From contig NZ_JAFKCU010000001.1 of NCBI RefSeq assembly GCF_017254845.1, forward strand, positions 372,001 through 436,000: 64,000 nt of DNA, in the 5' to 3' direction. Under the pieces are notes generated by a model. The model was not told the origin of the DNA, did no database searches, and worked only from the letters and a program-made list of their open reading frames with translations. Below are positions 1 through 64,000 of this stretch, piece by piece (the stretch's first letter is position 1; the number at the start of each line of letters is the position of its first letter). The stretch is from Algoriphagus pacificus. Its GTDB lineage: Bacteria; Bacteroidota; Bacteroidia; Cytophagales; Cyclobacteriaceae. A program made the translations under genes and the position numbers.

Positions 1-2
1 AA

Positions 3-485
3 ATTGAGCGAGCTGAAAACTCCGTAAAAAATTGGGAGAAAGTTGCCACAGTTGAATCTAAAGGATTTAGCGAGGAAATTACCGAGTACCAGTTTATTGA
101 TAATGACTTGGCATTAGTTAACGGAAGTGTTTTTTACAGAATTAAACAAGTTGATTTAGATGGCAAATTCAGTTACAGTAATACTAAGGGAATTCAAATA
201 AAAAATTCCCGATTGGATAAATCTGTATGGGTTTCATTTCCAAATCCAAGTTTAGTTGGAACTGAACCTCAAATTAAACTAGTCCAATCAGAAAGCTATA
301 ATGATGAGCCTATTCATTTCAAAATCATGAATTCAATAGGTTCTGGTATTTCAGGGATAGCAAATTCACCAATAGAATTGGATGAGATTGCTTCTTCTTT
401 TCTAAAAAAGAACGAGATTGGTGTCTTCATCGTAAATTTGAATTGGGGAGAAAATTCTCAGTCACTGAAATTGATTAGAAATTGA
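3..485 (+). CDS. C-terminal part of a T9SS type A-sorted surface protein (5' end outside window)
   Basis: The reading frame is open from the left edge and ends at a TAA at 483-485, so only about 160 C-terminal residues are visible. It begins IERAENSVKNWEKVA and continues with FYRIKQVDLDGKFSYS, the pattern that commonly precedes a T9SS type A sorting domain. The sorting domain itself has the FPNPS motif near its start and ends in LKLIRN. By family knowledge this signal directs export through the type IX system and attachment to the cell surface. The tail is clearly related to the tail of the next gene (FYRLKQIDIDG, YPNPSSSG, LKIIRK), so the two are probably paralogous cargo proteins. The N-terminal domains, and therefore the function, cannot be judged. 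A TTG at 108 lies inside the frame but is not a likely start. Confidence 0.85.
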   Translation: MERAENSVKNWEKVATVESKGFSEEITEYQFIDNDLALVNGSVFYRIKQVDLDGKFSYSNTKGIQIKNSRLDKSVWVSFPNPSLVGTEPQIKLVQSESYNDEPIHFKIMNSIGSGISGIANSPIELDEIASSFLKKNEIGVFIVNLNWGENSQSLKLIRN

Positions 486-981
486 TTTTTCAATTTCCCA
501 GAAACATTATTTTTATATCTAAATCCGGTATTGCATTATTTAAAACATAAAATAAGAGATTAAATAAATCCAATTTTTTACCATAACTCGTATTTATTAC
601 AGTTAAAAATTAAGCGCTAGAATATTTGCCAATAGCGTTTTTATTTTTAATTTCAGAGCCCAATTTTTAATAAAATCAAAATATAATTTTATTGATTCTA
701 TTTAATTGGTTTTTACATCATAAAAAATGCATGTTAAAAAAGTAATAGTAGACATGATATATTTCAATTATTATATTGGATTGAATAATTTGATTTCTTC
801 GTAATTGACAAAAAAATATTTATTAACCCTTTGCTAAATAAATTTTGAAGATTTTCAAATTTCTATAGACGATTGTTTATCAATCTTTTACCCAACAATT
901 CTTTATAGTCTCAATTCAAAGTTCTATATTTGAAATACATTTTTATGATGTTAAAATTCATTTTAATCTTAAAATGAAAAT
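486..981. other. AT-rich intergenic region without a visible gene
   Basis: These 496 bases between two same-strand T9SS cargo genes are very AT-rich and contain stops in all frames. I see no strong terminator hairpin after the first gene and no RNA gene. The only recognisable signal is a promoter-like site near the right end, listed separately. The length suggests that the following gene is transcribed on its own. Confidence 0.6.
902..932 (+). promoter_or_regulatory. Candidate Bacteroidota promoter for the glycine-rich T9SS cargo gene
   Basis: TATATTTG at 925-932 matches the Bacteroidota -7 consensus TAnnTTTG exactly. TTTA at 902-905 is a three-of-four match to the -33 element TTTG, with a 19-base spacer. 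The start codon at 982 would leave a leader of about 45 bases. The match is suggestive only, because the region is AT-rich. Confidence 0.35.
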
Positions 982-3900
982 ATGGCAAAACGTCTACTCA
1001 AAAGTATTCTAATTTTTCTTCTGATTTTGATCGGGTGGCATGCTTATGGGCAAACTCAGATAGTAATAACGCCAGATCCTGCTGTAAGACAATTTACAGT
1101 TCCTGCTGGTGTAACCTCCATTACCGTTGAAGTTTGGGGTGGTGGTGGAAGTGGTGGATCCAAATCAGGTTCAAATGGAGCAGTAGGTGGTGGTGGTGGT
1201 GGTGCATATTCTCGAAGTACAATCTCCGTTACGCCAGGCCAAGTAATAAACTATTATGTAGGGTTTGGAGCGCTTACAACAACAAACGGTGAAGACTCTT
1301 GGTTTGTAAACAATACCACTTTAATGGCTAAAGGGGGCGGCTCAGTACCAATGAATTCCACAAATGGAGCTGCTGGAGGTTCTGCGACAGCAGGTTTTGG
1401 TAGTGTAAAGTATAGTGGAGGAAATGGAGCAAATTCTTCAGGATCTGATGCTGGAGGTGGTGGATCATCTGCGGGGATTTCTTCTAATGGAACTAGTACA
1501 ACAACGAGAACCGGGGCCTCATCTCCCAATGGAGGGGGAAGTGGCGGTGATGGAAAAGCGGGCGGTACTGGCCAAAGTGGACAGGGACGTGGTAATGATG
1601 GAACTAGTCCTGGCGGAGGCGGAGGTGGATCAGTAAGAAATAATGCTTCAGGTACAGAAATAGTAGGAGGTTATGGTGGGAACGGCCAGATTCGAATCTC
1701 CTATATTAGATTGACTTCTGCAACTGGTACCGATAATCAAACAGTTTGTGAAAATGATCCAATTGTCACAACAACCTATTCTTTTCCTCCCAATTCTACA
1801 GTCAGCGTTTCAAATCTCCCCGCTGGTTTAACAGCTGGTACTCCCAACTTAACGGCAGGAACAATTTCCATTTCTGGTACTCCTACTGCGAGTGGAACTT
1901 ACACCATAAATGCAACTCCTCCTTATAATTCTTTTTTTACACTTACTAGAAATGCTACAGTAACGATGGTCAGGAGACCCAATATCACTCCTAATATTAT
2001 GACAACCACAGTGTGTAGTGGGCAAACCTTTACTGTAACTCCCGTTGATGGAACAAACGGCTATGTTCCTTCTGGAACTACTTATTCTTGGGGAGCTCCC
2101 TCTATTTCAGGAGGATTAACTGGGGGAGTTGCGGGGAGTGGAAATAATATTTCCGGTACTTTGACCAACACAACCAATACTGTACAAAAAGCTACCTACA
2201 CCGTAACTCCTATTGTCAACGGCTGTACTGGCCCAAACTTTACAGTCGAAGTTACAGTCGATCCTGTTCCAACAATTAATGATTTTACTGATACAATTTG
2301 TACTACAGAATCCTTTACAATCGATCCAATCAATATAACAGATGGTATTGTGCCTTCAGGAACTACCTATTCTTGGAATGCGCCTACTATATCAGGCGGA
2401 TTGACTGGAGGGGTAGCAGGAAGTGGAAACTCTATTAGCGGTACTTTATCTAATCCAACAAACACTCCAGGAACTGCAACTTACACTGTTACGCCTACTT
2501 CTGGAAGTTGTATTGGTGCTGATTTTACTGTAACTATTACAGTCAATCCTGAAAACACTGCAACTCCTGTTGGAAGTGAAGATCAGTCCCAGTGTATCAA
2601 TGAAGCATTAGTTGATATTAAATTCAATACTACTGGAGCAACTGGAATATCAAATGATGGAGTTGATGGTGCAAACGGACTTCCTCCAGGTGTCTCTGCC
2701 ACTTGGAACGCTGGAGTAATAACTATTTCAGGAACCCCTTCATCTGCCACAAATAGCCCCTACAATTATTCGATTCCACTCACTGGTGGCTGTGGGAATG
2801 TAAATGCGACTGGAACTATTACTGTATTTGAAGATAATACTGTTTCTCCAAATACCTCAGTTGATCAAACAATTTGTATAGATACACCATTAACACCAAT
2901 AACTTTCACTACTACTGGAGCAACAGGAATCGCAAATGATGGTGTGGATGGAGCAAACGGACTTCCTCCAGGCCTTTCAGCTACTTGGGCAGGAAATATT
3001 ATTACGATTTCAGGTAATCCAACCGAGCATATTAATAGTCCATATAATTACTCAATTCCTTTACTTGGTGGTTGTAATGACTTATTCGCAGAAGGAACAA
3101 TTACTGTAAACCGTGCTTCGGAAATCACATCCGAAAATATGGCAGATCAACGAATCTGCGATGGCACCACTTTTAGTGAACTTTCTATTAACGCTGTTGG
3201 AACTGGAACTCTTAACTACCAATGGTTCAGCAATAGTACCCCAGGTAAAACTGGATCCACTATGGTTGGATCAAATTCACCAAATTTTACACCTTCAGCA
3301 GCTTCCATTGGAACGACCTATTATTATGTCGAAGTTACCAGTGATTGTGGTCCAATAGCCACATCTAGTTTTATGGAAGCAACTGTGGAGCCGAATACAG
3401 TTATCACTACTCAAATAGATAATTCAGATGACGTCGAATGTTTTGGAGATGGGTTTGATCCATTAACAGTAGTAGCGGATGGCGCGGATTTGACCTATCA
3501 GTGGTATACTAAAACAGATAATCTTGACCCAGTAACAAATCCAGGTACTGCTGTTTCTGGAGCAACTTCTGCATCTTTTACTCCACCTTCTACAACACCA
3601 CAAAATGTTGGTTATTATTACTATGTTGTAGTTTCTGGATTCTGTGGTGTGGAAACATCAATTATCTCAGGCGAATATATTGTTTTACCCCCAGTTACGC
3701 AGATCACTCTTCACCCATCCACAAATGATGTAGAAACATGTAAAGATGGAGTATTTCCTGAATTAGAGGTTACAGCGATAGGAGAAACTGATCCAATTGA
3801 TTTTCCTGATATACTCTATCAATGGTATAGTAATACCACTCCAAATAATACTGGTGGGACTGCTATTTCTGGTGCTACATCTGCAACTTATACTCCAAGT

Positions 3901-6900
3901 AGCTCAACAGTTGGAACATTATACTATTATGCCACAGCTGCTTCTAAATGCGGTACTGTTCCTACGAATGTTTCAGGAAAATTTACTGTAAACCAACCCT
4001 CTGTTGTTATAAGTGAATCTCTCAGCGCTCAAGAAATATGCGAAGACAATACTTTTACACCTATTTCTGTTGTTGCTGATGGACATGGTACCATAAACTA
4101 TCAATGGTATAGCAACACCTCTGCAGTAGCTGATACATTAGGCGCAAACGTAGTAGAGATTTCAGGAGCAAATTCAGATTCATTTACCCCCCCAACTACT
4201 TTAGGAACATTATATTATTTTGTAAAAGTATCCAGTGATTGTGGAGAAAATGTTCTCTCAAGTCCATCTGGAGCCTTTTTAGTAAATCCCCTTCCAGTAC
4301 CTACATTAACTTCAGACATTGATTCTGATCCATTTGTGTGTGTAGGGACACCCGTAACTTATACTACTGAATCGGGCCAAACCAACTATATTTGGGAATT
4401 CCCGGGACAAGTTCTAAATACAGATTACACCGTTACATCTGGCGGTACATCAAGTTCTAATTCAGTTACAGTTACTTGGCTTTCTGATGGTGCAAAAGAT
4501 GTTTCTATCTATTACACAGACCCTAATGGATGTACGGCAGACACACCGATTGTTAATTCTATTACAGTTGATCCGTTACCTGTTCCTATTTTGACATCCA
4601 GTATAGATGCTGATCCCTTTGTTTGTGAAGGCAGTAGTGTCGACTATACAACAGATGCTGGACAAAATAATTACACATGGGACTTTCCTGGTCAAGTAGA
4701 AAATGTAGACTATATAATCTCTGCCGGAGGCACATCCACATCGAATACAGCTACTATCACATGGTTAACAAGTGGGGTAAAAGATGTTACAATTTCTTTC
4801 ACCGATTCAAATGGTTGTACTCCTTCTACACCTACAACTAACTCTATTACAATTGATCCATTACCAATTCCTACATTTACCAACTCCCCTAGTTCTGATG
4901 TTTGTGCAGAGATTGAGGAAGTAACATATACTACTCAGCCAGGTCAATCAAATTATAATTGGTCTATACCAGGCACTGCTGGTACTGATTATACAATTAC
5001 AGCCGGAGGAATAGGTGCAGGTAGTAATACAGTCAGCCTTATTTGGTTATCAAGTGGAACAAAAGATGTAGAAGTTAGCTATACCGATAGTAGTACTGGG
5101 TGTATAGCTTCTAGTCCAGCAACCATTACTACAAATGTTGAAGCATTGGCAACTGTAGGACCAACTTCAAATTCTTATCCTAGTGTTTGTATCAGTAGCC
5201 CGGATTTATCATCATTTACTCAACAGACCAGTGGTGTAACTGGAATTGGAACTCCGACAGGATTACCAACAGGAGTAACAGTCAATTTTAATTCCACAAC
5301 TGGTCAAATTGAATTTTCAGGCAATGTAAGTGGTGCTACACCTGGGCTTTATTCCTACAGCATTCCATTAAACGGAAATTGCACGAATGGATTAGTCGCA
5401 ACTGGAACTATCGATGTAACACCTAATTATTCTCTTACAGCAATAAGTGCCGTTTCAGCAACTGTATCCGGAGGATCAGCCAGGGTTAGAATTAATGGAA
5501 ATCCATCAACTCTTCCAAACGGACAATATATTGTTACCTATGAATTAGATGATGGCACACCTCCTCCGGTTGATTATACTACTACTGTTCCTTTCAGTGT
5601 AACTAATGGGACTGGCGTTTTTCCAACAGTAGCATTAACTGACTTGGATGTAGAGGTATATAAAATCACAATTAAATCAATTAAAAGAACCACAGATGTT
5701 TGCGAGATTGATTTAACCACCAATAATACAGCCTTTTTTAGTGTTTGTGGGGCAACCTTTGACCAAAATGGCACCTTCACGGTACCAGCTAATATTTATG
5801 AGATAACAATTCAAGCAACAGGGGGAGGAACTTCAGGTCAAACCGAATTAATTACAATACCAGTTACTCCTGGAGAATCTTTGGGAGTCTTTATTGGGCA
5901 AGGGGCTGGAACTGGTGCAGCAAGAAATACCTATGTCACTAGAGATTCTTCCTCGCCTGATCCTCAAAACACAAGTTTGATTTATGCTAACGGCGGTGGT
6001 GGAACATCAATAAATGGCTCAGTTATTATATCTTATACTTGCCCTGACCCAAATAAAGATGATTGTATTGAAATTATTGATGATGGGGCAAAATCAGGAA
6101 CAACTGTTATAAGATTTAATTGTGACTACAATTGGTCAATTCCAGAAGGACTTTCTGAATTTTCCATTTTCTCAATTGGAGCAGGTGGTGGAGGTGGAAT
6201 GGGTCCAACAGCTGGTGGTGGTGGTGCTGGTGGCTTTGCATCTACCACAATTACTAGCCCAAATCCATATGGAATGCCCGCAGGAAATTCCATTAATATA
6301 AAAGTTGGGCAAGGAGGCACAGGAGCAACAACTGTTAACGTAAAAGGAGGAAACGGTGGAAGTACCACTGTAACTTCTGACATTACAGATTCTTATGGAA
6401 ACATTAACATCAATTTAAATTCCTTAGGTGGTGGTGGAGGTGGTTCATTCAATAACCTAAACGGAAGTAATGGGGCATCAGGTGGTGGCGGTGCATATAG
6501 TGATCAAACTTCAGATACTCCAGGTATAGGTGGGACTGGTATTGCAGGACAAGGAAATAGCGGAGGAAATGGTGGAAGAGGTCAACAAGCTAATCACGCC
6601 CGAGGTGGAGGTGGTGGAGGTGGTGCTGGTGCCATAGGAGGGAGCGGAAGTGGTGCTGGTGTTGGTCAGTCAAAATCAGGAGTTGGTGGAGATGGGGCCT
6701 CATTTAATTTGAGTGGAACCACCTATGGTTATGGAGCTGGTGGAGGTGGAATTGGGTTTAACTTTAATGGAAATCCTAATGAGCCTGGATTGGGTGGAGA
6801 AGTAAACGGCGTAGTTTTAGGAGGAACAGCTTCTGACAACGGTGTTGGTGGAGCAGGCACTATATATACAGGTTCAGGTGGGGGTGCAGGAACTTTAGGT

Positions 6901-7542
6901 GGAGGACAAGGTGGCTCAGGTGTTGTTTACATTACTTATTTTAATTTCAAAATCCTCGAAGTAGAATACCAAAGCTTTGAAGCTAAGTATAATGAAGACA
7001 ATCGATCTGGAATCTTAGAATGGACTACCTCCCAAGAATGGGAAAATGACCGTTTTGAAATCGAAAGAGCGACCAATGGGGATTTGACATCTTGGAAAAA
7101 AATCGGTGAGGTAAAAGGTCAGGGTTATAAGGACACGCCTACTTCCTACAGTTTTGAAGATTTGGATTTGCCTGCTTCAGGTGGTGATATATTCTACCGT
7201 CTGAAACAAATAGACATCGATGGAACTTATGCCTATAGTGTAACCCGATCTATTCAGGTGCCTAGCTTAAATGGTAAGTCCAGGTGGATCGTGTACCCTA
7301 ATCCTAGCAGTTCTGGGAATTATGTTTCCGTAGACCTTCTGGATAGAAGCAAATACCGAGATGAGCCTATTTTGGTTAGAGTTTCTGATGTGAAAGGAGT
7401 TTTCCAATCTTATTCAGTTACCACCATTGAGGAAGTAAGTGAAGCTGTTAATTATTATTTAGAATCTGCGGCTCCAGGTATTCATATTGTTCAATTGATC
7501 TGGGGTGAAAATACTGAGCAATTAAAAATCATCAGAAAATAA
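982..7542 (+). CDS. Large glycine-rich, PKD/Ig-like T9SS type A-sorted surface protein
   Basis: This 2186-residue secreted protein begins with a signal peptide (MAKRLLKSILIFLLILIGWHAYGQ). Residues about 35-245 form a glycine-rich domain opening with FTVPAGVTSITVEVWGGGG, a known secreted glycine-rich module. About 1300 residues of PKD/Ig-like repeats follow. Two copies share VPSGTTYSW and GGLTGGVAGSGN, three share LNYQWYSN-like strands, and three share the NYTWDFPGQ pattern. A short glycine-rich segment (about 1590-1690) and a long one (about 1695-1985) come next. The final 200 residues are a T9SS type A region with FYRLKQIDIDG, YPNPSS and LKIIRK. The protein should be exported by T9SS and displayed or released as an adhesin or matrix component; that role is inference. 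The start is fixed by the signal peptide. A perfect bidirectional terminator follows. The C-terminus is paralogous to the partial gene upstream. Confidence 0.9.
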   Translation: MAKRLLKSILIFLLILIGWHAYGQTQIVITPDPAVRQFTVPAGVTSITVEVWGGGGSGGSKSGSNGAVGGGGGGAYSRSTISVTPGQVINYYVGFGALTTTNGEDSWFVNNTTLMAKGGGSVPMNSTNGAAGGSATAGFGSVKYSGGNGANSSGSDAGGGGSSAGISSNGTSTTTRTGASSPNGGGSGGDGKAGGTGQSGQGRGNDGTSPGGGGGGSVRNNASGTEIVGGYGGNGQIRISYIRLTSATGTDNQTVCENDPIVTTTYSFPPNSTVSVSNLPAGLTAGTPNLTAGTISISGTPTASGTYTINATPPYNSFFTLTRNATVTMVRRPNITPNIMTTTVCSGQTFTVTPVDGTNGYVPSGTTYSWGAPSISGGLTGGVAGSGNNISGTLTNTTNTVQKATYTVTPIVNGCTGPNFTVEVTVDPVPTINDFTDTICTTESFTIDPINITDGIVPSGTTYSWNAPTISGGLTGGVAGSGNSISGTLSNPTNTPGTATYTVTPTSGSCIGADFTVTITVNPENTATPVGSEDQSQCINEALVDIKFNTTGATGISNDGVDGANGLPPGVSATWNAGVITISGTPSSATNSPYNYSIPLTGGCGNVNATGTITVFEDNTVSPNTSVDQTICIDTPLTPITFTTTGATGIANDGVDGANGLPPGLSATWAGNIITISGNPTEHINSPYNYSIPLLGGCNDLFAEGTITVNRASEITSENMADQRICDGTTFSELSINAVGTGTLNYQWFSNSTPGKTGSTMVGSNSPNFTPSAASIGTTYYYVEVTSDCGPIATSSFMEATVEPNTVITTQIDNSDDVECFGDGFDPLTVVADGADLTYQWYTKTDNLDPVTNPGTAVSGATSASFTPPSTTPQNVGYYYYVVVSGFCGVETSIISGEYIVLPPVTQITLHPSTNDVETCKDGVFPELEVTAIGETDPIDFPDILYQWYSNTTPNNTGGTAISGATSATYTPSSSTVGTLYYYATAASKCGTVPTNVSGKFTVNQPSVVISESLSAQEICEDNTFTPISVVADGHGTINYQWYSNTSAVADTLGANVVEISGANSDSFTPPTTLGTLYYFVKVSSDCGENVLSSPSGAFLVNPLPVPTLTSDIDSDPFVCVGTPVTYTTESGQTNYIWEFPGQVLNTDYTVTSGGTSSSNSVTVTWLSDGAKDVSIYYTDPNGCTADTPIVNSITVDPLPVPILTSSIDADPFVCEGSSVDYTTDAGQNNYTWDFPGQVENVDYIISAGGTSTSNTATITWLTSGVKDVTISFTDSNGCTPSTPTTNSITIDPLPIPTFTNSPSSDVCAEIEEVTYTTQPGQSNYNWSIPGTAGTDYTITAGGIGAGSNTVSLIWLSSGTKDVEVSYTDSSTGCIASSPATITTNVEALATVGPTSNSYPSVCISSPDLSSFTQQTSGVTGIGTPTGLPTGVTVNFNSTTGQIEFSGNVSGATPGLYSYSIPLNGNCTNGLVATGTIDVTPNYSLTAISAVSATVSGGSARVRINGNPSTLPNGQYIVTYELDDGTPPPVDYTTTVPFSVTNGTGVFPTVALTDLDVEVYKITIKSIKRTTDVCEIDLTTNNTAFFSVCGATFDQNGTFTVPANIYEITIQATGGGTSGQTELITIPVTPGESLGVFIGQGAGTGAARNTYVTRDSSSPDPQNTSLIYANGGGGTSINGSVIISYTCPDPNKDDCIEIIDDGAKSGTTVIRFNCDYNWSIPEGLSEFSIFSIGAGGGGGMGPTAGGGGAGGFASTTITSPNPYGMPAGNSINIKVGQGGTGATTVNVKGGNGGSTTVTSDITDSYGNININLNSLGGGGGGSFNNLNGSNGASGGGGAYSDQTSDTPGIGGTGIAGQGNSGGNGGRGQQANHARGGGGGGGAGAIGGSGSGAGVGQSKSGVGGDGASFNLSGTTYGYGAGGGGIGFNFNGNPNEPGLGGEVNGVVLGGTASDNGVGGAGTIYTGSGGGAGTLGGGQGGSGVVYITYFNFKILEVEYQSFEAKYNEDNRSGILEWTTSQEWENDRFEIERATNGDLTSWKKIGEVKGQGYKDTPTSYSFEDLDLPASGGDIFYRLKQIDIDGTYAYSVTRSIQVPSLNGKSRWIVYPNPSSSGNYVSVDLLDRSKYRDEPILVRVSDVKGVFQSYSVTTIEEVSEAVNYYLESAAPGIHIVQLIWGENTEQLKIIRK

Positions 7543-7556
7543 AAATCCTTTCTTCC

Positions 7557-7595
7557 AAAAAGAGCTCTTATGGAAAATCCATAAGAGCTCTTTTT
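7557..7595. terminator. Bidirectional Rho-independent terminator
   Basis: A perfect 18-bp inverted repeat (7557-7574 and 7578-7595) with a 3-base AAA loop. The arms are flanked by an A-run on one side and a T-run on the other, so it can stop transcription from both strands. It lies between the convergent ends of the glycine-rich gene (ends 7542) and the AsmA-like gene (ends 7619). Confidence 0.92.
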
Positions 7596-7618
7596 ATTCA
7601 TTTGCCTGAAATCCTTTT

Positions 7619-10600
7619 CTATTCTTCCTCTTCTTTTCTTCTCGGAACTTTTGCTTGCCCCAATCCTAAGGCACCCTTTAACCCACTAAATGTAGCTCTC
7701 CACCAACCTCCAAAAATGAATTTGGATTGATCTCTCTCGTAATAGATTTTTGAGGTAACTGTGTTGTTAAAGAACTTACGTGGGTTTGAATTCTTTGTAA
7801 ATGTATTAGCTAAAAAGGTCAATAGATTTAATTTTCCAGTGCCTCGCTCTAATGTCAAACTATCCAAAAACTCTATTTTGAGATCCTCATAATGGAAATT
7901 CATTTTCCCTTGGGCAATTTCATCATCGACAGTGAAATCCCATTTACCATCCGTGACTTTACCTTCTAATACCTTGACAAACACCCCACGGGAAACCATA
8001 TTGTTGATGCTAGTTAAATCAAATTCTCCCATCTCTACCTCAATATCCATTGGGTATGGGTATTCATAAAAAAGTTTGCCATTCAGGACCACATCCCCTT
8101 CTCCCATTAGCTTGGTTGTAGCAAATAGATCCGTTGACATAACCGGATACTCCTCCCCTTCTTTGGTCATAATAAAAGGAGTCATTGCCAAGTTTAAATC
8201 ACCGAAATAAATCGAACCAGGCAACATGGCTTTGGGAGCAAATTCCTGATATCTGATAATTCCATCTTTTACCAATACAGTATCAATCTCTACATCAATT
8301 GCCGCACTCCTTAATAAAGCCTGTGGCATCGGCTTATATACTCCTTCTTTGAGAGGAAGTCGCTTATCCCTAAAAACATCTAGTTCCAAACTATCAAAAA
8401 TCAAACGCTTTGCCTTTAACTTCTTGGTAGAGAAATAGGTGTCAAAATCAATTTTTTCAAGCTTCACAGTTTTAACCATAGCGTCTATGGCATCAGCTTG
8501 AAAACCTTGTTGATTTAAATAATTATATCTGCCCACAGCTGGACCAAAGACAACATCATCTAAAATCAAATCATTACCTAAATACCTGATTTTTCCAATT
8601 TTCACCTGGCTCAAACTATCATCACTCATCAGATGATAATTTGTTAAAGAAAGGCTCAGGTCTTTCTCCAAAAGCAACTGAGGATTTACATTCTTAGTAT
8701 CTCCTAATAAATCCAAGTTAAGGTCATCCAACTGAAAGTTTATTCCCTCAAAAGCCAATCTATCAATAGGACCAGTTACCTTGTTGAATAGTTTTATTCT
8801 TCCATCTTTTATGGCAAGATCTTGCAAAAGTATTGATTGAATCAAACCATCAGCTTTCTTAGGTTTCGCTGACTTAACTTTTGACTCTTTTTTGACTGAA
8901 TCAAGGTAAACCTCAATCTCAGGTTCATTTAAGGTAATTTTTGAAAGATCAAAAATCCCGGTGTCCTGAATTTCTTTTAAAGTATTATTCTGAATTAAAA
9001 CACTTTTGATAGTAGCAGCCACTATAGGATTGCCTGGAGATCCTTTCGTGTTTTTTGGAACAATCTGAAAATTCGAAAATGTAGTGGCGTCAACCGTATT
9101 ATCTACATCCACATTCGAAAATTTCAAAGTATGCATGCTATCAGGCAGAGCAAAAGAAAAATCCTGAAGGGAAAGATTAATCGTGGAAAACAAGCCTGAC
9201 AAATCTTCTCTGGTGTTCGAAGCAGAATCAAATAAAAACCCTTGGATATCCAAATCAAAATCAGTTTTGATGGATTGGGCACCGGTTGTTCCTGATCTAA
9301 AATTTATTCCCAATGTGGAATTGACGGCCTCAATAGAATCGATCTTGATCAGTTCAATTGACTTGGGCAATGCCTTTTTCCCATCTGAACGCGTTCTCGA
9401 AGAATCCTTTTTGTAATTCCTGTCTATTTCCAGATTGATCTCTCCTCCCATGACCCGGAGTTTATTCAGGTCTAGTTTATTTTCAAATAAGAAGGATTCA
9501 ATATCCACTCCTCTAAATGCGACTTGAGGCAAATCCAGTGATAGAGCAATTTTACTTTCCAAGTTATCTCCTGGATTCAATTGTAAATTATCGATAAGAA
9601 TCGTCTGATCCAGTGAATTATATCCAAGACCACTCGTAGTCGCGATATAATTACCGCCAGCCAGATTAAAGGCATAATTTTCTAAGCGCAAATCAATCTC
9701 TTCAGAAAAAAATGTCCTTTCTTTCTCTTCCAAACCATTTTCATTGACATAAAACCCTTTCAACTTGAGGGATAAATTATCCTCCTGAAATCCAATATTA
9801 TCTTTGCCTGAAAAATTTTCATATTTGATTTTTCCGTTTGAAAAACTCAATGAATCAATTGCTATTTCCTTAAAGTAAGAGGTAAGTAGACTTCCGATTT
9901 CTCCGCTTGATTCGAGATTTGAAGTGTTGGTTTGAGTTTTCTTTTTCCGAAATCTTGTCATAGAGATTTCCGGAGCGGGTATCAGAATTTGCCGAATCTC
10001 CAATCTTTCCTCCTCAAAGGCTGCCTGCACATTGAACCCTTCTGCTCGAAATTCAGGGATATGGACGTCCAAAATGACACTTTTCCCATAAGCATCTAAA
10101 ATCTGCTGGACTTGAGATTCGTTTTCAGGCTTAATCGTTAATCCTCTAATCGATAAAAGAGAATTTTTGGAATCAATAGTGACATTATCTGCCAGAAACT
10201 CATGCAAATTATCTCGAAGCTTCAATCGATATTTATCCAAGCTCAATTCTACATTTTTAGCAAAGAGGAATTCACTGATATTTCTGGAAGAATTAGGTTG
10301 AAAAAATACATCTTCCAAAGCCAGGCTGAAACTCTCAAACCCAATGTCATCACTTCGTTGACCTGCCTCATTCTTAAACTGGATCTGACCATTATCAAGA
10401 TCAAAATAACCGATTTTGACATCCGATAAATACCCTTCTAATAAAGCTTTCGCTGAAAGGTTACTGGTAGAATCTGCTTCTTTTTTCCTCAACTCAACAA
10501 TTTCAACTTTAGGAGAATTGAGTTTCATTGTATTCATCTCAAACTTACCCTCATTGTATAGCAACTTCAGGTTTGCTTCTGTAAGTTCAACTTTTGGCAG

Positions 10601-11965
10601 CGCTATCTTTATAAGATGATCTGGATCCCTTTCCTCCAAAGCCCCTTCTCTAGGTTCAAAAACCACGTTCTCAATATCAATTTCATCTTTAAAGGATGAA
10701 ACACTGATTTTATCTCCTTTGATTAAATGAATCTCGTCAGAGAGGTATAGACTTGCATTTCTTATCTCCATTGAGGCATCTTCTCCATAGAAAAACTGAT
10801 TTTTCTTCAATTCTTCATCATCTCCTAAATAAAACTCGATCATTTTAAAATCCAGGCCTTCAATATCGATCCTGTTTTTTAGCGTATCTATAGCATTTGA
10901 TGTGATGAATTTTCCATTATTAATAGCGAGTTCCGAAATAGAAATTGATTCAAGTAGCCCTTCAATTAATTCGTTTAAATCTCCCGTGGCAGCACTGTCT
11001 TTTTGAGTCTCAGCCATTCGCTCCACTTTGATGTCTGGGTTGTTCAAAACAATTTCATCAATTGCAACTCTCGAAGTCATGAATGCTTGGTTCAAATCCA
11101 CATTCCCAACCCTCAGTTCATCTAGCTCTACTGTATAGTAAGCTTTGCTCTCCTTAGTCTTATTGGGACTGAGGTAAAACTTTTTTATGTCCAGCTGATT
11201 CTCCAAAGAACTTACAAAAACCTTATCTGAATTGATCGAATGAACTCCATCTGGCAACGGGAAATTGACCTTCTCCAGCTCAAATTCAAAACCTCTTGCA
11301 TTAAAGGGAGCTTCCCACTCAGCTTGGGTGGTCAAATTGATGTCTTTAATTAAAAGCCTGGTATTTTCCGCTTCCAAAGAATTTTCACTCAAAAAATTCA
11401 GGAAAAACAGGTCTGCATGGTTGATAGCAATCTCTCTAATCACCAAAGCATTGATTTTCATCTTCTCAATACTTTTTTTGACTTCTGCTTCTAAAGCTTT
11501 TACGGGTGATTCCTTTTTAACTTTTAAAGAATCACTTTTCTTACCCTCCTGACCTTCAGGCAAATTAATGTTAAAATTAGGATTGTCGAATTCCAGCTTT
11601 CCTATGTAAAAAATATTATCAGAAAAGCTGTACCATAAACTTTTAAAAGCCAGTTCATCCAAGGAAAAATCAAATAAGGTTTGGCCAGGTTTGGCCACAA
11701 TCCCATCCACGGGTTTCATGATGATCCCATCCATGAAAACCCCGCGACGTAAAAGTGAAAAATTGATTCTATTGAATTCTACTACATAAACTTCTTCCGT
11801 CGCTTCATTGATCTTTCTTCTGGCCCAATTAGAAAGTAAAAGGTTGGATCCAAAGTAGACAATGAACTCCAAAAATAGTAACGCTAAAAAAACCACCATT
11901 CCCCACTTCAAAAGCTTCTTTCTGATGGGATGAGCCGATTTTGTATGATGAACTTCTTTAGACAT
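7619..11965 (-). CDS. AsmA-like / DUF748-type envelope protein with one N-terminal membrane anchor
   Basis: The 1448-residue protein has a basic N-terminus, one hydrophobic segment at about residues 20-42 (WGMVVFLALLFLEFIVYFG), and then a very long region of alternating beta strands with no further membrane helices. Units resembling IDSLSFSNGKIKYEN, LAIKDGRIKLFN and VDTVLVKDGIIRYQE recur, as is typical of AsmA/DUF748-type proteins. The last 200 residues (VEMGEFDLTSINNMVS followed by GKVTDGKWDF) resemble an AsmA C-terminal region. In proteobacteria such proteins are anchored in the inner membrane, span the periplasm and are linked to lipid transport or outer membrane assembly. The same role here is inference, and homology should be confirmed by structure prediction. 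The gene stands alone between a terminator and the tRNA-like genes. A TAnnTTTG-like -7 box (12012-12019, minus strand) lies upstream without a well-spaced -33 element. Confidence 0.65.
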   Translation of the reverse strand: MSKEVHHTKSAHPIRKKLLKWGMVVFLALLFLEFIVYFGSNLLLSNWARRKINEATEEVYVVEFNRINFSLLRRGVFMDGIIMKPVDGIVAKPGQTLFDFSLDELAFKSLWYSFSDNIFYIGKLEFDNPNFNINLPEGQEGKKSDSLKVKKESPVKALEAEVKKSIEKMKINALVIREIAINHADLFFLNFLSENSLEAENTRLLIKDINLTTQAEWEAPFNARGFEFELEKVNFPLPDGVHSINSDKVFVSSLENQLDIKKFYLSPNKTKESKAYYTVELDELRVGNVDLNQAFMTSRVAIDEIVLNNPDIKVERMAETQKDSAATGDLNELIEGLLESISISELAINNGKFITSNAIDTLKNRIDIEGLDFKMIEFYLGDDEELKKNQFFYGEDASMEIRNASLYLSDEIHLIKGDKISVSSFKDEIDIENVVFEPREGALEERDPDHLIKIALPKVELTEANLKLLYNEGKFEMNTMKLNSPKVEIVELRKKEADSTSNLSAKALLEGYLSDVKIGYFDLDNGQIQFKNEAGQRSDDIGFESFSLALEDVFFQPNSSRNISEFLFAKNVELSLDKYRLKLRDNLHEFLADNVTIDSKNSLLSIRGLTIKPENESQVQQILDAYGKSVILDVHIPEFRAEGFNVQAAFEEERLEIRQILIPAPEISMTRFRKKKTQTNTSNLESSGEIGSLLTSYFKEIAIDSLSFSNGKIKYENFSGKDNIGFQEDNLSLKLKGFYVNENGLEEKERTFFSEEIDLRLENYAFNLAGGNYIATTSGLGYNSLDQTILIDNLQLNPGDNLESKIALSLDLPQVAFRGVDIESFLFENKLDLNKLRVMGGEINLEIDRNYKKDSSRTRSDGKKALPKSIELIKIDSIEAVNSTLGINFRSGTTGAQSIKTDFDLDIQGFLFDSASNTREDLSGLFSTINLSLQDFSFALPDSMHTLKFSNVDVDNTVDATTFSNFQIVPKNTKGSPGNPIVAATIKSVLIQNNTLKEIQDTGIFDLSKITLNEPEIEVYLDSVKKESKVKSAKPKKADGLIQSILLQDLAIKDGRIKLFNKVTGPIDRLAFEGINFQLDDLNLDLLGDTKNVNPQLLLEKDLSLSLTNYHLMSDDSLSQVKIGKIRYLGNDLILDDVVFGPAVGRYNYLNQQGFQADAIDAMVKTVKLEKIDFDTYFSTKKLKAKRLIFDSLELDVFRDKRLPLKEGVYKPMPQALLRSAAIDVEIDTVLVKDGIIRYQEFAPKAMLPGSIYFGDLNLAMTPFIMTKEGEEYPVMSTDLFATTKLMGEGDVVLNGKLFYEYPYPMDIEVEMGEFDLTSINNMVSRGVFVKVLEGKVTDGKWDFTVDDEIAQGKMNFHYEDLKIEFLDSLTLERGTGKLNLLTFLANTFTKNSNPRKFFNNTVTSKIYYERDQSKFIFGGWWRATFSGLKGALGLGQAKVPRRKEEEE

Positions 11966-12035
11966 TCCTTAGAATTTTAGCCTAAAATAGGAAATTAGAG
12001 CCATATCCTAACAAAAATAAATAGGTGTGGAAATG

Positions 12036-12065
12036 AAAATAGCAGCCCAAATGAGCTGCTATTTT
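12036..12065 (-). terminator. Terminator hairpin after tRNA-like gene 1
   Basis: Perfect 11-bp inverted repeat, 12036-12046 with 12055-12065, and an 8-base loop. Read on the minus strand it begins only a few bases after the tRNA-like 3' end and finishes in a short T-run (CTATTTTC), which fits termination of that RNA. Confidence 0.7.
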
Positions 12066-12069
12066 TTTG

Positions 12070-12193
12070 CTGTAGGAGAAGGATTCGAACCTCCACGGGG
12101 CAGTTAGGCAATAGTCCGGTTTGAATTACGCTTTGTGCTGGGTTCCCCACCCCCGAGACAGGAGGGCTTGTCTGCCAATTTCAACACCCTACA
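12070..12193 (-). tRNA. tRNA-like RNA 1: cloverleaf with GUC anticodon and 55-nt variable region
   Basis: Read on the minus strand, every cloverleaf element is present. The acceptor stem is TGTAGGG/TCCTACA, with U1-A72 and a G7-U66 wobble. The D-stem is TTG/CAA, with a Leu-like D-loop AAATTGGCAGA that keeps G18-G19. The anticodon stem is CCCTC/GGGGG with loop CTGTCTC, placing the anticodon GUC at 12157-12159. The T-arm is GGAGG-TTCGAAT-CCTTC, keeping T54, T55, C56 and A58. G73 follows, and CCA is not encoded. Between the anticodon and T arms lie 55 bases that form an extended variable arm with a GGGG/CCCC base. GUC, G73, G2-C71 and C38 are aspartate identity elements, but normal tRNA-Asp has a short variable loop and a purine at 37, whereas this has U37. 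It may be an unusual tRNA-Asp, a regulatory tRNA mimic or a degenerate tRNA. Confidence 0.72.
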
Positions 12194-12601
12194 ATGATTA
12201 GAATAGGTTTTTAGGCTTGAGAGCAGAAATTCTGATGCAGGATTTTCAACAAAACTTATGAAAAATTGCATTTACTCAGATCATTTTCTTTTAAATGACT
12301 GCCCAAAATTAGAAATACCTGCCGTTTTTTAAAATTTTGACAAATTTTTCTTTTATTTTTTACAGATTATTTATTATTCGAGAATTTATTTAACGAATTC
12401 ATATTTAAGACTCAAAATTTCAATGGTTTATTATAAAATCCATAATATTTTCCGAAGAGCCAATAAAGCCATATTTAATTAGGCAAAGTGTCTAATAGGC
12501 CAAATCTAATGTAAGTACCTCAGAATCAATTAGACATAAAAAAAACCACGAAACAAAGTTTCATGGTTTTAGTCAATTAACAATAAACCCAAAATAACCT
12601 G
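12194..12601. other. Spacer between the two tRNA-like genes
   Basis: About 400 AT-rich bases with no open frame of note. The only clear element is the terminator at 12538-12570, which belongs to tRNA-like gene 2. A TAAGTTTTG sequence on the minus strand (about 12250-12258) resembles a -7 box with one extra base, but I see no well-placed -33 element, so the promoter of gene 1 remains undefined. Confidence 0.5.
12538..12570 (-). terminator. Rho-independent terminator after tRNA-like gene 2
   Basis: Inverted repeat 12542-12554 with 12558-12570, 13 bp, AAA loop. The single irregular pair is a G-U wobble in the minus-strand RNA but a C-A mismatch in the plus-strand RNA. The eight A residues at 12538-12545 give a U-tract only on the minus strand. 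Both facts point to minus-strand use, downstream of tRNA-like gene 2. Confidence 0.85.
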
Positions 12602-12726
12602 CTGTAGGAGAAGGATTCGAACCTCCACGGAGTAGTTAGGCAAATTTACGAGCTCGCTAAATGCTTTATCCTATGACCTCCACCCCCGAGACAGGAGGGC
12701 TTGTCTGCCAATTTCAACATCCTACA
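12602..12726 (-). tRNA. tRNA-like RNA 2: cloverleaf with GUC anticodon and 56-nt variable region
   Basis: This is the second copy, in the same orientation and 408 bases from the first. From acceptor to anticodon arm it differs from copy 1 at one base: pair 7-66 is A-U here and G-U in copy 1. The T-arm and acceptor 3' half are identical. The anticodon GUC is at 12690-12692. The variable region has the same plan but a different core: its basal stem is GGAG/CTCC instead of GGGG/CCCC, and a second stem is TAG/CTA instead of CAG/CTG, both compensatory changes. The shared segments AAAGC and GCCTAACT flank a hairpin core, GCATTTA pairing with TAAATTTGC, that has no similarity to copy 1. A good promoter lies upstream and a terminator downstream, so it appears to be an independent, expressed RNA gene. 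The amino acid, if any, is unknown. Confidence 0.75.
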
Positions 12727-12765
12727 GTATGTGTCAGAAGAGATCTTTTATCTCTGTTGATGATT

Positions 12766-12798
12766 CAAATATAGGGAGGTCAAGACGATTATTGCAAA
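12766..12798 (-). promoter_or_regulatory. Bacteroidota-type promoter of tRNA-like gene 2
   Basis: On the minus strand, TTTG (12795-12798) is followed after 21 bases by TATATTTG (12766-12773). Both boxes match the TTTG / TAnnTTTG consensus exactly and the spacing is typical. Transcription would begin near 12760, leaving a leader of roughly 33 bases before the mature tRNA-like 5' end. Confidence 0.65.
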
Positions 12799-13008
12799 TT
12801 ATCTAAAAAATAAACTTAATTTTTACAGTATTTTTAATGGAAACGATTGAAAAATATCTATTCGGTAATTTGAAGAGTAAATAGAGTAATAATTTTAACG
12901 ATTTTTCAATGGAAGGATAAAGAATTACTAAATCAGCATCAAAATGTATTGAAAAATGATTTTTTTTCAATAAAAAGGCGATTTTATTGATTATTTGATC
13001 AGTAAAAA

Positions 13009-14043
13009 TTATTCAAAATTGACATATGACTCCCATTTTTCTAATACAGCGGCAAAGTCTGAAGGTAAAGGAACTTCATAATACACCTTTTCTTTGGTAA
13101 TAGGATGAATAAAGCCCAAAGACATTGCATGTAAGGCCTGTCTTGGCATTAAGTCAAAACAATTCTGAACAAAAGTCTTGTATTTAGAAAATTGTGTTCC
13201 CTTTCGAATCTTATCTCCCCCGTACATTGCATCATTAAATAAGGGATGTCCCAAGTATTTCATATGGGCTCTGATTTGATGTGTCCTTCCAGTCTCCAAA
13301 TTGCATTGAATCAAAGAAACATATCGCAATCTCTTAAGAACCTTCCAGTGAGTAACGGCATGCTTCCCCTGACTTCCATCCGGATACACATCCATAATTT
13401 TGCGGTTTTTCGCACTTCTTCCTACATGACCAGTAATTGTTCCTTCGTCCAATTCAGGTTCGCCCCAAACCAAAGCCAAGTAAGTCCTATCAATGGTGTG
13501 ATGAAAAAACTGAGCCGCCAAATGGGTCATGACCTCTTCAGTTTTAGCAATCACCAATAAACCAGAAGTATCCTTATCAATTCTATGAACCAAGCCCGGT
13601 CTTCCCACATTTCCCTTCATTTCCGGGAGATTCTCAAAATGATAAACCAAGCCATTAACCAAAGTTCCCGACCAATTACCATGAGCTGGGTGGACAACCA
13701 TCCCTGGAGGCTTATTAACAATCATCAGGTATTGGTCCTCAAAAACAATATCCAATGCAATATTCTCAGAATAAACTTCTGTTTCCTTGGGAGGACTTTC
13801 CAGCATTACCTTGATCTCATCTTGCGGCTTGATCTTGTAATTTGATTTGGTGGGCTTCCCATTCACCAATACGGAACCTAAGTCTATTGCACGCTGCACT
13901 TTGTTTCGTGTAGCATTTGCAATTTTATCACTTAAGAACTTATCAATTCTGGTTAATGTCTGGCCTTTATCTACAGTGAGGCTGTAATGCTCAAACAATT
14001 CAACTTCATCGTCCTCAAAGTCTTCCTCTGGAATATTACTCAT
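13009..14043 (-). CDS. RluA-family 23S rRNA pseudouridine synthase (RluD-like)
   Basis: The 344-residue protein has an N-terminal S4 RNA-binding domain (about residues 28-85) and a pseudouridine synthase domain. Its catalytic motif HRIDKDTSG lies at residues 153-161, with D156 as the expected nucleophile. The C-terminal motif GRTHQIRAHMKYLGHPLFND is also typical. Family members isomerise specific uridines in 23S rRNA, or in tRNA for some, in the cytoplasm. The S4 domain and length favour the RluC/RluD branch over RluA, but the exact target cannot be read from sequence. The gene is divergent from the ACC deaminase-like gene, with 56 bases between starts. A perfect TAnnTTTG box on the minus strand (14048-14055) lies only four bases before the ATG, so a leaderless mRNA is possible but unproven. 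Confidence 0.93.
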   Translation of the reverse strand: MSNIPEEDFEDDEVELFEHYSLTVDKGQTLTRIDKFLSDKIANATRNKVQRAIDLGSVLVNGKPTKSNYKIKPQDEIKVMLESPPKETEVYSENIALDIVFEDQYLMIVNKPPGMVVHPAHGNWSGTLVNGLVYHFENLPEMKGNVGRPGLVHRIDKDTSGLLVIAKTEEVMTHLAAQFFHHTIDRTYLALVWGEPELDEGTITGHVGRSAKNRKIMDVYPDGSQGKHAVTHWKVLKRLRYVSLIQCNLETGRTHQIRAHMKYLGHPLFNDAMYGGDKIRKGTQFSKYKTFVQNCFDLMPRQALHAMSLGFIHPITKEKVYYEVPLPSDFAAVLEKWESYVNFE

Positions 14044-14099
14044 AGTACAAAAATAGGAGGATCAATCTTAACTTTACTAAAATCTTTGAATTCCCCGAA

Positions 14100-15023
14100 A
14101 TGCTTCAGGCAAACCCGATCTTCAATCAACCTCTAAACCATGATTTGTTTGACAAAAAACAAGTCCATGTTGAGATCAAAAGACTGGATCTGGTTCACCC
14201 TGAAGTATCCGGAAATAAATTTTATAAGCTTAAATACAATCTAGAGCAGGCAAAAAATCAAAATCTAGATACAGTGCTAACCTTTGGAGGAGCTTATTCC
14301 AATCATATTGCTGCCGTAAGTTCTGCAGCGAAGGCACTGGGTTTAAAATCAATTGGCATCATCAGAGGAGAGAAAATCCTCCCTTTGAACCCAACACTTC
14401 TTCATGCCGAAGCCAATGGAATGAATCTGCAATTCATCAGTAGGGAGGCATATCGTTCAAAAAATGAGAAAGATTTCCTAGAAAGCTTAAAAGAAGAATT
14501 CGGTTCTTTTTATGTGATTCCAGAGGGAGGAACAAATGAATTGGCTATAGCAGGTACCCAAGAAATTCTCACAGAGAATGATTCAGATTTTTCATATATA
14601 GTTTGCCCCATTGGTACCGGAGGGACTTTTTGTGGGCTGGCAAAAAGCATCAATACTGCTCAAGCTTTGATTGGGATTTCTGCTTTAAAAGGGGATTGGA
14701 TTTTTGAGGAAATGGAAGATCTATACAAAAAATACAAAATCGAACCAGAAGGTAGTTTCCAAATTGAAAATGAATATCATTTTGGGGGTTATGCAAAATC
14801 GACAGAAACCTTGATAGATTTTATTTGGGGCTTCTATGAGGATTTCCAAATTATATTAGATCCAATTTATACCGGGAAAATGGTCTATGCTATATGGGAA
14901 ATGATTGAAAAGGATCAATTTCCAAAAGGATCAAAAATTTTGCTTTTGCATACAGGTGGATTACAAGGAAATCAGGGTTTTACCGAAAGAACCGGCATCA
15001 AACTTCCACCTCTTTTAACGTAA
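14100..15023 (+). CDS. PLP-dependent ACC deaminase / D-cysteine desulfhydrase family enzyme
   Basis: The 307-residue protein has the fold-type II PLP signature. SGNKFYKLK near residues 37-45 carries the candidate PLP lysine (K40), GGAYSNHIAA follows at about residue 64, and a phosphate-binding glycine stretch (CPIGTGGTFCGLA) lies near residue 175. Family members deaminate 1-aminocyclopropane-1-carboxylate or break D-cysteine down to pyruvate, H2S and ammonia. In Bacteroidota without a plant partner the D-cysteine or related D-amino acid role is more likely, which is inference. It is slightly shorter than typical members (about 325-340). Its 3' end overlaps the convergent AlbA_2 gene by 26 bases, with no terminator between them. 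Confidence 0.88.
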   Translation: MLQANPIFNQPLNHDLFDKKQVHVEIKRLDLVHPEVSGNKFYKLKYNLEQAKNQNLDTVLTFGGAYSNHIAAVSSAAKALGLKSIGIIRGEKILPLNPTLLHAEANGMNLQFISREAYRSKNEKDFLESLKEEFGSFYVIPEGGTNELAIAGTQEILTENDSDFSYIVCPIGTGGTFCGLAKSINTAQALIGISALKGDWIFEEMEDLYKKYKIEPEGSFQIENEYHFGGYAKSTETLIDFIWGFYEDFQIILDPIYTGKMVYAIWEMIEKDQFPKGSKILLLHTGGLQGNQGFTERTGIKLPPLLT

Positions 15024-15642
15024 AATAATCATCTGATTCTTGTGGATGAATTTTGAGAACATTAGCCAAAACAAGTCTTACCAAGGTTTTTGAAGCTAAA
15101 AATTTTGGTATCCTCGCCAATTTAGAAAATTCCTTAAGTGTGATTTTCTCCTTTTCATTCAAGGCTTTTAAAAGTATCTCTTCCTTTCTGCCGTAAGTAA
15201 AAACCATATCCTTTGGCGATTTACTCCTTTTGAGAATTTCCCAAACTTCAATACTCGCTTGCACACTTCGGTCGGCAACTCTGATAAATGCCTGTCTTTT
15301 ATTCTGATACTTTAAATAATGTGGACGATTGCCACTTAGTTCAATTTTAAAAATTGCCACTCCTTTCTTAGGGTTCAGTGGAAGCGTAATTAAATCGTAT
15401 GATAACTCTGGAAAAATCAGCTCTTTGATCGCTTTCTCCATCACATAAACTTCTTCCTCAATAAATCGCTGTCCCGAAACGGTCCCATCATCATCTACCC
15501 CAATCATCAAAACCCCTCCGGCTGTATTGGCAAAAGCAATCAACTCCCGAACGATTTTATCTGGGTGTGCAGCTTTCTTTTTAAATTCAATTTTCAAACC
15601 CTCCCCTTTTGCGGCAAGGCTTTTTACTTCCTGAAGGGTCAT
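14998..15642 (-). CDS. Schlafen AlbA_2 domain protein (putative ATP/nucleic acid-binding)
   Basis: The 214-residue protein has an AlbA_2 (Schlafen-type) domain over about residues 10-130. Its hallmarks are EFKKK near residue 20, LIAFANTAGGVLMIGVDDDG around 35-54, and a following FIRVADRSVQA stretch. The C-terminal 60 residues look like a winged-helix segment (LKALNEKEKITLKEFSKLARI). Homologues are often annotated as ATP-binding or transcriptional regulators, and the biochemical role is poorly defined. It starts 17 bases after uvrB on the same strand and is probably co-transcribed with it, which hints at a nucleic-acid-related job (inference). Its end overlaps the convergent PLP enzyme gene by 26 bases. 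Confidence 0.82.
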   Translation of the reverse strand: MTLQEVKSLAAKGEGLKIEFKKKAAHPDKIVRELIAFANTAGGVLMIGVDDDGTVSGQRFIEEEVYVMEKAIKELIFPELSYDLITLPLNPKKGVAIFKIELSGNRPHYLKYQNKRQAFIRVADRSVQASIEVWEILKRSKSPKDMVFTYGRKEEILLKALNEKEKITLKEFSKLARIPKFLASKTLVRLVLANVLKIHPQESDDYFTLKEVEV

Positions 15643-15659
15643 GGTTTTTGATTTTCAAC

Positions 15660-17702
15660 TTATTTTCCCGGCCCTCGGGACAATTCTTCAAGTCTACCTT
15701 TTTGTGATTGCCATTCGTCTCTCAGTCTAGCAGCCTCCATAAAATTCAACTCCTTGGCTGCTTTTTCCATTTGCTTTTGTGTCTGAGCAATGAGTTTTTC
15801 CAACTTGTCCTTACTCAAATATTGAACTACCGGATCTGCTGCCATTACACTATCTCCAGGCATTGGCTCAGCATAAATTTTAGCATTTCTTTTTGAATCG
15901 GCAACCTTCGTTTGTCCCATGATCTTGTCTCTAGACTTGATCACCGTGGTTGGAGTGATTCCATGTTCCTCATTATAGGCCACTTGGAGAGCTCTTCTTC
16001 GCTTGGTCTCATCAATAGCCATTTTCATGGAAGGAGTAATTTTATCGGCATACATAATCACTCGGCCTTCTTGATTTCGAGCTGCTCTACCAATTGTCTG
16101 AACCAAGCTTCGCTCATTCCGAAGGAATCCTTCCTTATCTGCATCCAAAATAGCAACCAAAGAAACCTCAGGAAGATCCAAACCTTCCCTCAATAGGTTT
16201 ACTCCAACCAAAACATCAAAGATCCCCAACCGAAGTTCCCTTAAAATCTCCACTCTATCCAAAGTTTTGACTTCTGAGTGAATATAACGGGATTTTACAC
16301 CCGCTCTTTCCAAATACTTTTGGAGTTCCTCTGCCATTCTTTTGGTCAAAGTAGTCACTAGAACACGTGCTTCGGTTTTGATCGTCTGATCAATCTCTTC
16401 CAGCAAATCATCAATCTGATTTTGGCTTGGCCTAACATCTATCGTTGGATCCAATAAGCCCGTTGGACGAATAATCTGCTCCACTACAACACCTTCCGTC
16501 AAGCTAAGTTCGTAATCTGCCGGTGTTGCGGAGACATAGACCACTTGATTGGTGAGCTGCTCAAATTCCTCAAACTTCAAAGGTCTGTTATCCAAAGCTG
16601 AAGGCAGTCTAAAACCAAAATCTACCAGATTGACTTTTCTGGAACGGTCTCCACCCCACATAGCCCGAACCTGCGGCACAGTCACATGACTTTCATCGAT
16701 CACTAATAAAAAATCGTCCGGGAAATAATCAATAAGGCAGAAAGGTCTATCGCCAGGTTTCCTGCGGTCAAAATAACGTGAATAATTCTCTACTCCTGAG
16801 CAATAACCCAGCTCTCGAATCATTTCTAAGTCAAACTCTGTTCGTTCCTGCAGCCTTTTCGCCTCCAAAAACTTTCCTTCCTTTTCAAAGAAATTCACTT
16901 GATCCACCATATCATGTTGGATTTCATGAATCGCTGTTTGCAAAGTGTCTTTTCCAGTTACAAATAGGTTTGCTGGGAAAATAGAAATGATCTTTTCGTC
17001 ATTTAATTTTTTCCCGGAAATAGGATCGATTCGCTGAATTGCTTCAATCTCATCTCCCCAGAAAAATATACGATAGCCCCAATCGGCATATGCCACAAAG
17101 ATGTCAACTGTATCTCCTTTGACTCGAAAAGTACCATGAGTCAGATCATGCTGAGTACGGCTGTATAAAATATCTACCAGTTTGAAAAGCAGTTGATTTC
17201 TGGGAATTCTGTCTCCTTCCTGAAGTCGAATCACATTTTTGCCAAATTCCACAGGGTTTCCTATACCATAAATACAGGAAACAGAGGCAACCACAATTAC
17301 ATCTCTTCTCCCGGTAAGCAAACTGGAACTGGCACTTAATCTAAGTTTTTCGATTTCCTCATTGATGGATAGATCCTTTTCTATATAGGTCCCTGAACTT
17401 GGAATAAATGCCTCTGGCTGATAATAATCGTAATATGAAATAAAATATTCGACAGCATTCTCAGGAAAAAACTGTTTGAACTCACCATAAAGCTGTGCTG
17501 CCAAAGTCTTGTTATGGCTCAAAATCAAAGTAGGTTTTTGAACCTCTTGGATTAAGTTGGCGATGGTAAATGTTTTTCCAGAACCTGTTACTCCCAGTAA
17601 AACCTGAGCTTTTTCACCTGATTCAACCCCCTCAGTCAATTTCTTGATTGCGGTAGGCTGATCCCCTGTGGGCTGATATTCTGAAGTTAATTTAAATTCC
17701 AT
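15660..17702 (-). CDS. uvrB: Excinuclease ABC subunit UvrB
   Basis: The 680 residues match the usual UvrB length. Motifs in order are the Walker A GVTGSGKT (residues 37-44), the [12 protein letters not shown] and TYIEKD region of the beta-hairpin that clamps DNA, and [13 protein letters not shown]. Helicase motifs [14 protein letters not shown] and QTIGRAARN follow, with a C-terminal UVR domain ([20 protein letters not shown]) that contacts UvrC. UvrB receives damaged DNA from UvrA, verifies the lesion and recruits UvrC for dual incision in nucleotide excision repair. It is the second gene of a possible minus-strand unit: the DUF4105 gene ends 61 bases upstream and the AlbA_2 gene begins 17 bases downstream. 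Confidence 0.98.
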
Positions 17703-17763
17703 GGTTTAATCTTAGCTTTTCCAACACGCAAACACATACGAAAAGTTTAAAATCATCGAGATA

Positions 17764-18963
17764 TCAGACAGCAACTGTCCTATAACGAGCGATGTTGTAG
17801 TAGAGGTAATTGGTCCGAAGGATGATAACCAAAAACAGCGGGATCAAACTTGGATGAAAAGACTGCCATCCTAAAATCCAGAAAACCACAGCTGCATCGG
17901 CCAGGATTAAAGCGAAAAGCAGATATTTCCTAACCCAAGGCTTCAGAGTCTTAGCCATCAATCCAGGGATCAAAATCAAATGTCCTGGAAAAGCCCATAA
18001 AATATTCCAGTTCCATTTAGTAGAAGGGATTTCTGAAAATATCCAAAGATAAGCCAACACCAACCCTATTATCCCCAGAAGCCCAAATAGCGCTAAATCA
18101 AAACCTAGAAGGAGTTTTTTCTTTTTGAAACCAATAAATGTGATAGCTGTAAAAAGAATGGCCACAACCCAAAAAAGCAGATAAGGATTCATCAAACCCA
18201 TACTTTTTTCCTTGTCTCCAAAATCCAGAATCGACAGACTTTCTTTTACCAAAGGCCTCGTTGGCCCATCACCCTGAATCTCAGCTCTAGCAAAAGCTTC
18301 TTCCATGTATTGAGGCAAAAACTGCTCTTCTCGAGGTGCGGCATCTCGGTCAATAACTGAACCTAAAGCTATATCGATTCCAAGATCTGCCCAGGGCATA
18401 TATAATACCTTTTCGTCAATCAATTCCCGGAATGTTTTCTCCACTCCTTCTTGCTCCCCGTCTTGCCAGATCAATTGGTCACCCAAAACCTGCTCCAGTG
18501 CATCTCTAATTCGTGTAGCACAGTTGTCAAAGAAAAACTCATAGCGATAATTTCTCCTTTCCGGAAGGTAATTGATCTCAAGAAAATTCACCAAATCTCT
18601 ACTTTGCTCAGGATTCAAGTCCAAAACCTGCTCCCGGACATTTCGCTCGAAGTACTCATACTCGTAAATAAAATCCCGATAGGTACTTACACTCAACATG
18701 TAATCAAGCTTCCCTGAAGCAAATTTCCCATAGAAGTTTGGAGTCTTAAAATTGAATGTACCATAGTTAAAGACCAGGTCTCTTCCACCCTGTAGATCCA
18801 TGACGCGAACGGCGCTATGACCAAAAGCTGAATACAACTCATCCCCGGCATCACAGGTAAGCAAGCTAATTCGGTATTGCTGTGCTGACAGATTAGGTAA
18901 ACTAATGAGCATCAGTACAAAACATAAAAATAAATGAAAGAAACTCTTCTTTTTCAGTTTCAT
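17764..18963 (-). CDS. DUF4105 (Lnb N-terminal periplasmic domain-like) protein with C-terminal membrane helices
   Basis: The 399-residue protein has a signal peptide ending near SLPNLSAQ (residue 28), then a DUF4105 domain. The domain shows the papain-like pair of motifs AFGHSAVRV (H49) and FFDNCATR (C148), which suggests a cysteine hydrolase of the NlpC/P60-LRAT type. After residue 265 come about four hydrophobic helices (LLFWVVAILFTAITFIGF and others), so the catalytic part is probably periplasmic and tethered to the inner membrane. The substrate is unknown; peptidoglycan or lipoprotein links are possible. It is divergent from the T9SS cargo gene at 19002, with only 38 AT-rich bases between starts, and lies upstream of uvrB on the same strand. 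Confidence 0.85.
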   Translation of the reverse strand: MKLKKKSFFHLFLCFVLMLISLPNLSAQQYRISLLTCDAGDELYSAFGHSAVRVMDLQGGRDLVFNYGTFNFKTPNFYGKFASGKLDYMLSVSTYRDFIYEYEYFERNVREQVLDLNPEQSRDLVNFLEINYLPERRNYRYEFFFDNCATRIRDALEQVLGDQLIWQDGEQEGVEKTFRELIDEKVLYMPWADLGIDIALGSVIDRDAAPREEQFLPQYMEEAFARAEIQGDGPTRPLVKESLSILDFGDKEKSMGLMNPYLLFWVVAILFTAITFIGFKKKKLLLGFDLALFGLLGIIGLVLAYLWIFSEIPSTKWNWNILWAFPGHLILIPGLMAKTLKPWVRKYLLFALILADAAVVFWILGWQSFHPSLIPLFLVIILRTNYLYYNIARYRTVAV

Positions 18964-19001
18964 ATTTATTATATTAGTTACACTTTTTAAATAGTTTTTT
19001 T

Positions 19002-21302
19002 ATGATAGCAAAGGCTACATACAATTCTATTCAGGATTTTTTTCTCTGCCGAATATACAGGATTCTTATGGCAGTTTTATTGGTTTGTGCCTTTGAAGAG
19101 AAGATCCTATCTCAAGAAATTGGTTCATATAAAACAGTTCAATCTGGAGATTATTCAGTTTTGAGCACTTGGAATACTTTCACAGGAGGTTCTTGGATCC
19201 CGGCAATTTCGAAACCCAATTCGTCTACAGATATTTACATTGATCAAACTCATACACTTCGCTTGGTAGGGAATGAACAAGTAAAAAATGTGTTCATCAA
19301 TGCAGAAACTGGTGCAAATCAAAAGTTAAATTTAAATGGCTACCAACTAGAGGTATATGGCTCTTTGAATGCTTTCTCAGGAGCAGCTCCAGGAACTCCG
19401 TCTGGAACTTGGAATAGTCAAAACTGGATCGGAAATTCCATAAACAGCAAAATTATTTTTAGAGGTTCATCTAGAACAATCATTCCAAAGAACTCTTGGA
19501 GTGGTTTCTCGACAAATAGTAGATACGCTGTTGAATTTGATCCCGGACCTGGTGTTTTGCTTCAAATTGAAGAGCCTTTCAAAGCTCTAAAATTTACTAT
19601 TAAATCTGGAACTGTAGTTCAAACTCTGGATACCTCTGTCATTCCGAATACTTGCTCCACTTTTTCTTTTAATAATGAAACTAGCTATGGAGCCAGCAAT
19701 TTTGGGGATTTTGTAATTGAATCAGGAGGGACTCTCCTTTCAAAATGTAATTCTGGTATTCTATTCCGATCTGGAACAAATAGCGCTTCCTTATTTGACT
19801 TACAGGAAGGTGGTCAACTCATACTAGAAGGCATCTCGCCGCAAATTGAAGCTACCAACCTACTTTTGAATGGGAAACTGATTTATAGGAACACTGTTTC
19901 TGCACAAAACTTTCTCTCCAAATCTTATCTTACTTCCTCCACACCAACATCTATTCACGACCTAGAGTTACAAGGAACACAAAATCTTTCATTTCCAACT
20001 TACCTCAATATTTCAGGAGATCTTACCAAAACCGGATCAGGAAACTTTCTTTTGGCTTCTACAAGGTTGGAGTTTTCAGGCGCTGAAAACCAAGACGTTA
20101 CTGGGTTTGGATTGGCAGTCGGAAATCTAACCTGTAATAAATCTGATGGAAATATTAAGTTTGAGCAAGACGTTTCAGTCTTAAATGAATTGGAATTAAT
20201 TTCTGGAGTATTGGACCTTCGGGGAAATGATTTGAGCATCAATACCTCACTAACAAGTCAACTATCATACTCTGGAGGGTCTTGGAAAAATGTTGGTCTC
20301 TTTACCTATTTTGGCTCGCCTCTACTTCTAAATGCTTCAAATGCTACTTTTCCATTCGAAGATGTTTATCAAGGCGGGATCAGAAAAGTCCAGTTATTGG
20401 GATTATCTGCTGGTGGTAATCTTCAAATCTCTTTCACTGAATATAAGGGAGCAGAATACAATTCCTCTTTTTCAGACAATGACGGTACGCCTATTTTATA
20501 TCGCCTTTTCAGCTATTTCCAGTTTTCAGGTCTCAATCTTTCCACCAATTTATTGGAGTTACGAATATCTGCAGACAAATTGATTGTGGATCAAGTGGAT
20601 GATTTGAGAATCGTAGGAACAGGATATGCCGCCCCTGGTTCACATCTCCCTGGATTGGATCCTATTGAACTTTGGGCTAGAAGAAACTTAACTTTTAACG
20701 ATTTAGCTGGAATTAACTTCACAGTTGGGAGCTATAGAACGCTCTCAGTTTTACCGATTACTTGGTTAGAAACTAGGGCCATTTATCTTGGGCCGCATGC
20801 TAAAATCTATTGGAAAGCCACGGGAATTATGCCAAAATCAAGTTTTGAAATTTACCGATTTGAAAGCTTGAAAGAAGAAAAGTTTCTGGTAGGTGTGTTG
20901 AATAACGAGGAAATTGAAAATGAGTTGGGTCTGTTTGAATTTGAGGACAGAAATATTCCTCCATTAGCTGAAGAAATTTTTTATCAAATCAAGTACAATG
21001 ACTCAGATGGTTCAGAAAAATGGAGCAAAGTTTTTCGAATGGAAGGCAATAGAAATCAAGAATTAGACTACTTTATTTTCCCTAATCCTCATCTGGGTAC
21101 CCAAGAAATACAACTTCATATCCCTGGATATTTTCATCCTCAAAAAATCCTTATTCTTGATTTTCAAGGAAGAGTTATCGAATCCTTCACTTATGAGAAA
21201 CTCGAATTTTCCAGAAAACTCAGCAGTTTAAAGCCTGGAATTTATTTGATCCAAATCCTCGAAAGCACGAACAGAAAAACCCTTAAATTCATCAAATTTT
21301 AA
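19002..21302 (+). CDS. T9SS type A-sorted surface protein
   Basis: The 766-residue secreted protein has a hydrophobic N-terminus at about residues 18-32, after an unusually long n-region. The mature part begins with beta-rich sequence typical of Bacteroidota surface proteins (YKTVQSGDYSVLSTWNTF, NVFINAETG, LNLNGYQLEVYGSL). This resembles right-handed beta-helix or adhesin-like regions in which SGDWS-type motifs recur. The C-terminus carries a T9SS type A domain with IFPNPH near residue 695, followed by LKPGIYLIQ and the terminal LKFIKF. Export and surface attachment are therefore likely; binding partners are unknown. The start could lie later, at the Met of MAVLLVC (residue 23), which would give a shorter signal. 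It has no obvious co-transcribed partner, since the next gene starts 81 bases on and has an unrelated function. Confidence 0.85.
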   Translation: MIAKATYNSIQDFFLCRIYRILMAVLLVCAFEEKILSQEIGSYKTVQSGDYSVLSTWNTFTGGSWIPAISKPNSSTDIYIDQTHTLRLVGNEQVKNVFINAETGANQKLNLNGYQLEVYGSLNAFSGAAPGTPSGTWNSQNWIGNSINSKIIFRGSSRTIIPKNSWSGFSTNSRYAVEFDPGPGVLLQIEEPFKALKFTIKSGTVVQTLDTSVIPNTCSTFSFNNETSYGASNFGDFVIESGGTLLSKCNSGILFRSGTNSASLFDLQEGGQLILEGISPQIEATNLLLNGKLIYRNTVSAQNFLSKSYLTSSTPTSIHDLELQGTQNLSFPTYLNISGDLTKTGSGNFLLASTRLEFSGAENQDVTGFGLAVGNLTCNKSDGNIKFEQDVSVLNELELISGVLDLRGNDLSINTSLTSQLSYSGGSWKNVGLFTYFGSPLLLNASNATFPFEDVYQGGIRKVQLLGLSAGGNLQISFTEYKGAEYNSSFSDNDGTPILYRLFSYFQFSGLNLSTNLLELRISADKLIVDQVDDLRIVGTGYAAPGSHLPGLDPIELWARRNLTFNDLAGINFTVGSYRTLSVLPITWLETRAIYLGPHAKIYWKATGIMPKSSFEIYRFESLKEEKFLVGVLNNEEIENELGLFEFEDRNIPPLAEEIFYQIKYNDSDGSEKWSKVFRMEGNRNQELDYFIFPNPHLGTQEIQLHIPGYFHPQKILILDFQGRVIESFTYEKLEFSRKLSSLKPGIYLIQILESTNRKTLKFIKF

Positions 21303-21383
21303 ATTTATCTATTGCTTTTTTCAGGATGGAAACGGCCTTTCCTGCAAAATTTTTATCTTGGTCGATAAACCCGCCACTAACCT

Positions 21384-22697
21384 ATGACCATCCTACTTGT
21401 CCTCCTTAGTATTGCCATCCTTGTTTTACTGATTGTCTGGGCAAAACTCAATCCCTTTCTTGCTTTTATCATTGCTTCAATCGCCGCAGGCTTGCTCTTA
21501 GGACTTCCTGCCAATGAAATCGCCGGTTCAGTCCAAAAAGGAATGGGCAATTTACTAGGAGATTTGGTTATTGTGATTGTGATGGGAGCCATGCTAGGCA
21601 AACTAGTGGCAGAAAGTGGTGCAGCCCAGCGAATCGCAGGGTTCTTGATGGCGATTTTCGGAGAGAAAAATATTACCTGGGCAATGTCAATAACCGGTTT
21701 GGTGGTTGGTATCCCTTTATTTTATAATGTAGGCTTTGTGCTCTTGGTGCCTTTGGCTTTTACAGTAGCCTATCAGTACAAAATCTCTGCAGTGTACGTT
21801 GGAATTCCTCTTTTGGCATCCCTTTCTGTCACTCATGGGTTCCTTCCCCCTCACCCTTCTCCTGCAGCCTTGGTGGCGCAGTTTGGTGCCAATATGGGAT
21901 TAACCTTATTCTATGGATTTATTGTTGCCATCCCAACGATTATTGTTGCTGGTCCAATTTTCGCCAAAACACTGAAGAATGTAAAAGCCAGCCCTCTGAA
22001 AACATTTCAGGCGGAGACAAGACCCGAATCAGAGCTTCCAGGAGCTTTCAACAGCTTTTTTACTGCCTTATTACCGGTTTTCCTTTTGGTGGGAATGACG
22101 GCTTTAAATTTGAATATCAGTCCTGATAGTGGTGTTGCACCCTTTATAGAATTTGTGGCCAATCCCGGAATCGTAATGTTGATTTCCGTTTTGGTAGCCA
22201 CATATACTTTGGGTTTGAGGAGAAAGTATAAAATGACTCAGCTGATGGATATTTATACCATCGCTACCAAGGATATCGCTATGATTTTATTGATCGTAGC
22301 TGGAGCAGGGGCTTTGAAACAGATATTTACGGATACCGGCGTGAGTCAGGTAATCGCTGATGGTTTAAGCACATGGAACATCCAACCTCTCATTTTAGCT
22401 TGGATCATTACAGCAATAATTAGAGTTTGTGTTGGCTCAGCCACTGTTGCTGGATTAACTACAGCAGGAATCATTGCTCCTTTGGTGACAACCATGAATG
22501 TGGACCCAAACCTCTTGGTTTTATCAATTGGGGCAGGAAGCTTGATGTTCTCCCACTTCAACGATGCAGGATTCTGGATGTATAAGGAATTCTTCAACGT
22601 TTCGATCAAAGACACCATTAAAACCTGGTCCTTAATGGAGACCTTGGTAGCAGTTATTGGCTTGATTGGTGTCCTTATTTTGAATCTATTTGTATAA
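21384..22697 (+). CDS. GntP-family permease
   Basis: This 437-residue integral membrane protein has about 12-14 hydrophobic segments. Conserved GntP features include LNPFLAFIIASIAAGLLLG near the N-terminus, LGKLVAESGAAQRIA near residue 75, and THGFLPPHPSPAALVAQFGA near residue 150. GntP members are proton-coupled importers of gluconate and other sugar acids, and the family includes DsdX, a D-serine importer. The downstream RidA gene, 16 bases away, is not a gluconate catabolic gene, so an amino acid or hydroxy acid substrate is as plausible as gluconate (inference). Confidence 0.93.
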   Translation: MTILLVLLSIAILVLLIVWAKLNPFLAFIIASIAAGLLLGLPANEIAGSVQKGMGNLLGDLVIVIVMGAMLGKLVAESGAAQRIAGFLMAIFGEKNITWAMSITGLVVGIPLFYNVGFVLLVPLAFTVAYQYKISAVYVGIPLLASLSVTHGFLPPHPSPAALVAQFGANMGLTLFYGFIVAIPTIIVAGPIFAKTLKNVKASPLKTFQAETRPESELPGAFNSFFTALLPVFLLVGMTALNLNISPDSGVAPFIEFVANPGIVMLISVLVATYTLGLRRKYKMTQLMDIYTIATKDIAMILLIVAGAGALKQIFTDTGVSQVIADGLSTWNIQPLILAWIITAIIRVCVGSATVAGLTTAGIIAPLVTTMNVDPNLLVLSIGAGSLMFSHFNDAGFWMYKEFFNVSIKDTIKTWSLMETLVAVIGLIGVLILNLFV

Positions 22698-22713
22698 ATA
22701 AAAAATCTAGCTC

Positions 22714-23187
22714 ATGGAAACCCCTGAAAGCAACTTTTCAAAACTTGGTCTGAATTTACCGCCCGCTCCAAAACCATTGGGAGTATATAAACCTTGCCTT
22801 ATCGATGGCAAATACCTGTATTTATCCGGGCATGGAACTGTTCAAGACGATGGTAGCCTTATCATCGGTAGAATTGGCCAGGACTTGGATATTGAGGCAG
22901 GTAAACTTGCTGCTAGGCAGGTAGGACTAGCTATGCTAGCTACGATTAAAGAAAACCTAGGATCATTGAATCGGGTCAAGCGCGTCATAAAAGTCTTGGG
23001 AATGGTAAACTGTACCCACGACTTTTTAAAACACCCTTATGTGATCAATGGCTGCAGCGAATTATTCGCTTCCGTTTGGGGAACTGAAAATGGGATAGGT
23101 GTGAGATCTGCAGTTGGAATGGGCTCTTTGCCAGATAATATCCCTGTGGAAGTGGAAGCGCTATTTGAATTGCACGAAGGCGCTTAA
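22714..23187 (+). CDS. RidA (YjgF/YER057c) family enamine/imine deaminase
   Basis: The 157-residue protein keeps the RidA active-site residues: the substrate-binding arginine in VRSAVGMGSLP (R131) and the glutamates in VEVEALFEL (E147, E149). Canonical RidA is about 128 residues; this belongs to the longer COG0251 type with extra N-terminal and central sequence. RidA proteins hydrolyse reactive enamine/imine intermediates released by PLP-dependent enzymes. It follows the GntP permease by 16 bases and is almost certainly in the same operon, which suggests uptake and clean-up of an amino acid-type substrate. Its TAA shares the bases TTAA with the stop codon of the convergent lytic transglycosylase gene, leaving no room for a terminator. 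Confidence 0.92.
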   Translation: METPESNFSKLGLNLPPAPKPLGVYKPCLIDGKYLYLSGHGTVQDDGSLIIGRIGQDLDIEAGKLAARQVGLAMLATIKENLGSLNRVKRVIKVLGMVNCTHDFLKHPYVINGCSELFASVWGTENGIGVRSAVGMGSLPDNIPVEVEALFELHEGA

Positions 23188-24578
23188 GGCTGAACCAAAG
23201 CTTTGTAGGAGTCAAAGATACTCATGATATCTTTCACGTAATTTACTGCTAGATGCCCTTTTGCAAACCCGCTTTTTACAACCGGGTCCTTGTAATATTT
23301 AGGGTCGGATTTTAAATCCAAAAATTCTGAGACATCCTCCCAGCTTTGGGTATTTCCTCCATATTTCATGGTCAAACGCCACGCATCCTCCACATGGCCA
23401 TGGCCTATATTGTATGAGGCTAAAATGAATTTGATTCGCTCGTTTGTTTCCGGAACTCGCTCCATCCAAAATTTATCTAGGTACCGTAGATACCGCACTC
23501 CTCCTGTAAGGGATTCAATTGGATCATGGGGATTATCCACCCCAAACCGCTCCAAAGTAACGGGCATTAATTGCAACAGTCCCGTCGCCCCAGCATAAGA
23601 AGTTGCAGTGGTATCAAATCGGGATTCTTTGTAAACCAAGGAAGCTAAAAGTCTCCAATCCCAACCCAATTGCTCTGCACCATTCTTAATCAATTCATCA
23701 AATTCAGAAATTCTATTTCCCGCTAATGATGAAAAAGGACTTGTTGATCGGAAATAGCTGTTTTTTGAGTTTAGGAAATATTTTGCGTACAAATCCGGAA
23801 TAAAACGAGCCTGTTTATCCTCCACCCATTCATCCAAAGAAGTCAGAAGTTGAGGAGAATTTTTACGGACAACCCATGATACTTCCCCTTCTTGGTCTAC
23901 TTTCCAAGAAATATCCAACCCTTCGTAATAAGTCGCATTTGCCTGTGCAATATTTTGATCCGCAACGGTCCATTTGATCTCTCCTTTGACCACTTGGTCG
24001 ATTAAAGCCTCTTCATGTTCTGTGCTCTCAAGGACCGTAAACTGAACCTGCGTTGAATCTTTGACGGCACAGAGCTGGGATTTATAGATGGATCCTTGGC
24101 GCACAACAATGGTGTCGCCTGCGATATCTTCCCAAGAATTAATCTTATTTGAGGATTTCTTCCCTACAAGAACGGTACTCATTTTACCTAAAGGAATGGT
24201 AAACTCAGCTCGTTCAGTTCTTTCAGCATTTTTCTCCAAATTCATTGCAATCAGATCCACTTGTCCTTCCTCTAAATATTCGAAAGCTTTGTCGATGTCT
24301 GACACAAGAACCAATCGAAGTTGAACTTGAAGTCTTTTGGATAAATCACGAAGGAGCTCGTATTCATAGCCCATTCGTCTGCCGCGATAAATGTAATAAC
24401 CCGTAGAATTGTTATCCACTGCTGCACGAATAAAGCCTCTGGCTTTGATTCCCGGTAGATCCAGGATATACTCGTCCTTATCCAGCATTCTCCCAAAATT
24501 CTTTTCTAAGAAGGTGCATTGCACCCCAAAGATCAGAAGGGACATAACTGATATAAATAAGACTACTGCTTTCTTCAT
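23184..24578 (-). CDS. MltF-like membrane-bound lytic murein transglycosylase
   Basis: The protein combines a periplasmic solute-binding domain (SBP_bac_3 type, about residues 40-280) with a C-terminal SLT lytic transglycosylase domain. The catalytic glutamate lies in YKESRF (E318), followed by GATGLLQLMP and LASYNIGHG. Such enzymes cleave the MurNAc-GlcNAc bond in peptidoglycan to give 1,6-anhydro products. I place the start at the ATG at 24578 (464 residues), because it gives a clean signal sequence, MKKAVVLFISVMSLLIFGVQC. An earlier in-frame ATG at 24629 would add 17 polar residues. C21 may be a lipidation site, although VQC is not a standard lipobox. The gene appears monocistronic, and its stop overlaps the stop of the convergent ridA-like gene. 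Confidence 0.92.
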   Translation of the reverse strand: MKKAVVLFISVMSLLIFGVQCTFLEKNFGRMLDKDEYILDLPGIKARGFIRAAVDNNSTGYYIYRGRRMGYEYELLRDLSKRLQVQLRLVLVSDIDKAFEYLEEGQVDLIAMNLEKNAERTERAEFTIPLGKMSTVLVGKKSSNKINSWEDIAGDTIVVRQGSIYKSQLCAVKDSTQVQFTVLESTEHEEALIDQVVKGEIKWTVADQNIAQANATYYEGLDISWKVDQEGEVSWVVRKNSPQLLTSLDEWVEDKQARFIPDLYAKYFLNSKNSYFRSTSPFSSLAGNRISEFDELIKNGAEQLGWDWRLLASLVYKESRFDTTATSYAGATGLLQLMPVTLERFGVDNPHDPIESLTGGVRYLRYLDKFWMERVPETNERIKFILASYNIGHGHVEDAWRLTMKYGGNTQSWEDVSEFLDLKSDPKYYKDPVVKSGFAKGHLAVNYVKDIMSIFDSYKALVQP

Positions 24579-24675
24579 GCAAAAGGATCGATTTTGATCC
24601 GGATGTTTCTCGATTGCAGCATTTGGCAAATGCTATGCCAAAAGAATTATTAAGCATTTCTTAAAAAAAGCAAAT

Positions 24676-24705
24676 AAAAAAATGAGCCTGATTAAATCAG
24701 GCTCA
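24676..24705 (-). terminator. Rho-independent terminator of the RND efflux operon
   Basis: Stem TGAGCCTGA (24683-24691) with TCAGGCTCA (24697-24705), 5-base loop. On the minus strand it is followed by seven T residues (24676-24682). It lies ten bases after the stop codon of the TolC-family gene. Confidence 0.92.
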
Positions 24706-24714
24706 AAATATTTC

Positions 24715-26061
24715 TTAGTTCTCGGTAGGTAAGTCTAGCTCTTCGTAACTGTTTTCAAAAAAGATCTTGCCGGAGAGTCTCATTAGTTCAATTTCCATTT
24801 CTTTGATATTGAAAATTGAGGTAATCAATCTGTTTTCTGCTGTCAGTAAATTTACCTGGGCATCTCTAAATTCTAAGTAAGAAGAAATTCCCAATCTGAA
24901 TCTTTCCAAAGCAATATCAGTGTTCTCTTTGGCCACTTCATAATTCTTCTTTTCAATTTCCAACAGGTTCTTGTTGGTCATATAAGTGTTGAACGCCCGA
25001 TGGATATCAGATTTTAGCTGGATTTCATATTGATCTAAAGCCAATCCCTGCATTTTTTGCTGGACTTTTGCATTCTGGATCCTTCTGTTCAAAGTCAATC
25101 CACTGAACAGGTTCATGGTAACATTCCCTCCAAAATTCAAACCCTGTCTTTGGTTTTGAAGCAAGAACCCTGCATCTGAATTAGAAGTGTTATTCACATA
25201 GGTGCCGGTCAGGTTAATTTGAGGGAGTCTGGAAGCTTGCAGTTCTCTCATTTGAAGGAAAGCTACATTTTCCTGACGCTGGGTAATCAACAATTGCTTA
25301 TTCTGGATGTATGCATTTTCTTCCAATTCTATAAGCTGCAAAGGCTCTCCAATTGTGATTGTGTCATTGACAGCGAATTGAGTATCTGGACTAAGTGCCA
25401 TTAACTCGTTCAAGTTAATTCTTGCTGCATTGATGATTTGCTCCTGGTTTACCAAAAGCGTCAAATCTGAATTGTAATCCACCTCAGCGGTCAGGAAGTC
25501 TCGCTTTCCAGCGCCTCCAAGTTGATACTGCGCCTCTGCGATGTCTAACCTGGACTGACTCAACTCAAGAGTTCTCTTTAAAACCTCATAGCGTTGAAGT
25601 TCCAAAACCAATCGATAGTAAGCAGAAGAAATTGAGGCTACCGTATTTTCGACTACGATTTTTGCATCAAGTTCAGAAATTTCTGTCAGCTGTCCCAATC
25701 GCTTCATTACCACGATATTTTCTGGCTGAAAACCATAAATAGCAACTACTGAGAAATTCTCGGTTCTGGACTTCGCTCCGTCAATCGTTCTCGGTTCCGG
25801 ATCATTGACGAAACGTTGCTCTACATCTTCATTACTGAAATTCCTTGCATAGGTAGCATCCAATTGTGGCAAGAAATAATCCCCTACCCCAATCTTTTGG
25901 TTTGTTTCGTTTACAGTGATATTCTCTACTGCAATCTTAATGTCCAGGTTTTTTTCCAATCCAATCTGGATGGCTTTTTCCAAGTCCAAAGATTCCTGGC
26001 TTTGTGCAAATACTACAGATCCTATGCTGCTCACGAAGAGCATGGCAATCAATTTCTTCAT
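24715..26061 (-). CDS. TolC-family outer membrane efflux protein
   Basis: The 448-residue protein has a signal peptide (MKKLIAMLFVSSIGSVVFAQ) and two outer-membrane-efflux repeats rich in long alpha-helices, as expected for the TolC trimeric channel-tunnel. Typical stretches are LDLEKAIQIGLEKNLDIK near the N-terminus and ERFRLGISSYLEFRDAQVNLLTAENRL near residue 390. It should form the outer membrane exit duct for the RND pump encoded just upstream. Its ATG overlaps the stop codon of the pump gene by one base (TAATG on the minus strand), which indicates translational coupling. A strong terminator follows, so it is the last gene of the operon. Confidence 0.95.
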   Translation of the reverse strand: MKKLIAMLFVSSIGSVVFAQSQESLDLEKAIQIGLEKNLDIKIAVENITVNETNQKIGVGDYFLPQLDATYARNFSNEDVEQRFVNDPEPRTIDGAKSRTENFSVVAIYGFQPENIVVMKRLGQLTEISELDAKIVVENTVASISSAYYRLVLELQRYEVLKRTLELSQSRLDIAEAQYQLGGAGKRDFLTAEVDYNSDLTLLVNQEQIINAARINLNELMALSPDTQFAVNDTITIGEPLQLIELEENAYIQNKQLLITQRQENVAFLQMRELQASRLPQINLTGTYVNNTSNSDAGFLLQNQRQGLNFGGNVTMNLFSGLTLNRRIQNAKVQQKMQGLALDQYEIQLKSDIHRAFNTYMTNKNLLEIEKKNYEVAKENTDIALERFRLGISSYLEFRDAQVNLLTAENRLITSIFNIKEMEIELMRLSGKIFFENSYEELDLPTEN

Positions 26062-29000
26062 TAAATTCTGGCTAATCTTCCTTCTTTGGAAGTGAGATAA
26101 GTATAAATAGCTGGGATGACAAAAAGAGTCAGAATCGTCGCGAAGGTCAAACCTCCAATAACAGCAGCTCCCATTGGAACCCTACTTTCTGCTCCTGCAC
26201 CTAGACCAAGTGCGATTGGTAAAATCCCTAGAATTGTGGACAAGCTTGTCATCAAGATTGGTCTGAAACGTGCTACTGCTGCACCATAGATTGCTTCATA
26301 GACTGACATTCCACTAGCTTTTCGCTGGTTGGCAAATTCCACGATCAAAATACCGTTTTTGGTCACCAGACCAATCAACATGATTATACCAATCTGGCTG
26401 AAAATATTCAATGTGAACCCTAAAGCCCAAAGAGTAAACAATGCTCCAAAAATCGCTAGAGGCACAGTAAACATAATGGTCAAAGGATCCAAGAAACTTT
26501 CGAACTGAGCGGAAAGAACCAAGTAGATCAAGATAAGTGCAAAAAGGAATGCAAAAAGCAAACTGTTAGAACTCTCTCTGAATTCTTTGGAAGCTCCTGC
26601 TACATCGGTAGAGAATGAATCATCCAAAACTTCAGCTGCGATTCTATCCATCTCATCCAAACCATCTCCAATCGTGTAACCATCCGCCAAGTTGGCTGAA
26701 ACGGTTCCACTCACGAATCTATTAAATCTGTATAACTGGGGAGGAGTACTTTTTTCCTTTACTGTTACCAAGTTGTCCAACTGAACCAAATTTCCATCTT
26801 CAGCTCTTACATAGAGCATTCTTAGGTTAATCGGTTCGTTTCTGTCTTCCAGTCTCATTTCACCAACAACCTGATATTGCTTTCCATTTTTAATGAAATA
26901 TGCAAATCGCTGTCCTGAATAAGAAAGCTGAAGTGTTCTGGCTATTTCCTGAACTGAAACTCCAATATTTCTGGCTTTCGCCCGGTCGATTTCAATTTCT
27001 AATTCTGGCTTGGTAAACTTCAAGTTGATATCAGAGAAAATGAATACTGGACTTTTCCCTACTTCTTCCATGAAAGTAGGAATCACTTCTTTCAATTTTT
27101 CCAAAGTTGGAGCCTGAAGTACATATTGAACAGGCAAACCACCTCTTCTATCACCAATTGATTGCGGTTGTGAAGCAAAAGCCCGTACCGCTGTATAGTC
27201 TTTCAATTTGGCATTTATCGCATTGAAATAATCTTTCTGAGTAGATTCTCTGTTTTCCGCATCGGTCAAAATAAATCTTACGAAACCTGAGTTAGTACTC
27301 GAAGAACCGAAACCAGGAGATGTTACTGAAATCAAACCAGTCACCTCATCAGGTGGGAAATTTTGTTTGAAATCAGCCACCATTTCATCAATTACTCGGT
27401 CCATGTAGCCAAAAGTAGCTCCTTCAGGGCCGCTCAATTGAATTCGGATTTCTCCACGATCCTCTACTGGAGCCAATTCATTTGGGATTTGATTAAACAA
27501 CCAATAAATCCCTAAACCCATAAATCCTATTAATAGGAATGAAACCCATCTGAATTTCATAAATCCACTGAGCATTCTGTCATATCCATCGTTTAGCCAA
27601 ACAAAGATTGGCTCAGTGGCATTGTAGAATCGATTGTGCTTTTCTCTTCGCTTTAACAATTTTGAACTCAACATTGGAGTCATAGTCAAGGCTACAAAAG
27701 AGGAAATGATTACAGATCCAGCTACCACGATGCCAAATTCACGGAATAGTCGACCTGTGGTACCTGTCAAGAAAATTACTGGAAGGAATACGGCTGCAAG
27801 AGCGACTGTAGTTGCAATTACGGCAAAGAAGATTTCTTCAGAACCTTGTCTCGCAGCTTCCATAGGTTTTTCACCCTTTTCTATTCGTGCATAGATATTT
27901 TCCAAGACCACAATGGCGTCATCGACGACGAGTCCAATGGAGAGCACTATACCCAAAAGGGTCAAAACATTGATCGAGAAATCCATCAAATACATGATGA
28001 AAAACACCCCGATCAAAGAAATAGGAATGGTCAATACAGGAATAAAGGTAGTCCTCCAATCCCTCAAGAAAAGGAAGATAATTGCTACCACTAGGATAAA
28101 TGCCGTGATGATAGTTTCCTGAACTTCAGCAATTGAACTTCTGATATAATCCGTAGAGTCAAATCCGATCTCCAATCCTACATCAGCAGGGAGATCCTTT
28201 TTGATGAATTCCAATCTTCTATAAAATTCATCTACGATTTCAATGTTGTTTGATCCTGGAAGTGGTACCAAAACTACCCCTACCATCGGGACACCATCCC
28301 GCTTTAAAACTGTTCGCTCATTAAGAGCTGCTAATTCGGCTGTACCTATATCCTGAAAGCGGACGATATTATTTTGATCTTCTTTGATGATCAAGGAATT
28401 GAACTCCTGTGGACTACTTAGCCTACTCTTAGTTCTTACAGAAAGTTCAATGGTCTCTCCTTCGATTCTTCCTGATGGAAGTTCCACATTTTCACTTTGA
28501 ACTTTTGAAAGCACATCCAGAGGAGTAACGCCATAGGATGCCATCTTCAACGGGTCCATTCTCAAGCGGATTGCATACTCTTTCTCACCCCAAATCTGAA
28601 CTCTACTGACTCCAGGGATAGTTTGCAATCTTTCTTTAAATATATTTTGAGCGATGTCTGAAAGGTCCAAAAGGCTTCTTTCGTCACTCTTTACATTCAA
28701 AAACACGATAGGCTGAGAATCCGCATCTGCTTTGGAAACTACAGGTGGTTCTGCATCTGGTGGAAGGTTTCGCTGTGCTCCTGACACTTTATCACGAACG
28801 TCATTTGCAGCTGCTTCCAAATCGGCACCTACATCAAATTCCACAGTAATACTACTACCTCCATCATTACTGGTGGAAGTAAGAGATTTGATCCCTTGGA
28901 TACCATTAATTGCCTCTTCCAAAGGTTCGGTAATCTGGGCTTCAATAACATCCGCATTTGCACCGACATAAGTAGTCCGCACATTGATGACTGGGGGGTC

Positions 29001-29123
29001 TACGCTGGGAAATTCCCGGATACCCAAAAATGAAATACCGATGGCACCAAAAAGTATGATGACAAGAGACATCACAATTGCCAATACCGGCCTATTGATA
29101 CTTACATTTGATAAACTAGCCAT
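26061..29123 (-). CDS. RND efflux pump, inner membrane permease (HAE1/AcrB-like)
   Basis: The 1020 residues match AcrB/MexB-type pumps. The N-terminal helix carries NRPVLAIVMSLVIILFGAIG, followed by the pore-domain motif IREFPSVDPPVINVRTTYVGA. Helix 4 holds the proton-relay pair in GLVVDDAIVVLENI, and the two halves repeat the topology of six helices plus a large periplasmic loop. HAE1 pumps use the proton gradient to expel hydrophobic and amphiphilic compounds. The adaptor gene ends two bases upstream and the TolC-family gene overlaps downstream, giving a complete tripartite system. The substrate cannot be inferred, and no linked regulator is visible. Confidence 0.97.
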   Translation of the reverse strand: MASLSNVSINRPVLAIVMSLVIILFGAIGISFLGIREFPSVDPPVINVRTTYVGANADVIEAQITEPLEEAINGIQGIKSLTSTSNDGGSSITVEFDVGADLEAAANDVRDKVSGAQRNLPPDAEPPVVSKADADSQPIVFLNVKSDERSLLDLSDIAQNIFKERLQTIPGVSRVQIWGEKEYAIRLRMDPLKMASYGVTPLDVLSKVQSENVELPSGRIEGETIELSVRTKSRLSSPQEFNSLIIKEDQNNIVRFQDIGTAELAALNERTVLKRDGVPMVGVVLVPLPGSNNIEIVDEFYRRLEFIKKDLPADVGLEIGFDSTDYIRSSIAEVQETIITAFILVVAIIFLFLRDWRTTFIPVLTIPISLIGVFFIMYLMDFSINVLTLLGIVLSIGLVVDDAIVVLENIYARIEKGEKPMEAARQGSEEIFFAVIATTVALAAVFLPVIFLTGTTGRLFREFGIVVAGSVIISSFVALTMTPMLSSKLLKRREKHNRFYNATEPIFVWLNDGYDRMLSGFMKFRWVSFLLIGFMGLGIYWLFNQIPNELAPVEDRGEIRIQLSGPEGATFGYMDRVIDEMVADFKQNFPPDEVTGLISVTSPGFGSSSTNSGFVRFILTDAENRESTQKDYFNAINAKLKDYTAVRAFASQPQSIGDRRGGLPVQYVLQAPTLEKLKEVIPTFMEEVGKSPVFIFSDINLKFTKPELEIEIDRAKARNIGVSVQEIARTLQLSYSGQRFAYFIKNGKQYQVVGEMRLEDRNEPINLRMLYVRAEDGNLVQLDNLVTVKEKSTPPQLYRFNRFVSGTVSANLADGYTIGDGLDEMDRIAAEVLDDSFSTDVAGASKEFRESSNSLLFAFLFALILIYLVLSAQFESFLDPLTIMFTVPLAIFGALFTLWALGFTLNIFSQIGIIMLIGLVTKNGILIVEFANQRKASGMSVYEAIYGAAVARFRPILMTSLSTILGILPIALGLGAGAESRVPMGAAVIGGLTFATILTLFVIPAIYTYLTSKEGRLARI

Positions 29124-29124
29124 G

Positions 29125-30207
29125 TTAGTTAATTTGAGTGTACTCTACAGGCGATCCCTGTCTTGCTTGCAAAACACCAGTGGTGAGCACCAGATCTCCC
29201 ACTTCCAAACCACTAATGATCTGAACGTGAGTATCTGTACGAGTACCGATTTCCACTGATCTTTCTTCAGCTTTATTATCAGCACCAACAACAAAAACTT
29301 TATAACCTTGCAACTCCGGAATCACTGATTCTGAAGGTACCATCAATGCATTTTCGGTTTCGCCCAAAACAAATCGAATTCTGACGAACATTCCCGGAAG
29401 AAACTTTCGCTCTCTGTTCGGACTTTGCGCTCTGAGTTTCAGTGTTCGGGTCGCAGCATCAATCTGTGGCTCAAATGCATACACCTCGCCAGAAACTTCT
29501 TCCTGAGAAGATTCATTTGAAAAATAAATCGTTGAACCTACAGAAACCTGATTTGCATAGCGCTCAGGAATTGAAAATTCGATTTTAATCGGATCGATAT
29601 TTACAAAATTGGCGATGACATCATTTGTGCCTATCACACTTCCTTCACTGACTTGTCTCAAACCCAAAATCCCATTAAATGGCGCTCTGATGATGGTTTT
29701 GGCAAGTTGAGCTTCTACCAGTTTCAAATCAGAAAGCGTCGTATTGTACTGATTCAATACAATATCATATTCCTCCTGACTGATCGCTTCTCTAGCCAGC
29801 AATTGCTTTTGTCTGTTTTCCTGACTTTCAAACAATTTCTGAGTGTATTCCAATCGCTGAAATTGAGCCTGAAGCTCGTCATCATTCAAATACAACAAAG
29901 GAGTTCCTTTTGTTACATATTGGCCTTCTTTGAATGAGATTCTTGTAACCAATCCTGAAATTTCAGACCGTAAATCCACAGATTCATTAGGGATAATAGT
30001 ACCTGTAACAGATAGTTGATTTCTCAGCGTTTCTTTTTGAAGCTTGACCACTTTCACAGGCAAAGCAGTTGGTGCACCTGGTCCTGCTCCTGCAGCGGCC
30101 ACGCTGGTATCGTTTGATTTACGATTGTCCAGCCTTGGGTATAAAAAAGCTGCGATTACAATGAGGACAATCCCTACAATCAGGATAATCTTAGTCTGGT
30201 TTTTCAT
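29125..30207 (-). CDS. RND efflux periplasmic adaptor subunit (HlyD/MFP family)
   Basis: The 360-residue protein has one N-terminal hydrophobic anchor (IILIVGIVLIVIAAFLYP). A low-complexity linker follows, then lipoyl-like, coiled-coil hairpin (about residues 105-170) and beta-barrel domains typical of membrane fusion proteins. Conserved stretches include VDLRSEISGLVTRISFKEGQYV, IRAPFNGILGLRQVSEG and FLPGMFVRIRF. It should bridge the RND pump and the TolC-family channel. It starts 21 bases after the alpha/beta hydrolase stop and ends two bases before the pump gene. Confidence 0.95.
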   Translation of the reverse strand: MKNQTKIILIVGIVLIVIAAFLYPRLDNRKSNDTSVAAAGAGPGAPTALPVKVVKLQKETLRNQLSVTGTIIPNESVDLRSEISGLVTRISFKEGQYVTKGTPLLYLNDDELQAQFQRLEYTQKLFESQENRQKQLLAREAISQEEYDIVLNQYNTTLSDLKLVEAQLAKTIIRAPFNGILGLRQVSEGSVIGTNDVIANFVNIDPIKIEFSIPERYANQVSVGSTIYFSNESSQEEVSGEVYAFEPQIDAATRTLKLRAQSPNRERKFLPGMFVRIRFVLGETENALMVPSESVIPELQGYKVFVVGADNKAEERSVEIGTRTDTHVQIISGLEVGDLVLTTGVLQARQGSPVEYTQIN

Positions 30208-30228
30208 AAATAATGAAAGTACTCCGTT

Positions 30229-31011
30229 TTAAATTTGATTTTGGATAAAAGCCAAAGCGTATTGGTTGAATCGTTTAGGTTGCTCCACATTGACCACATG
30301 GCCGCACTTTTCGACAATTTCCAATATTGAATTTTTATGTTCCGTTACAATTTTTTTCACTGGTTCCAAAAACATCACATCTTGATCCCCCATCACATAT
30401 AAAGTAGGTATTTCAATGGCTTTTTCTTTGAAATACCGGAGCAGTGGATTGATATCTTTGGTGAGCTTAAACCATCGGATAAACTCTTTTTGACAAAGCT
30501 TTTTGGCCTCATTGATAAATAGGTTTCTGGATTCAGAATGCTGCTTTCTCGGCATGATAATAAAAGCAAACAGACTGTAGAGCCACATGTAAGGAATTAC
30601 TTTCTTAAATGTATTCCCCAGAAAAACCAAAAATCTGGACTGGATATTCAGCCGGGTGATAGCTCCAGCTAAAATCAGCGATTTCACCCGTTGAGGTTCT
30701 AGCTCAGCCAGATTTCTCGCCAGAATGGTCCCTAATGAAACTCCTGCAAAATGAGCAGGCGGGATTTTCCAATAGTCCAAAACTTCAATGATATCCTTTG
30801 TGATTTCACCAAATGTATATTCTTCATTCCAAATGGCCTGATGCACATCGGCTGACTTACCATGACCTCTCAAATCAATCAACATGAGATTATATTGCTC
30901 ACGAAAGTCTTTCAGCTGTTTAAACCACACTACGGAAGATCCACCTGCACCATGAATGAAGACTACCCACTCTTTGCTGCTCGGATGATGATACCTTTTA
31001 CTATATAGCAT
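30229..31011 (-). CDS. Alpha/beta hydrolase
   Basis: The 260-residue protein has the alpha/beta hydrolase fold signatures. The oxyanion-hole region is FIHGAGGSSVVW, then comes DLRGHGKSAD. The nucleophile elbow GVSLG contains the expected catalytic serine near residue 93, an acid lies in YVMGDQDVMF, and the catalytic histidine in EKCGHVVNVEQP. There is no signal peptide, so it is probably cytoplasmic. The substrate is unknown; esters or related small molecules are typical. It lies first in the same-strand series leading into the efflux operon, 21 bases before the adaptor gene. It may therefore be co-transcribed and modify a compound that the pump exports, which is inference from position only. 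Confidence 0.87.
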   Translation of the reverse strand: MLYSKRYHHPSSKEWVVFIHGAGGSSVVWFKQLKDFREQYNLMLIDLRGHGKSADVHQAIWNEEYTFGEITKDIIEVLDYWKIPPAHFAGVSLGTILARNLAELEPQRVKSLILAGAITRLNIQSRFLVFLGNTFKKVIPYMWLYSLFAFIIMPRKQHSESRNLFINEAKKLCQKEFIRWFKLTKDINPLLRYFKEKAIEIPTLYVMGDQDVMFLEPVKKIVTEHKNSILEIVEKCGHVVNVEQPKRFNQYALAFIQNQI

Positions 31012-31162
31012 GATGTTAAAACACCCAGATTAATCAAAGGTTGTCAAAGGGCTAATTTAATTCCATATTTTTTGGTTTGATGAGATAAAAGATACTGGAG
31101 GCAAATCTTCCCCATCAATGGAAAAAAAAGGTGATGTTTTATTTTGTGAATCTTTAAAAAAC

Positions 31163-32233
31163 TTAAAATTTCCAACCTAGGGTACTTTGCACCACATAAT
31201 CAAAATCACTGGCTCCCAATGTTGGCATGTTATCATAGTTCATTGACACACCCACTTTCAAAAAAAAGTCCTCAATAAAATTGTACGTCACATTAAAACC
31301 GGCATCGGACCTATACCTTCCTTTTTCGGAAAAACTTTTATAGCCAATCAGACTACCACTGAGGGAAAAAACTCCCACATCATAAAAGTTTATATCCGTG
31401 CCGAGGAAGGCTTCAAAAGTCTGATTAGATGGCAGATCGCCCATAAAATCCTCATCATTGTTGTTGATACCTGCTTGAAGATTCCAATAGGAGTGATTGG
31501 TATGAATTAAGTACTTACCAACACCCACCAAGGTATTTGCTCTCAGTTTAATCAGCTGCTGTGTATTGCTCAAGAGAGTTTCAGAAAACAATAAAAACCA
31601 GTCTTTTGGCAAAAAGAAAAGAACAGTTCCACTTGCCTGATATCTCTTGATGGGAGATGTGGATTCCTGTATTGAGCGAATGGCATTAAATGATACTCCT
31701 CCACCCCATCGGCTACCAGAATAGTTCACATGACTCAATACTGAAAACTGTCTGAGTTTATTGGATCGAGCCAAATTAAATCCCAAACTGATGTCTCCAT
31801 TAAACCTGCTGGCAAATGATTCATTGATTTCATTTAGCAAAACCAATTCGTCTTTTGCGATTTTAAACCGGTTTTGCTCATCCAAGGGGATTACCTTTAA
31901 AGTTCTGGTTCCAGGATCAATTACTTGAATTTCCAAAGAGTCTTTGGAAATGGACCTTAGGTTACCTTCCAATCTTTCTCCATTTTCCAAAGTGATGAAG
32001 AACCGACTAGGACTATTTAAAAAAGTCACTTCTTTCCATTTGACTTGGATGTCTACATTGGAATAAACTGTCTTGATAAAAATTATTCCTTTGTCCAAAT
32101 AAGTGATTTCCCCAACAATGACATCTTCGTTGGAAAGCTTAAGGGTATCATTCTGGGCAAGCAGTTTCGTACTTAATCCAAGAAAAAACAGGTAAAAAAA
32201 AGCTACTCTACTTCCTAACCTTATAAACTCCAT
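31163..32233 (-). CDS. DUF481 family outer membrane protein (second of a tandem pair)
   Basis: The 356-residue protein has a signal peptide ending near KLLAQ (residue 27). A small N-terminal beta domain (LKLSNEDVIVGEITYLDKG) is followed by a DUF481-like beta-barrel segment ending in the aromatic-terminated strand VVQSTLGWKF, as in outer membrane beta-barrels. DUF481 proteins include YdiY of E. coli; their function is not well defined, with links to salt or envelope stress. The gene is a paralogue of the one immediately upstream, sharing FFLPKDWFLLF, NTQQLIKLR, GVGKYLIHTN and the C-terminal pattern. Its ATG lies 13 bases inside the end of that gene, so the two are translationally coupled. Confidence 0.82.
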   Translation of the reverse strand: MEFIRLGSRVAFFYLFFLGLSTKLLAQNDTLKLSNEDVIVGEITYLDKGIIFIKTVYSNVDIQVKWKEVTFLNSPSRFFITLENGERLEGNLRSISKDSLEIQVIDPGTRTLKVIPLDEQNRFKIAKDELVLLNEINESFASRFNGDISLGFNLARSNKLRQFSVLSHVNYSGSRWGGGVSFNAIRSIQESTSPIKRYQASGTVLFFLPKDWFLLFSETLLSNTQQLIKLRANTLVGVGKYLIHTNHSYWNLQAGINNNDEDFMGDLPSNQTFEAFLGTDINFYDVGVFSLSGSLIGYKSFSEKGRYRSDAGFNVTYNFIEDFFLKVGVSMNYDNMPTLGASDFDYVVQSTLGWKF

Positions 32234-33288
32234 CCAACAGTAGTTTGGAAAATATAATCGAGAGAAGTTGCTCCTTCAATAGGTCTGTTGTCATAGTTCA
32301 TGGTAGTCCCAAGCTTCACATAAAAATCATCCAAAAATTCATATTTGACATCCAGCCTAAAGTCTGTTCTAAATCTGCCAGATTCAGAGAAACTAGGATA
32401 GGCTACCACTTGACTGAATAAACTGAGGTCTCCAATGTCATACAAGTTAAGCTCTGACCCAATGAAGGCTTCCCCTGTTTTTCGGGATGGGGTATCATCT
32501 AAATAAACTTCATTGTTAAAGTTGACCCCAGTCTGGAATCCAAAATAGGTTTTGTTGGTATGGACAAGGTATTTACCGATACCGACTTTATTACCTGTTC
32601 TTAACTTGATCAACTGCTCCGTATTGGATAGGAAAGTAATGTTATAGAGCAAAAACCAATCTTTAGGAAGGAAGTAATTAAAAGTAAAATCTGCATCAGT
32701 TCGCTTTACAGGATCCACTTCATCTTGGTTAGATCTCAGGGAATTGTATGTACTATTCGCTTTCCATCGGTCTGCTAAATAACCCAAGCCACTTCTTACA
32801 TTAAACTGTCTCAGATTGTTGGCTTTTGTCAAACTCCATCCCAAGTCAATATTAGCAGAAAGCCTGCTCCAAAACCCATCATCCAAGGCATTTAGGTAAA
32901 CCACTTGATCAATGGGAACCTGGACCTTACCGCCTCCTATATCTTCTGTATTTTGGTTACTCCTTCTCTTTAAAGACAAAAAATTCTCGGGATCGTAGGT
33001 GTCAATTTCTATCGTTTTATCATCCACGCTATTGACAGTGCCGTTGTAGCGTTTCCCGTTGGAAAGTGTAATTAGGTATTTTGCTTTTGAAAAAATCTGG
33101 GAAATGCCATCCCATGTAATTTTAAAATCGGAATCACTATAATCTGTTTCGATAGTCAAAACGCCTCTATCCATGCTTTTAATTTCTCCAATAATTAAAT
33201 CCTTGTTTTTAAGGATCAATGAATCCGTTTGGGAATAGGCTTGAATAGATAGGCCAAAGGCCAAAAACATCAGTAAAATTCTTCTCAT
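32221..33288 (-). CDS. DUF481 family outer membrane protein (first of a tandem pair)
   Basis: The 355-residue protein has a signal peptide ending at IQAYSQ (residue 20). Its domain plan matches its downstream paralogue: an N-terminal beta domain (LILKNKDLIIGEIKSMDRG), an internal acidic linker, and a C-terminal barrel with YFLPKDWFLLYN, NTEQLIKLRTG, GIGKYLVHTN and the terminal strand IFQTTVGWSL. It differs by a longer linker around residues 105-125 (NQNTEDIGGGKVQVP). The gene begins just downstream of the terminator that closes the TonB receptor gene, so the pair probably has its own promoter in the 33289-33325 interval. The role is unknown; an outer membrane channel or structural protein is likely. 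Confidence 0.82.
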   Translation of the reverse strand: MRRILLMFLAFGLSIQAYSQTDSLILKNKDLIIGEIKSMDRGVLTIETDYSDSDFKITWDGISQIFSKAKYLITLSNGKRYNGTVNSVDDKTIEIDTYDPENFLSLKRRSNQNTEDIGGGKVQVPIDQVVYLNALDDGFWSRLSANIDLGWSLTKANNLRQFNVRSGLGYLADRWKANSTYNSLRSNQDEVDPVKRTDADFTFNYFLPKDWFLLYNITFLSNTEQLIKLRTGNKVGIGKYLVHTNKTYFGFQTGVNFNNEVYLDDTPSRKTGEAFIGSELNLYDIGDLSLFSQVVAYPSFSESGRFRTDFRLDVKYEFLDDFYVKLGTTMNYDNRPIEGATSLDYIFQTTVGWSL

Positions 33289-33324
33289 AGTTATATGGTT
33301 CTAAAAATCATGACATATAAAAAT

Positions 33325-33355
33325 AAAAAAAAACACCTCTAAAAAGAGGTGTTTT
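33325..33355 (-). terminator. Rho-independent terminator of the TonB-dependent receptor gene
   Basis: Stem AAAACACCTCT (33330-33340) with AGAGGTGTTTT (33345-33355), 4-base loop. On the minus strand a run of nine T residues (33325-33333) overlaps and follows the right arm. It is about 22 bases after the stop codon of the receptor gene. Confidence 0.92.
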
Positions 33356-33377
33356 AAAAATTTGTTTTGCTTTACTA

Positions 33378-36300
33378 TTAGTTGAATATATATCTAACAC
33401 CAACCTGCATTCTCCAAGTATCACCTATTGAAGTGGTATTTCGGAAAGTTTCAGTTGGGAATTCACTAGTCCCAGGAATAGTATTCAGTCTATATTCTGG
33501 TTGACCAGCACTATTCACTCCTCTATAATTCAGTAAGTTTTGCTGGAAAGCAAATTTTTGAATTCCCCATGAGGAATTAAACATATTTCCAATGTTTAGG
33601 ATATCAATAGAAAGCTGAAGCTTATTTTTCTGATCTTTTGAGAAGACCAAATCTTCAGTAATTCTTAAATCGAATCTGTTCACAAAAGGTCTAATAGCAC
33701 CATTTCTTTCAGCTATAGATCCTCTGTTTTGGCTTAAATATTCATCCTGATCTATGTAGTCATTTAGAATTTGAGCCTGCTCTGCTGCAGTGATTGTTCT
33801 ACCTCCAACTGAAAACTCTTGGAAATTCAATTCATTTGCATTGTTCGGAATATACATCAGACGGTTAGAAGCATCTCCGAAGTTTCCAGAGTAAGAATAA
33901 GAGAATCTACCAGCATCAGATCCTTCGTAAAAGATTGATATTGTTGTATTATCTGTTTGATAAGCAATATTTGCAATTACTCTATTCGGAATATCAAATC
34001 CAGCGAAGCTTAGTTCAGGATCATTTCTATCAGATTTAACTGTAGCTGGCCATAATGAAATAGCCTGAGAACCACTTGAAGCATCTAAATCTCTTGATCT
34101 AGAACGTGTATATGCTACCATTGTAGAGAAACCATTATCAAACTGCTTTTGTAACTGAGCAGTTAGTGAGTAATAGTCTGCTTTTTTCTGGGCATTTGTC
34201 AAGTAGAATACATTTCTAAAGTCTGAATCATTAGAATAGTTTGTGCCATTCCAATATGGTCTTTGATCCGGACCATTAAAAGTACCATCCGGAGTTCTAA
34301 CTACAGGGTTATAGGCGATTGGAGTAGAAACGTCTTTTGAATAAATAAACTCAAGCGTTCCTATAATTCCGAAAGGTAATACCTGGTCTACAGCTAGATT
34401 AGAACGCCAAACTTGTGGAAGTTTAAAATTCTTATCAGTAAGGTTTAATTCATTAGATAATGATTGACCAGGATTTTCAGGATTACCATAAGTAACATCC
34501 GGATTGAAAACATAATTAGGGCCTAAAGCATCTACAACATCTTCACCCTCATATCCAAGGCCACCTCTAACAACACCCGAACCGTTTACTTGATTAGATA
34601 ACCAAACAAAAGGAATTCTACCTGAGAATATACCAGTTCCACCACGCACTTGAGTCGTTCTATCACCTTTTGCATCCCAGTTAAAACCAACTCTTGGAGA
34701 CCACAATGGATTCACTTTTGGGAATTGGCTTACATCAGGAGTAATTGTTCCATCAGGCGTTTCAAAAGTTTTGTTCAAATCATCTAACAGATCATTTGAA
34801 GGAATGTCGATTGGGTAGAATGGAAAGTCAATTCTTAAACCACCTGTAACTTTTAAGTTCTGTGTTACTTGATATTCATCCTGCACATAAAAACCTATTT
34901 GTCCAAACTTGGTATTATCTACTGGAGGAGTTGTAGAACCATCCAATGCATACCCTTTTGCAAAAGCCTCAGGATATGAACCAGGTGTTTTATTAATTAC
35001 AGTTGCTACAAAATCATCATAAGAATTGAATCTATAGAAACCGTTAAAGACAGGGTTGAATGCATTTTTGAAAGTCATATATTCAAAATTCACCCCGAAA
35101 GTATAAGTATGATTTCCTTTATAAATGGAGAAATTATCTGTGAAATTGAAGATATTATTCTCTAAAAGATTACCTACGGTAAACAATTCGTTACCCATAG
35201 ACATATAATAAAGGAGATTACCAGATGCATCTGGTTCCATTACTTCTATGAAAGGGAAGTTTTGCCCACCTGGAATACCTCTCTTAGGATCTGTAATAGA
35301 TGTATATCCTACGTTGATTTGATTTGACATATTTACTCCAATTCTGGAGTTAACTTCAGCAACCCAAGACTGTACTTTTCTATCGTTTGTATAGTTTGCA
35401 TTTCTGAAATTCATCGCCTCGATCCCTGTTCTGTTTGTATTTCTATATCTCGTAGAAATATACCTTACAGAGTTTCCGTTAGTAGGTACATCAGTAAACG
35501 CTGAATAATTATTGTAACGTAAGGATACTTTATGATTGTCATTGATATTCCAGTCAAGTCTCGCATTAAATCTTTCTTGTTCTGAAGCAAATGCATAATT
35601 CTCATAAGGACCTGTCTCGTATCCATACAATTGAGAAAGGCTTTCTCTCACAAAATCCAATTGGGAAGCCGGTACTCTTGATACTGTTAAACCATCTGGT
35701 TCAAGTCCAGGACGTGCTGCAACTTTAGTAAAGCTTGGTACAGCTTCCGTCTCCTTTTCATAAGAAACAAAGAAGAATACTTTATTTTTAATGATTGGAC
35801 CACCTAATCTAAAACCGGCAATTTCGTTTTTAGAATCACCTACGTTTAATCTAGTATCTCCAACTTTATCACCGATCATTTGATCATTTCTAAGAAAATA
35901 ATAGGCGGATCCTGAAAAATTGTTTGTTCCCGATTTAGTAATCGCATTGACAGATGCTCCTGTAAAACCTGCCTGTCTTACATCAAAAGGAGCTAAGTTT
36001 ACTTGAACTTCTTCGATAGCATCCAAGGAAATTGGATTTGCTCCAGCAAACTGACCTGATCCTAGGCCGAAGTTATTGTTGTAAATATTACCATCAATCG
36101 TGTAGTTATTAAACCTGCTTGAGGTACCTGCAAATGAAGTCCCATTAGATTGAGGAGTTAAGCGAGTGAAATCGTTGATGCTTCTGTTTACAGTTGGCAA
36201 GGAATTGATCTTTTCATTATTAAGGTTCAAAGCCGCTCCTGTTCTATCTGAATTCATGATTGCATCCTTAGTTGCAACAACTTCCACAAGATCCAATTCC

Positions 36301-36647
36301 AATCCATCTGACAATTGAACATTTAGAGTATAGGTAGAACCCAACCCAAGTACAATCCCATCAAAAACTCTTTCTTCGAATCCCACAAAAGAAACAACAA
36401 CATGATAAGGACCACCTACTCTCATGTTTGGAAGAAAAAATCTTCCTTCTAAATTACTCACAGCACCGTAGCGAGTACCTGAAGGCTCATGTGTTGCTAC
36501 AATGTTTGCCCCGGGAAGAGATTCCCCTGATTCGTCAATGACAGATCCTTGAATGTTTGCAGTAGTGACGCCTTGCGAAAAAGCTACACCACAACTCACA
36601 ACAAGGAAAATAATCGACAACAAATTTTTCAGTAAATTTTGCCTCAT
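33378..36647 (-). CDS. Oar-like TonB-dependent receptor with carboxypeptidase-regulatory domain
   Basis: The outer membrane receptor has a signal peptide ([25 protein letters not shown] minus the last few residues as mature start). A CarboxypepD_reg-like domain (about residues 28-115, [20 protein letters not shown]) and a plug domain ([46 protein letters not shown]) follow. The large beta-barrel ends in VGVRYIFN with a terminal aromatic-Asn pattern. The plug sequence resembles Oar-type receptors, which take part in uptake or protein export in Myxococcus and are common in Bacteroidota; the ligand here is unknown. I place the start at the ATG at 36647 (1089 residues), since the 32-residue extension from 36743 is polar and precedes the signal peptide. 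A TAnnTTTG-type box (36692-36699, minus strand) sits upstream without a clear -33 element. No SusD partner is present. Confidence 0.9.
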   Translation of the reverse strand: [1089 protein letters not shown]

Positions 36648-36996
36648 AATTAATTTGTTTTGATATAAGTTGGTTTGAAATAATTCTTGTGCAAAAGTAA
36701 AATTGAGATGCGGTATTTCGGGGTAGTTATTGTTAAGTTTCACTGTTCAAATTTCACACTTTTTAACAATTAAATAATATGTCTGAGCGAATAAAATTTT
36801 CTTTTTCTTAAAATTTCTTCCATTTCTTTATCAAAAATTTGAATTCATTCCTTGATTTTTGAAACATTATTAATGTCTTTGAATCGAGTGTTATGAAATT
36901 GTAAATTCACCAATAACCAAAATATCATTTCATTACATTGCATTTATGATGCTTCAAAAGTTCAGATTCTGTCAAAAACACAAAATTTAATACGTC
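36648..36996. other. Intergenic region between divergent genes
   Basis: AT-rich spacer between the TonB receptor (minus) and the YhhN gene (plus). It holds a perfect minus-strand -7 match TACTTTTG at 36692-36699, about 45 bases before the preferred receptor start. No convincing plus-strand promoter or RNA gene is visible. Confidence 0.4.
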
Positions 36997-37686
36997 TTGA
37001 GAAATAAAAATTTTGCCTGGCTTTACCTCTTTCTCTTTGCCACTTTAGTGGACTTATCTTTTATTCTTGAGAAGAAACAAGAATTACGTTATTTCTCTAA
37101 ACCATTGATAATTATTGGTTTATTAATATATTTTTTTCAAATCACAAAACCAATAGCCAGCACACTTTTAACAAAATCAATTTTGGGAGCATTGGTTTTT
37201 TCATGGATAGGAGACGTGCTTCTTTTGTGGCCAAACCTCTTCGCCTATGGTTTGGGAGCATTTCTTTTGGCACATATCTGCTACATTATCGGATTTAAAG
37301 TAGCCCAAAAAAATCCCGGAGAAATCGGGCAAATCAACTTTATCAAATCCTTTTTGCTAAGCCTTCCTTTTTTTATTCTCGCAGCTTTCGTGTATTACCT
37401 TATTCAACCCAACCTCGGAGTCCTAAAAATTCCTGTGATTATTTATGTCATCACGATTGTTTCGATGGTCAATACAGCTAGAGAAAGATTTGGGAAATGC
37501 CAGAATTCTAGTTTTTGGCAAGTAATGATCGGCGCGACCTTATTCTTTATTTCAGATGGTGTTTTAGCAATTGATAGATTTTACATGGAATTTCCAGAAG
37601 CAGGAATCTTGATTATGGGTACTTATGCAGTTGGCCAGTTATTGATTGTTATGGGCATCAGATCATTTGTTATCCAGCCGAAATAA
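36997..37686 (+). CDS. YhhN-family membrane protein (lysoplasmalogenase-like)
   Basis: The 229-residue protein is almost entirely hydrophobic, with about eight transmembrane helices. It carries YhhN signatures such as SWIGDVLLLWPNLFAYGLGAFLLAHICYI (in two stretches) and the C-terminal acidic motif FISDGVLAIDRF. YhhN/TMEM86 proteins include lysoplasmalogenases, which cleave vinyl-ether lysophospholipids; the true substrate in Bacteroidota is unclear. The frame has a stop at 36988-36990 and no ATG before the first helices, so a TTG at 36997 is the most likely start. That is an unusual start codon for this window. The gene stands alone. Confidence 0.83.
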   Translation: MRNKNFAWLYLFLFATLVDLSFILEKKQELRYFSKPLIIIGLLIYFFQITKPIASTLLTKSILGALVFSWIGDVLLLWPNLFAYGLGAFLLAHICYIIGFKVAQKNPGEIGQINFIKSFLLSLPFFILAAFVYYLIQPNLGVLKIPVIIYVITIVSMVNTARERFGKCQNSSFWQVMIGATLFFISDGVLAIDRFYMEFPEAGILIMGTYAVGQLLIVMGIRSFVIQPK

Positions 37687-37764
37687 TCAGGGATCAAAAA
37701 ATTGTTGATTTTCTTTTTAAACCAAGAATGAAAATGAGGCACCTAACCTTAGCTAGAAAGTAAT

Positions 37765-37787
37765 AAAAAAGAGGCCGAAGCCTCTTT
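37765..37787 (-). terminator. Rho-independent terminator of aspS
   Basis: Stem AAAGAGGC/GCCTCTTT (37768-37775 and 37780-37787). On the minus strand the loop is TTCG, a stable tetraloop, and a T-run (37765-37770) follows. It begins immediately after the aspS stop codon. Confidence 0.9.
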
Positions 37788-37788
37788 C

Positions 37789-39543
37789 TTAATTTTTCAA
37801 ATTTACCAGGATAGACAGCTCTTTTAACTGCTCATCTGCAATGGTACTCGGAGAATCGATCATCACATCTCGACCTGAGTTGTTTTTCGGGAAGGCGATG
37901 TAATCTCTAATCGAATCAGAACCTCCAAAAATGGCGCAAAGCCTATCAAAACCAAAGGCAATCCCTCCGTGTGGTGGAGCTCCGTATTCAAAGGCTTCCA
38001 TCAGGAATCCAAATTGCTTTTGAGCCTCTTCATCTGAAAATCCAAGGTGCTTAAACATCAATTGCTGGGTTGCTCTGTCGTGGATACGAATGGAACCCCC
38101 ACCGATTTCCACGCCATTGATTACCAAATCATAAGCATTGGCACGAACAGCCCCTGGATCAGTATCCAATAATGGGATGTCCTCTTTTTTAGGAGAGGTA
38201 AATGGATGGTGCATGGCATGGAAGCGGTTCGTTTCTTCATCCCATTCCAACAAAGGAAAATCAACAACCCATAAAGGTTTGAATACATTTTTATCTCTCA
38301 ATCCTAAGTCTTCGCCCATTTTCAGACGAAGTTCGGAAAGTTGCTTTCTGACTTTATTGGCTTCTCCGCTAAGAATTAGCATCAAATCTCCTTGCTCCGC
38401 ACCGAAGGCCTCAGCCCAAGCTTGAAGATCTTCCGCGCTATAGAATTTATCTACTGTTGATTTGATAGTACCATCAGCGTTGTATTTGGCGTAAACCATC
38501 CCCTTAGCGCCGATCTGTGGTCTTTTCACCCAATCTGTCAAAGCATCTAATTGCTTCCGAGTATACTCAGCTGCGCCTTTGGCACAAATCCCAACTACTA
38601 ACTCAGCATCATCAAAAATTCCGAAGCCTTTGCCTTTTGCTAAATCATTCAACTCAACAAATTTCATGTCGAATCGAAGGTCTGGCTTATCATTGCCATA
38701 ATACTTCATGGCATCAGCAAAGGTCATTCGCTTCACTTCTTCCAGCTCAACTCCTTTGACATTGGCAAAAAGATGTTTGGTCAAACCCTCAAATGTAGAA
38801 AGGATATCCTCTTGCTCCACGAAAGCCATTTCACAATCGATCTGGGTAAATTCAGGCTGACGATCAGCCCTTAAATCCTCATCTCTAAAACACTTCACTA
38901 TTTGGAAATACCTGTCAAAACCTGAAACCATCAGCAATTGCTTGAAGGTCTGAGGTGACTGGGGCAAGGCATAAAATTCTCCAGGGTTTACACGGCTTGG
39001 AACCACAAAGTCTCTGGCTCCTTCAGGAGTAGACTTGATTAATACAGGAGTTTCAACTTCTATGAAGTTTTGGGCATCCATGTATTTTCTTGTTTCCTGC
39101 ATCATTTTATGGCGAAGCTGCAGTTTTTCCCTAACCACATTTCTCCTTAGATCCAGATAACGGTATTTCATCCGCAGTTCATCCCCTCCATCGGTTTCAT
39201 CCTCAATGATAAAAGGAGGAACTTTCGCTGCATTTAATACTTCTAGCTTCGCAACTTTGATTTCAATAGATCCTGTAGGAATCTTATCATTTTTTGAAGT
39301 TCGCTCGATGACAGTTCCGGTAGCCTGAACGACAAATTCACGTCCTAGTTCTGCAGCTTTATCAAGCAATTCTTTCTCGCTGGAATCTTCTTCAAAAATC
39401 AATTGAGTCAATCCATATCGATCTCTCAAATCAACCCAGATCAAGCCACCTTTATTTCTGACACGCTGTACCCAGCCTGCAAGTGTTACTTCTTGATCCA
39501 CGTTTTCAAGGCGCAATTCGCCACAAGTATGCGTTCTCAGCAT
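37789..39543 (-). CDS. aspS: Aspartyl-tRNA synthetase
   Basis: The 584 residues match the bacterial AspRS form. An N-terminal OB-fold anticodon-binding domain ([21 protein letters not shown]) is followed by class II catalytic motifs: motif 1 around [17 protein letters not shown], motif 2 in [18 protein letters not shown], a GAD insertion domain (about residues 290-410), and motif 3 in [15 protein letters not shown]. It charges tRNA-Asp with aspartate in the cytoplasm. Both AspRS-type recognition of GUC and the two GUC tRNA-like genes at 12070-12726 occur in this window, but the distance of about 25 kb does not show a link. A TATCTTTG -7 box (39567-39574, minus strand) lies upstream, without a clear -33 element. 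Confidence 0.98.
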
Positions 39544-39872
39544 GATATTAGTTTTTTTTGGGAGGTCAAAGATAAAGAATTGAGATTGAGTACACCACCA
39601 TCTTTTTTGGATTCTCTAGTATTTTGGAGAATTCGCTGTGAAATGCGTTTTATTTGCTCCTATTCTTTGAAATTATCTCAATTTTCTGCCGAAATATCTG
39701 AAGCTTTATCTTTTCAACCTCAATTTATTTCAAAATAAATCCAGCCTTCAATTCGTTGGCATTATAGTTGACAATGTTAAAGGCTTAACGAATCTGCCCC
39801 AAAACTTGGAAAATATTCCCTTTTTTCCTTGATTAGAGGTTATTCAATCATCCCCCACAGAATTATAGATTA
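39544..39872. other. Intergenic region between divergent aspS and the M23 peptidase gene
   Basis: About 330 bases. The only specific element I see is the TAnnTTTG-type box at 39567-39574 on the minus strand, close to the aspS start. No RNA gene, repeat or additional coding frame is convincing. Confidence 0.4.
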
Positions 39873-41198
39873 ATGAACAAAAGATGGATCCTTGCTGCTT
39901 CCCTTTTACTCACCTTGAGTGCGGCAGCTGTATTCCAATATTTTGGGTTTTCACTTGAGTCCAAACCTCTACCCTCTCCGACAGAAGAGCTTGTGGTAGA
40001 AGATGTATCTGAGGAGGTTTACCTTTATGGGATTAATGTGACTGGCCTGAATATCGTGGAAGGAAAAGTTAGCAAAAACCAGACTCTAGCTACAATTTTG
40101 GCACCTTTCAATGTTCCTTATCAGATTATCGATGAGCTAGCCAAAAAATCAAAAGAAGTTTTTGATGTTCGTGGCATCGCTACCAATAAAAAGTTTACCA
40201 TCCTTACACCTTCTGATTCTGCTCAAGCACAATTTTTTATTTATGAGCCTAATCCTGCAGAATATGTAGTTTTCAACTTAGACTCCATGAATATATACAA
40301 GGCCGAAAAGCCTGTAGAATATGTTCAAAAAGAAGTGGCAGGAATTATCGAGGATAGGAGTAATCTTTCTTCAGAAATGCTTAAGCTAAATGTCGGATAT
40401 GATATTGTCGATCAATTCGCGGATTTATATGGTTGGTCTGTAGATTTTGGGGCTCTGCAAGCTGGAGACAAATTTAAAGTAGTTTATGAAGAGAAAATGA
40501 TTGAGGGGAATGTTGTGGGTGTTGGTGACATTAAACTTGCCTACATGGAACACCGAGGTGAGCCATTCCATGCAATTCCTTTTGAACAAAACGGTGAAAT
40601 GAATTTCTTTGATCAGGAGGGAAATAGCTTGAAAAAAGCCTTTCTAAGAGATCCTGTGAAATATACCCGAATCAGTTCAAGATATAATCTGAGAAGATTC
40701 CATCCAGTACAAAAAAGATATAAAGCTCATTTAGGAACGGATTATGCCGCTTCCAAAGGAACAGAAATCCGTTCAGTTGGAGACGGAGTTGTTACTGACG
40801 CGAAGTACACTTCTGCTAATGGAAACTATGTGAAAATCAAACATAACGGAACTTATACAACCCAATACCTTCACATGTCTAAAATCGCTTCCGGTATGAA
40901 ACCAGGCCAACGTGTAAAGCAAGGTCAAGTAATTGGATATGTGGGAAGCACGGGATTAGCAACAGGAAATCACCTTTGCTTTAGATTTTGGAAAAATGGA
41001 AAACAAGAGGATTGGTTGAGAGAAAAGATTCCGCCATCCGAACCTATTTTAGCTGCCAATAAAGCTGCATTTGAATCGAAAAAATTTGAATCCCTGCAAT
41101 TACTGGCAAACATCACTTATCCAGGTGAAGCTCCAAAATTGGTAGCAAAAGCAAATGAAGTTCCTGCTATTCCTACATTAAAAGCGAAAACAGATTGA
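39873..41198 (+). CDS. M23 family (LytM-type) metallopeptidase with variant zinc-ligand motif
   Basis: The 441-residue protein has one N-terminal membrane anchor or signal (WILAASLLLTLSAAAVFQYFGF) and a central beta-rich region of about 230 residues. The LytM/M23 domain begins near residue 286 with HLGTD (H286, D290 as zinc ligands), continues with QYLHMS (H334, catalytic) and ends with GNHLCFRFW (H367, C369). M23 enzymes cut peptide cross-links in peptidoglycan. In the usual HxH motif the second histidine is a zinc ligand, but here it is cysteine, so the site is H, D and C. This may still bind zinc; similar variants occur in some Bacteroidota proteins as far as I recall, which is uncertain. 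The gene is monocistronic and ends at a bidirectional terminator. Confidence 0.9.
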   Translation: MNKRWILAASLLLTLSAAAVFQYFGFSLESKPLPSPTEELVVEDVSEEVYLYGINVTGLNIVEGKVSKNQTLATILAPFNVPYQIIDELAKKSKEVFDVRGIATNKKFTILTPSDSAQAQFFIYEPNPAEYVVFNLDSMNIYKAEKPVEYVQKEVAGIIEDRSNLSSEMLKLNVGYDIVDQFADLYGWSVDFGALQAGDKFKVVYEEKMIEGNVVGVGDIKLAYMEHRGEPFHAIPFEQNGEMNFFDQEGNSLKKAFLRDPVKYTRISSRYNLRRFHPVQKRYKAHLGTDYAASKGTEIRSVGDGVVTDAKYTSANGNYVKIKHNGTYTTQYLHMSKIASGMKPGQRVKQGQVIGYVGSTGLATGNHLCFRFWKNGKQEDWLREKIPPSEPILAANKAAFESKKFESLQLLANITYPGEAPKLVAKANEVPAIPTLKAKTD

Positions 41199-41219
41199 TT
41201 CATTTATATATCTAGAATT

Positions 41220-41251
41220 AAAAAGGGTTCCAAATTATTGGAACCCTTTTT
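41220..41251. terminator. Bidirectional Rho-independent terminator
   Basis: Perfect 14-bp stem (41220-41233 with 41238-41251), 4-base loop, A-run on the left and T-run on the right. It separates the M23 gene (plus) from the convergent adhesin-porP-ompA cluster (minus). Confidence 0.92.
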
Positions 41252-41272
41252 AATTTCTATGAAATATATCCT

Positions 41273-43684
41273 TTACAGGACATCGACTTTCTTCTGTCTT
41301 CCTGAGTAGGTGAACTGGGATTTGCCTACCCTCAGTTCGGTCCTTCTGTTCAGCTGGTGCATCGCCGGGGTACAGGTCACCTCGTTGCAGTCATGAACAG
41401 GTTTTGTCTCTCCGAACCAGGTCTCTTCCATTCTGTTGTCCTCGATTCCCCTTTTGGTCAGATAAGCCTTCACCGCATCCGCTCTGCGCTCAGAAAGTCC
41501 CTTGTTATACTCATCGTCGCCCCGCTGGTCGGTGTGGCCCTCGATGTACAGCATCAGGTTCGGCATACGCTTCAGCATGATCGCCGTACGCTCCAATTCT
41601 TTCTTGTGAACGCTTCTCAGCATGCTCTTGTCAAAGTCGAAGTAGATCGTCGGGATCTGCGCGATCTCGTCCTGGATCTGGGTGAACAGGTCCTCCGGAT
41701 CACAGAAGTCCTTATCCTTCAGCTCCTCCGGTATCTCATACTGCTTGCTCGGATCCGAGAATGCCTCCAGTACCAGTTCCGATCTTCTGTTCAGCTGGTG
41801 CTCGCTCTCCGGACACGGTACCCCGTTGCCGCAGTCGTTGATCAGGTTCTGCTCCCCGAACCATTCCAGTCTGATCCTTTCGGCCGGGATGTTGTACTGC
41901 GCCATGTATTCGGTCACTGCCTTGGCCCGGTTGTTTGACAACGTGATGTTGTACTCGTCACTCGCTCTGGAATCCGTATGGGATCCTACCAGCAGGTCCA
42001 GGAACTTGTAGCGGTTCATCAGCTCGCCCAACTTGTCCAGTACAGGCTTCGCATCTTCCCGGATCACATATTTGTCCAGGTCGTAATACACGATGTCCAC
42101 GTATACCGGTAGCTGGTAAGGGATCGGAATCAGTTTGTATTCACGCTTCAACGTGTCTCCTGTAAAGCCTTTGGTCGTGATGTCCTCGTCGGTGATGCTG
42201 AAGTAGCCCGGTTTGCTGATCTTGATCCCGAAGTCGCTGTCAGGTTCCAGTTCTGCCGTCAGCTCTCCTTTGCCGTTTCTTTGGGTCTGTACGTTCCCGT
42301 TCTGGGTCTTGTCCCGGAGCGTGGCCAGGTAGCTGTCGCTGATCACCACGCCTTCGCAGTCGATCACACGTGCCAGAAACTGTTTGTAAACCTCTTCCAC
42401 GCTGTAGATATCATCCAGTCCCATTCCTCCCTTTCGGTTTGAGGAAAGGTACACTTCTGTCTTTCCGTCTTCCTTGTCCACTTCCCTGTAGGCAAAGTCA
42501 TCGGCCAGCGAGTTCACAGGCGCGCCCATGTTCTTCACATTGCTGATCCCTGTGGCGCTGTAGTCCGCCTGGTAGATGTCCATGCCTCCCATCGTCGGGT
42601 GGCTTCCGCCTTTCGAACTGAAGTAGAACTTGTCTTCTTTCCTGAACGCATGGGATTCATCACCCGGGGTATTCACCGAGGCTCCCAGGTTCACCGGTGT
42701 GCCGAAGCTCATGTTGTCGTCATATTCCGAATAATACAGGTCGTAGCCTCCCATGCCGCCGGGCATGTCAGAAGTGAAATACAGTCTTTTTGCTTCTTCA
42801 TCGACAAAAGGGTTCATCACCGCATAGCCGATCGAGTCGTTGAACGGTACCGGGGTAAAGCCTTCCAGTCCCCCTTCCGCGTTCACCTTGCTGTAATAGA
42901 TCTCCGGCTGTACCGTGATGTTCCGGTTCTTCTTCACCTTGGTGATCCCGCGGGTCACCGAGTAGAACAGCACGCCGGCTTCCTTCGCATAGCTAGGATC
43001 CGAAAAATTGTAGGTGTTCGGTACATTCGATACCACTTCGCTCACGTTCCCGTCCTTGTCCTGGCGGTACACCGTGAAGTATTCCCTGCCCGTGTAGTCC
43101 TGCTTCTCCTCACTGAAGATCCTGTTCCTGCCGTCGATCCGGATTCCGGGCATCTCGTCCACAAAGCTTCCGCCCCTGTCCGATACAAAGTACTTGTTCC
43201 CGTTTCCGTCAACGGTCAGGTCAAAGTCCGACTCACTCGAGTTCAGTCCTTCCACTCCTGCCACTTTCAGCTTCCGTGGGCTCTGCATCTTCAGCAGCTC
43301 GGCCACCTGGATGCTGTCAGGGCCTACCCCTTTCGATTCCAGCAGGCTCTGGGCCTCCGACAGGTTGTCTGTCAGCTGCGCATAGCGCAACAGCTGGGCA
43401 AAGTCCTCCGGCGTAGACTCCTCGTAACCTACAGTCGTCTTCCACCAGTCATACGCGTTGTCGTAGTCTCTGAGTACATCATAGGCTTCGGCCGTCTTCT
43501 TGGCCGTCTCGTAGTTCGGCTTCTTCGCATATGCCTCCTGGTAGATGGCAATGGCCGTCTCGTAGTTCATCTCAGCCATCTGCTCATCGGCATACCGTAC
43601 CTTGCTCTTCTGGGCCTCTGTCGTCCCTAGTGATCCAAAGAGCAGGCCTGAGGTTATTATCAGTAGTGTTAGTGTCTTTTTCAT
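41273..43684 (-). CDS. OmpA-family protein with TPR, PD40-like repeats and two tandem OmpA domains
   Basis: The 803-residue protein has a signal peptide (MKKTLTLLIITSGLLFGSLG). I start at 43684; an ATG at 43696 would overlap the porP gene. Tetratricopeptide-like helices (about 30-130) are followed by a beta-propeller of PD40/WD40-like strands with DRGGSFVDEMPG, LYFTSDMPGGMGGYDLYYS, FYFSSKGG and VYLSSNRKGGMGLDDIY, then a carboxypeptidase-regulatory-like domain. Two complete OmpA C-terminal domains follow: the first with VYYDLDKYVIREDAKP, GSHTDSRASDEYN and LSNNRAKAV, the second with IYFDFDKSMLRSVHKKE, EGHTDQRGDDEYN and LSERRADAV. OmpA domains bind diaminopimelate in peptidoglycan. The plan resembles PorE/Pal-like components associated with T9SS and gliding. 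The gene directly follows porP/sprF and is GC-rich compared with its surroundings. Confidence 0.92.
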   Translation of the reverse strand: MKKTLTLLIITSGLLFGSLGTTEAQKSKVRYADEQMAEMNYETAIAIYQEAYAKKPNYETAKKTAEAYDVLRDYDNAYDWWKTTVGYEESTPEDFAQLLRYAQLTDNLSEAQSLLESKGVGPDSIQVAELLKMQSPRKLKVAGVEGLNSSESDFDLTVDGNGNKYFVSDRGGSFVDEMPGIRIDGRNRIFSEEKQDYTGREYFTVYRQDKDGNVSEVVSNVPNTYNFSDPSYAKEAGVLFYSVTRGITKVKKNRNITVQPEIYYSKVNAEGGLEGFTPVPFNDSIGYAVMNPFVDEEAKRLYFTSDMPGGMGGYDLYYSEYDDNMSFGTPVNLGASVNTPGDESHAFRKEDKFYFSSKGGSHPTMGGMDIYQADYSATGISNVKNMGAPVNSLADDFAYREVDKEDGKTEVYLSSNRKGGMGLDDIYSVEEVYKQFLARVIDCEGVVISDSYLATLRDKTQNGNVQTQRNGKGELTAELEPDSDFGIKISKPGYFSITDEDITTKGFTGDTLKREYKLIPIPYQLPVYVDIVYYDLDKYVIREDAKPVLDKLGELMNRYKFLDLLVGSHTDSRASDEYNITLSNNRAKAVTEYMAQYNIPAERIRLEWFGEQNLINDCGNGVPCPESEHQLNRRSELVLEAFSDPSKQYEIPEELKDKDFCDPEDLFTQIQDEIAQIPTIYFDFDKSMLRSVHKKELERTAIMLKRMPNLMLYIEGHTDQRGDDEYNKGLSERRADAVKAYLTKRGIEDNRMEETWFGETKPVHDCNEVTCTPAMHQLNRRTELRVGKSQFTYSGRQKKVDVL

Positions 43685-43686
43685 AA

Positions 43687-44664
43687 TCAGAACCATCTTT
43701 GGTTTTTCATCACTGCTTTTCTCGGGGTCATGTAGAAGCCTACCGACAGCTCGTGGGAGTTGTTCTTGTAGTCACTCAATACGTTCAGGTTATGGTCATA
43801 CGCATAGCCCAGACGCAAACGGTCCGTGGCAAAGATCTCGATGATCGCAGCCACTGCGTTCCGGTTGTTCAGGTTCTCGGCTAGGTTGTCGTTCCAGATC
43901 TTCATGTTCGAACGGTAACTGCCACCCAGCCAGATCCTGTCATAGAACAGGAACATCGCGTTCAGGTCGTAGTTCGTCGGTGCTCCCTTCACCTCCTTGA
44001 TCAGGAAGCTCGGCTTGAACTGTACCTGGTCGGACAAAGGGATCATCACACCTGCGGTCAGGTAGTAGTGGAAATCATGGTAGGCCAACGCCACATCCTC
44101 CTGCTCCAGGCTCTTCTTGCCAACCATGTTGTACATACTGAAGCCCGCATAGAAACGGTCGGTATGGAAGAAAAGTCCCGTGTTCAGGTTCGGACTGAAC
44201 AGGTTGATGCGGCCGTCAGGAATCTCACTGTCCGGATAATCGTTCGGATCCAGCATGCTCCCATCTATCGAGTACTGGCTGAAACCCGCACTCACTCCCA
44301 GACCCAGCCAGCTCTTGGCTCCAGTCTGGATGCGGTACGCATACGTCAACAGTCCCCCAGTCGTACGGGCCGGTCCCAGGTTGTCGCTCAGGAAACTGAT
44401 CCCGAAGCCCATCGTGCCCTCGTTGGCCGATAAGTCCGCCGTCACCGTGAACGTCTCCGGAGCACCAGGGAAATTAACCCACTGGCTCCGGTAAGTGCTC
44501 TGGATATACGGCTCCCCCTTGTATCCCGCATAACCCGGGTTGATGTGCAGCCCGTTGAATATGTACTGGCTGAACTGAGGAAGCTGCTGGCCCAAAACTT
44601 CTCCACCGGTAGTCATCACTACAAGCAAAGCAGCCATACCTAGAATTTTAAAAAGAGTTTTCAT
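43687..44664 (-). CDS. PorP/SprF family type IX secretion system membrane protein
   Basis: The 325-residue outer membrane barrel has a signal peptide ending near GEVLGQ (residue 26). The family hallmark QLPQFSQYIFNGLHINPGYAG appears in two stretches right after cleavage, followed by YRSQWVNFPGAPETFTVTADL and the C-terminal barrel strands ending LSVGFYMTPRK. In Flavobacterium johnsoniae SprF is needed for surface delivery of the adhesin SprB, and type B T9SS signals generally depend on such SprF-like partners. Here it lies 71 bases downstream of a giant protein with a type B signal and three bases before the OmpA protein. The partnership is inferred from this order. The mature part is visibly GC-rich while the signal-peptide codons are AT-rich like the rest of the genome. 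Confidence 0.95.
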   Translation of the reverse strand: MKTLFKILGMAALLVVMTTGGEVLGQQLPQFSQYIFNGLHINPGYAGYKGEPYIQSTYRSQWVNFPGAPETFTVTADLSANEGTMGFGISFLSDNLGPARTTGGLLTYAYRIQTGAKSWLGLGVSAGFSQYSIDGSMLDPNDYPDSEIPDGRINLFSPNLNTGLFFHTDRFYAGFSMYNMVGKKSLEQEDVALAYHDFHYYLTAGVMIPLSDQVQFKPSFLIKEVKGAPTNYDLNAMFLFYDRIWLGGSYRSNMKIWNDNLAENLNNRNAVAAIIEIFATDRLRLGYAYDHNLNVLSDYKNNSHELSVGFYMTPRKAVMKNQRWF

Positions 44665-44695
44665 ATCGCTGGAGGGTTATATGCTATAAAAGATT

Positions 44696-44723
44696 GAGAG
44701 GAAATTAGCTTTAATTTCCTCTC
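44696..44723 (-). terminator. Terminator-like hairpin between the giant adhesin gene and porP/sprF
   Basis: Perfect 12-bp inverted repeat (44696-44707 with 44712-44723), 4-base loop. On the minus strand it begins 13 bases after the adhesin stop codon and is followed by AATCTTTTATAG, a weak T-tract. It could be a partial terminator or an mRNA-stabilising stem that sets the ratio of adhesin to partner. Confidence 0.55.
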
Positions 44724-44735
44724 TTTTCATGGGTT

Positions 44736-64000
<19,265 letters not shown>

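Follow-up and report, generated by a model that had tools for sequence, protein, structure and literature searches.

A Conserved tRNA-Like RNA Family With a Giant Variable Arm in Bacteroidota and in Phage Genomes

Results

Two tRNA-Like Genes in the Algoriphagus pacificus Window

The window, i.e., the whole stretch of 64,000 nucleotides of Algoriphagus pacificus DNA analyzed here, carries on its minus strand two loci that fold into complete tRNA cloverleaves (Table 1). U1 and A72 correspond to positions 12193 and 12071 in copy 1 and to 12726 and 12603 in copy 2, and in both copies G73-C74 follow next. Each copy possesses a 7-bp acceptor stem, a 3-bp D stem, 5-bp anticodon and T stems, the anticodon loop CUGUCUC and the T loop TTCGAAT, and the spacing between anticodon stem and T stem amounts to 55 bases in copy 1 and 56 bases in copy 2. 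The initial annotation, which had described two loci with a full cloverleaf, a conserved T loop, the D-loop GG and an insert of 55-56 bases, was borne out by these results. The CCA end is only partly encoded in copy 2, as is the case for the tRNA-Asp genes of the host genome. A promoter-like element of the Bacteroidota type sits 38 nt upstream of copy 2, and no match to this pattern was found upstream of copy 1.

Table 1. Features of the two tRNA-like loci in the window.
Feature	Position	Strand	Basis
Copy 1 of tRNA-like RNA gene, acceptor to acceptor	12071..12193	(-)	136.8 bits to model R1
Copy 1 G73 and C74	12069..12070	(-)	Sequence; family 3' flanks
Hairpin TAGCAGC..GCTGCTA then TTTT, 3' of copy 1	12031..12061	(-)	By eye; absent from the list of the terminator scan
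Copy 2 of tRNA-like RNA gene	12603..12726	(-)	133.7 bits to model R1
Copy 2 discriminator G73 and C74	12601..12602	(-)	Sequence; family 3' flanks
Copy 2 D arm, TTG/CAA stem, tRNA-Leu-like	12701..12717	(-)	Comparison with tRNA-Leu genes of the genome
Copy 2 anticodon arm, loop CUGUCUC	12683..12699	(-)	Positions 34-36 = 12692-12690
Copy 2 giant variable arm: basal helix, 5' bulge, internal loop, tip hairpin	12629..12681	(-)	Alignment, RNAalifold
Copy 2 internal loop, 5' strand GATAAA	12665..12670	(-)	Family comparison
Copy 2 internal loop, 3' strand CTAA	12636..12639	(-)	Family comparison
Self-complementary CGAGCTCG, tip of copy 2 arm	12649..12656	(-)	Sequence, tip survey
Copy 2 T arm, TTCGAAT loop	12610..12626	(-)	Family comparison
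Promoter-like TTTG-N21-TATATTTG upstream of copy 2, Bacteroidota-type	12766..12798	(-)	Pattern match; family enrichment over shuffles
Terminator-like hairpin and T run, 3' of copy 2	12542..12570	(-)	Scan: 1 in region vs. shuffle mean 0.7

ARAGORN called no tRNA across the window, and Rfam at curated cut-offs returned no match in it; the gathering score of RF00005 was not reached by the window copies. A lax Rfam scan of 951 bases with E up to 10 gave matches at chance level, with RF00005 not among them. The Rfam check named in the initial annotation thus matched no known class. Only these two copies were detected in the host genome by blastn. The genome has 39 tRNA-family matches, including two identical ordinary tRNA-Asp(GUC) genes, and the tRNA-like genes are therefore not its Asp decoder.

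The upstream neighbor of the pair (window 13009-14043) codes for a pseudouridine synthase with an S4 domain (PF00849), a homologue of which adjoins the RNA at other compared loci of the genus. Elsewhere in the window (982-7542), a glycine-rich, secreted-looking protein of 2186 amino acids with repeated segments is encoded.

Distribution in Bacteroidota

Matches were found by blastn in 48 of 58 genomes, comprising 35 of 36 within the genus (with the host genome included) and 13 of the 22 taken from elsewhere in the order. An exact 38-base pattern was located in named genome contigs, in 114 stretches that stem mainly from Algoriphagus, Echinicola, Cyclobacterium, Belliella, Lunatimonas and related MAGs. 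A sample of 395 genomes of the phylum yielded long copies, defined as matches of at least 105 nt and 74 bits, in 40 cases: 39 genomes were recognized by the model, and G146, which scored 62.2 bits at first and 103.7 when rescored, was added as an exception. At most nine candidates were scored per genome in this search, G146 was under-scored, and absence is not proof; the matches listed include all those above 56 bits. A raw tally of 383 of 395 genomes was not used, as nearly all of it consists of cross-matches of 75-86 nt and at most 66.6 bits, the size of ordinary tRNA-Leu.

By family, long copies occurred in 9/9 (f1), 3/3 (f11), 2/3 (f13), 7/10 (f22), 11/13 (f23) and 5/5 (f26) genomes, as well as in 3/3 genomes of f66, which belongs to another class of the phylum; no long copy was seen in the remaining families among the 395 genomes. 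Judged by these comparisons, conservation of the RNA family extends to two classes of the phylum, and the check for a conserved cloverleaf came out positive in related genomes, in both classes and in viral contigs. Catalogued plasmid or phage relatives of the window copy were not found by blastn in PLSDB or INPHARED. A conserved 3' tail acting as sRNA was also considered and rejected: the tails differ by eye, and many members reach a terminator-like hairpin. In the literature searched, which consisted of open-licence papers, no description of this RNA was found.

Comparative Evidence for the tRNA Fold

Computed energies placed the cloverleaf-type fold above the best fold by 2.7 kcal/mol for copy 2 and 3.3 kcal/mol for copy 1, and this suboptimal fold contains the acceptor, anticodon, arm and T helices with the D stem unformed. 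The predicted tRNA-like fold rests on comparison; energy alone would not show it. In an alignment of 19 divergent members, 98.4% of the pair cells were paired as compared to 91.6% after shuffling, and 12 pairs had changed on both sides as compared to 4.4; neither value was reached in any of 500 shuffles. For 57 distinct rows, nearly all viral, 98.6% of cells were paired (80.8% shuffled) with 20 double-changed pairs, and 98.0% were paired in another alignment, both alignments being fitted to the model so that their counts lean towards it. RNAalifold recovered the acceptor, arm and T helices unaided from the 19-member alignment and added two covarying pairs to the arm; the fold that it prefers for the D arm and the anticodon arm is a shifted one.

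Further counts refer to 217 distinct copies with a 7-nt anticodon loop, out of 219 distinct copies. The two left out, low-scoring and with an 11-nt loop (L133 391-521 and 571-701), lie beside two normal copies and are perhaps decaying duplicates. The D stems vary as pairs, with TTG/CAA in 120, ATG/CAT in 46, ACG/CGT in 20 and GTG/CAC in 10 copies, and other stems, some of them imperfect, in 21 of the 217. Moreover, U8, A14 and the D-loop GG, all of them tertiary bases of tRNA, were present in 217/217 copies and TTCRA in 216/217. From this covariation and constancy it is concluded that the RNA family has a conserved tRNA fold.

Anticodon Loop and Identity Bases

U35, C36 and C38 were found in all 217 copies, U33 in 203 and G34 in 211 (A, U or C in the other six), and position 37 was U in 213, C in three and A in one, in a sample that is uneven: 72 of the 219 distinct copies stem from contigs selected for an exact match to 38 bases that cover both D arm and anticodon arm, and a D-arm pattern served to pick the viral contigs, so that part of the loop constancy is selection. 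U33 and a purine at position 37 serve decoding. Within the most diverse host set (50 distinct copies), U35, C36 and C38 were each present in 50, U33 in 38 and G34 in 45, and all 50 had a pyrimidine at position 37; with U33 replaced in 12 and position 34 in five, the initial reading of GUC as a working anticodon did not hold up well. The 56 distinct viral copies had U35, C36, C38 and G34 throughout, U33 in 55 and a purine at position 37 in one. Asp-type bases thus appear to be fixed while the bases that present an anticodon are relaxed, and the RNA is apparently not an ordinary decoder; it might still decode weakly, given U33 in 203 and G34 in 211 copies.

The identity bases of bacterial AspRS, as given in PMC9976931, are G73, G10, G34, U35, C36 and C38. 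By that list the family retains G73, G34, U35, C36 and C38, with G73-C74 in all 51 members of set A2 that have a 3' flank. G10 is not kept: position 10 is mostly U or A, and 10 of the D stems listed have a G there. The tRNA-Leu discriminator A73, the role of which is given in the same paper (PMC9976931), is absent, G73 being found in 51/51. In its D arm, in U44 and in GU ahead of the T stem, the body is similar to the tRNA-Leu of this genome, and the model cross-matches genes of tRNA-Leu size, which suggests that the RNA originated from a tRNA-Leu-type gene. An armless relative of 77 nt with the loop CUAUCUC was found in genome G047 (L364 338-414), where ARAGORN calls it tRNA-Asp(AUC); a hairpin and T run lie 3' of it.

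The Giant Variable Arm

The initial annotation had described a giant variable arm, and its length of 55-56 bases was confirmed, but instead of one long loop it forms a stem with a 6x4 internal loop and a variable tip. From the base, a 4-pair stem is followed by a bulge on the 5' side, which contains an extra hairpin in some species, three more pairs, the internal loop and the freely varying tip. The internal loop has the consensus NANAAA/CUAA. Among distinct copies, 158 of 163 from hosts and 46 of 56 from viruses have CUAA (CTAA) as its 3' strand, which is replaced by UGAA in the remaining 10 from viruses. The closing pair differs between copies (hosts: GC 155, CG 6, AT 2; viruses: TA 23, AT 18, GC 14, GT 1) and thus varies as a pair.

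Self-complementarity of at least 8 nt was observed in 26 of 46 distinct viral tips as compared to 8.2 expected, which none of 200 shuffles reached. Among viral tips (e.g., L305, L331, L278) the letters differ and the palindromy is retained, which could allow RNA dimers. Within the family of the window, 19 of 67 tips were self-complementary as compared to 9.3 expected, largely due to one inherited GAGCTC, and other host families showed no enrichment of tip palindromes (at least 8 nt: 8/41 vs. 7.4; 6 nt: 14 vs. 20.7). By eye, the tips of several short-armed members (L197, L195, L217, L219, L220) are GNRA tetraloops (GAAA, GCAA, GUAA), and longer arms often have a UGG-GUUGA-CCA hairpin. Tetraloops and internal loop may engage in loop-receptor docking. 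In L188, L195 and the phage copies L300 and L351, which are separate lineages, the T stem contains or adjoins additional bases of the GTGAGTTGGTTCG type. Pairing in cis of the anticodon loop with the arm was checked by eye and found unsupported.

Association With an Lrp/AsnC-Family Gene

The recurrent neighbor in the flanks from other families is one Lrp/AsnC-family gene, the product of which has Pfam AsnC domains. An orthologue at 187 bits or more was detected in 44 of the 395 genomes, the next score being 167 bits and the cut having been chosen once this gap had been seen. The orthologue is present in all 40 RNA-bearing genomes, and none of the 351 genomes that lack it showed a copy of the RNA, the 395 genomes being related and so not 395 independent observations; the f23 genomes G074 and G170 have neither RNA nor regulator. 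RNA and regulator are adjacent in 29 of the 40 genomes, in all 29 head to head with about 120-230 nt between them, and lie on different contigs in 11, including the genome of the window. A remnant beside the Lrp gene of the latter was looked for and none was found. Four of the 44 genomes (G047, G059, G177, G413) have the regulator without an armed RNA. In three genomes with the Lrp gene and no RNA (L366, L367, L368), a similar short divergent stretch (about GGTTTATAATTGGTTAG) lies upstream of the gene and ends in a terminator-like hairpin; it is perhaps a replacement or a remnant.

The pattern TTTG-N19-22-TAnnTTTG was found in 19 of 50 host upstream stretches vs. 0.23 in shuffled sequences, and in 24 of 112 vs. 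0.57 in the family of the window. TTTGCAA was present in 12 of the 29 intergenic stretches shared by RNA and regulator vs. 1.6. In six of these 29 (e.g., L219, L220, L227), AAGTTCTT was noted ahead of the RNA vs. 0.2 expected, and GTTCTTTAACAA in some; we take both to resemble boxA of rRNA leaders.

Viral Copies

With a degenerate 19-base pattern, 99 viral contigs were picked; the RNA was found on 86 of these with scores of at least 86 bits, and in one case it is truncated where the contig ends. In 40 of these 86 viral stretches, which represent part of many contigs, the RNA occurs without any other tRNA or tmRNA, and some other copies lie inside arrays of up to 22 tRNA/tmRNA genes. A normal tRNA-Asp(GUC) was also present in six of 12 viral stretches scanned. 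Neighbor genes vary among phage groups, and no fixed phage partner protein was seen among 48 contigs compared. The terminase of one phage group showed about 26% identity to Flavobacterium phages and a crAss-like phage among the matches listed, and Bacteroides phages are also in the tally of its matches. Three viral copies used as blastn queries led to a single record, a 636-kb uncultured phage in which the RNA is located within a tRNA cluster. No Lrp homologue was detected at E 1e-3 in the 99 viral stretches, and the host-type promoter was matched in one of 54 viral upstream stretches. The viral copies in these stretches thus come without the regulator.

Discussion

Three readings had been offered in the initial annotation: a tRNA of non-canonical type, a regulatory RNA that mimics tRNA, or a tRNA with a use outside the ribosome. 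Conservation and the lack of an Rfam match speak for this range of readings, while GUC as a working anticodon did not hold up well. Among known RNAs, the family shares with canonical class II tRNA-Leu and with tRNA-Asp the 7-bp acceptor stem, the D, anticodon and T arms, U8, A14, G18G19 and TTCRA; the D arm and the U44/GU junction are as in tRNA-Leu, and G34 U35 C36 C38 and G73 as in tRNA-Asp. Unlike canonical tRNA, it has a large structured arm (55-56 bases here), a pyrimidine at position 37, a variable U33 and a linked regulator, and the window copies are missed by ARAGORN and by the Rfam tRNA cut-off. Like tmRNA (RF00023), which at least one phage holding the RNA also carries (L318), it would place a tRNA-like end on a larger stable RNA, but it has a full anticodon arm and a tag reading frame was not found in it; tmRNA and other Rfam families were ruled out by the lack of a match over threshold, the tmRNA match being 11 bases long and at chance level. 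The bacterial Y RNA YrlA, a tRNA mimic acting with Ro60/Rsr, is likewise non-coding and tRNA-shaped, but the acceptor stem is intact in the RNA described here. A Y RNA was ruled out as no TROVE domain (PF05731) was found in the host genome, PF05731 being found in one of 14 control genomes. Bacterial RNAs with long variable arms and unusual identity are also represented by tRNA-Sec, selC* tRNA-Cys and allo-tRNAs (PMC7609411). These have a lengthened acceptor, whereas the RNA described here has a 7-bp acceptor and a 5-bp T stem, and its arm is longer than theirs (PMC7609411).

We propose, tentatively as regards the mechanism as a whole, that the RNA is a stable, non-decoding tRNA mimic that is recognized by AspRS, regulated by an Lrp-type protein and carried by phages without the regulator. 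What the results show is the structure and its conservation, the relaxed decoding bases, the promoter sequences, the linkage to the regulator and the viral copies; we infer that the RNA is transcribed and matured, that the regulator controls it and that AspRS binds it, and likewise its role as competitor or carrier and its role in phages. It would be a free-standing stable RNA, folded and matured like a tRNA and not an ordinary codon-reading adaptor. Its ancestor would have been a class II (tRNA-Leu-type) gene that gained the Asp-type recognition bases (G34 U35 C36 C38, G73) as well as a larger variable arm, the internal loop of which is of a docking type. The RNA would have a promoter of its own that answers to a dedicated Lrp/AsnC-family regulator, the gene of which ancestrally lay head to head with it, so that the RNA level could follow the amino-acid state. 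Due to its tRNA ends and elbow, it would be handled by RNase P, the CCA enzyme and AspRS, the last of which would bind and probably charge it. The charged RNA might then act as a non-decoding competitor or as an Asp carrier, with the arm as the putative contact to its partner, and the regulator-free phage RNA would keep this activity on during infection. Recognition by AspRS is called into question by position 10, where G is mostly replaced by U or A and kept in few, and a base other than G at position 34 (6/217) should weaken it.

A special, slow or context-dependent tRNA-Asp isodecoder, which would tune or recode translation at GAC/GAU codons and serve phages as tRNA supply, would account for the prevalence of U33 and G34 (203 and 211 of 217, nearly fixed in viral copies), the retained elbow bases of tRNA and the location in phage arrays, which comprise as many as 22 tRNA/tmRNA genes, and in the tRNA cluster of the 636-kb phage. 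However, a pyrimidine at position 37 in 216 of 217 copies and the loss of U33 in 12 of 50 diverse host copies are at odds with decoding, tRNA-Asp(GUC) is also encoded in the host and in six of the 12 viral stretches scanned, and 40 of 86 viral stretches carry the RNA without other tRNA; we therefore regard this role as unlikely, even though tRNA-Asp beside the RNA in phage arrays (6/12 stretches) fits a role in translation too. The same 40 stretches, which come from several groups with differing neighbor genes, would be expected of a putative decoy, or a resistant substitute, for nucleases that cut tRNA (anticodon nucleases, tRNA-cleaving defense systems, toxins), amino-acid-regulated in the host and used for counter-defense in phages, and Septu, an antiphage system that cuts the variable loop, is reported in PMC13096335. 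Such a decoy nevertheless seems unlikely, the chromosomal copy being linked to a single regulator across both classes of the phylum.

The conserved 6x4 internal loop, the invariant UC.C of the anticodon loop and the palindromic tips enriched in viruses (26/46 vs. 8.2) and in the family of the window (19/67 vs. 9.3) are in line with a scaffold or regulator that binds protein or RNA and dimerizes via the self-complementary tip, in which the tRNA fold would provide stability only and GUCUC would be an antisense seed. As the tips are not enriched in other host families, and the acceptor end and G73-C74, needless for a pure scaffold, are as constrained as the loop, we consider this rather unlikely. 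A tRNA pseudogene or an intron-bearing tRNA might be suspected from the long insert and from the armless version in the G047 lineage, yet it is already contradicted by covariation, by the near-invariant fold and the promoters and by the conserved base helix and internal loop of the insert, and is highly improbable.

Returning to the AspRS-recognized mimic, it is possible, though doubtful, that the family represents a new class of stable RNA that is charged and tRNA-folded, has abandoned ordinary codon reading, bears a docking arm, is controlled by an amino-acid-sensing protein whose gene originally lay next to it and has been spread by phages, many of them without the regulator, acting as a charged signal or cofactor outside the ribosome. 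If true, this would be a new kind of bacterial non-coding RNA, present in two classes of a major phylum, phage-borne and with no Rfam family, and it would constitute an unrecognized gene in many phage tRNA arrays. The pairing with an Lrp/AsnC-family gene offers an immediate handle on its control, and the phage copies provide a natural test of its function.
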